From Pirellula sp. (GTDB lineage Bacteria; Planctomycetota; Planctomycetia; Pirellulales; Pirellulaceae): DNA of 64,000 nt. The notes beneath the pieces were generated by a model. The model was not told the DNA's origin, made no database searches, and saw nothing but the letters and a program-made list of their open reading frames with translations. Each line of letters starts with the position of its first letter. The first letter of the stretch is position 1. Shown piece by piece: positions 1 through 64,000 of the stretch. Location of the stretch: positions 1-64,000 of the forward strand of contig JAJTFB010000011.1 of NCBI GenBank assembly GCA_021300015.1, read 5' to 3'. A program made the position numbers and the translations under genes.

Positions 1-1226
1 TGATTGTGAAGCTAGCGGATTTTGGGTTGGCACGATCGCTCGAGACGAGCCAACACTCGATGAGTGCGATGGTCGGGACGTTTGGGTATCGCTCCCCTGA
101 GCAGCGTTCGGGAGGGAGTGTGGATGTTCGTAGTGACTTGTACAGTTTGGGAGCCACATTGTTTCACGCTTGCAGCGGAGAAGCGCCCGAGGGTCCTGTC
201 GACTGGGACGAGATTCCAGAAGTTTTACGCTTGGTATTGCGTAAGTCGCTGACCAAGAAAGCCATTGATCGCTATGCGCATGCTGGCGAGATGTACGAAG
301 CGCTTGCGAGTTGCCGATCGGGAGGGGGCACGGGCGCCTCGGTGGCTTTGAAGTTACCTGAGTCAAGTGTTGCGAAAAAGAAGGAAATTTCGGAGAGCTT
401 GGTGTTGCCTGCGGAGCTGACCAACAGCATTGGGATGAAGTTCCGGTTGATCCAGCCAGGGACATTCATGATGGGCTCACCGGAGAGTGAGGCGGGTCGA
501 GACAGCGACGAGCGCCAACACCAGGTGACGCTAACGCAACCCTTTTACATGGGCGTTCATACAGTGACGGTAGGAGATTTCAAGCGATTTGTGGACAAGG
601 TGGGTTACAACACGGAAGGAGAGCAAGATGGCAAGGGTGCCTACAGATCGAATGGTAAGGAGTGGGTACGAGACTCGGACACAACGTGGAGAAATCCCGG
701 GTGGTTTACCCAGACGGATTTGGAACCTGTGGTATGCGTGAGTTGGAACGATGCGGAGGCCTATTGCCAGTGGCTTTCTGACGTGGAAGGCAAATCGTAT
801 CGCTTACCGACGGAGTCGGAGTGGGAATATGCTTGCCGGGCCGGTAGCAGCACGGCGTATTGCTTTGGCAAGTTTGAATTTCGTTTTGGGTGGTACGCTT
901 GGTACCTTTCCAACAGCGGTAATAGGACACACCCTGTAGGTCAGAAGAAGCCGAATGCATGGGGTTTGTACGACATGCATGGTAATGTGGGGGAGTGGTG
1001 TAGCGACAGGTACGGAGATTACCCGAGTGGCGCGGTGACCGATCCGACGGGAGCTAGTACTGGCTCCTCCCGCGTCCGCCGGGGCGGCGGCTGGATCGAC
1101 GGGGCCGCGAGCTGCCGGTCAGCCGACCGCGGCAGGAACGGCCCGTCGCACCGGAACAGCTACCTCGGCTTTCGTCTTGCCTTGAGTTCGTTGGGAACCT
1201 CTCCAGCCGCGGAGCGGGGCAATTAG
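1..1226 (+). CDS. Serine/threonine kinase fused to FGE-sulfatase (C-type lectin fold) domain, 5' truncated
   Basis: The reading frame is open from the window edge, so the N-terminal kinase lobe lies outside. The first visible residues are a kinase activation segment (VKLADFGLAR, then the APE-equivalent SPEQ near residue 30) and the kinase C-lobe runs to about residue 105. A linker leads into a formylglycine-generating-enzyme/SUMF1 domain at about residues 137-395, with typical segments GTFMMGSP, RLPTESEWEYACRAG and MHGNVGEWCSD. Such fusions are usually not sulfatase maturases; the FGE domain serves as a ligand-binding C-type lectin fold. The last 40 residues (RVRRGGGW...LGFRLA) are very GC-rich and look like a diversity-generating-retroelement variable repeat, listed separately. 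Kinase and FGE assignments are secure; the biological ligand is unknown. Confidence 0.9.
   Translation, partial: IVKLADFGLARSLETSQHSMSAMVGTFGYRSPEQRSGGSVDVRSDLYSLGATLFHACSGEAPEGPVDWDEIPEVLRLVLRKSLTKKAIDRYAHAGEMYEALASCRSGGGTGASVALKLPESSVAKKKEISESLVLPAELTNSIGMKFRLIQPGTFMMGSPESEAGRDSDERQHQVTLTQPFYMGVHTVTVGDFKRFVDKVGYNTEGEQDGKGAYRSNGKEWVRDSDTTWRNPGWFTQTDLEPVVCVSWNDAEAYCQWLSDVEGKSYRLPTESEWEYACRAGSSTAYCFGKFEFRFGWYAWYLSNSGNRTHPVGQKKPNAWGLYDMHGNVGEWCSDRYGDYPSGAVTDPTGASTGSSRVRRGGGWIDGAASCRSADRGRNGPSHRNSYLGFRLALSSLGTSPAAERGN
1062..1181 (+). other. Candidate diversity-generating retroelement variable repeat (VR)
   Basis: This 120-bp stretch encodes the end of the FGE domain, GSSRVRRGGGW through LGFRLA. 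By hand count about three quarters of its bases are G or C, clearly above the coding sequence just upstream. Most positions that vary in the family here carry codons reachable from AAC or AGC by changing only adenines (TCC, CGC, GGC, ATC, GAC, GGC, CAC, TAC), while codons without A in such templates (CGG, TCG, CTC GGC TTT) are intact. That is the pattern left by adenine-specific mutagenic retrohoming. Directly after the stop codon, 1226-1238 forms a perfect GGGCC-GGA-GGCCC hairpin, reminiscent of the structures that mark VR ends. No template repeat, avd or reverse transcriptase is visible in the window, so this would be a remote or cut-off target. Confidence 0.55.
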
Positions 1227-1240
1227 GGCCGGAGGCCCCA

Positions 1241-1873
1241 GAATTCATTTTAGGCAACAGTTTAAACGCCTTATCCCCCGTAGCACGATCCTCCGAGGCC
1301 GTGCGTTCTGGTCATGAATAGATCTCGGCTTGATGCCCCATGGCGTTGAATTCGTGTAAGCGGAAGTGCGCAAGCACTCCGGTGAGTGATGGGATATCCT
1401 CGATATCGCAAGGTTTTCCACCGGACGGCTTGCGCCGTTCCGCTTTTAATGCAACGCCATTCGGGACGAGCCCGACGGGAGGCTCCTTAAATCAATCCAC
1501 TGCCCTCTTGGCACTCCATCGCCTTTGTCGGCAAACGGGCCACAGCCCCATTTTACCCACAGAAACCCCGGAATTCATTTTAGGCAACAGTTTAAACGAC
1601 TTATCCTCCGTAGCACGGTCCTCCGAGGCCGTGCGTTCTGATCATGAATAGATCTCGGCTTGATGCCCCATGGCGTTGAATTCGTGTAAGCGAAAGTGCG
1701 CAAGCACTCCGGTGAGTGATGGAGTGTCCTCGATATCGCAGGGTTTCTCACCGAACAGCTTGCGCCGTTCCGCTTTTAATGCAACGCCATTCGGGACGAG
1801 CCCGACGGGAGGCTCCTTAAATCAATCCACTGCGCTCTTAGCACTCCATCGCCTTTGTCGGCATACGGGCCAC
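1241..1873. repeat. Two 303-bp direct repeats, period 330 bp
   Basis: Unit 1 covers 1241-1543 and unit 2 covers 1571-1873. Both begin GAATTCATTTTAGGCAACAG and end with GGGCCAC. I count about 16 substitutions and no indels, so roughly 95% identity. A 27-bp non-repeated spacer separates them. Each contains an ORF starting at the same ATG (1340 and 1670), but differences change amino acids freely and one ORF stops in the repeat, so I do not regard it as a gene. No inverted ends or transposase gene are seen. The pair fills most of the gap between the FGE fusion gene and the next CDS. Confidence 0.9.
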
Positions 1874-1976
1874 TCGGTCGAATTGGACTTGTGCAAGATC
1901 ACAGTTTCTCGGTATGCAATCCCACTGCCTGTTTTGACCGGATTGCTTGTTTCCATGTTTTCTAGGAACAACGACG

Positions 1977-2459
1977 ATGATCGCACGCTTGCTGCCAGGT
2001 TGCTACCTTTTTGGAATCGCTCTTTTCCTTGCGATTTGCGCGAATTGGTCGCCTAGCCTCAGCCAATCGGATCTGCCCCCTTTGCCCGATCGGCAGTCGC
2101 CCAACCCGCGTGCACCGCTCGATCCGCAACGCGCTCAAGCTTATCCACCCAGCGATCTTCAAAATAATGCGGCGGTCCCCCACGGGTTCGGTGTGCACGT
2201 CGTGGGTCCCTCGACCAGCAGCGCTACGGCCACGCATCTGATGTCCTCGGCAACCCTGAGCAATGGATTCCAACAACTAGTGATCGTCGATCCAGCTAAA
2301 CTGACTTTGGCGGTCTACCACATCGAACCCTCTCGCGGCGATATTCAGCTCAAAAGCGTCCGCAAGATCGATGCGGACTTCTCGCTAGAAGAGTTCAATC
2401 TGAGCGAGCCGACCCCCTCGACGATCCGACGCAATTCACGATCCCCTTCGATTCGTTAG
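1977..2459 (+). CDS. Secreted hypothetical protein
   Basis: About 160 residues. An N-terminal hydrophobic segment (LLPGCYLFGIALFLAICANW) followed by SLSQSD looks like a signal peptide. A proline-rich stretch follows, and then a compact C-terminal region containing QQLVIVDPAKLTLAVYHIEP and LKSVRKIDADFSLEEFN. This pattern (a value reported as current, then LAVYH and LKSVR) is one I associate with small conserved secreted proteins of planctomycetes, but I know no function. The start at ATG 1977 places the signal peptide at the N-terminus; an in-frame ATG at 1947 is possible. It converges on the RNase D gene with a 15-bp gap. Confidence 0.6.
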   Translation: MIARLLPGCYLFGIALFLAICANWSPSLSQSDLPPLPDRQSPNPRAPLDPQRAQAYPPSDLQNNAAVPHGFGVHVVGPSTSSATATHLMSSATLSNGFQQLVIVDPAKLTLAVYHIEPSRGDIQLKSVRKIDADFSLEEFNLSEPTPSTIRRNSRSPSIR

Positions 2460-2474
2460 CAAACCGCGCGCGTT

Positions 2475-3722
2475 CTAGGAACGCTTTTGGCCGTCGACAC
2501 TCAAGAATTTGATAGGGATCGGACTTCGCGGGTTGTCCAAAACGATGGCCAATTTCCCAGCAAGCAGTTCGTCGAGTTCGTGGCCTACCAGATCGGCTCG
2601 CCAGCCTCGCAAGATTTCCGGCGGGGATTGCGTGTCGGGGTCCGGATCGAGTCGATAATGGACATAGTCTCGGATATCCTCGGCGGTCGCTACAAGCATC
2701 GGTGAGATATGCTTTTGATGGCAAATGAAAGCCATCGCCGCGGAGAGAAATTGCGTCAACATCCCAGGCGGTTGCCCTTTTCCAAACCGCAACTTCTTGG
2801 GCCAACTCGGTGGAGGTTCGGCAAGCGCCCCTTCGATGACCTTGGCAAGCTCAGGAATCATGGGCTTGGTGTTGCGGAACTCCATTCCCCTCAAGGACAA
2901 CAAGTGCTTCGGGTCGGACGAACCGCGTCGAGCCAACTCGACGAGCAAATCATCGCGTAAAATTCTCCTCGGAGGAACGTTCCGTTCCTTGGCCCTCTCG
3001 TCTCTCCAATTCCAAAGCCCTCGCGCTACGCTCAGACTCGTGCCCGACAAAGCCGACACCCCGCTGATGCGATGCCAGTTCTCACTCGACTCGTACTCGT
3101 ACAATTCGGCTTGCTTCGAACGGGTCTCTTCGAGCAACCATTCGAGCCTGCCGTGCTTGTGCAATCTCTCGGAGAAAACCTCGTAGATCGTCAATAAATC
3201 ACGGACGTCTTGGGCCGCATATTCCAACTGCCGACGGGTCAACGGACGGATGCGCCAATCGGACCGCGTTTCTTCTTTGTCCAAGTTCCCGCCGACGATC
3301 TTCTGAACCAGCTTGGCATAGGAAGCCGGATACTCCATCCCAAGGAACCCCGCAGCGACCTGAATGTCAAAAAGATTGGGAATCTGTTTTTCGGTGGCTC
3401 GGTAACAGAAAAGCGACTCTTCACGCCCGGCGTGCACGACGACGGTTCGATCGGGATGGTGAAGCAAACCCCAAAATCCCGACATGTCTTCTACCCGAAG
3501 TGGATCGATAATGGCGATCCCCGAATCGGTCTTGACCTGGATCAGACACAACTCGGGACGATACGAATCCTCCGAAACAAATTCGGTATCGAATGCCAGC
3601 AACTTGCAGTTTTGATTGGATTGGCACCATTCGTTCAGCGCCAGTTGCTCTTCAATCCAATAGAAATCGGTCCCCAAATCGCCCCTCAAAGTCTGCGTCA
3701 GTGCCGCTATACTTGAAACCAA
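2475..3722 (-). CDS. rnd: Ribonuclease D
   Basis: 3'-5' exoribonuclease of the DEDDy family, expected to trim tRNA and other stable RNA 3' ends in the cytoplasm. About 415 residues. The exonuclease domain (about residues 20-210) shows ExoI LAFDTEF, ExoII around NLFDIQVAA, and ExoIII YAAQDVRDLL, which supplies the Tyr and last Asp of DEDDy. An HRDC-like helical region follows (LWNWRDERAKERNVPPRRILRDDLLVELARR), as in RNase D. The longest frame starts at a TTG at 3722; a later start is possible because the conserved domain begins about 20 residues in. It is divergent from mfnB with a 36-bp gap, so the two probably share a promoter region. Confidence 0.93.
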   Translation of the reverse strand: MVSSIAALTQTLRGDLGTDFYWIEEQLALNEWCQSNQNCKLLAFDTEFVSEDSYRPELCLIQVKTDSGIAIIDPLRVEDMSGFWGLLHHPDRTVVVHAGREESLFCYRATEKQIPNLFDIQVAAGFLGMEYPASYAKLVQKIVGGNLDKEETRSDWRIRPLTRRQLEYAAQDVRDLLTIYEVFSERLHKHGRLEWLLEETRSKQAELYEYESSENWHRISGVSALSGTSLSVARGLWNWRDERAKERNVPPRRILRDDLLVELARRGSSDPKHLLSLRGMEFRNTKPMIPELAKVIEGALAEPPPSWPKKLRFGKGQPPGMLTQFLSAAMAFICHQKHISPMLVATAEDIRDYVHYRLDPDPDTQSPPEILRGWRADLVGHELDELLAGKLAIVLDNPRSPIPIKFLSVDGQKRS

Positions 3723-3758
3723 TCGATCCTCGTTCAGCCTCTGTTTTAATCCTTCTCG

Positions 3759-4523
3759 ATGAGCAATTCAACCGCCTGCCAGCTTCTAGTCAGTGCAAAC
3801 ACTCTTGACGAGTGCATTTTGCTCCAAGCCTTGAACGTCCCGTGGATCGATCTCAAAGAACCCCGCCACGGACCCCTGGGTCGGCCTGAACTCCCTTTGG
3901 TCAAGCAATTCGCCAACCGTATGACAGCCGGCTCTTCGAGCAAAGCCCACTGGAGCATCGCAGGAGGTGAACTTCCCGACTGGAACCCCCAGGTGGATCA
4001 AGCCTACCTCGAAGCCGTCTGCCTCCGAGGGACTCATCGAACCGATGGCCATATCAAATGGGGTTTGGCTCAGGCCGAGCGAACCTCCGATTGGCGCGTC
4101 AAACTCGCGAAACTCGTCGAGCAAATTCCTAGCCCTAAACAAGTCATCCTCGTCCATTATGCCGACTATGCTCGGGTCGAAGCTCCCGAATGGAGCACGG
4201 TCCTCGCGATCGCAGCCGAACTCAAGATCGATAAAATCCTCATCGATACGGCGATCAAAGATGGATCCAAACTGACCGATTGGCTCGAAATTCCTGAGAT
4301 CGAACAGCGGATCCAAGAAGCCAAGCAATGCAACTTTCAAATCGCCATCGCCGGATCGATCCCCTTGGATCAACTCGCCGAACTTAGTCGACTCGAACCG
4401 AATTGGATCGGAGTTCGCGGGGCCGTTTGCCGAAACCCAAAGGATAGAACCAGCACCATCGATCCAGGACTTGTCGAAAAAGCACTGGCTCAAGTCGGTC
4501 TTTCAAGAGCCGAAGTCGGTTAG
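3759..4523 (+). CDS. mfnB: (5-formylfuran-3-yl)methyl phosphate synthase
   Basis: 254 residues resembling the MfnB/DUF556 family, which makes the furan precursor of methanofuran from two glyceraldehyde-3-phosphates through a lysine Schiff base. The diagnostic N-terminal segment is visible: LLVSANTLDECILLQ, then WIDLKEPRHGPLG. Further family-like stretches are KLVEQIPSPKQVILVHYADY, KILIDTAIKDGSKLTDW and QIAIAGSIPLDQLAEL...WIGVRGAVCR. Planctomycetes use a methanofuran and tetrahydromethanopterin C1 pathway, so the gene fits the host. An amino-acid-kinase-like gene that could be the next enzyme (MfnE type) lies far away at 52.8 kb. Confidence 0.85.
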   Translation: MSNSTACQLLVSANTLDECILLQALNVPWIDLKEPRHGPLGRPELPLVKQFANRMTAGSSSKAHWSIAGGELPDWNPQVDQAYLEAVCLRGTHRTDGHIKWGLAQAERTSDWRVKLAKLVEQIPSPKQVILVHYADYARVEAPEWSTVLAIAAELKIDKILIDTAIKDGSKLTDWLEIPEIEQRIQEAKQCNFQIAIAGSIPLDQLAELSRLEPNWIGVRGAVCRNPKDRTSTIDPGLVEKALAQVGLSRAEVG

Positions 4524-4541
4524 CACCAGGACTAGCACCAG

Positions 4542-4787
4542 GTGAAACCAAAGACCACGAAGGAATCCGCGTTGTCCTCGAACCATCGTCCCTTGCCCCT
4601 CCCCGGCGTAGTAACCCAACGCGGAATCCCCGTCGGAGCCCTGGCCATCCCTCCGGATCATCCCGACGAATTCATCCGGGATTTCAACCAAAGCTACGAA
4701 ACGATCGGTCTGCATGCGAGTCTCCTGAGATTGCCTAGCTTTCCCAGTCCGCAAACCGAACCCAGCCCGGACAACCCGGATTCCTAG
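4542..4787 (+). CDS. Small hypothetical protein
   Basis: 81 codons from a GTG at 4542, 18 bp after mfnB. The product is rich in proline and polar residues, with a more structured middle (VGALAIPPDHPDEFIRDFNQSYETIGLHASLL). Codon choice resembles that of the neighbours and the gene is collinear with mfnB, which supports it being real. No domain recognised. Confidence 0.42.
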   Translation: MKPKTTKESALSSNHRPLPLPGVVTQRGIPVGALAIPPDHPDEFIRDFNQSYETIGLHASLLRLPSFPSPQTEPSPDNPDS

Positions 4788-4882
4788 CATCTTAGTGCGG
4801 ACTGTTAAGGTCCACGGTCGAATCCAAATAGGCAGCCTTCCCAACAGGTCTTCGTGCGCCTTGATCGGATTCCTCAAGCACA

Positions 4883-5116
4883 ATGCAAACAGCACCTACC
4901 CAATTCCTCTCCAACGATGCATCCGCGGTCGACGATGACCAAGCCGAATGCTCATCGATCCAGATGGACCATCCGGATCGTATGGCGGAGCTGAACGGTA
5001 GGTATGACCTGGTTCTGGAACAAATCGATGCATTAGATTTGCAGATTCTAAGGCTCCTGAAGGAAATATCTGGCGAAAAACCAGCCAACTTTCAGGCTCC
5101 TGAGCTTCCCCGTTGA
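4883..5116 (+). CDS. Small hypothetical protein with C-terminal helix
   Basis: 77 codons from ATG 4883. The N-terminal half is polar and acidic (DASAVDDDQAECSS). The second half forms one predicted amphipathic helix (RYDLVLEQIDALDLQILRLL) that superficially resembles the first helix of chorismate-mutase-type folds, but it is too short to assign. It lies between mfnB and the DUF1549 operon on the same strand. Coding status is likely but not certain. Confidence 0.42.
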   Translation: MQTAPTQFLSNDASAVDDDQAECSSIQMDHPDRMAELNGRYDLVLEQIDALDLQILRLLKEISGEKPANFQAPELPR

Positions 5117-5245
5117 CTCGGCCCCGGCATCCAACGATAAATTAGGAGTGGATCCGATGGGTCGGGAGTGAATCTCGAAGATCGGATCGCCGGGTTGCTC
5201 CAGACCCGCCCTCCTGCTTTACCTGCCTAACGATCGAGTCGGACC

Positions 5246-8239
5246 ATGTGTGGATGGATTCCGTTGCAACGCGCTCTTGAGGCCTTGGCCTCGAAAACAG
5301 CCATCGGCTGGCTTGCCGTTTTCGCCTTTTCCCAGAGCGTCTTCGGGCCTGCTGTAGGGCCTGCCCTAGGGCCTGCTTTCGGGCAAATCGAGAATCTCCA
5401 CAGCCGCATCGATGGTGCGGCCCAAGCGGACTTGCCATGGCTGACTGCGAGTCCCACCGAGCCGTCGCAGGCCCTTCGTCGCTTATCGCTCGATCTAAGG
5501 AACACGATCCCTACGATCGAAGAGATCGACGCGTACTTAGCCGAGCCTCCCGAGGGCCGCTGGGAGCGGTGGGTCGACCGATTTCTTGCCGATCCGGCTT
5601 ACCGCGAACGGATGGTCGATTGGTATGATAAGACCCTTCTGCAACGCCGTCCTTATCAAAATGTCGATCGAGCCACCTGGATCGCTTATCTTCGAAATGC
5701 CGTCGACGCGAACACTCCGATCGATGTGCTCATGCAAGGGATCGTCCAGAGCGTTTGGTGGGACAAGTCCGCACGAGCCCAGCAGCGATTCTTCCTCGAG
5801 CGGGGGGGCGATGCCCATGCTTTGGCGCGCGATGTGGGGCGAGTCTTTTTTGGCAAGGACATGCAATGCGCGCAGTGCCATGATCATCCGCAGGTCGACG
5901 ACTACTTGCAGATCGATTACCACGGCCTGTTGGCTTATGTTTCAGCCAGTTCGTTGGCCGAGGGGAAAACGACCGACGACAAGGGGGCCGAACAGAAGCT
6001 TCAGATGTACATCGAAAAAGCGGCGGGCGATGCCCCCTTTGAATCGGTTTTCAACAAAGGGGTCCCCTTCCGATCGGCCACGCGAGGGCCGGGTCAAATC
6101 GAGCTTTTCGAGCCGTATCTGGCTCCTGACGAGCGCTACGAACCTGCGGCTCGCCCAGGGGCTTTTGGTGGACTTCCTAACGCTCCCATGCAGAGTCGAC
6201 GCTCGCTCCTTGCTGCCCAATTGCAAGCCTCCAACCGTGACTTTTGCGAAAACTGGGCCAATCGACTCTGGGCCTTGATGTTCGGACGCGGGTTGGTCCA
6301 CCCGCTGGACATGCGGCACTTCGACAACCCAGCGAGCAATCCCGAGCTGCTGAAAATCCTGACCGACTCCTTGATCGAATCCAAATTCGACCCGTCGCAG
6401 ATCCTCAGGCAAATCGCTCTGAGCGGCACCTACCAACGAGGTCGCCGCATGCCACTCGAGTCGCTAGTCGACGGTCGCGGGGTGCTCCAAGTTCAGAGCC
6501 CTGAGGCGATCGCTTGGCGGGCCCAACTGAACGAGACGCTCGCAGTCGCCAAGTCGGCGATCCCAGCAGCGGAAAACGCCTCCAAGGAAAAGCAGACTGC
6601 GTTTGACGCTGCTGCGGATGCTTGGCGAGAAATCCAAAAGACACGCATCAGCATCCGCGCAGAACTCGACGCCTCGGAGGCCGGTTTTAACGAGGCCAAC
6701 AAAAAGTTCATCGATGCGGTCGCTGCCTTCGATAAAGCTTCGGCAGCCCATCAGGCGATCGCCAAGAAGACCGCTCTGTTGGACGAAGCCGCACAAAAAC
6801 TCGAACAGGCCAAGGCGTTGGGAGACGATCCGGAAATCCAAGCGAGCATCGTCGCTACACGTGCCAAAGTTGAGGCTCTCAAGCCTCAAATCACCGCGGC
6901 CGAACTCGCTGCGTCAACGGCTGCCACCGCACGCGATGGAGCTCTTGCGGCCAAAGAGACCAAACGCGTCGAATGGAAATCCGTCGTCGATCGGCTAAAG
7001 CCCGTCGAAGAACAACTCCAGCAAGCCGACCGGGCGATGACCCTGGCACGCGCGGGCTTCCAGGAATCCAGACAAATTGCAGCCAACCTTTCGCGGCGTC
7101 TCGAGCGACTCGAACGCGTTGCGATTTGGTTCGACCGATCGGCCGATGCCGCCGTCGCAGGAACCCAACTCGCGCTGGCTACCCAGCAGATGCCCTCGTT
7201 GCAGGAAGCTCTGGTGGTTGCCAACAACGAAAAGATCGTAATGGAACAAGCCATGCTCGCCCTTGAAGCGACCATGGGCGAAACGACCAAGCAGCTCGAG
7301 CCCATGGCTGGCAAATGGAAAGAACTCCTTGCGCAAAAAGACCAACTCGTCGCGACCAAATCCCAGTTGACCAACGCTGCCGGCCTCGTCGCCGACGCAG
7401 GGCCCCTCCAAGCGGCCATCGCTCAGATCGATGCGAGCCTAACAACCCGACAAAGCGAACTTGTCCCTCTCGAAGCCCTGTTGAAACAGCTCCAGACCAA
7501 CCTGGGGGAAATGCAAAAGAAGGTCGAGGAAAACAAGCTCTTGATCGCCAACGCACAAAGCAAAGTACAAGCGCAACAGACCGCACTCGATACCCACAGA
7601 GCATCGATCGAAACGCTGCAAACTCAGTCCGATAAGGTCGCACAGGAATGCGCGATGCAGAAGCTCGAAGTAGACCAGCATAACCAAGAGATTTTTGCGG
7701 TTGCTCCCGAGCGGGCTTTGAGCCCCGAGCAGTTCGGTTGGTCGATCCTGACGGCCACCAACATCATGAGCAGCTACATCGGTAACGAAAAAGCGGAATT
7801 GGACAAAAACGCCCCCCTAGCTGCCGATGCACCTGCTGCGGAGCAATACGCTAGGCTTTTGCAATCGGTCCGAGGGGCCCGCGATAAACTTCAAGGCAAC
7901 ATCGATACGTTTTCCACTTTGTATTCTTCGGGCGTTGGACAGACCAGCGACGACTTTTTTGCTTCCCCCGACCAGGCTCTCTTCGTAGCCAACGGAGGTT
8001 CGGTTTACGGCTGGGCCGCTCCCAACGGCAACAACTTGACCAACCTAGCAATCCAAAATCCCGACCCGCGATCGGCTGTCGAACTGCTCACCCGAGGACT
8101 CTTGGCAAGAGCGGCAAGTCCCTCCGAATTGGAATGGGTCCCCGAACTCATCGGGAAGAATCCCGAGTCCAAGCCTGCAGTATTCCATGAACTGGTTTGG
8201 GGAATTCTCGCTGGAGTGGAATTCCGAATTTATCCATGA
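5246..8239 (+). CDS. DUF1549/DUF1553 secreted protein with long coiled-coil insertion
   Basis: 997 residues. An N-terminal hydrophobic segment suggests export. A DUF1549 domain covers about residues 60-250, with PSEPSQALRRLSLDLRNTIP-type sequence and a haem-type motif CAQCH (MQCAQCHDHPQVDDY). DUF1553-like sequence follows (NRLWALMFGRGLVHPLD...QIALSGTYQRGRRMP), up to about residue 420. Residues about 425-815 are alanine-, glutamate- and glutamine-rich heptad sequence, a long coiled coil. A DUF1553-type end resumes (SRSAVELLTRGLLARAASP-like, then ELVWGILAGVEFRIYP). It heads an operon with a DUF1501 protein and a WD40 protein, a common planctomycete trio of unknown function. The role of the coiled coil is unknown. 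Confidence 0.88.
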   Translation: MCGWIPLQRALEALASKTAIGWLAVFAFSQSVFGPAVGPALGPAFGQIENLHSRIDGAAQADLPWLTASPTEPSQALRRLSLDLRNTIPTIEEIDAYLAEPPEGRWERWVDRFLADPAYRERMVDWYDKTLLQRRPYQNVDRATWIAYLRNAVDANTPIDVLMQGIVQSVWWDKSARAQQRFFLERGGDAHALARDVGRVFFGKDMQCAQCHDHPQVDDYLQIDYHGLLAYVSASSLAEGKTTDDKGAEQKLQMYIEKAAGDAPFESVFNKGVPFRSATRGPGQIELFEPYLAPDERYEPAARPGAFGGLPNAPMQSRRSLLAAQLQASNRDFCENWANRLWALMFGRGLVHPLDMRHFDNPASNPELLKILTDSLIESKFDPSQILRQIALSGTYQRGRRMPLESLVDGRGVLQVQSPEAIAWRAQLNETLAVAKSAIPAAENASKEKQTAFDAAADAWREIQKTRISIRAELDASEAGFNEANKKFIDAVAAFDKASAAHQAIAKKTALLDEAAQKLEQAKALGDDPEIQASIVATRAKVEALKPQITAAELAASTAATARDGALAAKETKRVEWKSVVDRLKPVEEQLQQADRAMTLARAGFQESRQIAANLSRRLERLERVAIWFDRSADAAVAGTQLALATQQMPSLQEALVVANNEKIVMEQAMLALEATMGETTKQLEPMAGKWKELLAQKDQLVATKSQLTNAAGLVADAGPLQAAIAQIDASLTTRQSELVPLEALLKQLQTNLGEMQKKVEENKLLIANAQSKVQAQQTALDTHRASIETLQTQSDKVAQECAMQKLEVDQHNQEIFAVAPERALSPEQFGWSILTATNIMSSYIGNEKAELDKNAPLAADAPAAEQYARLLQSVRGARDKLQGNIDTFSTLYSSGVGQTSDDFFASPDQALFVANGGSVYGWAAPNGNNLTNLAIQNPDPRSAVELLTRGLLARAASPSELEWVPELIGKNPESKPAVFHELVWGILAGVEFRIYP

Positions 8240-8366
8240 TTCGGCGTTTGGCGCAAAGAAGCCAAGCTCGAAGCCCTAGCAGCAACTCCTGACCGATACG
8301 CTTTACGAAAATCCTTTACGAACACCCTTAACCAATCCCCCTTTACGATCAACGCGGAGTAGAACG

Positions 8367-9662
8367 ATGAGCAACCGAGCACGATACGCCTGTGGATCGA
8401 TGGACCATGCGCTCAGTCGCCGAAGATTTCTGGGAGCCAGTGGGCTCCTCGGCGCCTCGGGGATCTTGGGTGGGGTAGCCAGCCTGCCCTCGAAGGTCGC
8501 TGGAGCGATCCCCAAAAACGACTACCGTGTTGTCGTTTTCAATATGCACGGGGGACTCAGTCAACTCGAGAGTTGGGACCCTAAACCCTCGACCAACACC
8601 GGTGGGCCCTTTCGCGCCATCGCCACGAGCGTCCCTGGAATTCACATCAGTGAACTCTTGCCCAAGACAGCCAAGCAGATGCATCATCTGTGTCTCCTGC
8701 GGGGCGTCAATACCGCCGAGGACGATCACGGCAAAGGTGCTTACATGATGCTCACTGGCAGGCGTCAAACGCCGGCCGCCGAGTATCCTCAGGTCGGATC
8801 GGTGGCCGCCAAGATGCTCCACGATGATCAAACGGGATTACCGGGGCATATCATCATCACTCCGGGCGGCGGAGGGGGGCGAGGCAACGAAGCTGCGTAT
8901 TTGGGACCGAAATTCAACAGCATCCACCTGGGAGGGGACAAGCCTCCGCAGAACTCCAACAAACCCGATGCGATCGCCCAAGAGGCTGAAGAACGCAGGC
9001 ACCTGCTGCGTCGGAAAATCAATGAACAGTACCTGAGCCAACGCCGCTCGGCAATCACCGATGCCTACACCCATTCCTACGAGCAAGCTTTGAAGCTCAT
9101 GGAGCGGCGCGAGGTCTTCGACGTCAGCAAGGAGCCTCAGGCGGCCCAGGACAAGTACGGCAATTCCGAACTTGGGCGGCAGTGTTTGGTCGCGCGGAGA
9201 CTTTTGGAAAACGGCGTTTCGTTCGTTCAAATCACCCACTCGAACTACGACACCCACAACGACAACTTCAATTTTCATATCGAACAAGTAGGCGAGTTCG
9301 ATCTCGCCTACGCGACATTCATCGAAGACCTCGCCGAGCGAGGGATGCTCGAGAAAACCTTGGTCGTCGTCCTGAGCGAATTCGGACGAACCCCGAATAT
9401 CAATCTCTACTACGGACGCGACCACTGGTCGAAAGCTTGGTCGGTCGCCATGGCGGGAGCCAAGATTGTCCCTGGGGCAGCCTTCGGACAGACCAACAAG
9501 GAAGGTACCGAGGTGGTCGATGGACAGGTCGATCATGGGGATATCTTCCATACCATCCTGCGTGGAGTCGGAGTCGATTCGAGCCAATCGCTGATCGTCG
9601 ATGGACGCGAATTGCCGATTGCAGATCCAGCCGCAGAACCGATTTGGAAGGTCCTGGTATGA
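8367..9662 (+). CDS. DUF1501 domain protein (Tat-exported, sulfatase-like fold)
   Basis: 431 residues. A twin-arginine signal is visible near the N-terminus (SRRRFLGASGLLGASGILGG). The body shows DUF1501 features: FNMHGGLSQLESWDPKP, LRGVNTAEDDHGKGAYMMLTGR, CLVARRLLENGVSFVQI, VVVLSEFGRTPNIN and GRDHWSKAWSVAMAGAKI. DUF1501 proteins belong to the alkaline-phosphatase-like superfamily and occur next to DUF1549/DUF1553 genes; their substrates are unknown. The start is either ATG 8367 or ATG 8400, the second placing the Tat motif closer to the N-terminus. The stop codon overlaps the ATG of the WD40 gene. Confidence 0.93.
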   Translation: MSNRARYACGSMDHALSRRRFLGASGLLGASGILGGVASLPSKVAGAIPKNDYRVVVFNMHGGLSQLESWDPKPSTNTGGPFRAIATSVPGIHISELLPKTAKQMHHLCLLRGVNTAEDDHGKGAYMMLTGRRQTPAAEYPQVGSVAAKMLHDDQTGLPGHIIITPGGGGGRGNEAAYLGPKFNSIHLGGDKPPQNSNKPDAIAQEAEERRHLLRRKINEQYLSQRRSAITDAYTHSYEQALKLMERREVFDVSKEPQAAQDKYGNSELGRQCLVARRLLENGVSFVQITHSNYDTHNDNFNFHIEQVGEFDLAYATFIEDLAERGMLEKTLVVVLSEFGRTPNINLYYGRDHWSKAWSVAMAGAKIVPGAAFGQTNKEGTEVVDGQVDHGDIFHTILRGVGVDSSQSLIVDGRELPIADPAAEPIWKVLV

Positions 9663-10648
9663 TCGAATTGGATGTGACCAAATCGCATGTGCTGCATCAG
9701 TGGAAGGCGGACTCGCCGCTGATCGCTTGTCGGTTTTCACCCACCGGCGATCACTGCGTGAGCACTTCCCAAGACAACCGATTGCAACGATGGAATATCG
9801 CCGATGGACAAAAGGTAGTACTCGAAGGCCATGAAAGCTGGGTCCATGCTTTGACCTTCAACAAAACCGGCGACCAGCTTATCTCCGGGGGTTGCGAAGG
9901 TCGATTGATTTGGTGGTCGATCCTAGAAGCTCAGCCCAAAGCGATCCGTTCGGTCGAAGCCCATGCGGGCTGGATCCGTGGGGTTGAAATTTCGCCCGAT
10001 GGAGGGATGCTCGTCTCGGTCGGAAACGATCAAGTCATACGCTTGTGGAAGACTGACACGGGCGAGAAATTGCACGAATGGCCTGCGCACGAACGGCACA
10101 TCTACAGCGCGGCGTTTCATCCCGACGGACAGCATCTGCTTACGGGCGATCTATTGGGCAAAATTTGCGTATGGAAGCTTTCCGATCGAACGCTTGTTCG
10201 AACCCTCGATGCAGCGACCTTGTACTCTCCGAACAAGGGTCAAAACGCCGAATTCGGTGGAGTGCGTTCCTTGGCGATCTCGCCGAATGGAAATGAAGTC
10301 TACGCCGCAGGGACCCACAAAGGGAGCAACCCGTTTGGCGCGGTCCACGAACCGCTTCTGCTGCGGTTCAATTGGGCCGACGGGGCACTGACGAAATCCC
10401 ACGTCTGCGATGGAATCCCTGGTGGCTTGCTCTACCGTGCTGCGGCGCTCAACGACGCGACCTTAACGGCCGTATCGGGGGGCTCCTCAGGAGGGATTTT
10501 GCTGTTCTTTAACGCCACCCAGGAAAAAGAATTCCACCGCGCCGGACTACCGAGTTTGGCGCGCGACATGGATATCCATCCAGCCAAGGGGCTTGTCGCA
10601 ACGGCCCACTTCGACCAGCACCTGCGCATCAGCGCCTTGTTCGCTTAA
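9659..10648 (+). CDS. WD40 repeat protein
   Basis: 329 residues made almost wholly of WD40 repeats. Clear repeat cores are ACRFSPTGDHCVSTSQDNRLQRWNI, HALTFNKTGDQLISGGCEGRLIWW, GVEISPDGGMLVSVGNDQVIRLW and SAAFHPDGQHLLTGDLLGKICVW, consistent with a single propeller. No signal peptide is seen. The start at ATG 9659 overlaps the upstream DUF1501 stop (ATGA), so translation is probably coupled; a longer frame upstream is only a shadow. It is the last gene of the 5.2-10.6 kb operon and is probably a protein-interaction partner of the two secreted products, although it lacks an export signal itself. Confidence 0.92.
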   Translation: MIELDVTKSHVLHQWKADSPLIACRFSPTGDHCVSTSQDNRLQRWNIADGQKVVLEGHESWVHALTFNKTGDQLISGGCEGRLIWWSILEAQPKAIRSVEAHAGWIRGVEISPDGGMLVSVGNDQVIRLWKTDTGEKLHEWPAHERHIYSAAFHPDGQHLLTGDLLGKICVWKLSDRTLVRTLDAATLYSPNKGQNAEFGGVRSLAISPNGNEVYAAGTHKGSNPFGAVHEPLLLRFNWADGALTKSHVCDGIPGGLLYRAAALNDATLTAVSGGSSGGILLFFNATQEKEFHRAGLPSLARDMDIHPAKGLVATAHFDQHLRISALFA

Positions 10649-10702
10649 CGTAAGCGTACAGCGGCCTATTCGGTTTTTAGGGGCCGTGGGGTTTGCAAAT
10701 GC

Positions 10703-10818
10703 TCGGTAGTGGATCTCCCGCAGAGATCCGGCTGCTGGAAGAAATTAACGCAAAGACGCAAAGGCGCAAAGACGCAAAGGTAGTGGATCTCCTGCAGAGA
10801 TCCGGCTGCTGGAAGAAA
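10703..10818. repeat. Hairpin repeat pair flanking an 8-bp tandem repeat
   Basis: Two copies of a sequence reading GGTAGTGGATCTC...GAGATCCGGCTGCTGGAAGAAA occur 74 bp apart. Each holds a perfect 7-bp hairpin: GGATCTC-CCGCA-GAGATCC at 10711-10729 and GGATCTC-CTGCA-GAGATCC at 10785-10803. Between them, 10750-10781 is four tandem 8-mers of the form GCAAAG(A/G)(C/T). The block sits between the convergent WD40 and creatininase genes and may serve as a bidirectional terminator or be a dispersed genomic repeat. Confidence 0.8.
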
Positions 10819-11634
10819 CTAACCTTCCCAAGAGTGACCGTCCCAAGCGACCACTCGATCGAGCCAGTGGACCAAGGCGTCGCTGAAAAGATCCAAGAGC
10901 AACTCTCCTTTATTCGCCGACGCTGCGCTCGGGACCCCGATGTGACCCGGGACGGTCCGATCCTTGGTCTTCCAAGCCCTCGAGCCGGGACGAAACGGAT
11001 TCCCGGGCTCGATGGTCTCGAGAGAAGCGTAGGGACCAACGAGTTCAGGTTGGAGCGCAAGGACCATCGAGGTCTCCCATTCGCAAGCGTGTCCCATCTC
11101 CCGTTGGACAATGCTCGGATCGACGGTCCAAGGTTCCACATCCAGTCCCCAATAGGTTGTCATGAGAAATAGCAAGTCGTCCCTGTGCGAGTATTTCTGG
11201 CGGATCTCGAAGGTCGCTTGCTTGGCCGGAACATCGTTGCCCCCATGCCCATTGATGAATACGATTCGGCGAAATCCCTGCTCGATCGCATTGTCCATCA
11301 AACTGCAAAGAAGATCGAGATAGACCCTCGGCGAAGCCGAGAGGGTTCCGTTGAAATCCAAGTGATGGTGGGAGTTTCCCATCCACATGACCGGCGCAAA
11401 AACGACGCGATCGTGCATTCGCAGCGATACCCGATCGATCAATGCCTGCGTCAAGAGCGTATCGGTCCAAACCGGTAGATGTTGTCCGTGCTGCTCGATC
11501 GCAGCCAGTGGAAATACGATCGGTGTGTCTGGGGCAAGGGCAGCGATCGCAGGGGCTTGCATCTGATGAAATAGCACGGTGTCAATGAACCTTTCGAATG
11601 GCAGTTCAGGGATAGGACGAGCCCAGAGGATCAC
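10819..11634 (-). CDS. Creatininase family protein
   Basis: 271 residues. The creatininase-type metal-dependent amidohydrolase pattern is clear: PLAAIEQHGQHLPVWTDTLL (Glu, His and Asp ligands), MGNSHHHLDFNGTLSAS, FINGHGGNDVPAKQ, and a Glu in MGHACEWETSMVLAL. Members cleave cyclic amides or formamides (creatinine, formamidopyrimidines in pterin or flavin pathways, mycofactocin peptides); the substrate here cannot be told. The start ATG (11634) overlaps the stop of the large pseudokinase gene (ATGA arrangement), so the two are one transcription unit and probably translationally coupled. Confidence 0.88.
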   Translation of the reverse strand: MILWARPIPELPFERFIDTVLFHQMQAPAIAALAPDTPIVFPLAAIEQHGQHLPVWTDTLLTQALIDRVSLRMHDRVVFAPVMWMGNSHHHLDFNGTLSASPRVYLDLLCSLMDNAIEQGFRRIVFINGHGGNDVPAKQATFEIRQKYSHRDDLLFLMTTYWGLDVEPWTVDPSIVQREMGHACEWETSMVLALQPELVGPYASLETIEPGNPFRPGSRAWKTKDRTVPGHIGVPSAASANKGELLLDLFSDALVHWLDRVVAWDGHSWEG

Positions 11635-14600
11635 TCAGCAGGGACTTGGAATTCTTTGGGCAACGGTGCTTGGTTGCTCTCCGACCAAGCTCGGGTGGTC
11701 ATGTCGATCTTTTTCTTGCTCGGTGTCGCGGGATCTTCGAGCACCAGCCATACGACCTTCTGGTCTTTTTCGTTGGGACTCTGGACGGTTGTCACCGGAT
11801 TGGCCCGCCGCGAGAGGGCTGTGAGGACCTCTCGTACCGAGGTATCCTTGTACTCGAAGTTGCGAATTTGCTGATTCCGCGTAATGCCATCTTTTTGGAA
11901 TGCCGTTCCATTGATGGCCATCGGAAGTGTCTCGGTGCCTTGGGTGTGGCTATCTTTGAGTTCGTTGGCGATCGCCTGGAGAACCACTTCGAGCGATTCC
12001 TGTTCGATGCGTAAACTGATTTTCGCATCGAGCATTTCCTCGACGGTTTTGGCGGCGTTGGTCGTTGGTTTGGGGGCCGTTGCCACCTTGGTCGGTCCTG
12101 ACCCAGAGAGCCCCTGGAGGGCCATCCAGGACCCGATAACAAGGTTGCTGGCAGCTTCCTTGGGCAGGTACGCATTGAAGACGACTTGGCCGTCTTCGGC
12201 TCCAGAACGAGCGTATTTGTTGACCGATCGGAGCATTTGGGGAAACCGATTGGCGATCGCGCGCCAGTAAGCGGCCGCAGGTTGGGCGGCAAGCTGGGAT
12301 TCGATCCCCTCGGCCAATGCGTCGAGCTTGCGCTTCAACTCGACTGCGTCGCGAGGTGCGCTCTGAAGGTCATTTCCAATCATGCGGTATTCGAGGTACA
12401 GATTCGGCTCGAAGTGGGTGCGAACCAAAACCCCCTGAATACGATCATCGATCACTTCCCGCATCACTCCGAGAACCTTTTCGGAATGCTCCCCAAACAA
12501 CTCTTTGCCGTCGACAAACAGAAAACTCGGTGCGGCCAAGAAGCTCATCTCGGCGCGGGAATCGGTCGTCTGGAGCAGGCCCTCGAGCTGTCGCCGCAGC
12601 GGTCCGGATTTCCCCTGGCTTTCAAGCAAGGGCTTGAGCAACTCCCAAGGTCCGACTGCGATCCGCTTGACCTGCTGATCGGCTTTGGTCGTGAAATCAT
12701 CGGTGATCAATGCGATGGTTTTTCCTTGGTTCTCCGATGTCCAGTAACGGTACTTCTTGTTGTCCGATTGAATCTCCTGGCTTTCCCATTGGCCGATCTG
12801 GGGCAACAAGGTCTCAAGCGCTTTGGGTTCCTTCCAAACCCAGCGTTGGACTTGGCGATATTTGCCGGTTGCTTCGCCCGGATACCAAGCGAAGCTCGCG
12901 GAGGCTAAGCCTTCGGTGAGCAATGCGGGGAAACCGGAAAGATCGGAGGTTTGGGGATAAAGACTTCTCCACCAGTCGGCCAGCTCCTTGCTCGTTGTAC
13001 CGGTTTGATTCCAGCACTCCCCGGAGAGAACCAGCAACGCTTCGATCCCAGCCGGGAGCATCTCGGTGGAAAGGGGCGCGCCGATCGTCGGCGGAGTCCA
13101 TGGAACTCCGGGGTCGTCGGTCTTGACGTTGTAGTATTCCAACAAAGGATCGATACCGCCTGCCGTTGGCTTATTCGAATTCGCCAGCGTGTTGCGAATG
13201 TCGTTCGTCTGCTGGTCCTCGGCGGTTTTCGCGACCGGTGGCTTGATCTCGACCAAGCCCTTTTGGTTGCCTCGCAAGAGCAGAGACAGGACCATGAGCG
13301 CTAGCAACGAGCAAGCGACCACCAGGGGTAGGAACCATGCGGGCCGTTTGGTTTTCTTTCGCGGCCCGAAAGGTTTCGGGGGAGTTTTTTTCTTCTTGGT
13401 TGATTTTTTAGGTGCAGTCGCAGCTTGAGTCGAAGTCGGTTTATTCGCAGAGACTTGCACCGGGCCGGTCGGTGAAGGCCCGGTCGGTAAAGGGCTCGGT
13501 AAAGGGCGAGGTGAAGCACTCGGTAAAGCCTGAGATTCCGATGAGGGTGTTGTCGGGGACTTCACGGGCTGTGCGATGGTCGATGGATCAACCGGTAGCA
13601 CTGGATCCACCAAAGGTGCAGGCCTAGTTTCAGGCGATGGTTTCGCTTGCGGTGCTGTCTTAGCTTGCGGTGTTGGCTTAGCTTCTGGTGCTGGTTTCGC
13701 TTGCGGTGTTGGTTTTGCTTCTGGTGTTGTGATCGCTTGCGGCGCTCTCTTAGCTTCCTGTGCAGGCTTCGCTTGCGGTACGGGCTTTACGTGCGGTGCT
13801 GGCTTCGCTTGCGGTGTTGGTTTCGCTTCTGGTGTTACGATCGCTTGCGGCGCTGGCTTGGCTTGCGGTACTGGCTTCGCTTCTGGTGCTGGTTTCGCTT
13901 GCGGTGCAGATTTTGCTTGCGGTACTGGCTTCGCTTCTGGTGTTGTGATCGCTTGCGGCGCTAGCTTCGCATCCGGCTCAGGCTTCTCGGGTTCAAGCGT
14001 TGCAGGAGAGGCCGGTGCTTCGGTCTCGTTGGGGAGGACCAATTGATCGAGCGCGCGGAGAAGTGGATCGACCCCTGAAAAACGGACCGATGGGTCTTTG
14101 GCCAGCAGGTGCATCAAGCACTTTTTTTGAACTTCAGGCAGTTTGCTAGGGAGCACCACCGGTACGTTGGCGTGCAATTTGGCCCATACCTCTGGGGGTG
14201 CATCGGGTCCCGGATCGATGGGCCAATTGCCCGTCAAGGAGCGGAACCACAAGCACCCCAGCGCGTACAAATCCGACTGGACATTCGGCAGAGCGTTCGG
14301 AAGGATCAGTTCGGGTGCGGCCAATGCGAGTCGTTGATCGAGACCTCCGAGAACGCTCAAGCTTGGAGCGTGGTAGGGGGACCTAGGCGGGTAGATCGGG
14401 TCGCGCAGCAGCAGGAAGCCTCGCATTTCATTCCACACGATCGAGTGTGTAGAAAGATGTCCGTGGGTCAGTCGGTGCAGGTGCAGGAACTTGAGTCCCA
14501 TCGCTACATCTCGGAGCATCCTATGGGCTTGGGTGCTCGACAAAGGGCCTTGCTCGAGCATTTCGCTCAAAAGCAAGCCTGGCACCGATTCGCACACGGC

Positions 14601-15077
14601 GTAAAGATGTTTCAGGGTTGCCCCGGCGCTCATCCATCGGTCCAAGTGCGGCGATTGGACTTGGCAGTGCTGCTGTGCCCAGAGCAGGCTTGGAGGCCAA
14701 TCCTGGATTTCCGGGGTAGCCAAACGTTCATCGGGCAAGGCCACCATCCAGACGGCTTTCGGAGGGAATGCCGACCATCGGGCCCCGGAAGCGTCCTCCC
14801 CTTCGTACCAGCAGGCTCCACGCTCGGATTCCAGAGAGCGGACGACTCGAAGCTTGCCTAATTGCAGCGGATGGGGCAAACCTCGGTATAGGACGTTGGC
14901 TTGGTAGGGGCTCAGCTTGTCCTGTTGAACAAGCTCTTTGATGACCAAGGCAGGATCGGAGCTTGCGGCAGGTCCAATGGCTTCCGACACGGACTTGGCC
15001 CATTGCCGGCACTGTTCAGGGGTCGCGATTCCTGCGGTGTGGATGCGTTCCCAAATTTGAGCTATCGTCAATTGCAT
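11631..15077 (-). CDS. Large membrane pseudokinase with P/A/K-repeat linker
   Basis: 1148 residues. An N-terminal helical region (about 1-65) resembles that of the kinase at 51.1 kb. A kinase-like domain spans about 90-350, but the catalytic loop reads THGHLSTHSIVWN in place of HRDxKxxN and no DFG is seen, so it is predicted inactive. A proline/alanine/lysine repeat linker follows (about 362-486; units like KPAPQA, KPVPEA). A transmembrane helix lies at about 582-606 (WFLPLVVACSLLALMVLSLLL). The C-terminal exported part ends in an STN-like region (ISLRIEQESLEVVLQAIANELK...FEYKDTSVREVLTALSRRA). Cytoplasmic pseudokinase plus periplasmic domain suggests a scaffold or sensor. It is co-transcribed with the creatininase gene. 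Confidence 0.8.
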   Translation of the reverse strand: MQLTIAQIWERIHTAGIATPEQCRQWAKSVSEAIGPAASSDPALVIKELVQQDKLSPYQANVLYRGLPHPLQLGKLRVVRSLESERGACWYEGEDASGARWSAFPPKAVWMVALPDERLATPEIQDWPPSLLWAQQHCQVQSPHLDRWMSAGATLKHLYAVCESVPGLLLSEMLEQGPLSSTQAHRMLRDVAMGLKFLHLHRLTHGHLSTHSIVWNEMRGFLLLRDPIYPPRSPYHAPSLSVLGGLDQRLALAAPELILPNALPNVQSDLYALGCLWFRSLTGNWPIDPGPDAPPEVWAKLHANVPVVLPSKLPEVQKKCLMHLLAKDPSVRFSGVDPLLRALDQLVLPNETEAPASPATLEPEKPEPDAKLAPQAITTPEAKPVPQAKSAPQAKPAPEAKPVPQAKPAPQAIVTPEAKPTPQAKPAPHVKPVPQAKPAQEAKRAPQAITTPEAKPTPQAKPAPEAKPTPQAKTAPQAKPSPETRPAPLVDPVLPVDPSTIAQPVKSPTTPSSESQALPSASPRPLPSPLPTGPSPTGPVQVSANKPTSTQAATAPKKSTKKKKTPPKPFGPRKKTKRPAWFLPLVVACSLLALMVLSLLLRGNQKGLVEIKPPVAKTAEDQQTNDIRNTLANSNKPTAGGIDPLLEYYNVKTDDPGVPWTPPTIGAPLSTEMLPAGIEALLVLSGECWNQTGTTSKELADWWRSLYPQTSDLSGFPALLTEGLASASFAWYPGEATGKYRQVQRWVWKEPKALETLLPQIGQWESQEIQSDNKKYRYWTSENQGKTIALITDDFTTKADQQVKRIAVGPWELLKPLLESQGKSGPLRRQLEGLLQTTDSRAEMSFLAAPSFLFVDGKELFGEHSEKVLGVMREVIDDRIQGVLVRTHFEPNLYLEYRMIGNDLQSAPRDAVELKRKLDALAEGIESQLAAQPAAAYWRAIANRFPQMLRSVNKYARSGAEDGQVVFNAYLPKEAASNLVIGSWMALQGLSGSGPTKVATAPKPTTNAAKTVEEMLDAKISLRIEQESLEVVLQAIANELKDSHTQGTETLPMAINGTAFQKDGITRNQQIRNFEYKDTSVREVLTALSRRANPVTTVQSPNEKDQKVVWLVLEDPATPSKKKIDMTTRAWSESNQAPLPKEFQVPAE
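13620..13990 (-). repeat. In-frame degenerate repeats coding the P/A/K linker
   Basis: On the minus strand the sequence codes runs of (K/I)(P/T)xPxA, with x mainly Q or E (for example AKPAPQA, AKPVPQA, TTPEA). On the plus strand this appears as recurring GCTTGCGGT, GCTTCTGGT and GGCTTCGC words over about 370 bp. It lies wholly inside the pseudokinase gene. Copy number is likely unstable and an assembly of this part should be treated with care. Confidence 0.85.
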
Positions 15078-15171
15078 CCGTCCAAAAGTCCCTTGCCAAA
15101 CCGCGTATGAGCCAATAACTTAGAAACGACGTTCCTAGGGGGATCGAGCCAAACCACCTACCCATACTATA

Positions 15172-15936
15172 ATGAATTCTAACGCCGTGGTGAAACCAAG
15201 TGCCGAAGAAGTTGCCTCGGCAGCTTGTTTTTGGCTTATCGAGTCGATTGCGCAAGCGATCCAGCGCCATGGTCGCTGCGTCCTTGCACTCTCAGGCGGC
15301 TCGACCCCCAAAAAGCTCTACGAGCAACTTGCTCGCGATCATCTCGGAACACTGGATTGGTCGAAAGTTCACTTGCTCTGGGGGGACGAGCGCAACGTCC
15401 CGCACGACCATCCAGAGAGCAATTTTCTCATGGTCAAGTCCGCTTGGCTCGATCCGGCCATTGCTAACGGTAACCTGCATCACGTGCCGAACTACTATCC
15501 GGTTCCAATCGAGCTTCACGACCCGGAGAAGTCGGCTTATGAATATGGCCAGACGATTCGCTCGGTGCTGGGAGATTCCTCTGCGATCGACGTGGTTCTT
15601 TTGGGGTTGGGAGACGATGCCCACACGGCTTCTTTGTTTCCAGAGACGCAGGCTCTGGAGAGTCTCGATGGATTCGTTGCCAACTATGTGTCGAAGTTCG
15701 AGTCGTTTCGTCTGACGATGACTGCTTCGTTGATCAATCGAGCAAGGCGTGTAGCGTTTTTGGTCTGCGGCGAATCGAAATCGCCGGCCCTGGATGTGGT
15801 TTGGCACGGCCCGCGGGATCCGTCGCTTTATCCAGCTCAGTCGATCAATCCCACTGCCGGAGAGCTCTGGTGGTTCCTCGATATGCAGGCCTTGCCGGCT
15901 CGCGATCGTATTCCCCTAGGAGAGCTCGGCGGCTGA
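15172..15936 (+). CDS. pgl: 6-phosphogluconolactonase
   Basis: Hydrolyses 6-phosphogluconolactone to 6-phosphogluconate in the oxidative pentose phosphate pathway. 254 residues, normal for the DevB/Pgl family. The phosphate-binding motif ALSGGSTPKKLYEQLA is present near residue 42, followed by WSKVHLLWGDERNVPHDHPESNF and LLGLGDDAHTASLFP, all diagnostic. It is divergent from the pseudokinase gene and its last 21 bp overlap the convergent aminotransferase gene. A TATAAT at 15168-15173 overlaps the annotated ATG, so the true start may instead be the GTG at 15187 or 15190. Confidence 0.9.
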   Translation: MNSNAVVKPSAEEVASAACFWLIESIAQAIQRHGRCVLALSGGSTPKKLYEQLARDHLGTLDWSKVHLLWGDERNVPHDHPESNFLMVKSAWLDPAIANGNLHHVPNYYPVPIELHDPEKSAYEYGQTIRSVLGDSSAIDVVLLGLGDDAHTASLFPETQALESLDGFVANYVSKFESFRLTMTASLINRARRVAFLVCGESKSPALDVVWHGPRDPSLYPAQSINPTAGELWWFLDMQALPARDRIPLGELGG

Positions 15937-16878
15937 TGCCCTGGCTTTTTGAATCGCTTGGGATTTCCAATCGAATCCCAATTCCCCGAACCACTGTTTT
16001 TGAAGGCTCGTGCAAAGAGGCCCGGGCTCGGGATTCCCGATCTGTCTTTTCTGAAGCCGCGATGCGTGCCAAAGGCATCCCGTATTCCCAGCGAGCAGAA
16101 CCTCAGCAGCGTCCTGCAACTCTTCGAAGTGCAAATCTCGGTACTGGATCGCAAAGCCCTGGGATTTGAGCATCCTCTCGACCCGATCGAGCGATGTTCC
16201 TTGGACGATGTCCTCGCGTCGAGGTGAAACCACATTCCCTTGCCGATCGACCATCAGAAGATTTGCCGCACTGGTATCTGCCACCATGCCTCGGCTTGTG
16301 CAGAGCAATCCCAAACCTCCCTCGAAACGTCTGGCCGCGTCCTGGTCGGCAAGGTAATAATTGAGGCGACTGCGACTCTTGATGTTCGACGGCCAGCATT
16401 CGCCAGCACCCGAAGCGTATTGAACTCGAACCAGGGTGGTTCCGAATTGGTACCAATGAGCGAGTTTGCGCCAGGGGATCGGTAACCAATGGACAAAGCC
16501 GTGGATCTGCTTGCCTGAAAAATAATCGCCTGGGGTAACGACCACGCAGAGACTTGCGTCGGATTCATCGCTGAGCAAGGCTCGGCTCTTGGCCAACAAC
16601 TCGGCGATCGACGTTTCGAGATGCCGCAAAAAAAGGTTGGAGTCTAAGCCCAGCAAATCCATTCCATGGCGAAGTCGAGTGATGTGGGGTTGAAGGTCGA
16701 CCAACTGCTTGCCGAAACTTCGGATCCTCTCGACGAGGATCGCTCCATGCATGGCACCTAAATCGCTGATCGGAAGCGATAGCCGGGAGGCTTCAAGAAG
16801 CTCGAAACCTTGAGCCTGCGGATCCCAACGCAGACCGAAGCTCGTTAGGAAGCGTTCACTCGACGGTGGCGTTTGCAT
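15916..16878 (-). CDS. Class IV aminotransferase-like protein
   Basis: About 320 residues from ATG 16878 (MQTPPSSERF). Fold-type IV PLP enzyme features: DLGAMHGAILVERIRSFG near the N-terminus, SNIKSRSRLNYYLADQDAARR (with the likely PLP lysine in NIKS), GMVADTSAANLLMVDRQGNVVSPRREDIVQGTSL, and a C-terminal EVLLAGNTGCLWHASRL. This family includes branched-chain aminotransferase and aminodeoxychorismate lyase (PabC); I cannot choose between them by eye. The upstream hydrolase ORF overlaps the start by 23 bp, which indicates an operon. Confidence 0.8.
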   Translation of the reverse strand: MQTPPSSERFLTSFGLRWDPQAQGFELLEASRLSLPISDLGAMHGAILVERIRSFGKQLVDLQPHITRLRHGMDLLGLDSNLFLRHLETSIAELLAKSRALLSDESDASLCVVVTPGDYFSGKQIHGFVHWLPIPWRKLAHWYQFGTTLVRVQYASGAGECWPSNIKSRSRLNYYLADQDAARRFEGGLGLLCTSRGMVADTSAANLLMVDRQGNVVSPRREDIVQGTSLDRVERMLKSQGFAIQYRDLHFEELQDAAEVLLAGNTGCLWHASRLQKRQIGNPEPGPLCTSLQKQWFGELGFDWKSQAIQKARASAAELS

Positions 16879-18184
16879 TCGACTCCTGCCCCAAAAGATG
16901 ATCCAAGACGAGATGAAAGTAGGGACACTGCGCGTAGTAACTCCGTTCGCTATGGGTCGTTCCAATGACCGATCCGCAATCGAACTGACGGACTTTCGTT
17001 GAGTTTTCAAGTGGCTCGGTCGAGCGTGGATTGGCGATGCTCTCGAAGCCTTGGGCACCGACAAATCCTGCGAAACCCGCTGCGACCGGGCGACTCAGCC
17101 GATCTAGAAAACGAAATCGTCGCAAGATCGGATCTTTCGAATTGTAAAGGTTAATCAGTCCCGAGACGCTCTCCATTCCCTTGGCATGCTTGCCCCCACG
17201 AGCTAACCAACTGCGATCCACCGCAGGAGCCACCAGGGCGACGCGATACCTCGGGATGCTTGCAACCGATTCGATCGAGCCATCTATCGTATCGTATCCT
17301 TGCAACGGTCCCCCGATCGATCGGTACTGGAATCCTGGAATCGTCCCACCTGCGGCAAAATGCAACCCGCCGGTGACGGCTCGGGCTCCGAAGGAAAAGC
17401 CGAGAAGACTGACCTCCGAATGGAGCCTAAGCCGCTCCAAAAGCCAGCCTACCAATAAGGCTTGGCATTCGGCAGATTCGGCGTTCTCGTACACATCGCG
17501 AAGGGGATGAGGTTCTCGGGTGCTAGGCCAAGAGAGCATCAGCAAGCGGTAGGGTCTCTTCGAGCGTCGCGCGAGGTACTGATTAAGAATCAACGCACGC
17601 TCGCGGGCGTTGTTTCGCTCCATGAAATTCCCATGCACATAGACGATGGTCAACCTTCCGTCGTCGACCAGTGCGTTTTCCAAATCATCGCGTTGCCAAC
17701 CCGTCTCGGTCCGCCGCAACGCTTCGAGCCCTGGCGATTGCGGATCGATGCAGCGAAATTTCTCAGGAAGATGCCTCGATGATAGCTCCCAAACCTCCGA
17801 GAGACCGCTGTCCACAGGGCTATAGGGATCGAGCGGCGGCTGGCTCGGGCTTGTCTCACCGAGACCATCGCAATCGCAACTAGCCGGGGGGGACGGATCC
17901 TCGTTGGTCTGCCCCCCGAAGGCGACGTAGCGAAAAGCTCGTGTGTTATCAAAAGGTTGGGCCCGGGAAGAATCATCCCGATAAGAATGCCCCTGATTCG
18001 TGTTACCCCGGGGGAGAGACCCCTGCGATACAAGCCAACCGATGAGGACCGCCAAAATCAGCACGCCCAGGTGCAGCCCCTGCCAAAGAACTTCGGTTGT
18101 CCAAGTCCGATCGGTAGGCCATGAGGCTACTCCGGATTTCGCATGGAGGGAAACTTGTACGATGGATGCTTTTGAGGTCTTCAT
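16856..18184 (-). CDS. Membrane-anchored alpha/beta-hydrolase-like protein
   Basis: 442 residues. A single N-terminal membrane helix (about residues 33-50, LHLGVLILAVLIGWLVSQ) is followed by a low-complexity polar region. The alpha/beta-hydrolase domain begins near residue 170: LTIVYVHGNFMERNNARER, then LLMLSWPS, and a nucleophile elbow GFSFGAR that supplies the catalytic Ser. AP(A)VDRSWLARGGK and a late HSERSY segment may hold further active-site residues. It resembles DUF900/DUF726-type hydrolases. Substrate unknown. It overlaps the aminotransferase gene downstream. Confidence 0.75.
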   Translation of the reverse strand: MKTSKASIVQVSLHAKSGVASWPTDRTWTTEVLWQGLHLGVLILAVLIGWLVSQGSLPRGNTNQGHSYRDDSSRAQPFDNTRAFRYVAFGGQTNEDPSPPASCDCDGLGETSPSQPPLDPYSPVDSGLSEVWELSSRHLPEKFRCIDPQSPGLEALRRTETGWQRDDLENALVDDGRLTIVYVHGNFMERNNARERALILNQYLARRSKRPYRLLMLSWPSTREPHPLRDVYENAESAECQALLVGWLLERLRLHSEVSLLGFSFGARAVTGGLHFAAGGTIPGFQYRSIGGPLQGYDTIDGSIESVASIPRYRVALVAPAVDRSWLARGGKHAKGMESVSGLINLYNSKDPILRRFRFLDRLSRPVAAGFAGFVGAQGFESIANPRSTEPLENSTKVRQFDCGSVIGTTHSERSYYAQCPYFHLVLDHLLGQESNANATVE

Positions 18185-18342
18185 GCGAAACTTTAACTCT
18201 TGAATGGATTGCGAGCGTTAGAAAAAGTTTCGAGATTGTCGAAAATTTATTTGCGTCGATTTGCACCCTCGGAATATTGGCGTAGAGTTGCACGTCGAAA
18301 AATCTTTCGACCGCAACCTTTGCGATTTCCTCAAGGAGAAAG

Positions 18343-18750
18343 ATGATGAAGCGTTCAATACTGACCCTGTCCGTTCTGGCACTCGCATTCGCCGGTTGCA
18401 ATACCTGCGGTTCCTGGAGGCCGAACTTCGGTAGTTTCAAGAGCTGTTTGCATGGTGCATCGAACGTCGGAGCGCCCTGCGATGCAGGTTGTGAGCCAGG
18501 GCAGGCCGACGGTTGCCAAAGCTGCGGTCAAGCCGGTAGCGCTAACTACGGCGGATACGGAGAAACGGTGATCGGCTCCTACGAGACCCCGATGAGCTCA
18601 AGCGCGTCAGGTTCGGTCGATGGGATTTCGATCGGTTCGCCCCTGCCGAGCGGTTCGGTCCCCTCGGGCTCCTCGTTGCCCCCCGGATCGTACTCCGGCG
18701 GCACCACCCCCATCCGTGGCGAGACCATCCGACCAAAACCCGCGAATTAG
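18343..18750 (+). CDS. Small Gly/Ser/Pro-rich lipoprotein
   Basis: 135 residues starting MMKRSILTLSVLALAFAGC, a classical lipoprotein signal with lipobox LAFAGC; the mature protein starts at Cys 19. The mature chain is cysteine-rich at first (CNTCG, CDAGCEPGQADGCQSCG) and then low-complexity serine, glycine and proline. AAGGAG lies 6-7 bp before ATG 18343, with a second ATG at 18346. It stands alone between the minus-strand hydrolase gene and the ubiE cluster. Function unknown; predicted to be anchored in a membrane. Confidence 0.68.
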   Translation: MMKRSILTLSVLALAFAGCNTCGSWRPNFGSFKSCLHGASNVGAPCDAGCEPGQADGCQSCGQAGSANYGGYGETVIGSYETPMSSSASGSVDGISIGSPLPSGSVPSGSSLPPGSYSGGTTPIRGETIRPKPAN

Positions 18751-18793
18751 TTGTCGACTTCTGGGCTTCTCTTAGGTTGAATCCTCCTCCAAA

Positions 18794-19585
18794 ATGCGGT
18801 TAGTCGTAAAAAACTCCGCATTCCCCAGGACGAAACGATCTGTGAGCCCAATCGACTCTTTGAATCCGAGCCCAGTGGTAGACAAGTCCACCGAACGTGT
18901 TCGAAGGATGTTCGCCGAAATTGCCCCTCGGTATGACTTCCTCAACCACCTTCTGTCGTTGAATATCGATCGCTATTGGCGGCGTCGGACTTTGGATCTC
19001 CTGGACCCAAAGCCTGGGGATCCCTTTTTGGACGTCTGTACCGGGACGGGAGATCTAGCCCTGGCGGTTGCCAAAAGGCTCGATCGGAAAACGCAGGTGA
19101 TCGGAAGCGACTTCTGCGGAGAAATGCTCCACTTCGCCCGTCAAAAGCAGCACAAGATGCAGCTTGGCCAACATCCTTTGGCCTTTCTCGAAGCCGACAC
19201 GACCCGGCTGCCTTTCGAAAACGACCGCTTTCAAACCGTGAGCGTTGCGTTCGGACTGAGGAACGTTGTCGATACTCTCGAAGGGCTCAAAGAGATGATC
19301 CGTGTTTGCCGTCCTGGAGGAACCGTCGCGGTCCTGGAATTTTCCCAGCCGACCCTCCTTGGACTCAAACAACTTTACAATTTCTACTTCCGCAGGGTCC
19401 TTCCGGGAATCGGAAATCGAATCGCCAAGAACTCCAAGGAGGCTTATGCCTACCTCCCGGCGAGCGTCTCTCAGTTTCCTAGCGGTCAAGCGATGGCCGA
19501 CTTGATGAAACAGGTGGGCTTGGAACAAGTTCGCTTTGTGCCGATGACCTTTGGGGTCGCGACCCTCTACTATGGGCGAAAGTAG
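18794..19585 (+). CDS. ubiE: Demethylmenaquinone methyltransferase
   Basis: SAM-dependent C-methyltransferase that performs the last step of menaquinone synthesis (MenG/UbiE). Residues from about 36 show the family start RVRRMFAEIAPRYDFLNHLLSLNIDRYWRRRTL, then the SAM-binding motif FLDVCTGTGDLALAVAKR, and VAFGLRNVVDTLEGLKEMIRVCRPGG with VLEFSQP. Length 263 includes a 35-residue extension; GTG 18842 would give a more typical N-terminus. It is followed by ubiX 16 bp later, ubiA and mqnE, so this is a menaquinone gene cluster. Confidence 0.93.
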   Translation: MRLVVKNSAFPRTKRSVSPIDSLNPSPVVDKSTERVRRMFAEIAPRYDFLNHLLSLNIDRYWRRRTLDLLDPKPGDPFLDVCTGTGDLALAVAKRLDRKTQVIGSDFCGEMLHFARQKQHKMQLGQHPLAFLEADTTRLPFENDRFQTVSVAFGLRNVVDTLEGLKEMIRVCRPGGTVAVLEFSQPTLLGLKQLYNFYFRRVLPGIGNRIAKNSKEAYAYLPASVSQFPSGQAMADLMKQVGLEQVRFVPMTFGVATLYYGRK

Positions 19586-19600
19586 TTCGCTCGGCAAACT

Positions 19601-20308
19601 ATGAATTCTCCGAATGATCCCCCTATCGTCCTTGCGATCACCGGCGCCAGCGGCGCTGCCTACGCAGCGCGACTCCTCCAGCAACTTGCGATACGTGGTG
19701 AACATATTCACCTGCTGGTCAGTCCCTCTGGGGCGGCGGTCGTCGCCCAAGAACTCGGCGTAGAACTAGGGCCGACCCGAGACAATGTGCGCACGCTTTT
19801 GGGGTACTTCTGGCCAGAGCCTACCAAGCACGCTTGGAAACCGCTGACCAACGAACAGATCGAGGAAGCCTCCAAAAAGATCGTCCACCACGATTATCGG
19901 AATTACTTCACCCCGATTGCAAGCGGCAGCTTTTTGACCAAAGCGATGGTCATCTGCCCTTGTTCCGGGGCGACCCTCTCGGGCGTCGTGCATGCCTCGG
20001 GAAACAACCTGATCCAACGCGCCGCGGATGTGCATCTCAAGGAGCATCGCAAACTGCTGCTTGTGCCCCGAGAGACCCCTTTGTCTGTGTTCCAATTGGA
20101 AAACATGACCAGGGCAGCCCAAGCAGGTGCGGTTGTCATGCCGGCCATGCCCGGTTGGTACCATGGGGTTTCGACTCCGGTCGATCTGATCGACTTTGTG
20201 GTCGCTCGGATCCTGGATCAGTTGAAAATTCCGCACGAACTGATGAAGCGTTGGGATGGCCCCTCGCTCGAGGCGCATTCGAACCACGCTCAAAGCGGTG
20301 ATGCTTAA
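19601..20308 (+). CDS. ubiX: Flavin prenyltransferase UbiX
   Basis: Makes prenylated FMN, the cofactor of UbiD-type decarboxylases. 235 residues. The FMN-binding N-terminus VLAITGASGAAYAARLLQQLA and the segments FTPIASGSFLTKAMVICPCSGATLSGVVHASGNNLIQRAADVHLKEHRKLLLVPRETPLS and MPAMPGWYHGVSTPVDLIDFVVARILDQL are diagnostic, although quoted here only in part as motifs. Placement between ubiE and ubiA fits the decarboxylation step of the futalosine menaquinone route. No ubiD homologue is in the window. It is 3 bp from ubiA. Confidence 0.92.
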   Translation: MNSPNDPPIVLAITGASGAAYAARLLQQLAIRGEHIHLLVSPSGAAVVAQELGVELGPTRDNVRTLLGYFWPEPTKHAWKPLTNEQIEEASKKIVHHDYRNYFTPIASGSFLTKAMVICPCSGATLSGVVHASGNNLIQRAADVHLKEHRKLLLVPRETPLSVFQLENMTRAAQAGAVVMPAMPGWYHGVSTPVDLIDFVVARILDQLKIPHELMKRWDGPSLEAHSNHAQSGDA

Positions 20309-20311
20309 GAA

Positions 20312-21241
20312 GTGATTTCTAGCATGTGGCTCAAGTTTCAGCGGTTTCTAGAACTCATCCGGTTTAGCCACACCATTTTTGCACTTCCGTTTGCCCTGCT
20401 GGCATCCTTTTGGGCTTGGACTGTTCCGTCTCCAATCCCAGAGATCCAGGTTCGATTCGGATGGTCCTCCGGACTCGGGATCCTGCTTTGCATGGTCTTT
20501 GCCCGTAGTTTCGCCATGGCTGTCAATCGGCTTTTGGATCGGAAATGGGATGGGGAAAACCCCAGGACCGCCAATCGCCATTTGCCTGCGAAGCTTCTTG
20601 GTGTCTCAGAGGTCGGCTGGTTTACTTTGCTCTGCGGAGTCCTTTTCATCGCCTCGTGCATGCTGTTTTTGCCGAACCGATTGCCTGCGATTTTGAGCTT
20701 GCCGGTGCTGCTGTTTCTAGGCGGCTATAGCCTCGGAAAAAGGTTCACTTGGTTGGTCCATGTGTGGCTCGGCGCCGCTTTGATGCTCGCCCCAATCTGC
20801 GCTTGGATCGCTCTGCGCGGTGAGATTCTCTCTCAGGCTCCTTACGACCTTTTGCCAGCCGTTTGGCTCGGAGCAGTCGTTTTGCTCTGGGTGTCGGGGT
20901 TCGATATCCTGTATGCCTGCCAGGATGCGGAGTTCGATCGGCAAGCTGGCCTTTCGAGTATCCCGGCCCGTTTTGGCATCCGCGGTGCTTTGAACATCGC
21001 CAAAGTCCTCCACTTTTTGATGTGGCTCGTCGCCATGGGGATGACCTTCTGGGCTCCCGAACTGTCCTTGGGCTGGCTGTTCCGAACCGTCATGCTCGCA
21101 GTAGGAGGCTTGCTAATTTATGAGCATTCCGTCGTTTCTGAACGCTCCTTGGATCGTATGCAATTGGCATTTTTTCAGCTCAACTCCATAATCAGCGTCC
21201 TGATTCTAGGGGCAGGAGCCCTAGACGCTTGGTTAAAATAA
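20312..21241 (+). CDS. ubiA: UbiA-family prenyltransferase (MqnP-like)
   Basis: Integral membrane prenyltransferase of about 305 residues with eight or so hydrophobic helices. Both Asp-rich motifs are present: NRLLDRKWDGENPRT (NxxxDxxxD) and DILYACQDAEFDRQAG (DxxxDxxxD). In organisms with the futalosine pathway this protein (MqnP) attaches the isoprenoid tail to the naphthoate head group. The neighbours ubiX and mqnE make that reading more likely than ubiquinone synthesis. The start is GTG 20312 or ATG 20324. Confidence 0.9.
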   Translation: MISSMWLKFQRFLELIRFSHTIFALPFALLASFWAWTVPSPIPEIQVRFGWSSGLGILLCMVFARSFAMAVNRLLDRKWDGENPRTANRHLPAKLLGVSEVGWFTLLCGVLFIASCMLFLPNRLPAILSLPVLLFLGGYSLGKRFTWLVHVWLGAALMLAPICAWIALRGEILSQAPYDLLPAVWLGAVVLLWVSGFDILYACQDAEFDRQAGLSSIPARFGIRGALNIAKVLHFLMWLVAMGMTFWAPELSLGWLFRTVMLAVGGLLIYEHSVVSERSLDRMQLAFFQLNSIISVLILGAGALDAWLK

Positions 21242-21369
21242 GCCGAGCTCAACAGTGTACATACTGTGCTCTTTGCAAGCGAGTTCCTACGGAGCTAGCA
21301 ACGCACAGTCCAAAAAGGCGAGCACGCTAAAAACGCGAGAGACTACTTGGCACTTGCCGAGATCCATCC

Positions 21370-22518
21370 ATGAACCAAACACAAATCCAAGACCGTTTCA
21401 AGAGCATCCGCGACAAGGTCGAGCAGGGGGGCCGCTTGAGCCTCGACGACGGGATTTTCCTCTACGATCCCGAGGTTTCGCTGCATGCGGTGGGCGAATT
21501 GGCCAACTGGAAACGCGAGCAGATCAATGGCAATGTGGGTTACTACAACATCAACACCCACTTGAACCCGACGAACGTCTGCGTCTATCGCTGCCGTTTC
21601 TGCGCGTTCCGCTCCGATCTGCGAGACCCCAAGGGTTACGCGATGAGCGACGAACAGATCATCGCCAGAGGACAGGAAGCCCACGATAACGGCTGCACCG
21701 AGATGCACATCGTCGGCGGGCTGCACCACAAACTCGGTTACGACTGGTACCGAGGCATCCTCGAGAAACTTCATGCCGCGTTCCCAAAGATCCACCTCAA
21801 AGGCTGGACAGCCGTCGAGATCGACTGGTTTGAATTCCTCACCAAAAAAAGTATCAAAGAAGTTCTAGGCGATCTCCGCGAAGCTGGATTAGGAAGCATG
21901 CCAGGGGGAGGTGCGGAAATCTTCCATCCCGAAGTTCGCGATCAAATCTGCGAGCACAAGGCCAACGCGACCAAGTGGATCGAGATCCACCAAGCAGCCC
22001 ACGAGATTGGACTCAAGACCAACTGCACGATGCTCTACGGACACGTCGAACAGGCCTACCATCGCGTCGATCACCTGCTGAGACTCAGAGAATTGCAAGA
22101 CAAAACCGGCGGCTTCCAAACGTTCATTCCCTTGGCGTTCCACCCCGAGAACACCAAGCTCTCGCATTTGAAGAAACCTTCGGCGCTGATGGACCTAAGG
22201 ACCGTCGCTGTGAGCCGTTTGATGCTCGACAACGTCCCCCATATCAAAGCGTATTGGATCATGCTCGGGATAGGTACGGCTCAGACCGCCCTAGCCTACG
22301 GCGCTGACGACATCGATGGAACGGTCCGTCACGAACTGATCTATCACGATGCGGGTGCAACGACTCCGGAATGCCTGAGCGTCGAACAGATCCAACAACT
22401 GATCGTTGAGGCCGGAAGAGAACCGGTCGAACGCGATACGGTCTATCGCAAAGTACATCGCGATCCGGACCAATTCACGCAGTGGTCGGTAGGCGAAGAA
22501 GTTCTGGTCAACGTCTAG
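21370..22518 (+). CDS. mqnE: Aminofutalosine synthase
   Basis: Radical SAM enzyme that joins a chorismate-derived enolpyruvyl benzoate to SAM to give aminofutalosine, the entry to the futalosine menaquinone pathway. 382 residues. The cluster motif CVYRCRFC follows NINTHLNPTN at about residue 60. Other MqnE-type segments are MHIVGGLHHKLGYDWY, PGGGAEIFHPEVRDQI, TNCTMLYGHVE and LAFHPENTKLSHLKKPS. The related MqnC lacks several of these. It closes the ubiE-ubiX-ubiA cluster after a 128-bp gap. Confidence 0.93.
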   Translation: MNQTQIQDRFKSIRDKVEQGGRLSLDDGIFLYDPEVSLHAVGELANWKREQINGNVGYYNINTHLNPTNVCVYRCRFCAFRSDLRDPKGYAMSDEQIIARGQEAHDNGCTEMHIVGGLHHKLGYDWYRGILEKLHAAFPKIHLKGWTAVEIDWFEFLTKKSIKEVLGDLREAGLGSMPGGGAEIFHPEVRDQICEHKANATKWIEIHQAAHEIGLKTNCTMLYGHVEQAYHRVDHLLRLRELQDKTGGFQTFIPLAFHPENTKLSHLKKPSALMDLRTVAVSRLMLDNVPHIKAYWIMLGIGTAQTALAYGADDIDGTVRHELIYHDAGATTPECLSVEQIQQLIVEAGREPVERDTVYRKVHRDPDQFTQWSVGEEVLVNV

Positions 22519-22524
22519 GACTTG

Positions 22525-24018
22525 CTAAGCGAGCAACTCCCGCACAACCCGCGCAGGCCGGTTCGAGGTGATGAATTGCTGGGTGTTGTTGTAAGGAAAA
22601 CTCACCTTGGTGTGGTCGAGTCCAAACAGGTGCATGACCGTCGCTTGAAAATCGTTGGGGGTAACCAGTTGTTCAACGGCCTTGTGCCCGAACTCGTCGG
22701 TCTTTCCAAACGCCATCCCACCCTTGATGCCACCCCCTGAGAGCCAAATACTGAACCCTTGGCCATTGTGATCCCGGCCAGCCCGTTCGGGACTGCCGTG
22801 ATCTTGGGTCACCGGCAAACGACCTATCTCTCCACCCCAATGGACCAACGTGGAATCGAGCAAGCCTCGTTGCTTGAGGTCCGCAACTAAGCCGGCGACC
22901 GGTTTATCGGTCTTGCGGCAAATCGCGGGCAAATTCTTCTGGATGCTATCGTGATGATCCCAAGGTTGGCCGGAGTGGAATAATTGCACGAAACGAACTC
23001 CTCGCTCGATAAGTCTTCGAGCCAAAAGGCAGCGTGTTCCGTACTCGCGCGATTCAGGATCATCGATGCCGTAGAGATTTAAAGTCGCTTGGGTCTCCTT
23101 GGAAATATCGAGAGCATCGGTCGCTGCGAGCTGCATTCGCGCGGCCAACTCATAGGTCGCCATCCGCGCGTTCAACTCCGGTTCATCAGGATGATGGACC
23201 GTATGTTGCCGATTGATCTCATGGAGCAGTTCCAGGTTTTGCTGCTGCATCTGGCCTGCCAAATGAGGGGGCGGTTGGAGATTGAAAATCCGTGGCTCCT
23301 TGGGCCTGAGCACCGTTCCTTGAAACAGCGCTGGCATAAACCCATTGGACCAATTCGTCACCCCATCGACCGGATGTCCGCCGGGGTCGCTTAGGACCAT
23401 ATAGGCCGGTAGATCTTGAGACTCACTCCCGAGGGCGTAAGTCAACCAGGAGCCTAGGGTCGGGCGACCAAGGATTCCAGGAATCCCTCCATGAAAGTAG
23501 CGTATCGAAACCTCGTGCCCGTTGTTGCCCGTATGCATGCTGCGAATCAAACAGATATCGTCGATGACCCCAGAGGTATGAGGCAACAGCTCGGACAATT
23601 CGGTGCCGCAGTTCCCCCGAGGTGCAAAGGCAAACGGACTCCCGAGAAGTTTCTTGCTCGCTTGATTGACGAACGAAAATCCCACGTCCCCTTGGTAATC
23701 GGTCCCATGGAACTTGGTCAACTCCGGCTTCGGATCGGTAAGATCCATGTGGGAGGGGCCGCCGTGTTGGAACAGCGAGATCATCGCCTTGGCCTTGGGC
23801 TCGAAATGCGTTGCTCTAGGGTGCAGATCCCTATGGGGCTTGTCCTTGATTACCGGTGGTTGCCCACGGGCGGCTTCCTGTGCCAGCATCAGCTCCAGGG
23901 CGATCGCGCCGACACCCATCCCTATTTGCTGCAACCAACGGCGTCGTTGGGGCATCCAAAGTTCATCGTCGTGCATCGGATCGGTCATGGGAGTAGGTTG
24001 AAGTTTGGGAGAGTCCAT
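22525..24018 (-). CDS. DUF1501 domain protein
   Basis: 497 residues. A Tat-like N-terminus (MPQRRRWLQQIGMGVGAIALE) precedes DUF1501 signatures: AMISLFQHGGPSHMDLTDPKPEL, CLIRSMHTGNNGHEVSIRY, LARRLIERGVRFVQLFHSG, LVHWGGEIGRLPVTQD and GRDHNGQGFSIWLSGGGIKGG. It belongs to the alkaline-phosphatase-like superfamily. It lies 11 bp downstream of the PSD1 gene and clearly forms a two-gene operon with it, a pairing found very widely in planctomycetes. Function unknown; probably acts on extracytoplasmic polymers. It converges on mqnE with only a few bases between stops. Confidence 0.93.
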   Translation of the reverse strand: MDSPKLQPTPMTDPMHDDELWMPQRRRWLQQIGMGVGAIALELMLAQEAARGQPPVIKDKPHRDLHPRATHFEPKAKAMISLFQHGGPSHMDLTDPKPELTKFHGTDYQGDVGFSFVNQASKKLLGSPFAFAPRGNCGTELSELLPHTSGVIDDICLIRSMHTGNNGHEVSIRYFHGGIPGILGRPTLGSWLTYALGSESQDLPAYMVLSDPGGHPVDGVTNWSNGFMPALFQGTVLRPKEPRIFNLQPPPHLAGQMQQQNLELLHEINRQHTVHHPDEPELNARMATYELAARMQLAATDALDISKETQATLNLYGIDDPESREYGTRCLLARRLIERGVRFVQLFHSGQPWDHHDSIQKNLPAICRKTDKPVAGLVADLKQRGLLDSTLVHWGGEIGRLPVTQDHGSPERAGRDHNGQGFSIWLSGGGIKGGMAFGKTDEFGHKAVEQLVTPNDFQATVMHLFGLDHTKVSFPYNNTQQFITSNRPARVVRELLA

Positions 24019-24029
24019 CGAAGGGGCGG

Positions 24030-27000
24030 TTAGTCAACGTAGAGAAATTCGTTGGTGTTGAGCAACATATGGCAGATGTTGGTCAGCACCTGCGACGTCG
24101 GGGTGCTGCCGCTGCTGAGCCGCTGGGGTTCGCGATAGAGCAGCTCCAATTGCGCAGGGACAAAACGGCTTAAGACCGCCAATTCCTTATCCGTCGGAAA
24201 TCGGTGCAGGATGTGTTTCCATGCGGCGATGATTTGATGTCCAAGGGCCGAGGTGTCCTCTTGCTGGAGCCGAAATCCAATCGCCGAATCGAAAACCATC
24301 GAATTTTTTGTTGACTCGCCTGGCTGCGAAGCCGTTGGGTTCCAAGTGATCTTAACCGTCCAAGTGAACGAGTCGGAGGTTTCCTGCTGACCGCACTCGA
24401 GGACCAGATCGATCGCATCGCCTGCCTCGACCGCTAGGTTCGCCACAGGCGTCGAGACCGAACCGGCTTGGATGCTCCAACGGCCAGCCTGCCCAAGCTT
24501 CGAGCTGACAAACCCGATCACGCCGTCTCCGTTGGGGCTGCCGTGCGAGAGCGACCCGCTGATTTCCACCGTCCCCGATTCCGGCGCGATCCAACGCCGG
24601 ATCGCTGGATAAGCGGGGTTGCCAGGATGCCCCCCCGATTCGGTGAGGAATACCCAGCCTGTCGTCGCATCGGGGACCTGAACCCCCGGATGACTCCGGC
24701 CCTGGGTCTGTTGCGAAAACTCGGAAAAGCCTTCGACTTTGCCACTGTCCTTGTTCAACGTACCGGTGCCATAGCGCCATGGGGACGCGGGTGCTGTCGG
24801 CAATTGCCAATCCGAAACGCCTTGGGGGGCGCCTTGGGGGGCGGACTCCGATTTTGATGTGCCCGATTGCGCGATGACCCGTTTAGCGATCTTTTCAGAT
24901 TGCTCCAAGAGGAACTCGTTGTTCATCATCATCAGCGATTGCGGCGCGACGGTCGAACTCGGACGCGACTCGCACAAGACTCCCATGACCGGGGCATCGA
25001 ACGCTTGAAGCAGTGCGACGGGCTGGGTCCGTCGCCATTTGGCATACAGACTCCTTCGAGGCTGGGCCGGATCGAGTCGGACTTGTCCAGCCTCGTCCTC
25101 TTGAAGAGGAATCGGTGCTCCGAAAAGCTCCGGTTTGAGCTCACCGGAGAGCCCAAGCACACTATCGCGCAGGACCTCAGCATCAATGCGCTGAAGATCC
25201 CGTCGCCAATAAAATCGGTTCTCAGGATCGATCGATTCGCCATGGGGATTGCGGACGGAGGATTGGCGGTAAGCGGTCGAAAGAAGGATCCGACGATGCA
25301 GATGTTTGAAACTCCAGCCGTGTTCGATCCAATCCAAGGCGATCCAATCGAGCACCTCAGGGTGGGTTGGAGGACTTCCGAGTTTCCCAAAGTCGCCGGG
25401 CGTTGCCACGATCGCTTTGCCGAAATGATGCATCCAAACGCGGTTGACTATCGCTCGAACGAACAGAGGGTTGGGCGGATCGATTTGGGTCAACCACTTG
25501 GCAAAAGCCAATCGTCGACCGCTCGTCGGGAGGCTAGGATCATCGTCGTTGAAATGTTTGTTGGAAGTCTCATCGACCAATACGCTCAGTTTCCCTGGCG
25601 GGACTTCGCGGGTCGGTTGATTCAGATCCCCTCGATGCAAGAGCTTGGTCACCGGTAGGTGCCCTGGAGGTTCGCTCAGGGCTTGCAGGAACGTCTCGGC
25701 CGGTTTTTTCGCTCTGGTCTCGGCGATCGTCGCATCGAATTTCTTGAGCTCCTCGGCTGCCTCAGGCAGATATTGGTAAAGCACTCCGGGCGAGATATTG
25801 ACGCTCGGGTGTTTGTCCAGAAGCATTTTTTGCTCTTCGGTCCGTTTGTCGACCGGAGATTCATAGGCGGAGCGCAGCATGGTGCGAAGCGGTTCTTCGA
25901 ACTTCATCAGCTCTTTGTCCAAGGCATTCTTGATGAATTCGGCTTCCTTGGTTGCGCGTTGGGCACTGATGGCTTGAGCTTCCATTTCGATTTTCGACGA
26001 AAGCTCGACCTCGGCTTGGGTGATCAGGGAGACCAAGCGTTCGGAGGGCGTTTTCCATGCGATCGGGTCAAGCGCTGGAGCCAGGACGGCTCTCAGGGCG
26101 AAGTAGTCTTCGTGAGATAGAGGATCGTAGCGATGGTCATGGCACTGCGCGCAATTCAAACTCGAACCCAAAAGCGTGCTGCCGATCACTTGAAGGGTAT
26201 CTGCAATCGTTTTGTTGCGAGCCTCTGGCGAATTATCGCCACTTGCCGTTCCGTCGGCGGTCATCCTCAAGAATCCCGTCGCGGTCAAAAGCTCGATTTG
26301 GGTTGGGGTCCAGTCGCCTTGTTTGGGACCGGCTAGTTCGTCCCCTGCAAGCTGTTCGACGATGAACCGATCGATGGGTTTGTCTTGATTCAATGAAGCG
26401 ATCACATAATCGCGATAGCGCCAAGCCCAAGGTCTCTCTGCGTCGGCCAATGTCGCGCCATCGCTATCGGCATATCCGACTGCATCCAACCAATGACGCG
26501 CCCAACGCTCGCCATAGTGGGGACTTTGAAGGAGCGAATCGACCAACTGTTCGTACCAGTTGCTCTCGGCAAGCTGCATCCAATGCTGGAATTGCTCGTC
26601 GCTCGGAGGTAGACCGATGAGGTCCAAAAATACGCGTCGGACCAAGGTCTCTCGGGGTGCATCCGGAGAGAACCTCAATCCTTGAGGCATGGCTTGTGCG
26701 AGCACCTGATCGATCGCGTTGCGGATTCGATCTCCATCGATCTGGATTGCAGTCGATGGCTTGGCCACTGGACGGTAAGCCCAATAAGAGCGTTCGGCGT
26801 CGGTCAGTGGGATTCCAGGTCCGATGGTTTCGGGCTCCGGACGGTGCGTCGGTGCTCCGGATTCGATCCAAGCCCTCAATAGCTTTTTCTTTTCCTCGGA
26901 GACTTTCAAGGTTCCGGGGGGCATATCCTCCGACTCGATGCGCTGAAGGATCAACGAAGCGTCTGGATTACCTGCAACCAGGGCTGGACCTGAATCCCCA

Positions 27001-27203
27001 CCCTGGACCATCAAACGCACGAGCCTCAGATCGAGCGAACCTTCGTGCGTTTCCGTTGCCCCATGGCAATCCAAGCAGTACTCGCGCAGGATTGGACGAA
27101 TGTGGGATTCAAATTTCGGTTCCTCTGCCGAGCTGATGCCACAAGCAGCAGCGATCGCCAAGCTCGCTACGATCCGAGCCAATAAAGAAAAACTGTGCAA
27201 CAT
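24030..27203 (-). CDS. PSD1/DUF1549/DUF1553 cytochrome-like secreted protein
   Basis: 1057 residues. Signal peptide (LLARIVASLAIAAACGISSAE), then a planctomycete cytochrome-type PSCyt1 domain with haem motif CLDCH near residue 44 and GDSGPALVAGNPDASLILQRI. DUF1549 follows (LVRRVFLDLIGLPPSDEQF...YGERWARHWLDAVGYADSDG) and includes a second CxxCH (CAQCHDHRYDPLSHEDYF). DUF1553 comes next (FVRAIVNRVWMHHFGKAIV...LSTAYRQSS), then DAPVMGVLCESRPSSTVAPQSL and a C-terminal ICHMLLNTNEFLYVD. Inserted near residues 815-975 is a region resembling a sugar-binding or jelly-roll module. First gene of the operon with DUF1501. Confidence 0.93.
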   Translation of the reverse strand: MLHSFSLLARIVASLAIAAACGISSAEEPKFESHIRPILREYCLDCHGATETHEGSLDLRLVRLMVQGGDSGPALVAGNPDASLILQRIESEDMPPGTLKVSEEKKKLLRAWIESGAPTHRPEPETIGPGIPLTDAERSYWAYRPVAKPSTAIQIDGDRIRNAIDQVLAQAMPQGLRFSPDAPRETLVRRVFLDLIGLPPSDEQFQHWMQLAESNWYEQLVDSLLQSPHYGERWARHWLDAVGYADSDGATLADAERPWAWRYRDYVIASLNQDKPIDRFIVEQLAGDELAGPKQGDWTPTQIELLTATGFLRMTADGTASGDNSPEARNKTIADTLQVIGSTLLGSSLNCAQCHDHRYDPLSHEDYFALRAVLAPALDPIAWKTPSERLVSLITQAEVELSSKIEMEAQAISAQRATKEAEFIKNALDKELMKFEEPLRTMLRSAYESPVDKRTEEQKMLLDKHPSVNISPGVLYQYLPEAAEELKKFDATIAETRAKKPAETFLQALSEPPGHLPVTKLLHRGDLNQPTREVPPGKLSVLVDETSNKHFNDDDPSLPTSGRRLAFAKWLTQIDPPNPLFVRAIVNRVWMHHFGKAIVATPGDFGKLGSPPTHPEVLDWIALDWIEHGWSFKHLHRRILLSTAYRQSSVRNPHGESIDPENRFYWRRDLQRIDAEVLRDSVLGLSGELKPELFGAPIPLQEDEAGQVRLDPAQPRRSLYAKWRRTQPVALLQAFDAPVMGVLCESRPSSTVAPQSLMMMNNEFLLEQSEKIAKRVIAQSGTSKSESAPQGAPQGVSDWQLPTAPASPWRYGTGTLNKDSGKVEGFSEFSQQTQGRSHPGVQVPDATTGWVFLTESGGHPGNPAYPAIRRWIAPESGTVEISGSLSHGSPNGDGVIGFVSSKLGQAGRWSIQAGSVSTPVANLAVEAGDAIDLVLECGQQETSDSFTWTVKITWNPTASQPGESTKNSMVFDSAIGFRLQQEDTSALGHQIIAAWKHILHRFPTDKELAVLSRFVPAQLELLYREPQRLSSGSTPTSQVLTNICHMLLNTNEFLYVD

Positions 27204-27302
27204 CGAAGATCAAGCGGGTAGGCGGGGAGGTTAAGGCGGGGAGGGCATAAGGCAGTATCGGCGAGACCGAGAAGTTGACTCGTGCTCGTGCTCAATGCCC
27301 CT

Positions 27303-27308
27303 ATTATA
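27303..27308 (-). promoter_or_regulatory. Candidate -10 box of the PSD1 operon, in the 27204-27563 gap
   Basis: On the minus strand this is a perfect TATAAT, about 100 bp upstream of the PSD1 start codon at 27203. No convincing -35 hexamer is seen 16-18 bp further upstream. The 360-bp gap from 27204 to 27563 holds nothing else that I can support; ORFs in it are not convincing. Confidence 0.35.
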
Positions 27309-27563
27309 CCCGCTCAGGGATTCCGCGGCACCATCGAATTCCATTGCCATCCTTCTCAACATCGCCACAATTCGCACCTGTTTGGATTTCAGATCGAAAG
27401 GCGACAGACGTCAAGTCGATCGACCGGCAGTGCCGCAGTTCAAACAGCCATCGAGATCCGATGCGATACACGATCAGAGTCAAACACGACGTTTGTGACC
27501 GGATGCCAGCAAGCAACAGATCGGGCCGAAGTATCAGCCTGAAGTATCAGCCCGAAACATCAG

Positions 27564-27636
27564 AGCGGGTGATGGGATTCGAACCCACGACTTCCAGCTT
27601 GGGAAGCTAGCACTCTAGCCGCTGAGTTACACCCGC
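27564..27636 (-). tRNA. tRNA-Gly (anticodon CCC)
   Basis: Read on the minus strand it folds as a 73-nt tRNA: 7-bp acceptor stem GCGGGTG/CACCCGC with discriminator T, D arm ACTC...GAGT, anticodon arm CTAGC-TTCCCAA-GCTGG, and T arm GTGGG-TTCGAAT-CCCAT. The anticodon in the loop TTCCCAA is CCC, which decodes GGG glycine. CCA is not encoded. It lies 49 bp downstream of the PafA/Dop-like gene on the same strand. Confidence 0.95.
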
Positions 27637-27685
27637 AAAGTGATTCGTGACCTACGATATCCTATCGGAACAGGAATACAAGCCA

Positions 27686-29356
27686 TCAGCGGCGGAAGAG
27701 GACGCTGTAGTTCTCGCCTTCTAATTCGTAGCTCGCTTTCTCCCAACTGACGGTGATCTTGGAATCCGAGTCTGCGAATTCTCGAATCCAAGTGCCGCGC
27801 CGCCAAGCGGGTGATTGGGCCGGGGGCATGCGCATGGCAAGCTGGATTTCTTGATCGGAGACCAAAGGGGACAATTGCAGATTCTCCAGGAGCTGACGAA
27901 AGTAGCCTTCGGAGGTCAGTTCATGGTAACGGATGTCGATCTTTTTCTTGACGCTCCAATCGGTGTCTTTACCCAGTTGCTGCAGGAGCCAGAGCTTGCT
28001 GATCCAGTCGATTCGGCCGACGAGCAGCATCGGCGGCTGATTTTGATTTTTGGGCATCGCATCGATCTGATTGAGGGTCATTTGCCAGAGCTCGATGATC
28101 TCCCAAGCTTCCCTGGGAACCTCGGATTTTTTCTCAAGCCAACTTTTGAGAGTCCTCAAGTAGATTCGAGATAGGTCACGGGACTTGTAGTCGAGCCCCT
28201 TGCGATCCGGCATCGAACGGACCAACATCCAGTCTCGGGCATACTCGCGTATTGCAGTGGTGGCCGAGCGCAACTGAATGGCCTCGACGTTAGGATTCTG
28301 CTCGACCCAGTCGAGGACCAGGGCCGTCGATCCGAGCCTGAGCCACTGCGATTGCTGACACATCCCGGAATCGCCGATCGCGATCTCGATTCTCTGAATC
28401 GGGCGGAGCAATTCGAAGAAATTCGTCAGGCTCCAATAAGGCCCCGAGAGAAGCTTGCGCAGCAATGGATCGCAGCGGAACATCGGGCGATGGGCATTGT
28501 AACTCCCAAACCCAATCTGTCGGTCGACCATCGCGGCGCGGGAACTGATCCAGAATTTGGATTCCGGATCGAGGTATCCGGCTCCATCCAAAAGGCATCG
28601 AGAAGCCAAGAAAGCAGACGCGTTTCGCCGATGGGGTCGCAGGGCCACCACGTAGAGCAGAAGCCCGAACAGCCACACGATGGGCGCATGGAGCTGGCGT
28701 AGGCCCCAAGCGCCCAGGATCCATTGCCAGGGTGCCATCGGGAAGCCTAAGAGGCAATCGTGGCTTTGCAAGGAATCTAGTTTATTAGCCGATGTTTTGT
28801 CGTTGCCCCAACCGGCCATACCGAGCCCACGGTGGCCCAGCGAGATCAGCAGCATACTGCCGAGCCAAAGGGCTGCAAGGCATCGGTAGAGAAGCAATGG
28901 CAAGAGGAGCAATGCCAGCCCGATCCACCATGCGATCAACCAGGGGCCTTGTGCGATGCGCATGTCGTACGACTCGTGCTGGCCGAGAGTATGTCCATAC
29001 GCATCGCTATTGGATTTGATGAGCGACCAGTCTTGTGAAGGTCGGTGGGCCTCAAGGGCGTCTTGGAGGATTTGTTCGTTGGCCAACTGGTAGCAAACGA
29101 CCTGACGTGGACTACGAGTTTCAGGTGTTGCGATTTCGATCAGGGCGGTAGATAGATCGGCTGAGCCACCCATTTCGAGAGAAAGACTCGATCCATTGGC
29201 AAGGAACCAACGAAGAGCGTGATGGCTCGGTGCTAGCGGCAGTCGTTCGCGGATCGATTTGAGGATTGCGGAGAACTCTTTGAGCGAATCTTTTTGGGCA
29301 TCTTTAGGATGCCTCCAAAACATTTCCGATTCGAGTCCGATGTACCGGTGGAGCAA
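27686..29356 (-). CDS. PafA/Dop-family (Pup ligase/deamidase-like) protein with membrane insertion
   Basis: About 556 residues from a TTG at 29356, chosen because it gives MLHRYIGLESE, the family N-terminus (RIxGxExE), with GGAGAG 10 bp upstream. Family features continue: NGSSLSL, IATPETRSPRQVV, SNSDAYGHTLGQHESYDMR (compare KNNTDGxGxSYGxHENY), FWISSRAAMVDRQIGFGSYNAHRPMF, GDSGMCQQSQWLRLGSTALVLDWVE and DWSVKKKIDIRYHEL. Between HESYDMR and GAGYL there is a roughly 105-residue insertion with strongly hydrophobic helices (WLIAWWIGLALLLLPLLLYR; IVWLFGLLLYVVAL), so the enzyme is probably membrane-bound. The catalytic Asp of VDHAHPEY is not obvious (LSTALIEI aligns there). It begins 7 bp after the Pup-like gene. 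The family is clear; ligase or hydrolase activity is not. Confidence 0.82.
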   Translation of the reverse strand: MLHRYIGLESEMFWRHPKDAQKDSLKEFSAILKSIRERLPLAPSHHALRWFLANGSSLSLEMGGSADLSTALIEIATPETRSPRQVVCYQLANEQILQDALEAHRPSQDWSLIKSNSDAYGHTLGQHESYDMRIAQGPWLIAWWIGLALLLLPLLLYRCLAALWLGSMLLISLGHRGLGMAGWGNDKTSANKLDSLQSHDCLLGFPMAPWQWILGAWGLRQLHAPIVWLFGLLLYVVALRPHRRNASAFLASRCLLDGAGYLDPESKFWISSRAAMVDRQIGFGSYNAHRPMFRCDPLLRKLLSGPYWSLTNFFELLRPIQRIEIAIGDSGMCQQSQWLRLGSTALVLDWVEQNPNVEAIQLRSATTAIREYARDWMLVRSMPDRKGLDYKSRDLSRIYLRTLKSWLEKKSEVPREAWEIIELWQMTLNQIDAMPKNQNQPPMLLVGRIDWISKLWLLQQLGKDTDWSVKKKIDIRYHELTSEGYFRQLLENLQLSPLVSDQEIQLAMRMPPAQSPAWRRGTWIREFADSDSKITVSWEKASYELEGENYSVLFRR

Positions 29357-29363
29357 CCGCGTT

Positions 29364-29603
29364 CTACTCTCCGCTTTGTCCCGCGTCGATCTGCTCCAAA
29401 TAGTTTTGGACTTGCGTCTGAGTATCTTTCTCAACGGACTTCACCCACGCTTGTAGCCGATTTTCGATCGAGGTTATCGAGGTTACGGTGGGGGCCGGTT
29501 CAGGAGTCGTGGCTGCCGAATTCTCGGGCGAAGTTCCCGTGGGTGACGTTGCATCGTCGGGCGACAATGCACGCTTCGGGATCTCGATTCGTTGGCTTTC
29601 CAT
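29364..29603 (-). CDS. Small Pup-like protein ending Ser-Gly-Glu
   Basis: 79 residues. The first 40 are disordered and rich in Pro, Ser and Thr (SPDDATSPTGTSPENS). Residues about 44-73 form one predicted helix or coiled coil (SIENRLQAWVKSVEKDTQ...VQNYLEQID). The chain ends AGQSGE. Pup and UBact modifiers have the same plan: disordered N-terminus, a central helix read by the ligase and unfoldase, and a C-terminal Gly-Glu or Gly-Gln that is coupled to lysines. The position directly before a PafA/Dop-family gene (7 bp between its stop and that gene's start) strongly supports this. GGAAAAGG lies about 8 bp before the ATG. Sequence similarity alone would not prove homology. Confidence 0.62.
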   Translation of the reverse strand: MESQRIEIPKRALSPDDATSPTGTSPENSAATTPEPAPTVTSITSIENRLQAWVKSVEKDTQTQVQNYLEQIDAGQSGE

Positions 29604-29739
29604 CGAAGTACCTTTTCCAACGCGGGAAATCCGAGTCCGGCGAACCAGCCCTCACGGGTATCCATTCTAAGTGCCCGGCGAGCGGTTGGCGCGAACCGGG
29701 TCAAAATTCCTGCGGATTTTTCGCGAGGTCGCGGAGTGA

Positions 29740-31026
29740 CTAAGCGCTTTCTTTGCGTTGTGGGACGGATTTAACCGGAGTGACCTTTCCGGATTGTTCG
29801 TCGAGGTCGATGGTATAGACAGTTCCTTCTTCTTGTTCGGGAAGATCGAACATGACGTCCATCATGATTTCCTCGACGATGCTTCGGAGTCCACGGGCAC
29901 CGACACTCTTGGTGTGGGCTTTCTTGGCGATCGCCATCAGGGCGTTTTCGGTGAACTTAAGCTGGCAGTTTTCCATCCCGAACAAGGCTTGGTATTGCTT
30001 GATCAGCGCATTTTTCGGTTCGGTCAGGACCTTGACCAGCCCGGAGACGTCCAAAGGAGCCAAGGCCGTAACGACGGGTAAGCGGCCGATGAGTTCGGGG
30101 ATCAAGCCAAATTCGAGGATATCGTCCGAGTGGACTTGGCCTAAGAGAGTCGCAACATCTTTTTCCTCTTTGATGGTGGTTCCTGGTCCGAAGCCGAGGG
30201 ATTTTTTTCCTAGCCGTTTCGAGATGATTTCATCGATACCGACAAATGTCCCGCCGCAGATAAAGAGGATGTTCGTCGTATCCATCTGGATATACTGCTG
30301 CTCGGGGTGCTTGCGTCCACCTTGGGGTGGTACGTTCGCGACGGTTCCTTCGAGCATTTTCAGGAGCGCTTGTTGGACTCCTTCTCCGGAGACATCGCGG
30401 GTGATCGAAACGTTTTGGCTGGTTTTGCCGATCTTGTCGATCTCATCGATGTAAAGGATCCCTCGCTGGGCGGCTTCGATATCGAAGTCGGCTGCATGGA
30501 GGAGTTTCAAGAGGAGGTTTTCGACATCCTCGCCGACGTAACCGGCTTCGGTCAGTGTGGTCGCATCTCCGATGGCAAACGGAACGTTGAGCATTTTGGC
30601 CAAGGTTCTGGCGATAAGCGTTTTGCCGCAACCGGTGGGCCCTACGAGCAAGATGTTGGATTTTTCGATCTCGATGTTGGAGTCATCCCAACCGGCGCTC
30701 AAACGCTTGTAGTGGTTATGGACTGCCACGGCCAGGGCTCGTTTGGTTTGCAATTGGCCGATGACATACTGATCGAGGTGCTCGACGATCGAGCGTGGAG
30801 TTGGGATATCTCCAAAGAGTTTTTTCGTCGGCCCACGGCGGCGTTGCTCTTGTTCGAGCATCGAGGAGCATAGCTCGATGCACTCGCCGCAGATGTAAAC
30901 CTCTCCGGGCCCTTCGACCAAGGGGCCGACATCCCGATAACTCTTGCGACAAAAAGAACAGTTCTTTTTGGTGTTGCCGTTGCCAGTAGATTTCCTGCTG
31001 GCCATTACATCCTTACCTGACGACAT
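29740..31026 (-). CDS. clpX: ATP-dependent Clp protease ATP-binding subunit ClpX
   Basis: AAA+ unfoldase that recognises substrates and feeds them to ClpP. About 428 residues from ATG 31026, which has GGAG 7 bp upstream; ATG 31005 is an alternative. The N-terminal zinc-binding domain is present (CSFCRKS...[10 protein letters not shown]), then [24 protein letters not shown], Walker [16 protein letters not shown], Walker [11 protein letters not shown], pore-loop region [11 protein letters not shown], and sensor 2 [13 protein letters not shown]. An IGF-type ClpP loop appears as KKSLGFGPG. No clpP lies nearby. It is 136 bp upstream of the Pup-like gene on the same strand, and the three genes may be one transcription unit. 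Confidence 0.95.
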
Positions 31027-31378
31027 ACTCGACTCCAAATCTATCGCTTCGTGGGGATGCTTACGGTGCACCACAACCGGCGACGGGGACACGGGTTGAT
31101 CGCTCGATGGTCTGACTTCGTTGTTGAAACACGTTTTGCAACGGTAATGTTTTGAAACGGTGATTCTAAACGAACTTTCAAACCGGCAATCCGTGCCATG
31201 GCTTTCGAGCTTTTTGGGTTTTGGTTCCTTGGAAGATCGGGGATCGTCCAAGTTCGGCCTCCCAGACCGATAGGTATTCATAGTGGATCTTGACGACGCT
31301 TCCTGACGGCGTCCTATCTTAACACAACAAGTTCACCGGAGACCTCGATCGCTTCCAAAGCGATTCTACGGTCCGGTG

Positions 31379-31666
31379 CTATTGCTGTTTCGACGATTGC
31401 TCGTTCGACATCTCGGGGTATTGTTTGCTAGATGGGTTTCTTGCAAGCAACGCCTCAATCTTTCGGAATTCCTGATCGTCCAAGTCACCCTCGGTTCTCA
31501 TTTCTTGAAAATTCCGCCGGAGAGCCTCCTCGATTTGCAGATTGTGAGCATTAATACTACGCAGACGGGATAAACCGTACAACGCGATCAAACTTACAAG
31601 CACCAGTACAATTACCCCAAGGATAGTTTGTACGACGGGATCTTCGAGAAACGCCGGGGCATTCAT
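31379..31666 (-). CDS. Small single-pass membrane protein
   Basis: About 95 residues from ATG 31666 (MNAPAFLEDP); a longer start at 31699 is possible. One membrane helix near the N-terminus (ILGVIVLVLVSLIALYGLSRL) is followed by a cytoplasmic helix (IEEALRRNFQEMRTEGDLDDQEFRKIEALLAR) resembling the short SHOCT-type regions found at the end of many membrane proteins. Function unknown. It lies between clpX and the sigma-factor gene, same strand. Confidence 0.62.
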   Translation of the reverse strand: MNAPAFLEDPVVQTILGVIVLVLVSLIALYGLSRLRSINAHNLQIEEALRRNFQEMRTEGDLDDQEFRKIEALLARNPSSKQYPEMSNEQSSKQQ

Positions 31667-31900
31667 ATCAGACAACTCCTCCAGTGGACGTTTGGTCAAC
31701 CAAGCGACAGTTTTCGCAATTTAGTTGAAAGCTGCCGTCTGTGCGCTCTGGCGAGCTTTATTGACGACCTTCACTGGTCCTACGAGACTCCTTATTGGGT
31801 GAAATCAGACAAGGGAAAAACCTGAGTCATCCACGGAGCAATCGTATCCCTGGGAGAGGGAAATAGTCTAGAGAATTTTGTCGAAAATTTCTGATTTCGC

Positions 31901-32824
31901 TCAAGCCAGCCCGCAACGCTCCTTGGGATCCTTCAAGGCTTGGTGGAGCCGTTGGAGGGCTTCGGTTTCGATTTGCCGGACCCTTTCGCGAGTCAAACCG
32001 AGTTCCAGCCCGATTTCCTTGAGGGTATGCGGGGGGGTATTGTCCAAGCCGAACCGCATCCGCAGAATGGTCGCCTCGCGGGGATCGAGGGTTCCGACGA
32101 GCTCTAGGGCGGTTTTGAGAACGTCGTGATCTAGAAGCTCATCCTCGGGACTCTTGAGCCGCTCGTCCATGACCATCTCGCCGAGCGACCAGCCTTGGTC
32201 GGACTGATCCCCTTGAGGGGTGGCGTTATGGATCTGGATCGCTTTTTTGATGATCGGGAGCTTCTTCTTGGGCAAGCCGAGCAAGCGAGCCGTCTCTTCT
32301 TGGGTCGGAACCCGTCCTAGGGCCTCGGACAATCGGTTGGTCGCTCGTCGCCATTTGCTGAGCAATTCGACCATGTAAGCAGGAATGCGGATGGTCTTCG
32401 AGGAATTGATCAACGCCCTCTTGATCGACTGCTTGATCCAGTAGCTTGCATAGGTGCTGAAACGGGTTCCCATCTCGGGATCAAAGCCCTCGACGGCCCT
32501 GAGCAATCCGAGGTTTCCTTCTTCGATAAGGTCCTGCAAGCCTAACCCCTTGCCGGCGTAGTTTCTCGCGATGTTGACAACCAACCGCAGATTAGCTCGT
32601 ACCATTCGATCCCGAGCCTCGGCATCCCCTTGGCCCACACGCCGTGCCAGCGACTGCTCTTCTTGAGCCGTGAGCAATCGCGTTTCGTTGATCTCGCGAA
32701 GGTAAGTCTCCAGCGGGGACTGAAGGTGGTCTCCCTCGGGTCTGACCCTTCGCTTGCTCAGCAAACGAACTTCGTCATCGCCCAAATCCTCGGCGTCGCC
32801 GTCCATTGACCGTGGGTAAACCAT
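31901..32824 (-). CDS. RNA polymerase sigma-70 factor, group 2
   Basis: 307 residues. Region 1.2 is SPLETYLREINETRLLTAQEE. Region 2 is RANLRLVVNIARNYAGKGLGLQDLIEEGNLGLLRAVEGFDPEMGTRFSTYASYWIKQSIKRAL, which includes the core-binding and -10-recognition helices. Region 3 follows, and region 4.2 is TLKEIGLELGLTRERVRQIETEALQRL. The protein lacks region 1.1 and the large non-conserved insertion of the housekeeping RpoD, so it is a group 2 (RpoS/SigB-like) factor, probably for stress or stationary phase. A short acidic N-terminus precedes region 1.2. Confidence 0.93.
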   Translation of the reverse strand: MVYPRSMDGDAEDLGDDEVRLLSKRRVRPEGDHLQSPLETYLREINETRLLTAQEEQSLARRVGQGDAEARDRMVRANLRLVVNIARNYAGKGLGLQDLIEEGNLGLLRAVEGFDPEMGTRFSTYASYWIKQSIKRALINSSKTIRIPAYMVELLSKWRRATNRLSEALGRVPTQEETARLLGLPKKKLPIIKKAIQIHNATPQGDQSDQGWSLGEMVMDERLKSPEDELLDHDVLKTALELVGTLDPREATILRMRFGLDNTPPHTLKEIGLELGLTRERVRQIETEALQRLHQALKDPKERCGLA

Positions 32825-33027
32825 GAATGAGCCTAACGATGGGGTAGGTTGCTAGATGCGATTCGAAGGAGCCGTTCGACGGTTGGTCGACGGTCTAGCC
32901 CAGCAGGCCGGAAATCGGCGCGCAAAGGCCTGGGTTTGGAATCGGCGTTGCAAGGAAATAATTGCTAAGAAATCCTGAGGGAACCTACGTGTAACGGATT
33001 TGCGGTGTACGTAAAGCGATCGAGAAA

Positions 33028-33036
33028 TGGTACAAT
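33028..33036 (+). promoter_or_regulatory. Candidate extended -10 promoter for bioB, in the 32825-33265 gap
   Basis: TGG followed by TACAAT gives an extended -10 element; no good -35 is seen at 16-18 bp. Transcription from here would give a leader of about 220 nt before the bioB ATG at 33266. The leader contains a CTGCA-TCACG-TGCAG hairpin and the 15-bp tandem repeat listed next. The rest of the 32825-33265 gap shows nothing else that I can support. Confidence 0.35.
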
Positions 33037-33126
33037 TCCAGCCGACGCGGAGAGCCTCGCTGGGAATCGATCCGATTGAATCGGTTGTATCGCCCGGTGG
33101 GCTCCTCGCAACTGCATCACGTGCAG

Positions 33127-33171
33127 CCAAATCAAGGGCTACCAAATCACGGGCTACCAAATCCCGGGCTA
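33127..33171. repeat. Three tandem 15-bp repeats in the bioB leader
   Basis: Three contiguous units of CCAAATCxxGGGCTA (33127-33141, 33142-33156, 33157-33171), where xx is AA, AC or CC. They lie about 95 bp before the bioB start codon and downstream of the candidate promoter. They could be operator-like binding sites or simply a short expanding repeat. Confidence 0.88.
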
Positions 33172-33265
33172 CGAGCCACGGGGCTTTGTATCCCCTCGCG
33201 ATAACCATCCCTAGATTTCTCCACAGTCGTCTTTCCATAGACATCAAGGAACAACAAGGAACAAA

Positions 33266-34432
33266 ATGCTCACTTCGATCCCTGCGGTCGCCGTCCTATC
33301 CCCCTGGCGGACTTTGGCCGCCAAAGTCCTCGATGGATCTGATGTGTCGAAGACCGAGGCTCTGGCCATCCTCAACTCGAGCGACGAGGAGCTGCTGGAT
33401 CTAGTCAACGCTGCATTCGAAATTCGCAAGAGAAACTTCGGGAAGACCGTTCAGCTCTATTTCTTGATGAACGCCAAAAGTGGACTTTGCCCCGAGGATT
33501 GCCACTACTGTAGCCAGTCGAAAATTTCCGATGCTCCGATCCCCAAATACAACATCCTCAGCCGCGATAAGTTGCTCGAGGGGGCCAAGCTTGCCGCCCA
33601 ACGGCAAAGCAAAACCTACTGCATCGTCATCAGCGGACGGGCACCGAACGAACGTGAGATCCAAGCGATCGAAAAAATCGTCCCTGAAATCAAGCAAACC
33701 TACGGTTTGAATATCTGCGCTTGCCTCGGACTGCTCAACGAATCGCAAGCCCAACGGCTGGCCGCCGCAGGGGTCGACAAAGTCAACCATAACCTCAATA
33801 CCAGCCAAGAATACTACCCGGAGATCTGCACGACCCACACCTTCGAGGACCGCATCGAGACGCTCAAAAATGTCCGGAAAGCGGGACTTGCACTCTGCAG
33901 CGGTGGCATCATCGGAATGGGTGAAAGCCGACAAGACATCGTCGAAATGGCTTTCTCTCTCAAGGAGCTCTCCGTCGAGTCGATCCCCCTGAATTTCCTC
34001 CATGCCATCGATGGCACACCGATGCAACAAAAGGAATACCTCTCGGCCCGAGACTGCATCCGCGCCCTGGCCATGTTCCGCTTCGTTAATCCCGCAAGCG
34101 AACTGCGGATCGCCGGCGGTCGCGAACGCCACCTCCGATCGCTCCAACCCTTGGGCCTGATGATCGCCAATAGCATCTTCATCGGAGATTACCTCACGAC
34201 CCAAGGCCAAGCCCCCTCGGAAGACTACCGGATGATCGAAGACCTCGGATTCGAAATCACCGGCCAAGCGGCTTTGCCCAATAGCTCCGAATCTACGTGC
34301 TCGGAATCTACGTGCTCGGAATCTACGTGCTCGCAAACAACGTGCACTCAAACCGGCGGCACTGGGAGCTCCGGGAACCAATGCCAAACGCCAAGCTCCA
34401 GCGACCCGACGCGAAGTTCCTGCTGCGGCTGA
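33266..34432 (+). CDS. bioB: Biotin synthase with Cys-rich C-terminal tail
   Basis: Radical SAM enzyme that inserts sulfur into dethiobiotin. 388 residues. The 4Fe-4S motif is GLCPEDCHYCSQS at about residue 75. Other BioB features are CIVISGRAPNEREIQAIEKI, ICACLGLLNESQAQRLAAAGVDKVNHNLNTS, CSGGIIGMGESRQD, NFLHAIDGTP and LRIAGGRERHLRSLQPLGLMIANSIFIGDYLTT, with the Arg ligand region. The usual protein ends near residue 335. Here about 45 further residues follow with three ESTCS repeats, more Cys and a terminal CCG. The tail is unusual and might relate to Fe-S or sulfur supply. A ferredoxin gene follows 66 bp later and is a plausible electron donor. Confidence 0.93.
   Translation: MLTSIPAVAVLSPWRTLAAKVLDGSDVSKTEALAILNSSDEELLDLVNAAFEIRKRNFGKTVQLYFLMNAKSGLCPEDCHYCSQSKISDAPIPKYNILSRDKLLEGAKLAAQRQSKTYCIVISGRAPNEREIQAIEKIVPEIKQTYGLNICACLGLLNESQAQRLAAAGVDKVNHNLNTSQEYYPEICTTHTFEDRIETLKNVRKAGLALCSGGIIGMGESRQDIVEMAFSLKELSVESIPLNFLHAIDGTPMQQKEYLSARDCIRALAMFRFVNPASELRIAGGRERHLRSLQPLGLMIANSIFIGDYLTTQGQAPSEDYRMIEDLGFEITGQAALPNSSESTCSESTCSESTCSQTTCTQTGGTGSSGNQCQTPSSSDPTRSSCCG
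34289..34333 (+). repeat. Three tandem 15-bp repeats coding ESTCS in the BioB tail
   Basis: Three identical units GAATCTACGTGCTCG at 34289-34303, 34304-34318 and 34319-34333, in frame, followed by a diverged fourth unit. They add one cysteine each to the BioB tail. Exact identity at DNA level implies recent expansion. Confidence 0.92.
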
Positions 34433-34498
34433 TCCTGCTGTGGCCGATCCTGCTTTTTTAAATTCTCACTTCTAGAAAAACTTGCCAACACAAGGTCC

Positions 34499-34864
34499 AT
34501 GATGCCAAAACTCACTGTCGAAGGTCTCGGCGAATTCGAAATACCGACCGGCAAAAGGCTCGTCAATGCGCTGCGCGAAGAGGCCTCGAGCGACCAACTC
34601 CATGCCTGCGGTGGGAACGCCCGATGCACCACCTGTCGCGTCGAATTTCTCTCGGGCGAACCCTCGAAAATGACCGTCGCCGAAAAGCAACTCCTCGAGG
34701 CCCGCGGGCTCTCTGGGGTTCGCCTCGGGTGCCAAATCCTCTGCCAAGAGGATATGTCGGTCCGGATCATCAGTCGCCTCGAAGGCAGTGGTCGCAAGGA
34801 TTGCGGATCGGCTTGCTCGGAAGAACTTGCGCCGCAACCTGTCGAATGGACAACCAAATCCTAA
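34499..34864 (+). CDS. 2Fe-2S ferredoxin
   Basis: 121 residues. The plant-type 2Fe-2S binding loop reads ACGGNARCTTCRVEFLSG with the fourth Cys in RLGCQILCQED. VNALREEASSDQLHACG gives the usual preceding helix. Start is ATG 34499 or ATG 34502 (MPKLTVEGLGEFEIP). A short extension after the fold carries two more Cys (DCGSACSEE). It follows bioB and may supply electrons to that radical SAM enzyme, which is inference from position. Confidence 0.9.
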   Translation: MMPKLTVEGLGEFEIPTGKRLVNALREEASSDQLHACGGNARCTTCRVEFLSGEPSKMTVAEKQLLEARGLSGVRLGCQILCQEDMSVRIISRLEGSGRKDCGSACSEELAPQPVEWTTKS

Positions 34865-34894
34865 CGGCCCATCCAACCTAGGGGCAAATCAGAG

Positions 34895-36532
34895 ATGTTC
34901 CTGGCCGACAACCCAGTCCTGCAACGCGAACTGCTTTCGAACTTGCGGACCAGCCGCGCATTCATTCTGCTGCTGGTCTACCAGGTCGCATTGGCCTTGG
35001 TCATCGTCATCGCCTATCCACGCGAAACGAGGATCGATCTGAGCGTTGAGTCCGCGGCCGCTCAGAGACTCGTCGATTTTTTCTTTATCGGTCAATTCGC
35101 GATCGCGTCGTTGATGGCACCGAGCTTTGCCGCCGGCGCAATCACCGGCGAAAAAGAACGCAAGACCTACGAAATGCTCCTGGCTAGCCCCTTAAGACCC
35201 TGGAGCATCGTCCTGGGAAAACTCATCGCAGCCTTGACCCACTTGGTCGTGCTGATCATCAGTTCCTTGCCGATCATCATGCTCTGCTTGCCCCTAGGGG
35301 GCGTCTCGATCTATGAGCTTCTGGCGGCCTATGTTGGCCTACTTTTCTCCATCCTTCTTTTCGGTTCGATCAGCGTCTTTTGCTCGTCCTATTTCAAACG
35401 GACGTCGTCATCGCTGGTCGTCAGCTATGTCATCATCCTGCCTTTGCTGATTCTCGGCGTGTTGGGTTGGACCATGCTCGCTTCCCGAGCGGACGTTCGA
35501 TTGATCGCTATTACCACCTTGGTCCCGACAGTCTCGATGGCCGTAAGCGGATTGCTCCTCTCGGTGGCGGCCAATAGGCTGCTCTATCCACCCGATATCG
35601 GCAGCCAAGGCAACGAGGTAGTCGATCTGGAAAACGAGCAAAAAAAAGCCGTCGGATTGGTCATCCAAAGAGATCAATTCCCCGACAATTTGTTTGCGCC
35701 CCCAAGGCGTCGAACGCTCATGGCAAACGATGCGAATCCAATCTACGACAAGGAAATGCATGCGGAGTTGTTCAGCCAAGGTACGTTGATGCTGCGGCTC
35801 GTGATCCAACTGAGCATGATCCTCGCGATTCCGTTGATGACCGTCCTGCTTTTTTGGAAGCCGGATCTTGCTTACCTCTACGTCGTCTACGTGCTGGTCT
35901 TCAATATCCTCAGCGCACCGGTCTTTACCGCCGGCGCGATCACCGGCGAACGCGAACGACAGACCCTGGACCTGTTGCTCACGACCACGATTTCTGCTAG
36001 CCAAATCCTCTGGGGGAAACTTCTTGCCGGGTACCGAGTCTCGGCGGTCCTGACCGGATTTTTGATGTTCCCGATGCTCCTTGCTTGCATCAATCCCGAA
36101 GTGGCCCGAAACTGGATTGCGATGATAGTCTTTGTAGCGATTTGCTTCGTCGCCTCGGTCTTCAATTCGGTCCTCTCGCTCTTTATCTCGACCGTCGTCC
36201 GAAAAACCAGCACCGCCCTGATGGTCTCGTACATCACCCTGCTGGTGCTCTACTGCCTACCGATCGCCTTCTATTTTTTGGTCTGGAGCAGCGCCCCAGA
36301 AAACGAAGACCTGAGCCCCCTTCGCTACGTCGGGATCAGCAGCCCAATGATGGCCGCCGATAGTGTCCCAATGACCTCCGTGCAGTCCGGGCTTGAGATG
36401 TCCAGAACCAAACGGGGAGACTGGATCCATGTTGCCTCTTACTTTGCTTTCACTACGATCCTCACGGCGATCCTTTTTCTCCTGACGGCCTTTTTGTTCC
36501 GAAGTCGCTGGCGACTGACCGGACGTGGCTGA
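34895..36532 (+). CDS. ABC-2 type permease with internal duplication
   Basis: 545 residues and about twelve predicted membrane helices. Two homologous halves are visible: each has an FxAGAITGExERxTxxxLL segment followed by IxxGKLxA (AGAITGEKERKTYEMLLASP near residue 85; AGAITGERERQTLDLLLTTT near residue 350). This matches ABC-2/NatB-type membrane components fused in tandem. Many such proteins in planctomycetes accompany a separate ATPase, but none lies beside it here. Substrate unknown. It sits between ferredoxin (30 bp gap) and the SelA-like gene. Confidence 0.87.
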   Translation: MFLADNPVLQRELLSNLRTSRAFILLLVYQVALALVIVIAYPRETRIDLSVESAAAQRLVDFFFIGQFAIASLMAPSFAAGAITGEKERKTYEMLLASPLRPWSIVLGKLIAALTHLVVLIISSLPIIMLCLPLGGVSIYELLAAYVGLLFSILLFGSISVFCSSYFKRTSSSLVVSYVIILPLLILGVLGWTMLASRADVRLIAITTLVPTVSMAVSGLLLSVAANRLLYPPDIGSQGNEVVDLENEQKKAVGLVIQRDQFPDNLFAPPRRRTLMANDANPIYDKEMHAELFSQGTLMLRLVIQLSMILAIPLMTVLLFWKPDLAYLYVVYVLVFNILSAPVFTAGAITGERERQTLDLLLTTTISASQILWGKLLAGYRVSAVLTGFLMFPMLLACINPEVARNWIAMIVFVAICFVASVFNSVLSLFISTVVRKTSTALMVSYITLLVLYCLPIAFYFLVWSSAPENEDLSPLRYVGISSPMMAADSVPMTSVQSGLEMSRTKRGDWIHVASYFAFTTILTAILFLLTAFLFRSRWRLTGRG

Positions 36533-36574
36533 TCCCATCCACCGCTGACCCAAAGCCCACAACAGGTCGCACCT

Positions 36575-37966
36575 ATGCAAATCCCACCGTTTGGTTTCGG
36601 ACCCACCGAGGCGATCAAACAAGTCTCCCAATGGCTCGGGAATCCGGCTTTGAATCATGCGATCAAGGAGGCTGCTCAGAAACTCGGGATCAAAGAGGTT
36701 CCCTCCACCGCAAGTGTCCAAGAGGTTCTCCGGCAAGCCGGCAAGTGGCTTGAGCGAACGGCTGAGCCTTGGATGGCATCAGGCGGCGACCCATCGGCTC
36801 CTCGATCCTTGGAGGTCGGCATCAACGCCACCGGCGAGTGGTTTCACCCCCGTTGGACAGCCCAACCCCTGAGCCAAAACGCTTGCAGATTGGCAGCCCA
36901 TCTGCTCTCGGGGTACTCCCAAGACTCGGGCGTCGCTCAAGACCTGCAGCGACTTCTGATTTCTGCCACGGGTGCCGCAGATGCTCTGGTCCTACGCGAT
37001 GTTCCGACGGCGGTCCAATTGGTCGTTCGAGCTTGGGTCAACGACCCCGCAAACCGAACCGAGCCCCACCTTGCTCCACATGTGCTCTTGCCCCGAATCG
37101 CTTGCCTGCGCATTCCCATCTCTGGAACCGATGCGGGCGTGCAACTCCGCCCCTTGATCGATGCGACCGGGGCTCATGTCACCGAGATCGGTAGCAACTC
37201 CGATTGCCTTCACGATGACTATGCCAAGGCGACTGCGATGCATCCCCATTCTCTGATTTTCCAAGCCACACCGATCGCATCCCAGAACGATGCCTACGCG
37301 CTGAGCGATCACGCTCGGAGTACTGGCTCCCTCGTATGCACTTTGGCGCTGGACGCAAGTTTGGTGGACCTCGACTGGACCGATTGCAAAACGCCAGCAC
37401 TCACACGGCGCTGGGATTCGGGACCTGACTTGATCATCGCCCCGACCCAGTACCTCATCGGTGGGCCCGATGCGGTGGTGATCCTAGGAAAGAAAAATGC
37501 GATCGATCGCATTCGACCCTGGGCGGACCAACTCGGCGCCCAGGCCGATCGGGTGACCCAAGCCCTCTTGCATTGCGCACTGAGCGAATCGCTGCAACCC
37601 GAGAGTTGGGCGAAAACCTATCTCGGAGCCATGCTCAACACGCCCCTAGCCAACACCGAAAATCGAGCCCAAAGGCTTGCGATCCAACTGCAAGGCCTTT
37701 GGCCCATCCAACGAACCGAAGTGGTCACCGAATCGACCCGGATCGGAAACGGGACTTGGCAAGCACTGCGCAAGCCAACGGCTGTGCTGAAAATTTATCC
37801 TCAGTCCATTTCGGCCGCGAAACTCAACGAAACGCTCGCGCAGAATCAACCAGCGATCTGGACACAGGTCTACTCAGACCGTATTGAACTGGTCCTTCGA
37901 AGCGTCGATCCGGCCGACGATTCTCAGATCGTACAAGCCATCTCAAAACTCCAACCCGTAACCTAG
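36575..37966 (+). CDS. SelA-like PLP-fold protein lacking the usual lysine
   Basis: 463 residues. The pattern resembles L-seryl-tRNA(Sec) selenium transferase and its relatives: an N-terminal helical region, LEVGINATGEWFHPRWTAQPLS (compare INATGVVLHTNLGRAPLS), and GPDLIIAPTQYLIGGPDAVVILGKKNAIDRI (compare GxDLVxFSGDKLLGGPQAGIIVGKK). In that alignment the PLP-binding Lys of SGDKLLGGP is replaced by Tyr, so it may not be a PLP enzyme of the usual kind. It lies 9 bp before an altronate dehydratase gene; SelA-like proteins also occur among sugar-acid genes (DgaE family), so a role in uronate metabolism is possible but unproven. Confidence 0.7.
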   Translation: MQIPPFGFGPTEAIKQVSQWLGNPALNHAIKEAAQKLGIKEVPSTASVQEVLRQAGKWLERTAEPWMASGGDPSAPRSLEVGINATGEWFHPRWTAQPLSQNACRLAAHLLSGYSQDSGVAQDLQRLLISATGAADALVLRDVPTAVQLVVRAWVNDPANRTEPHLAPHVLLPRIACLRIPISGTDAGVQLRPLIDATGAHVTEIGSNSDCLHDDYAKATAMHPHSLIFQATPIASQNDAYALSDHARSTGSLVCTLALDASLVDLDWTDCKTPALTRRWDSGPDLIIAPTQYLIGGPDAVVILGKKNAIDRIRPWADQLGAQADRVTQALLHCALSESLQPESWAKTYLGAMLNTPLANTENRAQRLAIQLQGLWPIQRTEVVTESTRIGNGTWQALRKPTAVLKIYPQSISAAKLNETLAQNQPAIWTQVYSDRIELVLRSVDPADDSQIVQAISKLQPVT

Positions 37967-37975
37967 GGCATCATC

Positions 37976-39553
37976 TTGGCAGAACAAAGCGACTCGACAG
38001 CTTGGATCCATCTCCACCCGGCCGACCATTGCGTTGTGGCACTTCGGAAACTGACCAAAGGTGAGTCAGTCGACCTACCTGGTAAAGCTTCCGTCTTGGT
38101 CAAAAAAGATATTCCTCCCGGCCACAAAATGGCGATCGAGCCACGTCGATCCGGAGCGCCAGTCCATAAGTACGGTTGGTCCATCGGGGTTGCCACCGTC
38201 GACATCGCACCTGGCGATCATTTGCACGACCATAACTTAAAGTGCCATCACACGCTCGATTACGAAGGCCTAGCCTCCGAAACTCCCCTGCCGCCACTGA
38301 GGCTATCGGGACGGACCTTCCAAGGATACGTCCGACCAAGCGGTCGTGTTGGTACTCGCAATTACATCGCCGTCATCTCGACGGTCAACTGCTCGGCGGG
38401 TGTATCCAAGGCGGTCGCAAGGCACTTTGATCAAGAGGCATTGAAAGCCTTTCCTAACGTTGATGGCGTGATCGCCTTTACCCACGATAGCGGTTGCGGC
38501 ATGGCTCTCGATGGGATCAAGCACCGAACACTCAGCCGTGTGCTTGGTGGGATCGCCAAGCATCCGAATATCGCAGCCTACGTCTTGATCGGTCTTGGGT
38601 GTGAACAAAACACACTAGGACATCTGCAAAAATCTCAGAAACTCGTGTCTCTTCAAGGGGTCCGATGGAAGTCCAATCCAGGCCAAGCCGAAACTCAGGA
38701 GGTTCCCGTACTTTCGATCCAAGACACCGGCGGAACTCGGGCGACGATTCAAAAGGCTGTCGGCTTGGTGCAAGCGATCCTGCCTCAGGTCAATGCCATG
38801 GAGCGAACCGATGTTCCCGCAAGCGAGATCGTTTTGGCCACCAAATGCGGCGGTTCGGATGGATACTCAGGCATTACGGCCAACCCCGCCCTAGGGATCG
38901 CTTCGGATCTGCTTGTAGCCCACGGTGGAACGTCGATCCTCTCTGAAACCACCGAGCTTTACGGAGCCGAACAGCTCTTTACCAAGCGGGCCGCTAGCCA
39001 AGAAGTCGCCAAAAAACTACTCGACAAACTCGTGTGGTGGCGAGACTACACCGCCCACTACGGGGAAGACATCGATAACAATCCCTCGCTGGGAAACAAA
39101 GCCGGAGGACTCACAACGATCGTCGAAAAGTCCCTCGGAGCGGCGGTCAAAGGTGGCCAAAGCGCCTTGCAAGACGTCATCGAATACGCCGAGCAGACCA
39201 GCAAGCGAGGGCTGGTGATTATGGACGCACCAGGCTTCGACCCGGTATGCGTCACCGGGATGGTCTCAGGCGGAGCCAATGTCGTTGTCTTCACTACAGG
39301 TCGAGGAAGTTGCTTTGGATGCAAGCCTGTCCCAAGCCTTAAAGTCGCCACCAACACTCCGCTCTTCGAACGGATGAACGACGATATGGACTTGGACATG
39401 GGAACGGTCCTTAAAGGTGAGTCCCTAGAAAACGCAGGGCAAAGACTCTTCGACGCCATTTTGGAAACCGCTAGCGGCAAAAAAACCAAAAGCGAATTGC
39501 TAGGGTACGGTGAGGACGAATTTACACCTTGGGCCATCGGTCCGACGCTATAA
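37976..39553 (+). CDS. uxaA: Altronate dehydratase (UxaA family)
   Basis: Dehydrates altronate to 2-keto-3-deoxygluconate in galacturonate catabolism. 525 residues. The N-terminal SAF-type domain is at about 1-85 (IHLHPADHCVVALRKLTKG, GHKMAI). The catalytic part begins FQGYVRPSGRVGTRNYIAVISTVNCS and continues GVIAFTHDSGCGM, VLIGLGCEQN, EIVLATKCGGSDGYSGITANPALG, IMDAPGFDPVCVTGMVSGGANVVVFTTGRGSCFGCKPVPSLKVATNT. Conserved Cys in these segments bind iron. The start is a TTG at 37976. Tagaturonate epimerase (uxaE) is encoded at 62.6 kb. The related galactarate dehydratase is less likely. Confidence 0.9.
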   Translation: MAEQSDSTAWIHLHPADHCVVALRKLTKGESVDLPGKASVLVKKDIPPGHKMAIEPRRSGAPVHKYGWSIGVATVDIAPGDHLHDHNLKCHHTLDYEGLASETPLPPLRLSGRTFQGYVRPSGRVGTRNYIAVISTVNCSAGVSKAVARHFDQEALKAFPNVDGVIAFTHDSGCGMALDGIKHRTLSRVLGGIAKHPNIAAYVLIGLGCEQNTLGHLQKSQKLVSLQGVRWKSNPGQAETQEVPVLSIQDTGGTRATIQKAVGLVQAILPQVNAMERTDVPASEIVLATKCGGSDGYSGITANPALGIASDLLVAHGGTSILSETTELYGAEQLFTKRAASQEVAKKLLDKLVWWRDYTAHYGEDIDNNPSLGNKAGGLTTIVEKSLGAAVKGGQSALQDVIEYAEQTSKRGLVIMDAPGFDPVCVTGMVSGGANVVVFTTGRGSCFGCKPVPSLKVATNTPLFERMNDDMDLDMGTVLKGESLENAGQRLFDAILETASGKKTKSELLGYGEDEFTPWAIGPTL

Positions 39554-39566
39554 TTTAGCCCAGCGT

Positions 39567-39588
39567 TTACTCCGGGATTACTCCGGGA
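39567..39588. repeat. Two tandem 11-bp repeats upstream of moxR
   Basis: TTACTCCGGGA occurs twice in tandem at 39567-39577 and 39578-39588, between uxaA and moxR, 40 bp before the moxR start. A third partial copy (TTCCGGA) follows. It might affect a leader or binding site. Confidence 0.8.
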
Positions 39589-39627
39589 GAATTCCGGAGA
39601 TCCGAACTCCCCTGGGAAACTTCAAGC

Positions 39628-40584
39628 ATGTCGACGGCCGTTTACGAAACCTCTCGCAAGATCATTTCGAACGTCGAAAAGTGCATCGTCGGCAAACGGA
39701 AGCAACTGGTCTTCTCCTTGGTCTCCTGGTTTTCAGGTGGCCATATCCTTTTGGAGGATGTTCCAGGGGTTGCCAAGACCATGCTCGCCAGGGCCCTGGC
39801 TGCCAGCGTCGGAGGACGGTTCAAACGGGTCCAATGCACTCCGGATCTGCTGCCCGGCGATATCACCGGCTCATCGATCTACAACCAAAAAACGTCTGAC
39901 TTTGAATTTCGCCCTGGGCCTGTGTTTGCCAATATCCTCCTGGCAGATGAAATCAACCGAACCACCCCCCGCGCGCAGTCGTCCTTGCTCGAAGCGATGG
40001 CCGAAGGTTGCGTGACGGTCGATGGAGTGACCCACAAGCTCCCTCCCCCTTTTTTGGTCATCGCGACACAAAACCCCGTCGATCACGAGGGGACCTTTCC
40101 GCTGCCAGAGGCCCAACTCGATCGCTTCTTCATGAAGTTCACCCTCGGTTATCCGTCGATGGAAGAGGAGCTGAAAATGCTTCAGATGCTCGAAACCGAG
40201 CACCCCATCCAATCCTTGAAGCCTGTCGTCAGCATCGAAGAATTGCTCGAAGCTCAAAAATTGGTCCAAAAGGTCTACGTCGACCCCAAAGTCCGACAAT
40301 ACATCCTCCAGATCGTCCATGAAACGCGCGCCCATAGCGATCTTGCACTCGGTGCTGGACCTCGCTCGACCATCGCACTGTTTCGAGCCGCCCAAGCCAT
40401 GGCTGCCATCCGTAGCCGAGACTTCGTTCAACCCGATGATATCAAGCGGATTTTGCAACCCGTCATGAGCCACCGCTTGATCCTAAGGCCCGAGGCTCGA
40501 CTGCGCAAGTTGACCTCCGATCGGATCCTTGAGGACATCCTGGCCGAGATCGCCGTTCCAACGCTCGAAGAAAACGGGCGCTGA
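39628..40584 (+). CDS. MoxR-family AAA+ ATPase
   Basis: 318 residues. Walker A is HILLEDVPGVAKTMLARALA, Walker B is ILLADEINRTTPRAQSSLLEAMAEG, and the sensor region is VIATQNPVDHEGTFPLPEAQLDRFFMK, all typical for MoxR (RavA/APE2220 branch). MoxR proteins act as chaperones in assembling or activating partners, often with a DUF58 and a von Willebrand A protein. The DUF58 partner follows 4 bp later, so they form an operon. Confidence 0.93.
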   Translation: MSTAVYETSRKIISNVEKCIVGKRKQLVFSLVSWFSGGHILLEDVPGVAKTMLARALAASVGGRFKRVQCTPDLLPGDITGSSIYNQKTSDFEFRPGPVFANILLADEINRTTPRAQSSLLEAMAEGCVTVDGVTHKLPPPFLVIATQNPVDHEGTFPLPEAQLDRFFMKFTLGYPSMEEELKMLQMLETEHPIQSLKPVVSIEELLEAQKLVQKVYVDPKVRQYILQIVHETRAHSDLALGAGPRSTIALFRAAQAMAAIRSRDFVQPDDIKRILQPVMSHRLILRPEARLRKLTSDRILEDILAEIAVPTLEENGR

Positions 40585-40588
40585 TGCG

Positions 40589-41893
40589 ATGGCAATCCTC
40601 CCGCTGATCGCTCTGTTGCTCCTGCTCGGGATCCTGACCGGAGCGAATTTCTTTGCCTTAGGGGCTTGTACCTTTCTGATTGTCATCCAGTTGGCCAAGC
40701 ATTTTTCGAGTCGATGGATTCAAGCCGTCGAGGTTCAACGGTTTGTCGAAGCCCATGAGATCGAAGTGGGCCAGAGCGTAGCAGTCGGCATGAAGATTTC
40801 GAATGCATCGGGCTATTGGATTCCTTGGATGCTCATCGACGACAAGATTGCCAAGAGGTACACCAAGCAACCCCCGTTTGCATTGAAAATCCTATCGGCA
40901 AGCGTCCAGCTTTTTTCTTTTCGACCGAAACAAACGACCCTCCATCGCTATGCGATCGAGGCCCAGCGCCGAGGCTACTATCAACTCGGCCCAACCCTGT
41001 TGGAAACAGGCGACCTGCTCGGTCTGCACCGAAGCTATCGCATCGCAAACCAACCGAGCTACATCACCGTCTTACCCCAGCTAATCGTTCTAGAATCTGT
41101 AGAGGTTTCCAGTCGCCGACCGATGGGAGAAATGAAAGTCGAGGATCGGCTGCTCGAGGACCCAACACTCATGAGCGGTTTGAGGGAATACCGAGCCGGC
41201 GACCCGATCAACCGGGTCCACTGGAAAGCGACGGCTAGAACAGGAGTCCTCCACACCCGGGTCTTTCAGCCGACATGCGTTCAGGGAGCGATGTTGCTCT
41301 TGGACATGCACGAATCGACCAACCCTCGAAAGCACGAACCGGTCCGAACGGATCTTGCCGTCACCGCTGCGGCCTCGATAGCGCATTGGCTTTACCTCAA
41401 CAGCGAACCCTTCGGATTGGTCAGCAACGGCCGCGATGCGGCCGATCGGATGCGGGAACTCAACAAACGATCGCAGTACCAAGACCGCCAAAGGGCGACT
41501 GCGAACATCGAGATGAAGACTCACAACGATCGCCTGACCCCGATTCTCCTAGGAGCCAATCGGACGCCTGAGCATTTCGCCGAAATGCATCGCATGCTCG
41601 CTAGACTCGAAAGAACCGATGGCCTGAAACTCGATCAGTTGCTCCTTGAGACCGAAAGTCGGCTTCCAAAACTCCTTTCGCTCATCGTGATCGCCCAGCA
41701 AGTCGATGAAGCTGGACTGATGGCCTTGGAGATGATGAAACGCCGAGGGCACTCCTTGACCATACTGCTCAATTGCCACCAAGAGGAGTACTTCGATCAT
41801 GCGGCTCGCCTGATCGCCGCTCGATTGCCCGTGGTGCCTTTGCATGACGAAGAAACCCTGAGCGAATACCTCAAGGATCGATCCGCACGCTAG
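40589..41893 (+). CDS. DUF58 domain membrane protein
   Basis: 434 residues from ATG 40589 (MAILPLIALLLLLGILTG); longer frames overlap moxR and are rejected. Two N-terminal membrane helices (residues 1-40) precede a beta-rich region and the DUF58 core VEDRLLEDPTLMSGLREYRAGDPINRVHWKATARTG, followed by a vWA-like part with LLLDMHES. DUF58 proteins work with MoxR ATPases, with unknown substrate. A C-terminal segment (LSLIVIAQQVDEAGLMALEMMKRRGHSLTILL) completes the Rossmann-like part. Confidence 0.92.
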   Translation: MAILPLIALLLLLGILTGANFFALGACTFLIVIQLAKHFSSRWIQAVEVQRFVEAHEIEVGQSVAVGMKISNASGYWIPWMLIDDKIAKRYTKQPPFALKILSASVQLFSFRPKQTTLHRYAIEAQRRGYYQLGPTLLETGDLLGLHRSYRIANQPSYITVLPQLIVLESVEVSSRRPMGEMKVEDRLLEDPTLMSGLREYRAGDPINRVHWKATARTGVLHTRVFQPTCVQGAMLLLDMHESTNPRKHEPVRTDLAVTAAASIAHWLYLNSEPFGLVSNGRDAADRMRELNKRSQYQDRQRATANIEMKTHNDRLTPILLGANRTPEHFAEMHRMLARLERTDGLKLDQLLLETESRLPKLLSLIVIAQQVDEAGLMALEMMKRRGHSLTILLNCHQEEYFDHAARLIAARLPVVPLHDEETLSEYLKDRSAR

Positions 41894-41943
41894 AGAATCC
41901 AAATGTCGTACGATCTCCCCTCGATTAAGGAGCCTAAACCTTT

Positions 41944-43119
41944 ATGAAAGCAATCGCCTTACAATCCCAGCGTTTCCTGAGCCATCGCAAAGCCGTGCAT
42001 TGCATCGCAGCCTTGGCAATCGCTATGGCCTCGGTCTGCCGCGCCGAGGACATCGGGATTCCCACGATCGATCTGGACCAACGCAGCGACCTTCAAGTCA
42101 TTGTCGACCGACAGCCCAAGGAGTATCTCGGACACCCTACGACGCTGCTTCTCGAGGACGGTAAAACGATTCTGTGCGTCTACCCCAAAGGGCACGGCAA
42201 GGGCCCGATCCTCTACAAACGCAGCTCCGATGGCGGTTTGACTTGGTCGGACCACCTTCCGACCCCCAAGAGTTGGGAAACCTCTAAGGAAACGCCAACA
42301 ATCCACCGAGTCTTGACAAAGGATGGCAAAAAGCGAATTCTTCTGTTTAGCGGACTCTATCCGGTTCGTCAATCGATCAGCGACGATGACGGAATGACTT
42401 GGACGGAACTTGAGCCTATCGGCAATTTCGGAGGTATCGTCACGATGGCATCGGTCGTTCCGGTCCTTTCAAAACCTGGGCATTACACAGCGCTTTTCCA
42501 TGACGACGGAAGGTACTTCAATGCCAAACCCAATCCGGTGCGAGGCCGATTTACCCTCTATCAAACCACGACGAACGATGCAGGTGAACACTGGTCGGAT
42601 CCGGCTCCGATCTACGCCTCGTCCAATGTTCATCTGTGCGAACCCGGCGCGGTTTTTTCGCCCGACCGAAAGCAAATCGCAGTGCTGCTCCGCGAGAATC
42701 GACGCAAAGCCAATTCGCATATCCTTCTGAGCAACGATGAAATGGCAAGCTGGAGCGAGCCTAAGCCGCTGCCCAATGCACTTACGGGCGATCGGCATAC
42801 GGCCCAGTATCTTCCCGATGGTCGACTGTTCGTTTCGTTTCGGGATATCCCAAGCCAGGGCAATACCAGTCCGACGGCCAACAGTTGGGTCGCTTGGGTC
42901 GGTCATTACGAAGATCTCGTCAAAGGAAACTTAGGCGATTACCGGATCCTGCTCAAAAAGAACTACAAGAGTGGGGACTGCGGCTATCCAGGTGTGGAGG
43001 TTCTCCCTGATGGTACCATCGTGACGACCACCTACGGGCACTGGACCCAGGACCAGCCCCCCTACATCCTGACCGTGCGGCTACAAATTCCTGAGATTGA
43101 AACGCTCTTAAAGAATTAG
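41944..43119 (+). CDS. Exo-sialidase-like secreted protein (BNR repeats)
   Basis: 391 residues with a signal peptide ending near residue 35 (CIAALAIAMASVCRAED). Three or more Asp-box/BNR motifs are seen: SSDGGLTWSD, SDDDGMTWTE and TTNDAGEHWSD. They define a six-bladed beta-propeller of the sialidase superfamily. Arg residues after GHPTTLL and in LLRENRRK could belong to the active site, but specificity (sialic acid or another glycan) is not evident. AAGGAG lies 12 bp before the ATG. Exported and likely to act on glycans; it resembles another gene at 53.4 kb. Confidence 0.85.
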   Translation: MKAIALQSQRFLSHRKAVHCIAALAIAMASVCRAEDIGIPTIDLDQRSDLQVIVDRQPKEYLGHPTTLLLEDGKTILCVYPKGHGKGPILYKRSSDGGLTWSDHLPTPKSWETSKETPTIHRVLTKDGKKRILLFSGLYPVRQSISDDDGMTWTELEPIGNFGGIVTMASVVPVLSKPGHYTALFHDDGRYFNAKPNPVRGRFTLYQTTTNDAGEHWSDPAPIYASSNVHLCEPGAVFSPDRKQIAVLLRENRRKANSHILLSNDEMASWSEPKPLPNALTGDRHTAQYLPDGRLFVSFRDIPSQGNTSPTANSWVAWVGHYEDLVKGNLGDYRILLKKNYKSGDCGYPGVEVLPDGTIVTTTYGHWTQDQPPYILTVRLQIPEIETLLKN

Positions 43120-43145
43120 CTTCTGCAACACGGCGGAGTCTTGCA

Positions 43146-43699
43146 GTGTAGAGCTATTGTCCCCAATAGCTCCCCCCGACGCGCCAGCGGCGATGTCTTC
43201 CCTGGCCGAGATCCCCTCAAGCTCCGATCGATTGGGGACAATCGATCTACCATGCGCTACCGGCGACGTCTTCCAGTGTAGAGCTATTGTCCCCAATAGC
43301 TCTACACGACGCGCTAGCGACGGCGTCTTTCGGTTTTTGGCTGTTTGACTCACTGGCCGAGATCCCCTCAAGCTCCGATCGATTGGGGACAATCGATCTA
43401 CCATGCGTTACCGGCGGTGTCTTCCAGTGTAGAGCTATTGTCCCCAATAGCTCTACACGACGCGCTAGCGGCGGCGTCTTTGGTTTTTGGCTGTTTCACT
43501 CACTGGCCGCGGTGGCTTATGGCTCCGATCGATTGGGGACAATCGATCTACCATGCGCTACCGGCGGTGTCTTCCAGTGTAGAGCTATTGTCCCCAATAG
43601 CTCCCCCCGACGCGCATGCGGCGGCGTCTTTCGGTTTTCGGCTGTTTGAATCACTGGCCGAGATCCCTTCAGTCGCCGATCGATTGGGGACAATCGATC
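43146..43699. repeat. Array of eight alternating hairpins (four A, four B)
   Basis: Type A is GAGCTATTG-TCCC-CAATAGCTC, a perfect stem of 9 bp or, at 43276-43307 and 43427-43458, of 14 bp. Copies: 43151-43172, 43276-43307, 43427-43458, 43582-43603. Type B is GATCGATTG-GGGA-CAATCGATC at 43226-43247, 43377-43398, 43527-43548 and 43678-43699. A and B share an inverted core (ATTGTCCCCAAT versus ATTGGGGACAAT), so loops TCCC and GGGA are complementary. A and B alternate with a combined period of about 150 bp (126 bp for the first). The connecting sequence is also conserved (GACGCGCTAGCGGCGGCGTC; CTCACTGGCCGAGATCC). The array fills the gap between the convergent sialidase and mrp genes. No CRISPR-like spacers and no transposase. 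Confidence 0.96.
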
Positions 43700-43720
43700 T
43701 ACCAATCAAGCCGACTAGCA

Positions 43721-44803
43721 CTAACCAAGCACTGGTAAGGAGATCTTTCCGAGCGGATCGGCTGCCGTGCGGGCAGTGATCGATCGAACCAAAGCGCGGC
43801 AGACATCCTCAAAAGGCTTAGCGATCCGCGGGTCTTTGAGGGCGTCGGCCAATCGCCCCTGGTCGGACTCGCTGCGCAAGGTCATTTGGATCGGAATCTC
43901 CCCCAAAAACGGGGCGGCGATTTCATCGGCCTTCTGCCGAGCGCCTCCTCGCCCAAAGATGTCGAAGGTTTTTCCTGTCTCTGGGTCGGTAAACCCACTC
44001 ATGTTCTCGACCACCCCGAGAATCGGGATCTTGGTCTTCTCAAACATACTGATCGCTTTGCCAGCATCCAACAGAGCGACCTCCTGAGGGGTACACACGA
44101 TGACCGCACCGGTCAGCGGAATCAACTGCGATAGCGTGATGGCCACGTCACCGGTCCCCGGCGGCATGTCGATGATCAGAAAATCCAGATCCCCCCAAGC
44201 CGTATCTCGGAGGAACTGGGTAATCGACCCGTTGAGCATTGGACCTCTCCAAGCGACCGCTTGGTCGCGCTCGATAAGAAACCCCATCGACATAACCGGC
44301 ATGGTTCCTGATCGGATCGGCTGTATCTTGGAATCCGCGATCTGCGGGCGTCCTTCGAGTCCGAGCAGGTGTGGAACGCTAGGCCCATAGATGTCCGCAT
44401 CCATCAATCCTACCTTGGCCCCTAAACTCTCGAGCGTCAGTGCGATGGCTGCTGCGAGCGTACTTTTGCCAACCCCCCCTTTGCCAGCCGCCACGGCGAT
44501 AGCGACCTTGGCCGTCAACCCGATTTGCCCGAGTGGTTGGGCTGGGCGATCGAAGCGATCGAGCGCAATGTCGATCGACACGAGACCTGGGACTTGGCTG
44601 TGCAGATGGGACTTGAGTCGCTCGGCGACCTCGGGAGCAATCGCAGAGACCATCGACGTAAGGCACAGTTTGCACTTGGCGTGTCCGTTTGCCACGACCC
44701 AATCGGTGACTTGTCCGGTCTTGGACAGGGGCCTAGCCGTTTCGGGATCCTTGAACGAGTCCAAGGCCTTTTGCAATTGCTGATGAAGTTCGAGATCGGT
44801 CAT
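43721..44803 (-). CDS. Mrp/NBP35-family P-loop ATPase
   Basis: 360 residues. The N-terminal MIP18/DUF59-like domain covers about 1-90. The ATPase domain has VAVAAGKGGVGKSTLAAAIA, GLMDADIYGPSVPHLLG, FLIIDMPPGTGDVAITL and IVCTPQEVALLDAGKAISMFEK, all typical of ApbC/Mrp Fe-S cluster carriers. The usual CxxC after VVENMS is absent (VVENMSGFTDPETGK); the only paired Cys are in CKLC of the N-terminal domain. That may change cluster binding. It lies 33 bp downstream of dapL on the same strand. Confidence 0.92.
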   Translation of the reverse strand: MTDLELHQQLQKALDSFKDPETARPLSKTGQVTDWVVANGHAKCKLCLTSMVSAIAPEVAERLKSHLHSQVPGLVSIDIALDRFDRPAQPLGQIGLTAKVAIAVAAGKGGVGKSTLAAAIALTLESLGAKVGLMDADIYGPSVPHLLGLEGRPQIADSKIQPIRSGTMPVMSMGFLIERDQAVAWRGPMLNGSITQFLRDTAWGDLDFLIIDMPPGTGDVAITLSQLIPLTGAVIVCTPQEVALLDAGKAISMFEKTKIPILGVVENMSGFTDPETGKTFDIFGRGGARQKADEIAAPFLGEIPIQMTLRSESDQGRLADALKDPRIAKPFEDVCRALVRSITARTAADPLGKISLPVLG

Positions 44804-44836
44804 AGAGCGCCGTGCCTTGATGGAGTGTGTCTGGTG

Positions 44837-46093
44837 CTAAAAAGTGAGTTTCAAAGCCGATAATCGTCGCTGGGTTTCGGCCATAAGTAAATCTTCGGCC
44901 GCTTCGTCGGCAGCTTCGTAAGTCACGGAGAATCGTAGATGACTACCGGCATCATCCCAGGGAACGATCACAATGGAGTGCTCGGTGATGAAGTACTGCG
45001 AGGCCTCCTCGGCGTTGCTGAATTTGGCACCACCTGATACGCCCGTGGGAGCTTGGACGTAGAGGAAATAGCTACCTCCAGGCACCTCGCAGGTGAACCC
45101 GCAGCGACGCAAAGTTGCGACGAGTTTCTCGAGCCGCCTTTGGTACTTCAACCGTATTCGATTGGGGATTTCAGGGTTATCCAAGGCGCTGACGGCTGCC
45201 CGTTGAATCGCTCCGAATTGCCCGCTGTCGCAGTTGTCTTTGACGTCCGAAAACGCTTGGACAATCTTTGCGTTGCCGCAGACCCACCCGATCCGCCAGC
45301 CGATCATGTCAAAGCCCTTGCTCATCGAGTGGACTTCGACCCCCACGTCCATGGCGCCGGGGACCTCGAGAAAGCTCAAGGGTTTTCCTTTGAAGGACAA
45401 CAGAATATGCGCGGCGTCTTGGACCACGACGAAATGATATTTCTTGGCCAAGCCGACGATTTCGGAATAGAACTCTCGCGTAGCGACTTGGCCCGTCGGG
45501 CTGTTCGGATAGTTCAAGACCAGCAATTTGGTACGTTCCCAAATCTCTGGCGTCACGGATGAGAAGTCCGGATAGAAGTTGTTCTTGGCGAGCAATGGCA
45601 GTCGATGCACCGTTCCGCCGTAGTAGCGTGTATGGGTCCCGGCGACCGGGTAGCCCGGGACCGTCATCATCGTGATGTCCCCGGGATTGATGAAGCAAGC
45701 TGGCAGCATCGACAATGCGGTTTTACTGCCGATGCAGTGATTGATTTCCGAGTTGGGATCTAAGTCGACATGAAACTGCCGCTTCATGAATCGCGAGACG
45801 GCCTGCTTGAATTCCGCAGTACCGTTGTCCATGTAGCCACGGTTCTCGGTCCGGTTGGCTTGGACATGCAAAGCATCCCGTACCGATAGGTCGGCCATGG
45901 AATCGTTCTCGCCGATCCCGAAGTCCAACAATTGGCGGTCTGGATAGTCGGCAAGCGCCTTTCGCTTGGCTCGCTTGATCTTTTCAAACTTGTAGATCTC
46001 GTTGGCCTTACCGTATTGAGCGCCACCGATCCGCTCGGCGAAGAGTTGCTGGAAATAGGGGTCCGAGGCCGTCTGGTTGGGGGTTGTGCTCAT
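44837..46093 (-). CDS. dapL: LL-diaminopimelate aminotransferase
   Basis: Converts tetrahydrodipicolinate to LL-diaminopimelate in one step for lysine and peptidoglycan precursor synthesis. 418 residues from ATG 46093 (MSTTPNQTASDPYFQQLFAERI). Class I/II aminotransferase fold: LDFGIGENDSMAD, YMDNGTAEFKQAVSRFM, PNSPTGQVATREFY, and PLP Lys in VHSMSKGFDMIGWRIGW. The IGENDS and RRLxGG-like context points to the DapL subgroup, and an asd gene in the same cluster agrees. Other aminotransferases of this family cannot be excluded. Confidence 0.9.
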   Translation of the reverse strand: MSTTPNQTASDPYFQQLFAERIGGAQYGKANEIYKFEKIKRAKRKALADYPDRQLLDFGIGENDSMADLSVRDALHVQANRTENRGYMDNGTAEFKQAVSRFMKRQFHVDLDPNSEINHCIGSKTALSMLPACFINPGDITMMTVPGYPVAGTHTRYYGGTVHRLPLLAKNNFYPDFSSVTPEIWERTKLLVLNYPNSPTGQVATREFYSEIVGLAKKYHFVVVQDAAHILLSFKGKPLSFLEVPGAMDVGVEVHSMSKGFDMIGWRIGWVCGNAKIVQAFSDVKDNCDSGQFGAIQRAAVSALDNPEIPNRIRLKYQRRLEKLVATLRRCGFTCEVPGGSYFLYVQAPTGVSGGAKFSNAEEASQYFITEHSIVIVPWDDAGSHLRFSVTYEAADEAAEDLLMAETQRRLSALKLTF

Positions 46094-46264
46094 TGGCGAA
46101 TTCGTACAAGGATACAAAGTGGGAAGGGGAGGCGCACGCGAGGAATTTTTCTTCCCTCGGAAAGCACCCATTGTAGATAAACTGCGGTTTCCATCTATCG
46201 CAAACAACTCCCCTGGAAATCGAATCACGCGGGTCGAAATCCACTGCGGTTGCTCGAAGACCTT

Positions 46265-48166
46265 TTACTTGGCTGTTTCCACCAGCCGTTCGACCAACCG
46301 GGCTGGGTATTCGGAGTATCGCTCAGGTAGGGTGCTGTTCCAGGATTTGGCTTTGGCATCGAAGGCTTCCTTGATCGGCGCGGCTAACTGACTCGAAATA
46401 CCCAGGTCGCAAAGGGCATTCAAGGCGAGCATGGTGGCTCCCCAAGGGGTCTCTTCCCGGAGAGCGATTTCTATAAGTATCTCCATCGAGCTGTCTTGCA
46501 CCTGTTTGGAAGTCCCTTGCCGAGCCAACGACTCGGCCACCACGGCTCGGACCACCAAGCTCGGGTCATTAAGCAGTCCTTGTGCCAAATCCATGACTCT
46601 CGGCTCCAGTCCATTTGCCTTGCTCCCTCGCAGGGCGATGGCCCCCCAGTAGCGTTCCAGGACGTGAGAACTTTGAAGCATCGTCAGGAGTACTGCTGGG
46701 TCAGACTGAGCTTGTCCGGATCTCCATGCAGCGCGGATCGCAAGTTCGGTGTCGGCCAGATCCTGGTTGAGTATCCAATCTTCCGGAAGCGATCCGGTAT
46801 CTCCAAGTTCAATCATTTTCGATTGGAGCGAATCGGCCAATTCCTGCCGAACACTTGCCAGAGTTGGCTCAGTGGCAAGATTCGCAACCTGATGGGGATC
46901 ATTCTGAAGGTCGTAGAGTTCCTCGATCGCTTTGGGATCCCAAAAAACTCGCTGTACTGAGTTCAATAATCCTTGATCATACTTTTCTTTCCAGACCCGG
47001 GTCGTGGGGGTCTGGAACATGTAATTCAGATAGGAGCCTTGGGGCCGGTCTGGCATGAAATTCCGGATGTACAGATAGCGATCATTGCGAATAGCTCGGG
47101 AGCTATCGATCCGTTCGTCCATACGATCACGGAAGCCGAATAAATGGTCGTTGCGCAAGTCTTCGGGAGCGAAGAAGGACCGGCCGTGCAATCCTTGAGG
47201 CAACGGGATTTGGCATAGGTCCAAGACGGTAGGGAGCAAGTCGACGAACGCCACGAGCCGATCGCTTGAGGTCCCGGGTTGGTAGATCGACTCGAAGCGG
47301 CCAGCAAAAGCCTTCGGCACATGGACAATCATCGGCACATGAAGCCCAGATTGGTACAACCAACGCTTGCCTCGCGGGAGTCCACATCCATGGTCCCCGA
47401 AAAAAAACACGATGGTCGAGTCCTCTAAGCCCGCATCTTTTAAATCCTGGAGTTGCTTACCCACCCACGCATCCATTTCGGTGATTCGGTCGTAGTACTG
47501 CGCCCAATCCAAACGGACTTGTTCGTCATCGGGCTGATAAGGAGGTACGGGTGCGAGTTTTGGGTCGTGCTTGGGCGAATAAGGCCGTTTGCGGATCTGG
47601 CCTTCGTGGGTAAGCGTGCTGTTGAATACCGAGAAAAACGGTTGACCGGATTGCCGATTTTTCCAATGCGCTTTGTTGCTCGAATCGTTCCACATCCGAG
47701 ATGGTTTGGGAAAATTGTAGTCTTCCTTGCTGTTGTTCGAGCAATAGTAGCCAGCCTTGCTTAGGATCTCTGGAAGGGTTTGAGCACCTTGGGGGAGCCG
47801 CACCGAGGACCGCATGTGCTGTGCCCCGTAGGAGGTCGGGTAGAGGCCTGAGATGAGCGTCGTGCGGGCCGGCGCGCAGACCGGTGCATTCGACCAGCAT
47901 CGAGTGAATCTCAGTGACGATTGAGCAAAGGCATCGAGGTTGGGAGTCGTCGCGTAAGGATCGTTGTAGCAACCGAGTTGCGGGCCGGTGTCCTCGCAGG
48001 TAATCCAAAGGACATTGGGACGCTCGGGAGTCTGGGCCACAAGCCGCACCGAAAGAACTTCGAGAAGAACGAAAAGTGCGAGCAGTCCAGCGAGGATTTT
48101 CCCTCTTCGAAGTGTGACCCGATGCGGATTGAGCCAGCCGAGCATTGGTTTTCCTGGCACTTGCAT
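46265..48166 (-). CDS. Secreted sulfatase
   Basis: About 633 residues from ATG 48166; ATG 48145 is also possible. A long N-terminal signal or anchor (ILAGLLALFVLLEVLSVRLVAQ) precedes PNVLWITCEDTGPQLGCY, the metal-binding start of the sulfatase domain. The formylglycine site is NAPVCAPARTTLISG (CxPxR). FFFGDHGCGLPRGKRWLY and FRDRMDERID follow. The C-terminal part (about residues 470-630) contains HEAT-like helical repeats (ERYWGAIALRGSK; DPSLVVRAVVAESLARQ; NALCDLGISSQ), an unusual addition. Substrate probably a sulfated polysaccharide. It lies between asd and dapL in a minus-strand run. Confidence 0.9.
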   Translation of the reverse strand: MQVPGKPMLGWLNPHRVTLRRGKILAGLLALFVLLEVLSVRLVAQTPERPNVLWITCEDTGPQLGCYNDPYATTPNLDAFAQSSLRFTRCWSNAPVCAPARTTLISGLYPTSYGAQHMRSSVRLPQGAQTLPEILSKAGYYCSNNSKEDYNFPKPSRMWNDSSNKAHWKNRQSGQPFFSVFNSTLTHEGQIRKRPYSPKHDPKLAPVPPYQPDDEQVRLDWAQYYDRITEMDAWVGKQLQDLKDAGLEDSTIVFFFGDHGCGLPRGKRWLYQSGLHVPMIVHVPKAFAGRFESIYQPGTSSDRLVAFVDLLPTVLDLCQIPLPQGLHGRSFFAPEDLRNDHLFGFRDRMDERIDSSRAIRNDRYLYIRNFMPDRPQGSYLNYMFQTPTTRVWKEKYDQGLLNSVQRVFWDPKAIEELYDLQNDPHQVANLATEPTLASVRQELADSLQSKMIELGDTGSLPEDWILNQDLADTELAIRAAWRSGQAQSDPAVLLTMLQSSHVLERYWGAIALRGSKANGLEPRVMDLAQGLLNDPSLVVRAVVAESLARQGTSKQVQDSSMEILIEIALREETPWGATMLALNALCDLGISSQLAAPIKEAFDAKAKSWNSTLPERYSEYPARLVERLVETAK

Positions 48167-48195
48167 GGCAAAGCTCCTAGGGCTGGATCTTGCAG

Positions 48196-49326
48196 TTAAT
48201 CCTCGAGTGCGATTCGCAGCATTCTTCGAAGCGGTTCGGCAGCGCCCCAGAGCAATTGATCGCCGACGGTAAAGGCTGAGAGATAACATCCTTCGTGGAG
48301 CGGATCGAGTTCGAGTTTGCGCAATCGGCCCACAGGGCAGATCAGGGTTCCGGAAACTGCGGCGGGACTGAGTTCTCGTAGGGTCTTTTCTTTTTCGTTC
48401 GGGACCACTTTGGACCAGGGGTTCGCAGAATCGATGATTTCGCAAAGTTCATCGAGGGGTACGTTTTTGCTCAGGCGAATCGTCAGAGCTTGGCTATGGC
48501 AGCGCATGGCTCCGATCCGGACGCAGATTCCGTCGACTGGGATTTGTGTTTGGCGATTTCCGAGGATCTTATTGGTTTCGGCTTGGCCTTTCCACTCCTC
48601 GCGGCTCTGGCCGTTGCCGAGATCTTTATCGATCCAGGGGATGAGCCCTCCAGCCAGCGGGACACCGAAGTTTTCCGTAGGGAACTCGGTGCTTCGCATC
48701 GTCTGGGTCACCAGATGGTCGATCTGGAGGATTGCCGAGCTTGGGTTGGCGGCAAGTTCAGCGACTGGGTTTGCAAGCCGTTGCATTTGGACGAGCAGTT
48801 CTTTCATGTTCGCCGCGCCAGCCCCCGAGGCTGCTTGGTAGGTCATGCTCGTCATCCATTGAACGAGCCCTTCGCGAAACAGTCCGTGAAGGGCCATGAG
48901 CATCAAGGACACCGTGCAATTGCCCCCTGCGAAGGTTCTGATTTTGCGTTGGATCCCCTCGCGGATGACGTTTTCATTGACCGGGTCGAGGATGATGATC
49001 GTGTCTTCTCGCATTCGCAGTGAGGAAGCCGCATCGATCCAATAGCCGTTCCAGCCCTGACTGCGAAGTTTCTCGTAGACGGCCGTGGTGTAATCGCCAC
49101 CTTGGGCCGTGAGGATCGCATCCATCTGTGCGAGCCTATGGAGATCATGGGCATCTTGGAGAACCCCAGCAGACGCCGTTCCAGGTAGGCTAGGCGAAGG
49201 CCCGCCTGGGTTGGAGGTTGAAAAGAAGATCGGTTCGAACAGATCGAAGTCCCGTTCGCATTGCATTCGGTCCATGAGGACCGAACCGACCATTCCACGC
49301 CAGCCTACGATTCCTACTTTTTTCAC
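48196..49326 (-). CDS. asd: Aspartate-semialdehyde dehydrogenase
   Basis: Reduces aspartyl phosphate to aspartate semialdehyde in lysine, methionine and threonine synthesis. 376 residues. NADP-binding start [20 protein letters not shown], active-site Cys in [35 protein letters not shown], and C-terminal [15 protein letters not shown]-type segment ([17 protein letters not shown]). These match the gram-negative type Asd of about 370 residues. It is the gene 29 bp upstream of the sulfatase; with dapL it provides diaminopimelate. Confidence 0.95.
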
Positions 49327-49384
49327 GACAACCTACCCGGATCGCTTTCTTGTCCGCTTAACGATTCCTTCATGGAAACTGCAC

Positions 49385-49418
49385 AGTCAAACTGCCTAGT
49401 TAGTCAAACTGCCTAGTT
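49385..49418. repeat. Two tandem 17-bp repeats
   Basis: AGTCAAACTGCCTAGTT occurs twice in tandem (49385-49401 and 49402-49418), between xylA and asd, with a third truncated copy (AGTCAAGC). No function evident. Confidence 0.85.
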
Positions 49419-49447
49419 AGTCAAGCCGCTTTAACAGTCGAGCTGCG

Positions 49448-50758
49448 TTAGAGGTAACGATTGAAGACGTTTTCGAGAAACTCTTGGCGTCCGCTTTCGT
49501 TCTTGTCTGCTTCACCCTTTTGGCAGATGTACTGATCGAGGGACTCGAAGGTGGCTTTACCGGATTCGATTTCTTTGCCGATCCCAGAGTCCCAGCTTCG
49601 GTATCGGTTTTTGACGAAGTCCGAGAGGACCCCATCTTTGCGAATATCGGCGGCGATTCGCAGGCCTCTTGCAAAGGCGTCCATACCGCCGACATGGGCG
49701 TGGAACAAGTCGATGGGTTCGAAGCTTTCGCGCCGCACTTTGGCGTCGAAGTTCACGCCACCGGTGGTGAATCCACCGTACTTGAGGATCATGAGCATGC
49801 ACTGTGCTGTAAGGTAAAAATCCGTCGGAAATTGATCGGTGTCCCAACCCAGGAGCAGGTCGCCGGTGTTCGCATCGATTGAACCGAGCATCCCTTGCAT
49901 CCCTGCGTAGTCCAATTCGTGCATCATCGTGTGACCGGCCAGGGTCGCGTGGTTGGTCTCAAGATTGAGCTTGAAGTAGGGGGCCAAGTCGTAGGCGCGG
50001 AGGAAGTTGCAGCAGGCGGCCGCATCGCTGTCGTACTGGTGCTTGGTCGGCTCTTTAGGCTTCGGTTCGATGAGAAACTGTCCTTTGAAGCCGATTTTCT
50101 TGGCGTAGTCGACGGCAAGGTGCATGAAGTGGCCTAGGTGATCGACTTCCCGTTTCATATCGGTGTTCAGAAGTGTCATGTAGCCTTCGCGACCACCCCA
50201 AAACACATAGTTCTCCCCGCCGAGCTCTTTGGTGACTTCCATCGCGGTTTTGACCTGGGAGGCCGCATACGCGAACACATCGGCATTGCAGGTCGTCGAA
50301 GCGCCATGCATGAAGCGAGGGTTGCTAAACATGTTCGCCGTCCCCCAGAGAAGCTTGATGCCGCTTTTCTGCTGATGGGCCTTGAGCGACTCGGCGATCC
50401 TTTGGAGATTCTTGTGCGACTCGCGAATGTTCTTGCCCTCAGGAGCGACGTCCCGATCGTGGAAGGCATAGTATGGGACCTGGAGTTTCTCGAAAATTTC
50501 GAAGGCGACTTCGACCCGTTTGAGTGCATTGTCGATCGAATCGGACCCATCATCCCATGGTCGCTCGGCAGTCGCCGGACCGAAAGGGTCCGCACCGCCC
50601 CCGCGCATCGTGTGCCAATAGACAATGCTGAAACGCATGTGATCGCGCATCGAGCGTCCTTCGATCATCTCGTCGGGGTTGTAGAACCGGAACGCCAACG
50701 GGTTCCTTGACTCGGGGCCCTCGTATTGGATCTTCTGAATTTCCGGAAAAAACTGCAT
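49448..50758 (-). CDS. xylA: Xylose isomerase
   Basis: Interconverts xylose and xylulose. 436 residues from ATG 50758 ([27 protein letters not shown]). Metal-binding and catalytic segments are evident: [84 protein letters not shown] and [14 protein letters not shown]. This is the long (class II) form. The C-terminal region [27 protein letters not shown] fits the family. It is divergent from the kinase gene at 51.1 kb. Confidence 0.96.
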
Positions 50759-51044
50759 GATCGGTTCAGTGGGGTTGATCGTTAAACTGGAGTCGAGTCG
50801 TCGCGTCGAGGCTGTGCTGGCCCGAGCAACTGCTCGCTGGAACACGTAAGAATCTAGAGTTTATCGTTGGTGTTCGGCGGTGGGAGTCCATTTAATGGAA
50901 AAAACCCCCATTGGAGCCTGATCTGAGCCTTTTGGGTTTCCCCGGCGATGGGTCGAAGTGGGTGGATCAGCAAAATCCTTTAGGTTGTACGGTGGGTGCA
51001 AGCATCCTAAAAATAAACGAAAATGGTGGACTTTCCTCTATCCT

Positions 51045-51073
51045 TGGCACTTGCAACAGGGAATTCTAGTACA
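51045..51073 (+). promoter_or_regulatory. Candidate promoter for the 51.1-kb kinase gene, in the 50759-51135 gap
   Basis: TTGGCA (51045-51050) and TAGTAC (51068-51073) with a 17-bp spacer could be a -35/-10 pair; the second hexamer is poor. The 377-bp gap lies between divergent xylA and kinase genes. No other feature in it is convincing, although CCATT-T-AATGG makes a tiny palindrome near 50890. Confidence 0.28.
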
Positions 51074-51135
51074 CTTGTTGCCTAGCTCCGAGGCTCCGCG
51101 TGGGACCTCTGGATGGGTTCTTGAGAATTCGCAGT

Positions 51136-52773
51136 ATGACGCAGATCACCGCCGACAAAGTTTTCGACTTGATCGAAAAGAGCAAGCTCGTCGATCCAGA
51201 GGCTTTCGCTGCGCGAAAAGAATCCCTTATCACCTCGGCCGATGCGGCGATCCTCGAAGACCCCGTTGCCGTTTGCAAATCCTTCGAAGATGCCGGTCTC
51301 TTGACCCGCTGGCAATCGGAGAAAATCCTCCAAGGCAAATACAAAGGGTTCTTCCTGGGGAAGCACAAGCTACTGGGCCATATCGGTACCGGTGGTATGA
51401 GCAGTGTTTACCTCGGCGAGCATCTGGTACTGAAACATCGCCGGGCCGTCAAAGTCTTGCCCAAGTCCAAACTCGGTAACTCGTCTTATCTCGAACGCTT
51501 CCAGCGAGAAGCCAAAGCGATCGCGTCGTTAAACCATCCGAACATCGTTCGAGCCTACGACATCGATCATGAAAAAGACACCCATTACATCGTCATGGAG
51601 TACATCGAAGGGGTCGATCTGCAGATCCTGGTCAAAAAACATGGCCCACTCCCCTATGCAATCGTCGCCGATTACATCGCCCAAGCCGCCCATGGACTTC
51701 AACACGCCCATGAACAAGGCTTGATCCATCGCGATGTAAAACCCGCGAACTTCCTGATCAACACCGAAGGTGTCATCAAGGTACTCGACCTGGGGCTCGC
51801 TCTATATCAGGACCAAAGCGACGCGTCGCTGACGATGGAGTACAACGACAAAGTCCTCGGTACTGCCGATTACCTTGCACCCGAACAAGCCATCAACAGC
51901 CACACCGTCGACAACCGCGCCGATATCTACGGGTTAGGTTGCACAATGTACTTCCTGCTCACCGGGCACCCCCCATTCCCCGATGGAAGTATCCCAAGCC
52001 GCATCGTAAAACATCAAAACTCCATGCCCGAGGATATCCGCAAGGATCGACCCGATTGCCCAGGGGAACTCGATGGAATCTGCGTCAAGATGATGCAGAA
52101 AGACCCCAAGTTCCGTTACCAAGACTGCAACCAAGTCGCCGCCGCCCTGGAGACTTGGCTCCGAAAATACAAAGCTGAAAATCCCGATGTCGCGACCAAG
52201 CCCCCCCGTGGCATGACCCTCGATGACCTGCTCGAAGGAGCCAAATCCAAAGATATTTACAGCTCGGAAACCGTCAACAACCAACTCGATGACACCAACA
52301 TCGAAACGAATCGCAAATCCGCGCTGGCAGGCCAAGTCCTCTCGAGCTCCGATAGCGGTGTCCTGCGTGCGATCGTCAAAAGCGAGGCCTCCTCAGTCGA
52401 TAGCCGTATCGACCTGATCCACGATTCGAGCCAACCGAACCAAACCAAATCCAAATCCCAAGCCATCCAACAGGCGTCTGGCAAATCCCACCCGAGTTCC
52501 TCGGATCCTTCTCCCCTGACCCGACCCATCGAGCGGAAAACCACCGATGGCAAAGCGTCACCAAAACCCGCAACCAGTCCAACGGCCAAAACCACCGGAT
52601 CGCAAACGAAACTTCCAAGCCCTCCCAAAAAACAGCCACAAGCCCAGGATGCCCAAGAGGATAGCGACCAAGGCTCCGAAGGTTTATCTCGGTGGGTTTG
52701 GGCCACCATCCTTCTTGTTGCATTGCTAGCCCTCGGCGGATTCATCGCCGCTTTGGTGCTTCTGAAGCCTTAA
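51136..52773 (+). CDS. Serine/threonine protein kinase with C-terminal membrane anchor
   Basis: About 545 residues from ATG 51136. An N-terminal helical module (about 1-65, ending LLTRWQSEKILQGKYKGFFLG) is shared in style with the pseudokinase at 11.6-15.1 kb. The kinase domain runs from about 70 to 335: GTGGMSSVYLGEH, RRAVKVLPK, HRDVKPANFLIN, DLGLALYQ (DLG in place of DFG) and ADYLAPEQAINSHTVDNRADIYGLG. A Ser/Pro/Lys-rich linker follows. A C-terminal membrane helix (VWATILLVALLALGGFIAALVLL) has almost nothing beyond it. All catalytic residues seem present. Confidence 0.93.
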   Translation: MTQITADKVFDLIEKSKLVDPEAFAARKESLITSADAAILEDPVAVCKSFEDAGLLTRWQSEKILQGKYKGFFLGKHKLLGHIGTGGMSSVYLGEHLVLKHRRAVKVLPKSKLGNSSYLERFQREAKAIASLNHPNIVRAYDIDHEKDTHYIVMEYIEGVDLQILVKKHGPLPYAIVADYIAQAAHGLQHAHEQGLIHRDVKPANFLINTEGVIKVLDLGLALYQDQSDASLTMEYNDKVLGTADYLAPEQAINSHTVDNRADIYGLGCTMYFLLTGHPPFPDGSIPSRIVKHQNSMPEDIRKDRPDCPGELDGICVKMMQKDPKFRYQDCNQVAAALETWLRKYKAENPDVATKPPRGMTLDDLLEGAKSKDIYSSETVNNQLDDTNIETNRKSALAGQVLSSSDSGVLRAIVKSEASSVDSRIDLIHDSSQPNQTKSKSQAIQQASGKSHPSSSDPSPLTRPIERKTTDGKASPKPATSPTAKTTGSQTKLPSPPKKQPQAQDAQEDSDQGSEGLSRWVWATILLVALLALGGFIAALVLLKP

Positions 52774-52784
52774 GCTCACGAGAC

Positions 52785-53404
52785 ATGCGAACCGGCGTTC
52801 TGAAAATCGGCGGAGCCTCTGTCTTCTCAAGCCCGACCGCATCGGATCCCTTGCACCAATTCCTCCTTGGAATCCGGAAAGACAACTTGCGCCGATGGTT
52901 CGTTATCGTCGGAGGTGGCGATACCGTCGAATCGATGCGGACTCTCCATCGACATCACCCACAGCTCGATTCCCAACGCATGCATTGGCGATGTGTCGAT
53001 CTACTGCGAGCCACACCCAAGAATTCGCACAAGCAATCCTCGATCCGAATCCGAGATGCTACTTGGTCCAAGTATCCACCTATTACCACTCAGAGACATT
53101 AAACTGGATACCGGCCCCATTGCGGCCTCTAGAAAACTGGGACACCACTTCCGATACCCTCGCATGGCTCCTTGCGCTTCGGCTCGGTGCAGATGAATTG
53201 CACCTTCTGAAAAAACCCGATTGCTCGTCGATCCATACGCTCGAACAAGCAGCCCGCAGAGGGCTTGTCGATCCCCAAATCGAAACCCTTGCAAAAAACC
53301 GTCCCGCAGATTGGCACCTTGATACCTATCTGGTTTATCATACGAACGTATGGAACCAAAAACTCCTTGCTCCTCCCCCTGCTTTGCCCTCAGGAAAATC
53401 ATGA
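52785..53404 (+). pseudogene. Amino-acid-kinase-fold protein (MfnE-like?), disrupted by a frameshift
   Basis: Two frames together make one protein of about 206 residues. The first (from ATG 52785) gives VLKIGGASVF...WFVIVGGGDTVESMRTLH...RCVDLLRA and then runs into meaningless sequence ending at 53102. At about 53010-53018 a -1 shift leads to HTQEFAQAILDPNPRCYLVQVSTYY...WDTTSDTLAWLLALRLGADELHLLKK, ending at TGA 53404. KIGG and VGGGDTVE are phosphate-binding loops of the AAK fold; WDTTSDTLA and LHLLKK are the usual later motifs. Small AAK proteins of about 210 residues include MfnE of methanofuran synthesis. The second frame's stop overlaps the sialidase ATG, a sign that it is really coding. 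The break is either a sequencing error, decay or recoding; no classical slippery heptamer is seen. Confidence 0.75.
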
Positions 53405-54573
53405 ATACCACTCGTCCAACGCGACACCCATTACGCAACCGGCCCCTAATCGCCCGCCTGTTGGCCGGCTCGCTGGGACTTGCCTCCTTGCTCAACCTCG
53501 CCTTTGCCCCTCTGACGCTCCGAGCCCAAGAGAACCAACCCCACCCGGCAATCAAGTCCTCAGGCTTTATCTACGAAACGGCTCCGTTTCCAAGTTGCCA
53601 TGCGTCAACCATCGAGGATACACCCTCTGGGATCGTCGCTGCGTGGTTCGGTGGGACTCATGAAAAACATCCCGATGTAGGTATCTGGGTCTCCTGCTTG
53701 AAAGACGGGAAATGGACCGAACCGATCGAAGCCGCCAACGGCAAGGGTGCAGGCCCCAATGGAACCCAACTGCCAACCTGGAATCCTGTGCTGTTCCAAC
53801 CGAAGAAAAATCGCGATGGAAAACCAGCGCCCCTGGTACTGCTCTACAAGCTCGGACCGACTCCCGAAACATGGTGGGGCATGGAGACCCTAAGCTACGA
53901 CGGAGGGAAAACCTGGACCAAGCCGGTTCCTTTGCCCAAGGGAATTCTCGGTCCGATCAAAAACAAACTTATCGAGCTTGAAAATGGCGATTGGCTCTGC
54001 CCATCGAGCACCGAGACCGAAGAGGAACCGAGCAAATGGCAAGTCCACTTCGAGAGACGTAGCTATGCAGATAATTCTTGGAGCAGGACACCTTCGCTCA
54101 ACGATGGAGTCGAGATCCAAGCCATCCAGCCGACGTTGCTCAAAATCACGCCGGGAAATCCGGGCAATGCAGGTGGCCAAAGCAAATGGAAGGCCATCGG
54201 CCGGAGCCGCCAAAACAAGATTTTTGAAACCACCTCCGACGATGATGGATTGACCTGGAAACCGCTGAGTCTCGGGAACCTTCCCAACAACAATTCCGGT
54301 CTCGATGCATTGACGCTACAAGATCGACGGCACCTGGTCGTCTACAACCACATCGGCGGCACACCTGGTCAATGGGGAGGCAAACGGACCCCCTTGAACG
54401 TCGCGCTCTCGGCAGACTCCGTCTCCTGGACCCCATCGGTCGTCCTCGAAAACACACCCGGGGAATTCAGCTACCCGGCCGTTATCCAATCGAGCGATGG
54501 TCTGGTCCACATCACCTACACGTGGAACCGCAAAAAAATCAAACATGTGGTTCTGGATCCAACTAAGCTGTAG
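53401..54573 (+). CDS. Exo-sialidase-like secreted protein (BNR repeats)
   Basis: About 390 residues from ATG 53401, which overlaps the upstream stop. Signal peptide LLAGSLGLASLLNLAFAPLTLRAQ. Asp-box motifs SYDGGKTWTK and TTSDDDGLTWKP mark a beta-propeller. CHASTIEDTPSGIVAAWFGGTHEKHPDVGIWVS and WNPVLFQ resemble the N-terminal blades of bacterial sialidase-related proteins, with a C-terminal EFSYPAVIQSSDGLVHITYTWNRKKIKHV that is highly characteristic of this subfamily. Probably exported. Specificity unknown; it may equally be a non-sialic-acid glycosidase. Confidence 0.87.
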   Translation: MNTTRPTRHPLRNRPLIARLLAGSLGLASLLNLAFAPLTLRAQENQPHPAIKSSGFIYETAPFPSCHASTIEDTPSGIVAAWFGGTHEKHPDVGIWVSCLKDGKWTEPIEAANGKGAGPNGTQLPTWNPVLFQPKKNRDGKPAPLVLLYKLGPTPETWWGMETLSYDGGKTWTKPVPLPKGILGPIKNKLIELENGDWLCPSSTETEEEPSKWQVHFERRSYADNSWSRTPSLNDGVEIQAIQPTLLKITPGNPGNAGGQSKWKAIGRSRQNKIFETTSDDDGLTWKPLSLGNLPNNNSGLDALTLQDRRHLVVYNHIGGTPGQWGGKRTPLNVALSADSVSWTPSVVLENTPGEFSYPAVIQSSDGLVHITYTWNRKKIKHVVLDPTKL

Positions 54574-54603
54574 GCAAGATCCTCATAACGCGCGAGACAA
54601 GCT

Positions 54604-55230
54604 TTGAAAATCCTGGTAACCGCCTTTGAACCCTACGACCAGTGGAGCGAAAATTCCAGTTGGGAAGCCCTCTCGGAAATGCTCAAACTCTACGGCTTGC
54701 CCGAAGGACTCACCACTCGCCGCTATCCGGTCGATCTGCAACGCCTCGAAGCCCGTTTGTATAAAGACCTCGAAGCGGGCTACGATGCAGTCTTGCACCT
54801 GGGGCAATCCCCAGGGGCATCTTCGATCCATCTTGAAACGATCGCCGTGAACATCGCCGGAGTGACCTACAACTCGGGTCGGCTCTGGGGACCCTTGATC
54901 CCAGGGGCTCCTACAGCCTACCAAAGCAGCCTACCCTTAAACCAAATACGCGACGAACTCCTGAGCGAAAAAATCCCGGCCTCGATCACCTACCACGCCG
55001 GAACTTACTTGTGCAACGCGATTTTCTACCTGAGCCATCACTGGCACGCCCAGCAAGGACGCGCCTGCAAAATCGGTTTCGCCCATTTCCCCCTGATCAC
55101 CGAACAAGTCGTCGAAAAGGGCCGCGAGATGCCCTCGCTAACCAAGCTGGAATTGGCCAAGGCAATCGCTAGGATGATCGGCACGGTTCGCAACCAAAGC
55201 CTCGATCCTAAAGACTCGCTGATCGCTTAA
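54604..55230 (+). CDS. pcp: Pyroglutamyl-peptidase I
   Basis: Removes N-terminal pyroglutamate from peptides. 208 residues, normal for the C15 family, from a TTG start. KILVTAFEPYDQWSENSSWEAL matches the family N-terminus. The Glu region is HLGQSPGASSIHLETIAVNIA, the catalytic Cys is in YHAGTYLCNAIFYLSHHW, and the His is in KIGFAHFPLITEQV. Cytoplasmic. It follows the sialidase gene with a 30-bp gap and may share its transcript. Confidence 0.92.
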   Translation: MKILVTAFEPYDQWSENSSWEALSEMLKLYGLPEGLTTRRYPVDLQRLEARLYKDLEAGYDAVLHLGQSPGASSIHLETIAVNIAGVTYNSGRLWGPLIPGAPTAYQSSLPLNQIRDELLSEKIPASITYHAGTYLCNAIFYLSHHWHAQQGRACKIGFAHFPLITEQVVEKGREMPSLTKLELAKAIARMIGTVRNQSLDPKDSLIA

Positions 55231-55348
55231 TCCCACAATCCCACAATCGGCACGATACATGCTAATGCGGGCCATGCCACGCTGTTGACTGCTGTAGGAA
55301 CTAGCCCAATTCTGAACTAGCCCATTTCGCCCCCCCAAAAAAACCACG

Positions 55349-56194
55349 ATGGAAAAACCTACCACCGAAGATCTCACCGCAAGCAATCTCACTGCAAGCG
55401 ATCACAGTGGCGATCCCGCGATCGAAGAGCTCTTTCGTCGATTCCAATCCGGCCAATTTTCGGCTCTGGAATTCGGACAAAAGGTACTCGCTGTGTCGAT
55501 CCCTTCAGAGGGAAATCTAACCCCGGACCTCGATCGCTTGAAACGAACCGGATACCCCGAAGTCGTTTTTGGGCAAGGCAAATCGACCGAAGCGATCCGA
55601 CGAGTCACCGAGCGGCTCCTTGAAACCACCGACGAAATCCTCATTACACGCATCGTGCCCGAACAAGTCCGGGTGCTCGCCGATGTGTTCCCATCGACCC
55701 GCTGGAACCATCTTGCCAAAACGCTCCGAGTCTCCTGCTCGCAGGTCCCTCTAGACCCCGACTCCGTACAAAGCGCTCGGCGCGTTGGAGTCGTCACGGC
55801 AGGAACGACCGACGAATCCGTCGCCCTCGAGGCCCGAGAAACACTGGCTTGGATGGGTGTGGCCTCAGAGTTGATCCAAGACGTCGGGGTCGCAGGACCG
55901 TATCGACTCCTTTCCCGAGTCCCAGATCTGCGCCGCTGCGCGGCTTTGATCTGCGTGGCCGGGATGGAGGCAGCACTACCTAGCGCCTTGGCCGGACACG
56001 TCGGATGCCCCGTCATCGCGGTCCCTACGAGCGTCGGATACGGAGCAAATCTTGGCGGCCTGGCCGCTTTGCTAAGCATGCTCAATAGCTGTGCTGCAAA
56101 CGTCACCGTCGTCAACATCGACGCAGGCTTCAAAGGAGGCTATGTCGCAGGTCTGATCGCCAACATCGATCGCGATCCAAATTCTCAGCGATAA
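55349..56194 (+). CDS. larB: Nickel pincer cofactor biosynthesis protein LarB
   Basis: 281 residues. LarB carboxylates nicotinic acid adenine dinucleotide in making the nickel-pincer cofactor of lactate racemase and related enzymes. AIR-carboxylase-like core: RTGYPEVVFGQGKS near residue 68, VGVVTAGTTDESVALEA, GVAGPYRLLSRVPDLRRCAALICVAGMEAALPSALAGHVGCPVIAVPTSVGYGANLGGLAALLSMLNSCAANV (quoted in pieces as the conserved stretch) and NIDAGFKGGYVAGLIA. No larC, larE or larA is nearby. Confidence 0.92.
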   Translation: MEKPTTEDLTASNLTASDHSGDPAIEELFRRFQSGQFSALEFGQKVLAVSIPSEGNLTPDLDRLKRTGYPEVVFGQGKSTEAIRRVTERLLETTDEILITRIVPEQVRVLADVFPSTRWNHLAKTLRVSCSQVPLDPDSVQSARRVGVVTAGTTDESVALEARETLAWMGVASELIQDVGVAGPYRLLSRVPDLRRCAALICVAGMEAALPSALAGHVGCPVIAVPTSVGYGANLGGLAALLSMLNSCAANVTVVNIDAGFKGGYVAGLIANIDRDPNSQR

Positions 56195-56221
56195 ACTCCG
56201 GCCTGTAGCCGACTGGCCGGT

Positions 56222-56386
56222 CTATCCCTTCGAATCGACCGCAACGGGCTTTTGGGTCATCGGAACTCCCGCGATCCGCGGAGCGCTGCTCATGACAACC
56301 AAACCCATGGCCGTCAGGACCATGAGCATCACAACATACTCGACCGGTCCGGGTCCTGCGTCGCTTTTGAATATTCGATCAAGCAT
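56222..56386 (-). CDS. Flp pilin-like small peptide
   Basis: 54 codons from ATG 56386, preceded by GGGA 8 bp upstream. The sequence MLDRIFKSDAGPGPVEYVVMLMVLTAMGLV resembles the N-terminus of Flp/Fap-type pilins: basic start, a Gly and Glu-Tyr pair, then a hydrophobic helix. The remaining part (APRIAGVPMTQKPVAVDSKG) is polar. No tad secretion genes are near. It could also be an unrelated small membrane peptide. Confidence 0.55.
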   Translation of the reverse strand: MLDRIFKSDAGPGPVEYVVMLMVLTAMGLVVMSSAPRIAGVPMTQKPVAVDSKG

Positions 56387-56675
56387 TTGCTTTATCCCAA
56401 CGTTGGATGGTTGAAAACTGCCCTCCAGGGCGACTGGCTCTGTGACGGCGTAAAAACCTTCAGTGCCGCTTGCCAAACCTCCATGCTTTAGTCCTATCGA
56501 CACCCCCAAGTGCCAATTCCGCGTTTATTTTTCCACTTCCACCCAAACGCTCCGGCCTGCATAATCCGACTTGTTGACGGACCAAATCGAATGGTGAACA
56601 ATGCTCGAAGGATGCGGGCAGTAAAAACACCAAACCAACACCACGGATCACCTTTTCTAATCGCGAAAGCCGCCT

Positions 56676-57953
56676 ATGTCGGACCTACGAACACAAGACC
56701 CAAGCGTTTGGCAAGTCATCGAAGACGAGGCCAGACGCCAAAAACAAGGGCTCGAGATGATCGCTAGCGAGAACTACACCAGTTTTCCAGTGATGCAAGC
56801 CGTCGGGAGTGTTCTGACCAACAAATATGCGGAAGGCTATCCGGGGAAACGATACTACGGCGGATGTGAACACGTCGATGTCGTCGAGACGATCGCCATC
56901 GACAGGGCCAAAGAGCTTTTCGGGGCCGAACACGCCAACGTACAACCGCACTCGGGCTCTCAGGCCAACATGGCCGTCTACCTCTCCCAACTCCAACCCG
57001 GCGACGTCGTCCTCGGACTGGATCTTGCCCAAGGGGGTCACTTGACGCACGGGATGTCGCTGAACATCAGTGGCAAGCTCTACAAGTTCTACTCCTACGG
57101 GGTCGATCCGAAAAACCATCGCATCGACTTCGATCAAGTCGCAGCGTTGGCCAAGGAACACAAGCCCAAGATGATCATCGCCGGGGCGAGCGCCTATCCC
57201 CGCGAAATCCACCACCAAAAGTTTGCCGAAATCGCCAAAGAGTTCGGCGCGAAACTCATGGTCGACATGGCGCACTACGCAGGTCTGGTGGCAGCAGGTA
57301 TCCACAATTCGCCAGTCCCTCATGCCGATTTTGTGACCACCACGACCCACAAGACCCTTCGTGGACCACGCAGCGGATTGATCCTATGCAAAGCCGAATA
57401 TGCAAAAGCCATCAACAGCGCTGTGTTTCCTGGAACTCAGGGTGGGCCATTGATGCACGTCGTAGCCGGCAAAGCCGTCTGCTTCGGAGAGGCGCTAGAT
57501 CCCTCCTTTAAGCAGTACGGTCGCCAAGTCGTCGCCAACAGTCAAGCTTTGGCCGAGGTCCTCCTCTCGCACGGCCTGCGACTCATCAGCGGAGGGACCG
57601 ACAACCACTTGGTTCTCGTCGACGTCACCGTCTTTGGTATCGGCGGCAAAATCGCCGAAAAAACCCTCGAGCATTGCGGTATCACTGTCAACATGAACAT
57701 GATCCCCTTCGATACCCGCAAGCCGATGGATCCAAGCGGTGTTCGGATCGGCAGCCCAGCGCTGACGACCCGCGGAATGGGGGTCGACGAATTCAAAAAA
57801 ATCGGCCATTGGATCGCCACCGCGCTCCACTCGCACGACAACCCCGATGCACTTGCAAGGATCCATGCCGAGGTCCAATCCATGGCCACCTCGTTTCCCG
57901 TTCCGGCCGAGCACTCCGCCAGCGGAGCCGAACCGACGGCCTGTGCATCCTAA
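56676..57953 (+). CDS. glyA: Serine hydroxymethyltransferase
   Basis: PLP enzyme that converts serine plus tetrahydrofolate to glycine plus methylene-tetrahydrofolate. 425 residues. [48 protein letters not shown] is the classical N-terminal block, with [28 protein letters not shown] and the PLP Lys in [20 protein letters not shown]-terminal [14 protein letters not shown] is also typical. A response-regulator gene follows in 24 bp. Confidence 0.97.
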
Positions 57954-57977
57954 GCCTCCTCTGAAAACCACAAGCCC

Positions 57978-58412
57978 ATGCCAACCCCCCGCATCCTCAT
58001 CGCCGACGACAATTCCGCGAACCGCGAACTGCTCGAAGCTCTTTTGGCCAAAGTCGATTGCGATACGCAAATCGCCGTCGATGGCCAAGACACGCTCGAT
58101 AAGGTCAAGAGTTTTCAACCCGACTTGATCTTGCTCGATGTCATGATGCCCAAAAAGAACGGTTTCGAAGTCTGCCGCGCACTCAAGAGCGATCCTGCCA
58201 CGTCGCGAATTATGATCCTCATGGTCACCGCCCTGAGCGAACTTGGGGATGTCGAACGGGCGGTCGAAGCCGGCACCGACGACTTTCTTTCCAAACCGGT
58301 CAATTCTCTGGAATTCCAGAAACGAGTTCGCAACATGCTCAAACTCAAAGGGACCGAGGATGAACTCGAACGACTGCGAGCCTACATCCGGGAGATGGAA
58401 GAGAAAACTTGA
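57978..58412 (+). CDS. Single-domain response regulator
   Basis: 144 residues consisting of a receiver (REC) domain. ILIADDNSANRELL has the acidic pair, DLILLDVMMPKKNGFEVCR has the phospho-acceptor Asp (residue about 55), MVTALS has the Thr, and FLSKPVN the Lys. A short C-terminal helix (EDELERLRAYIREMEEKT) follows but there is no output domain. The sequence resembles the first receiver of PleD. No histidine kinase is adjacent. Its stop is 1 bp from the methyltransferase start. Confidence 0.93.
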   Translation: MPTPRILIADDNSANRELLEALLAKVDCDTQIAVDGQDTLDKVKSFQPDLILLDVMMPKKNGFEVCRALKSDPATSRIMILMVTALSELGDVERAVEAGTDDFLSKPVNSLEFQKRVRNMLKLKGTEDELERLRAYIREMEEKT

Positions 58413-58413
58413 A

Positions 58414-59118
58414 ATGCAAAGTCAGTCCGACCCGAGATACGCGCTGAAGTTGCTCAAGCGCCTAGAACGCATGGTCGAACTCGAACACGTTCATACCGAG
58501 ATCGCTGGAACCTCGTACCCCTGGGCTCGCGTCGTCAATCCAGACCAACTGCTCGAACAGACGCTCCGCAACGACCAACCCGAATCCGCATCGATCGATC
58601 CGTTTTGGGCCGCTACCTGGAGAGCTGCCCAAGGACTCGATCGCTTCCTCGGAACGCTCCGATTGCCGACTGGGTCACGCATCTTGGAACTCGGCGGCGG
58701 CAGCGGTCGCGCTGGAATCTCAGCAGCCCTCCGAGGTGCGAGCGTCTGCATCACCGACGCTTCGAGGATGGCACTGATCATGTGCCGCTTTAACGCTCGG
58801 TTCGTTTCGGATCGAGTGACGGTCCGCAAACTCGACTGGGCAAACCTCGCAGGCTTCGATGAACGTTTCCCCATCGTTCTAGGCTCCGACATCGTTTACA
58901 ACCCATCGCTCTATCCGATCCTGGAACCTTGCATGCGACAAGTCTTGGAACCCAACGGCGTGGTCTTGCTCAGCGAACCCCAAAGACATACCGGCGACCG
59001 CTTCGAAACCTGGATAAGGCAGGCTGGCTGGCAATGCGATTCGTGCTTGATCGACCTCAAGGATGGTCAGAGAGAAATTCGCATCTTTCAATGCACATTG
59101 AAGGCGTTCGCATCATGA
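58414..59118 (+). CDS. Methyltransferase, class I (lysine methyltransferase-like)
   Basis: 234 residues from ATG 58414, directly after the response regulator stop. SAM-binding motif I is ILELGGGSGRAGISAALRGA near residue 90, motif II is TDASRMALIMCRFNAR, and VLGSDIVYNPSLYPILEP is in the place of the catalytic loop, as in Methyltransf_16/FAM86-type protein methyltransferases. The N-terminal part (VELEHVHTEIAGTSYPWARVVNPDQLL...DPFWAATWRAAQGL) is like those of ETFB-lysine or similar enzymes. Substrate not known. Probably co-transcribed with glyA and the response regulator. Confidence 0.85.
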   Translation: MQSQSDPRYALKLLKRLERMVELEHVHTEIAGTSYPWARVVNPDQLLEQTLRNDQPESASIDPFWAATWRAAQGLDRFLGTLRLPTGSRILELGGGSGRAGISAALRGASVCITDASRMALIMCRFNARFVSDRVTVRKLDWANLAGFDERFPIVLGSDIVYNPSLYPILEPCMRQVLEPNGVVLLSEPQRHTGDRFETWIRQAGWQCDSCLIDLKDGQREIRIFQCTLKAFAS

Positions 59119-59233
59119 AATCCAATTCGAATAGACTTCGAATCCTCCTTGTTCGAAACCTTCGAGTTCGCCGCCGTCGAGTTCTACCGGACGGCCAGAG
59201 ACGGCCCGAGCCAGTTCTCTGAAGGCCCTGAAA

Positions 59234-62086
59234 TTGCTCGAAGCTAGCCGATTCGATGATGCATGGGAAGAATGCCAAAAGGTCTTGTTCAACGCGCCCA
59301 ACGACGCCCGAGCCCTGTACGTCTCGGCCGAGGTCCTGATCCATCGCAAGAAGATCGACCAAGCCTTGGCAATGGTCGATCGAATCGCCATCGGCGATCC
59401 GGAGTATGGGCTACTTGCGCATCGTTCGGCCATGAATTGGTGCTACGATCGATCGAGGGTGGTTGCAGCCGAGGACCGCGCCTTGAAACTCCTCGAGCGA
59501 AAACCCGATGACTACGAAACCAACAGGTTTCTAGCCGCCCTGCTGGATCTTCAGGGACGACGTTTCGAATCCTCGTTGATCATGCAAAAACTGGTTCGAT
59601 TCAGCCCCCTAGACATGACCAACCTCGTGCTTGCGATCGACACGGTCAAACCCGTCGCTGGAGACGAAATGAGTCTCAAAAAGCTCGAGCAAAATCCCAC
59701 GGAGATCCGACTCAAAAGCTCCTTGGCCTTCGGCGCGTTGTACGAAAAAAAACCCGAATTAGCGCAAACGCTCTTCGGCGAAATCTTGCAAGTCGATCGA
59801 TCGGTCCCAGCACTTTGGATCGGACTTGGGCTCTCGCTGATCGACCAAGAAAAATGGAGTGAATTGAGCGATTGGTTCCAACAAGCTCCCAAAACAGGTA
59901 TGGAACCGTTCCCGGACTACTGGCGTGCCATGGGGCTTTGGTTCCTCCACCAAAACAAGCATCAGGACGCTGCAAAGTGCTTTACCAAGAGCCTTGAACT
60001 CGATCCGATGAACCATCTTGCCGCCGGGCACCTAGCTCAGACACTTGCCATTCTCGGCGATACCTCCGGCGCGGCGATCGCCGAGCGCGCCTTCCAAGAA
60101 ACCCAGCTTGCCAATCGGAATCTCAATTACTGCCGCGATGGCAATCGACGCTCCGAATGGATGCTTCAAATCGCCGATACCCTAGAGAGCCGTGGCAGGG
60201 TCCTCGAAGCGACCCTATGGCGGGAATTCAACGAACGATCCATCAATCCAAACTCGACCCAAATCAAAGAATTAGAGTCCCTCCGAAGCCGCCTGAGTCA
60301 ATCCGGACCCGCATTGCTCCAAACCCGACTCGAGCGACCCTCGGAGTCTTACCCTGAAATCGATTGGAAATCATTGAGCCTTTCGCTCAACTCTGCCAAT
60401 AGCCCTACCAACAGCTCGTCCGAGTCGCTTGGAAAGTCCGGGAGGGTCCAAGCCAAGCTTGGATGGACCGATGTGGCAAAAGAGCTCCATGCGGACATCC
60501 TCTATCGAAACGGTGACGATCCAAAAACGCTCGGCATGCAGACCTACCAAAGCAACGGTGCCGGTGCCGGAGTCATCGATTACGATCGCGACGGATGGCC
60601 CGATTTGTTCGTCTTGCAAGGTGGCTCGGACCCGAGAGTCCCTGCATCGAATGATCCAAATGTCCTCTTGCGAAACTTCGCTGGATCCGATTTTCGAAAT
60701 GTAACCAATGCCGCAAGGCTCGATCAACGCGGGTACGGCCAAGGCGTTGCCGTCGGCGATTGGGACCAAGATGGATTGGCAGACCTGTTTGTTTTGAACT
60801 TTGGACAAAATCAACTTCTGCGAAACCAAGGGGATGGGACCTTTGAAGCCATCGCGATCGAGTTGATGAAAAGGGATATCGCCAACCACCCGGTCTGGAG
60901 TGTCAGCGGCGCGATTGCCGATATCAACGGCGATGGATTGCCCGATCTGGTCGAGGTCAACTACGCCTCGGGCATCGACGTCATTACCCACCTTTGCATC
61001 TCCAAAGAAAAAGTACCTCAGGTTTGCCGTCCGACGGAGTTTCCAGCCTCCGAGGACTTCATTTACTTGAGCGATGGCCAAGGTGGCTTCAGTTTAGCCA
61101 ATCAAGATTGGAACCTGCCGATGCAAGACGGACGAGGGCTCGGACTCATCGTCGGTAACCTGGATCGAAAGCACGGCAACGATATCTACATCGCCAACGA
61201 CATGTCCGCAAACAATCTGTACCTTAGCGCCCAGGACCCCAAACGCCCTGGTAGGTTTTTGGTGGCAGACGAAGCCGTACGCAGGGGATGTGCGGTCGAT
61301 AACCAAGGCAAGCCGCAGGCGAGCATGGGAGTCGGGTGCGCAGACATCGATCGCAACGGTACGCTCGATCTATTCATGACGAATTTCATCGATGAATACA
61401 ACGCGCTCTACCTACAGAACGCGACGGGTTTTTTTTCCGATGCCTCGCGGCGTTACCGACTGATCGACCCCAAAAAGAAAACGCTTGGTTTTGGTGCTCA
61501 ATGCCTGGACCTCGATTGCGATGGTTGGCAGGACCTCATGGTCGTCAACGGTCACGTCGATGATTATCGGGCCAAGGGCCAACCCTACACGATGCGTCCT
61601 GAGGTTTTCCTGCAGCGCGATGCGGTTTTCGCCCAACAGCCTAACGAATCTCTTGGGGAGTTTTTCACCAAGGAGTACCTATCGCGAAGCTTGGGGTTGT
61701 GGGACTTCAATTGCGATGGGCTTGTCGATTGCTACATAACGCACTTGGACCATCCGATGTCGATCCTGAAAAACCAGACCATCACCGATGGAGCTTGGTT
61801 CTCGATCGAGCTGACCGGAACGCAATCGGAACGCGATGCGATAGGAGCGATGGTTACGGTCCGCGTCGGCCAGGAAACTTGGGTGCATCAGCGATTGGCA
61901 GGAAACGGATTCGAGTGCTCGAATGAGGACTTCATCCACCTGGGACTCGGAGTCGCCTCGAACATCGACTCCTTGGAGATCGCATGGCCAAGCGGTCTAA
62001 TTTCCCGATGGGAGAATATCGCCGTCAACAGCCGATACCGAGCCGTCGAAGGCCAGACGGAACTTGCTGAGGTAAAACTCCGATAA
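59234..62086 (+). CDS. TPR/VCBS/UnbV (CRTAC-like) protein
   Basis: About 950 residues from TTG 59234. TPR-type helices occupy about 1-330 (ALYVSAEVLIHRKKIDQALAMV; AKCFTKSLELDPMNHLAAGHLAQTL). Then come FG-GAP/VCBS calcium-binding repeats, such as YDRDGWPDLFVLQGG, WDQDGLADLFVLNFG, NGDGLPDLVEVNY, DRNGTLDLFMTNF and DLDCDGWQDLMVVNG. The C-terminus has an ASPIC/UnbV domain (GAMVTVRVGQETWVHQRL...HLGLGVASNIDSLEIAWPSGL). Such proteins are normally exported, but no signal peptide is seen after any start in this frame, so the N-terminus may be misread (see findings). Confidence 0.88.
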   Translation: MLEASRFDDAWEECQKVLFNAPNDARALYVSAEVLIHRKKIDQALAMVDRIAIGDPEYGLLAHRSAMNWCYDRSRVVAAEDRALKLLERKPDDYETNRFLAALLDLQGRRFESSLIMQKLVRFSPLDMTNLVLAIDTVKPVAGDEMSLKKLEQNPTEIRLKSSLAFGALYEKKPELAQTLFGEILQVDRSVPALWIGLGLSLIDQEKWSELSDWFQQAPKTGMEPFPDYWRAMGLWFLHQNKHQDAAKCFTKSLELDPMNHLAAGHLAQTLAILGDTSGAAIAERAFQETQLANRNLNYCRDGNRRSEWMLQIADTLESRGRVLEATLWREFNERSINPNSTQIKELESLRSRLSQSGPALLQTRLERPSESYPEIDWKSLSLSLNSANSPTNSSSESLGKSGRVQAKLGWTDVAKELHADILYRNGDDPKTLGMQTYQSNGAGAGVIDYDRDGWPDLFVLQGGSDPRVPASNDPNVLLRNFAGSDFRNVTNAARLDQRGYGQGVAVGDWDQDGLADLFVLNFGQNQLLRNQGDGTFEAIAIELMKRDIANHPVWSVSGAIADINGDGLPDLVEVNYASGIDVITHLCISKEKVPQVCRPTEFPASEDFIYLSDGQGGFSLANQDWNLPMQDGRGLGLIVGNLDRKHGNDIYIANDMSANNLYLSAQDPKRPGRFLVADEAVRRGCAVDNQGKPQASMGVGCADIDRNGTLDLFMTNFIDEYNALYLQNATGFFSDASRRYRLIDPKKKTLGFGAQCLDLDCDGWQDLMVVNGHVDDYRAKGQPYTMRPEVFLQRDAVFAQQPNESLGEFFTKEYLSRSLGLWDFNCDGLVDCYITHLDHPMSILKNQTITDGAWFSIELTGTQSERDAIGAMVTVRVGQETWVHQRLAGNGFECSNEDFIHLGLGVASNIDSLEIAWPSGLISRWENIAVNSRYRAVEGQTELAEVKLR

Positions 62087-62129
62087 AATCCGAGTAGCAC
62101 GGGACTCAAACATCCTTGGGCCAAATTGG

Positions 62130-62450
62130 CTAAGCGGGTACTTGCTCTGCAGGAGCTTTCTTGGGCTTAGAAGCTCGGATCGGGGCCGCTTCGAGGACCC
62201 GCATCTCCATCGGCATGAGGACCTCATGGGCGGGGACCAATTCGAGATGAGAGCATCGCTCAAGTTCGAATCGCCGGGGATTCTCCCTGCACAAACATAA
62301 TGCCAAGAGGGACCGCGAGTCGGTCATCTTGATCGGACTGACGACCCGCTCGGTCAACTCGCCACTTTTGCTGCGGTATCGCAACCGAACCGCATAATCG
62401 TCTGGACAGACCATCGCTTGTTGCAAAATCGTATACTCGCTGCTTCCCAT
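62130..62450 (-). CDS. Small WYL-like protein
   Basis: 106 residues from ATG 62450, chosen because GAGG lies about 7 bp upstream; ATG 62456 is too close to it. The segment VRLRYRSKSGELTERVVSPIKMTDSRSLLALCLCRENPRRFELERCSHLELV resembles the WYL domain, which binds ligands or nucleic acid in many bacterial transcription regulators. There is no DNA-binding helix-turn-helix attached. The C-terminus is rich in Lys, Pro and Ala. Function unknown. Confidence 0.58.
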   Translation of the reverse strand: MGSSEYTILQQAMVCPDDYAVRLRYRSKSGELTERVVSPIKMTDSRSLLALCLCRENPRRFELERCSHLELVPAHEVLMPMEMRVLEAAPIRASKPKKAPAEQVPA

Positions 62451-62627
62451 GATCATTCCTCGTTTTTCCAATGGTTGAACTTGCTCTACCCATGGAATAT
62501 CGCCTGGGGGTGTGACACGTCTGGTCACGGGGCTTGGACGAAATCGTCCCAAACTGGAAAAAATGCAAAAAAACGTTAGTATCTCGGGAACGAATTCCCT
62601 TTTCCCTGTCCCCCAAGAAGGCCTCTG

Positions 62628-63878
62628 ATGCTTCGACTCTCCCGGTTCTCGTTCGGTGTTGGCGATCGCTTTGCCCACCAAGCTTCCTCGCAGTTGCGGG
62701 CTTTTGAGAAGATTCTAGCCCAAGGAATCGAGGTGGTGCCGGTCTGGAATAAATCGAACCGCGAACACTCCTTCATCGGATCCGAACCTTCGAGCGTTCG
62801 AGCCGCAGCCGAGCATGCTGTTCGGGAATCGGGTTGGTCCCTTCCCTGGCACACCGATGCGGACCATATCCGCCTCGAAACCGTCGATCGCTTCCTGGGC
62901 AGTTCGGACTTCTTTACGATCGATGTGGCCGACTCGATCGGCAAACAAGCCCCGTCGGACGACGTCCATCGTTTTCTCAAGCACCATCCGGAACTCTTCG
63001 GTACGCTTCACATCAAGGGAATCGGAGAATCGATTTTTCTCTCCGGCGATGCGCTCGAAGAGATCGCTTCGAAGTACCTGATGGCGGTCCAAGAGGCCGG
63101 TCGAATCTTCCGCTACATCGAGCACAAACTCGGTTCAGGGAACTTCATCGCCGAGGTCTCGATGGATGAGACCGACCTTCCACAAACCCCTCAAGAGCTC
63201 TTGGTGATCCTGGTCGCCTTGGCCGACGAAAGGGTCGCCCTGCAGACGATCGCCCCGAAGTTTACCGGCCGCTTCAACAAAGGGGTCGACTATGTCGGAG
63301 ACCTCGATCGGTTCGCCAAAGAGTTCCATGATGACCTATGCGTCCTTGCCCATGGAGTCGCACGCTACGGCCTACCGAGCAACCTCAAACTCAGCGTCCA
63401 TAGCGGGAGCGACAAATTTTCGATCTATCCGATTATCCGCCAAGCCTTGGCCAAAAGCGGAGCAGGCTTGCATATCAAAACGGCCGGAACGACTTGGCTC
63501 GAAGAACTCATCGGACTATCCGAATCGGGTGACGAGGGGGTCGCATTCGTTCGAGAGATCTACGCATTGGCCTTGGAACAAATCGGCGCACTGACGGAAC
63601 CCTACGCCAGCGTGATCGATATCCGTATGTCGGAACTTCCCGATGCGACAGAAGTGGCATCTTGGGACGGCCCGCGCTGGGCAAACACCTTGCGACATAT
63701 CCCCTCGCATCCGCAGTACAATTCCAACGTCCGGCAGTTGCTCCATGTCTCGTTCAAACTCGCTGCCAAAAAAGGAACACGCTACACCGATCTTCTTAAA
63801 AAACACTCGGATGTCATCGGTCAAAATGTCTTCGACAACCTCTACACTCGACACATGAAACCTCTATTTCTCGGATGA
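62628..63878 (+). CDS. uxaE: Tagaturonate epimerase
   Basis: 416 residues. The sequence resembles UxaE, which epimerises tagaturonate to fructuronate in galacturonate catabolism: RFSFGVGDRFAHQASSQLRAF at the start, EVVPVWNKSNREHSFIGSEP, LPWHTDADHIRLETVDRFL, FIAEVSMDETDLPQTP, IAPKFTGRFNKGVDYVGD, KLSVHSGSDKFSIYPIIR and LHIKTAGTTWLEELIGLS. It pairs functionally with uxaA at 38 kb. Its stop overlaps the next ATG (ATGA), so the following gene is co-translated. Confidence 0.88.
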   Translation: MLRLSRFSFGVGDRFAHQASSQLRAFEKILAQGIEVVPVWNKSNREHSFIGSEPSSVRAAAEHAVRESGWSLPWHTDADHIRLETVDRFLGSSDFFTIDVADSIGKQAPSDDVHRFLKHHPELFGTLHIKGIGESIFLSGDALEEIASKYLMAVQEAGRIFRYIEHKLGSGNFIAEVSMDETDLPQTPQELLVILVALADERVALQTIAPKFTGRFNKGVDYVGDLDRFAKEFHDDLCVLAHGVARYGLPSNLKLSVHSGSDKFSIYPIIRQALAKSGAGLHIKTAGTTWLEELIGLSESGDEGVAFVREIYALALEQIGALTEPYASVIDIRMSELPDATEVASWDGPRWANTLRHIPSHPQYNSNVRQLLHVSFKLAAKKGTRYTDLLKKHSDVIGQNVFDNLYTRHMKPLFLG

Positions 63879-64000
63879 ACAATAGAATTCGATTCTCGCT
63901 CGTAGGCCTGATGTTCCAGGCATTAACGGCCCTCTGGGCATCGGCTCAATCCCCGGGCCTGGTTCAGCTCCCCTACAACCACCCGGGACTCGTCGTCGAT
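63875..64000 (+). CDS. Secreted protein, 3' truncated by the window edge
   Basis: 42 codons are visible from ATG 63875, which overlaps the uxaE stop. MNNRIRFSLVGLMFQALTAL followed by WASAQSPGLVQLPYN is a signal peptide with a cleavage site near ASAQ. No domain can be named from the mature part. The overlap suggests that it belongs to the uronate or glycan metabolism operon. Confidence 0.6.
   Translation, partial: MNNRIRFSLVGLMFQALTALWASAQSPGLVQLPYNHPGLVVD

Follow-up and report, generated by a model that had tools for sequence, protein, structure and literature searches.

A small open reading frame whose product ends in Gly-Glu lies between clpX and a PafA/Dop-family gene on the minus strand of the window, the whole stretch of 64,000 nucleotides of Pirellula DNA analysed here. 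This locus raises the question of whether the pair forms a pupylation system and where its tag would direct proteins. The initial annotation had read it as a pupylation-like system that delivers proteins to ClpXP or to a membrane process. In the present study, the locus was compared with those of 27 genomes of the genus and with other genomes of the family.

The small protein and the predicted ligase

The pup-like gene (29364..29603, minus strand) was assigned from its translation, an alignment of relatives, Ka/Ks and profile matches. It encodes 79 residues with the C-terminus AGQSGE (Ser-Gly-Glu), within the definition of a Pup as a protein of 50-90 residues with a C-terminal G[EQ]. The initial annotation had staked its reading on the conservation of this end; in an alignment of 40 relatives, the last residue was Glu in 40/40 and the penultimate residue was Gly in 38/40. 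Conservation was confined to the C-terminal ~30 residues, and the N-terminus was variable, rich in Pro, Ser, Thr and Glu, and showed no conserved motif in the same alignment. Among seven pairs of relatives, Ka/Ks was 0 to 0.41 over the last 45 residues and 0.24 to 0.80 over the whole frame. Because Ka/Ks was low in the last 45 residues and the Gly-Glu end was conserved, the small frame was taken as a gene, and by these measures it behaves as one. The curated Pup models of Pfam and NCBIfam gave no match among the 40 members scanned, and a PDB search with a profile of the relatives matched none of the solved Pup chains; thus the sequence gives no support for kinship with actinobacterial Pup. The candidate GGQ- or GGE-ending small frames beside the presumed soluble pairs at two other loci (L142 and L149) did not match a Pup model either. 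An excerpt of PMC8755798 distinguishes the Pup segments that bind the ligase groove from those that bind an Mpa-type receptor, and describes an N-terminal initiation region in the Mpa system. Set against that excerpt, conservation limited to the C-terminal residues would suit docking in the groove of the ligase better than docking on an Mpa-type receptor.

The neighbouring gene (27686..29434, minus strand; 582 residues from a TTG at 29434) encodes a predicted membrane-type Pup ligase of the PafA/Dop family. Its product matched the Pfam Pup_ligase model PF03136 with 220 bits (cut-off 25, E 7.4e-65), which, together with the conserved Gly-Glu, confirmed the annotated pairing of a 79-residue Gly-Glu-ending protein with a gene of this family. 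The scores to the PafA equivalog TIGR03686 (126 bits, cut-off 551.3) and the Dop equivalog TIGR03688 (121 bits, cut-off 492.3) were far under the cut-offs. Residues G10, E12, E14, E77, E82, D121, E131, R256, R325, D352 and R523 were identical in 44/44 ligases. They include the G, E and E of the GhExE motif (G-L-E-S-E, 29324..29338), and the ligase carries the conserved carboxylate-amine ligase motifs as given in PMC2588565. One match to the enzyme family was found in the window's own genome.

A hydropathy scan revealed a hydrophobic insertion in the ligase (28598..28957), which extends from an [HQ]E[NS]Y motif to the next conserved Arg and contains three hydrophobic segments. At least one such segment was present in 44/44 ligases and at least two in 39/44. 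Iyer, Burroughs and Aravind (2008; PMC2588565) described an insertion of four transmembrane helices after core strand 4 of the ligase, and with three segments against the four helices of that paper, the window ligase appears to carry a transmembrane insertion of this type. One AlphaFold2 structure model had a mean pLDDT of 47.7, too poor for a fold search.

The start of pafA

The initial annotation had placed pafA 7 bp after the small frame. A TTG does exist at 29356, 7 nt past the pup stop, but the comparison of relatives favours another TTG inside pup. An in-frame TTG at -71 was present in 24/24 genus loci, and 6/23 loci lacked any ATG, GTG or TTG in the interval from the pup stop to GhExE. 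In a profile-based synonymous-rate control over nine pairs, synonymous change in the last 22 codons of pup ran at about one third of the level in the pafA core. These results suggested that the genus-wide start of pafA is probably the TTG inside pup (29434 here), and that the last 71 nt of pup (29364..29434) are probably dual coding, with pafA in the +1 frame. If the overlap is true, the basic N-terminus of the ligase is encoded by the same codons as the reactive Gly-Glu tail of Pup. A fusion of Pup and ligase through programmed frameshifting was also weighed as an explanation and set aside, since the in-frame TTG accounts for the overlap.

Distribution and gene neighbourhood

The pup and pafA genes were adjacent in all 27 genus genomes. 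Across the family, a first Pup profile matched 103/120 enzyme-bearing genomes versus 2/121 enzyme-less genomes, and 70/87 versus 2/121 when its 33 training genomes were left out. Of the 17 enzyme-bearing genomes missed by the first profile, 8 gave a match extending to the last residue with a second profile, compared with 0/20 enzyme-less controls; partial matches appeared in two of these controls (E 0.07-0.09). Together, the two profiles found a Gly-Glu-type Pup in 111/120 enzyme-bearing genomes, and the pair co-occurs in about half of the family, which includes single-contig genomes. The enzyme family and the co-occurring Gly-Glu Pup support the proposal of a pupylation-like pair. A conserved small frame upstream of the enzyme, whose absence in relatives the initial annotation had taken as a point against it, was adjacent throughout the genus but not everywhere beyond it: of the first 44 enzyme loci studied, seven lacked an adjacent small frame, none of these being from the genus, and a Pup match was found elsewhere in those seven genomes. 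Among the 111 genomes, 33 kept both genes although pup and pafA were not adjacent; in genera g7, g8, g307, g312 and g313 of the same family this was the rule, except for one copy in genome G585.

Neither the 20S proteasome (PF00227; one sub-threshold match) nor Mpa (TIGR03689; best 215.6 of 504.75 bits) was matched over the cut-off in any of the 27 genus genomes; the window's own genome is 81% complete. At these cut-offs, the lack of 20S and Mpa/ARC genes noted at the locus extends to the genus genomes.

Clustering of neighbours over 64 loci identified no third gene judged to be linked, besides pafA and pup. The commonest other neighbour family (f1) occurred at 9/64 loci across genera, the window included, and was taken as background; its member in the window is the protein at 22525-24018, which we take to be DUF1501-like, and a second copy seems to be present in the window. 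The next commonest was clpX, at 8 of the 64 loci. At locus L116, a run of pafA, f8 and f27 follows pup, and at L177, L181, L183 and L185, where pup and pafA are apart, f8 lies close to pup; neither f8 nor f27 matched Pfam. A tRNA-Gly is located at 27563-27636. Promoter-like sites (1 vs 2.2) and terminator-like sites (5 vs 4.8) in the region were at the level of shuffled sequence, and G+C was 0.50-0.57 throughout.

Proposed function of the pair and relation to known systems

As read from sequence, the pair most likely attaches Pup to lysine residues of proteins close to the membrane, as a signalling mark that involves no proteasome. The ligase would sit on the cytoplasmic face of the membrane, held by hydrophobic helices that interrupt its catalytic fold, and would spend ATP on activating the gamma-carboxylate of the C-terminal Glu of Pup. 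No deamidase would be needed, because Pup already ends in Glu. Activated Pup would be joined to lysines of nearby proteins, the same single enzyme may also strip the tag, and the tag would serve as a signal at the membrane and not as a proteasome address. Conjugation and its reversibility, the substrates, the topology and what becomes of a tagged protein are inferences from the comparisons above. We assign a probability of roughly 0.7 to a proteasome-free pupylation pair with a membrane-bound ligase and a tag that signals at the membrane, in which ClpX is no dedicated partner. A broader proposal is put forward tentatively: that Pirellulaceae possess proteasome-independent, membrane-bound pupylation as reversible signalling, with one enzyme working in both directions, and that Pirellula encodes the modifier and the ligase in overlapping frames.

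The gene order would also suit a system in which ClpX, encoded next to the pair, recognises proteins carrying Pup and degrades them. The clpX gene (29740..31281, minus strand; 604 bits to the NCBIfam ClpX equivalog, cut-off 359) lies directly upstream of the pair on the same strand in 8/27 genus genomes. Elsewhere in the family, clpX lies ~2.4 kb from pup in genome G590 of genus g8 (locus L179), on the opposite strand, and that pup is not adjacent to pafA. A clear ClpP (E < 1e-80) was found in 25/27 genus genomes, with no match in G017 and only a weak one in G020, and the long, variable N-terminus of Pup would be compatible with such delivery. However, the eight linked loci form one clade with 100/100 support, within which clpX and pup are separated by anything from 17 to 500 nt. 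Each genome of the genus carries one clpX irrespective of linkage; it lies 1.04 Mb away from pafA in the single-contig genome G001, and in 18 draft genomes the two genes are on different contigs. Outside the linked clade, L179 was the only one of the 64 clustered loci with clpX near pup or pafA. On distribution, tree and spacing, ClpX was rejected as a partner and judged to be outside the system; by these comparisons, clpX is a recent, lineage-specific neighbour of the pair, and delivery to ClpXP is highly improbable. The conserved linkage to clpX that the initial annotation had put up for checking does not hold, and of the two destinations it had named, the membrane process is the one that retains support, through the hydrophobic insertion.

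Alternatively, the membrane-proximal proteins marked by Pup could be passed to a different AAA+ machine, for example FtsH or a Cdc48-like ATPase, instead of carrying the mark as a non-proteolytic signal. A membrane-bound ligase would put tags near FtsH, and sub-threshold matches to the Mpa model, presumably FtsH- or Cdc48-like proteins, were found in 27/27 genus genomes. The variable N-terminus of Pup could be an initiation region, as the excerpt of PMC8755798 describes for the Mpa system. We consider this reading unlikely, given that no AAA protein gene was seen as a conserved neighbour in the clusters and that the N-terminus of Pup has no conserved motif. A slightly lower probability is given to the enzyme being a Dop-like hydrolase or a small-amine ligase, with the peptide as a carrier or precursor and not a protein modifier. 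Such an enzyme would explain the score under the PafA equivalog cut-off and the better match of a profile of the 44 relatives to solved Dop (5e-70, 239.7 bits) than to PafA (2.5e-52, 181.2 bits). The same holds for the site aligned by profile (to 4b0t and 4bjr) with Asp64 of PafA 4b0t, presumably its catalytic Asp, which is Asn in the 4bjr chain. The corresponding codon (29174..29176) encodes Glu, as in 43/44 ligases, with Asp in one; the presumed catalytic Asp is replaced, conservatively. In addition, an excerpt of PMC7947786 reports that planctomycete PafA/Dop homologues align partially with the Dop-loop, which speaks for some Dop character. Nevertheless, 54 residues separate the Gly of GhExE from the conserved acid in the window protein, compared with 50 in PafA 4b0t and ~88 in Dop 4b0r, so the full Dop-loop seems to be absent. 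Moreover, a Pup ending in Glu requires no deamidation, and a hydrolase on its own would lack a ligase whose work it could undo.

Retention of a ubiquitin-like modifier and its ligase in the absence of a proteasome would clearly exemplify bacterial protein tagging for ends other than destruction. A search of the literature found no experimental follow-up in planctomycetes of the prediction made in 2008, and the present survey supplies a testable basis for it: a co-occurring pair, a Pup whose end is defined, a probable ligase start codon and a clpX that is a lineage-specific neighbour.

The pair resembles the actinobacterial Pup-proteasome system (Pup, PafA, Dop, Mpa/ARC and 20S) in its enzyme family and C-terminal Gly-Glu. 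It differs in having no 20S or Mpa match over the cut-off, one enzyme rather than PafA plus Dop, a membrane insertion, Glu in place of Asp, and a Pup missed by the Pup models. The excerpt of PMC7947786 places single-copy PafA/Dop homologues of some Planctomycetes as an outgroup with ~29-31% identity to PafA and Dop; the window enzyme is likewise single-copy, and the Pup partner, membrane insertion and gene overlap go beyond the account in that excerpt. The closest likeness is to the type that Iyer et al. (2008; PMC2588565) described in Rhodopirellula baltica and Plesiocystis pacifica, a Pup unlinked to the proteasome whose ligase has inserted membrane helices, with modification of membrane proteins as its proposed role. 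Both combine a small Gly-Glu-ending protein with a single PafA-family enzyme that has inserted hydrophobic helices, and neither is linked to proteasome genes. Unlike in that type, the start of pafA here probably falls within pup, and this clade has clpX as a neighbour. That paper also reported adjacency of pup and the ligase gene in all lineages and a linked membrane-protein gene, whereas five genera of the family have pup apart from pafA, and no such gene was found to be shared outside the window's clade. A pupylation-like system with a membrane role, which the initial annotation had regarded as new, was thus already described by Iyer et al. (2008), and the locus is a further example of the proteasome-unlinked, membrane-type Pup rather than a new kind.

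The pup-pafA pair and its distribution

In the window, four minus-strand features were identified: clpX (29740-31281; ClpX equivalog in NCBIfam, 604 bits against a cut-off of 359), an ORF translated as a 79-residue Pup-like protein ending in SGE (pup, 29364-29603), a Pup-ligase family gene (pafA, 27686-29434; Pfam Pup_ligase, E 7.4e-65) and a tRNA-Gly gene (27563-27636). The Pfam match confirmed the PafA/Dop-family assignment made in the initial annotation. The enzyme scored far under both NCBIfam equivalog cut-offs (PafA, 126 of 551 bits; Dop, 121 of 492), indicating that it belongs to the family but is neither PafA nor Dop proper. The closest named relatives (12 loci) came from genome bins carrying the labels Pirellula, Planctomycetaceae or Planctomycetota.

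A profile of 44 relatives matched the solved structures of Dop (5e-70) and PafA (2.5e-52), and eleven checked positions were identical in all 44 enzymes. A hydrophobic insertion, bounded by the [QH]E[NS]Y motif and the following conserved Arg, carried at least one hydrophobic segment (19 residues, Kyte-Doolittle value above 1.5) in 44/44 proteins and at least two in 39; the window protein had three. Counted from the GhExE Gly, the acid that aligns with Asp64 (PafA 4b0t numbering) was 54 residues away in the window protein; the spacing was 50 residues in 4b0t (PafA) and about 88 in 4b0r (Dop). A full Dop-loop thus appears to be absent from the window enzyme. PMC7947786 states that planctomycete homologues align in part with the Dop-loop, which counts against its absence. 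An AlphaFold2 model (mean pLDDT 47.7) was too poor for use. The residue aligned with Asp64, which we take to be the catalytic Asp of PafA, was Glu in 43 of the 44 enzymes and Asp in one. The 4bjr chain carried Asn at this position, and this was counted as support for the catalytic role of Asp64.

The enzyme was found in 27/27 genomes of the genus, in 120/241 genomes of the family and in 29/393 genomes sampled phylum-wide (completeness at least 90%, own genome included). The initial annotation had proposed looking for small ORFs just upstream of PafA/Dop homologues. Such an ORF directly preceded the enzyme in all 24 genus loci fetched, and match coordinates placed it within about 155 nt in G005, G009 and G020, the other three genomes. 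In an alignment of 40 small proteins, the C-terminal Glu was present in 40/40 and the preceding Gly in 38/40 (two ended in GAE), so that the Gly-Glu end first noticed in the window protein is conserved; a near-invariant Asp and Tyr lay 20 and 12 residues, respectively, before the C-terminus. Within the clade in which clpX adjoins pup, Ka/Ks was 0 to 0.41 for the last 45 residues (seven pairs) and 0.24 to 0.80 for the whole ORF.

To quantify co-occurrence, a Pup profile of 40 aligned tails was searched against the 241 family genomes. It matched in 105, comprising 103/120 enzyme-bearing versus 2/121 enzyme-less genomes (Fisher p 6e-47), or 70/87 versus 2/121 without the 33 family genomes used to build it. 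Among the 103, the match fell short of the last profile position in G470 (at a contig end) and G475. A second profile, centred on divergent tails and run on the 17 misses and 20 enzyme-less controls, gave matches reaching its last position in 8/17 and 0/20, respectively; two controls gave partial matches (E 0.07-0.09). In total, 111/120 enzyme-bearing family genomes had a Pup match. Among the nine without one, the sole enzyme matches of G437 and G570 cover too short a stretch of DNA to include the insertion; the other seven are drafts (G542, G556, G557, G560, G564, G574 and G588; 66-93% complete). Among enzyme-less genomes, G577 gave a match that did not extend to the end and that the second profile failed to confirm, and the draft G562 had a second-profile match to the last position. 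G544, G545 and G546 each carried two separate pup-pafA pairs (L117 and L118 in G544).

Probable overlap of pup and pafA within the genus

In 23/23 genus loci measured (L189, missed by the pattern, was left out), the distance from the pup stop to the start of GhExE was exactly 22 nt, although identity between the enzymes fell as low as about 40%. Beyond the genus, the gap ranged from 22 to 202 nt. The enzyme frame extended back into pup, where an in-frame TTG lay 71 nt upstream of the pup stop's end in 24/24 genus loci and in L131 (genome G401). Outside the genus, L116 and L118 had such a TTG as well. The pup codon supplying it was ATT or GTT in 24/24 genus loci, whereas the same enzymes use ATT for only 31% of Ile and GTT for 29% of Val. 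With random codons for the same amino acids, the probability of a start in all nine representatives (<75% identical) was 2.4e-5 as a product and that of the open frame alone 0.026, with shared ancestry making the draws not independent.

Synonymous change per site in 13 close pairs was 0.177 (28.5 of 161.3) for the last 22 pup codons versus 0.535 for the enzyme core, and was lower in the pup tail in 12/13 pairs. In nine control pairs outside the genus, two of them lacking any synonymous change, it was also lower (0.379 versus 0.489, p 0.01); the genus pup-tail value was below the control value (p 1e-4), these p values being rough as several pairs share a member. Collectively, the TTG, codon and synonymous-change evidence made dual coding of the pup tail probable and put the likely pafA start at 29434, which would give the ligase a basic extension. 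A start at the later TTG at 29356 would fit the 7-bp spacing in the initial annotation and is less likely than 29434, inside pup; in 6/23 loci, the stretch from the pup stop to GhExE held no ATG, GTG or TTG.

Genomic neighbours and the ClpX hypothesis

The initial annotation had proposed that tagged proteins are delivered to ClpXP. Every genus genome had one clpX (27/27, E <1e-100), which adjoined pup-pafA in 8/27 (G000, G002, G004, G006, G007, G013, G016 and G017), lay 1.04 Mb away in the single-contig G001 and was on a different contig in 18 drafts. The eight linked loci formed one clade (support 100/100) in a maximum-likelihood tree built from 54 enzymes of the membrane type, with the hydrophobic insertion, and four presumed soluble ones; their clpX-pup gap was 17 to 500 nt, counted from the first Met of pup. 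The neighbourhoods of pup genes lying apart from pafA were retrieved from 10 genomes. In G590, clpX lay about 2.4 kb from a pup not beside pafA, on the opposite strand (L179 3150-7289), which favors a ClpX partnership, but clpX was not found at the other nine fetched loci. We conclude that clpX is a lineage-specific neighbour, and neither conserved linkage nor ClpXP delivery was supported.

Pup and pafA were adjacent in 77 of 111 genomes (match coordinates read by eye), including G585 (genus g8), in which one of two pafA copies had an adjoining pup. In 33 of 111, from genera g7, g8, g307, g312 and g313, pup was far from pafA or on another contig, the latter being weaker evidence of separation in drafts than distance within one contig. 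Adjacency was not assigned in G470, with both genes at contig ends; G554 and G563 had pafA fragments only. Clustering of neighbour genes over 64 loci yielded no family judged linked besides pafA and pup; clpX occurred in 8/64 and a presumably DUF1501-like family, probably background, in 9/64.

The window itself held two pairs of a large and a second protein (22525-27203 and 5246-9662), presumably PSD1/cytochrome-like and DUF1501-like, and what we take to be a MoxR-like AAA ATPase gene followed by an overlapping DUF58-like gene (39628-41893). Family f8, a long protein whose N-terminal part is hydrophobic, followed pafA in G529 (L116 1990-8798, minus strand) and was near a pup not adjacent to pafA in four g7 genomes (L177, L181, L183 and L185), close to a presumably hisA-like gene. 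Neither f8 nor another neighbour family, f27, matched a Pfam family; f8 may be the membrane protein mentioned by Iyer et al. Besides a membrane-type pair, G403, G569, G466 and G469 (L150-L153) had two further PafA/Dop-family genes side by side, of a different and presumably soluble type; some of these occupied open frames of 828-1143 aa. At L150 (5497-11560, plus strand), these encoded 1143 and 875 aa, and Pfam recognised the Pup_ligase domain only.

For the 20S proteasome (PF00227), 0/27 genus genomes passed the cut-off, with one sub-threshold match (G021), and for Mpa (TIGR03689) likewise 0/27, in agreement with the initial annotation, which saw neither and suggested a genome-wide check. Among 14 control genomes, PF00227 passed in 10, E. 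coli among them, presumably due to HslV, and TIGR03689 in one. The proteasome absence rests on the genus because the window's own genome is only 81% complete. In the family, PF00227 passed in 151/241 genomes with a single match each except in G506, G509 and G536; these matches are taken to be putative HslV-like or Anbu-like enzymes. G403, G466 and G569, with the second enzyme type, had one match each.

Comparison with known Pup systems

The small protein matched neither curated Pup models nor solved Pup; thus it is Pup-like in context and end rather than by demonstrated sequence membership. Its conservation was confined to about 30 C-terminal residues. For mycobacterial Pup, PMC8755798 assigns binding of the ligase groove to the C-terminal half, Mpa binding to residues 21-51 and the role of threading segment to the N-terminus. 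By analogy, tail-only conservation fits a modifier that would be recognised by its ligase, not by an Mpa-like receptor. The ligase insertion would be expected to hold the enzyme at the membrane, in which case substrates would be membrane-proximal.

A literature search, mostly outside subscription journals, found no experimental paper on planctomycete pupylation; in PMC7947786, single-copy planctomycete homologues served as an outgroup. For Rhodopirellula and Plesiocystis, Iyer et al. (2008; PMC2588565) describe a Pup and a ligase for it, the latter with four transmembrane segments inserted, without linkage to proteasome genes, and they propose a regulatory role on membrane proteins. The novelty suggested for tagging towards ClpXP was not supported, and the locus belongs to a kind already known, apparently without experimental follow-up as far as we found. 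The paper of Iyer et al. gives the ligase four transmembrane helices, whereas hydropathy gave three segments in the window protein, and it describes pup as always adjacent to pafA, unlike the 33 separated cases here. New in the present study are the probable pup-pafA overlap throughout the genus, the finding of five genera in which pup and pafA are both kept but lie apart, and a Glu where PafA has its presumed catalytic Asp.
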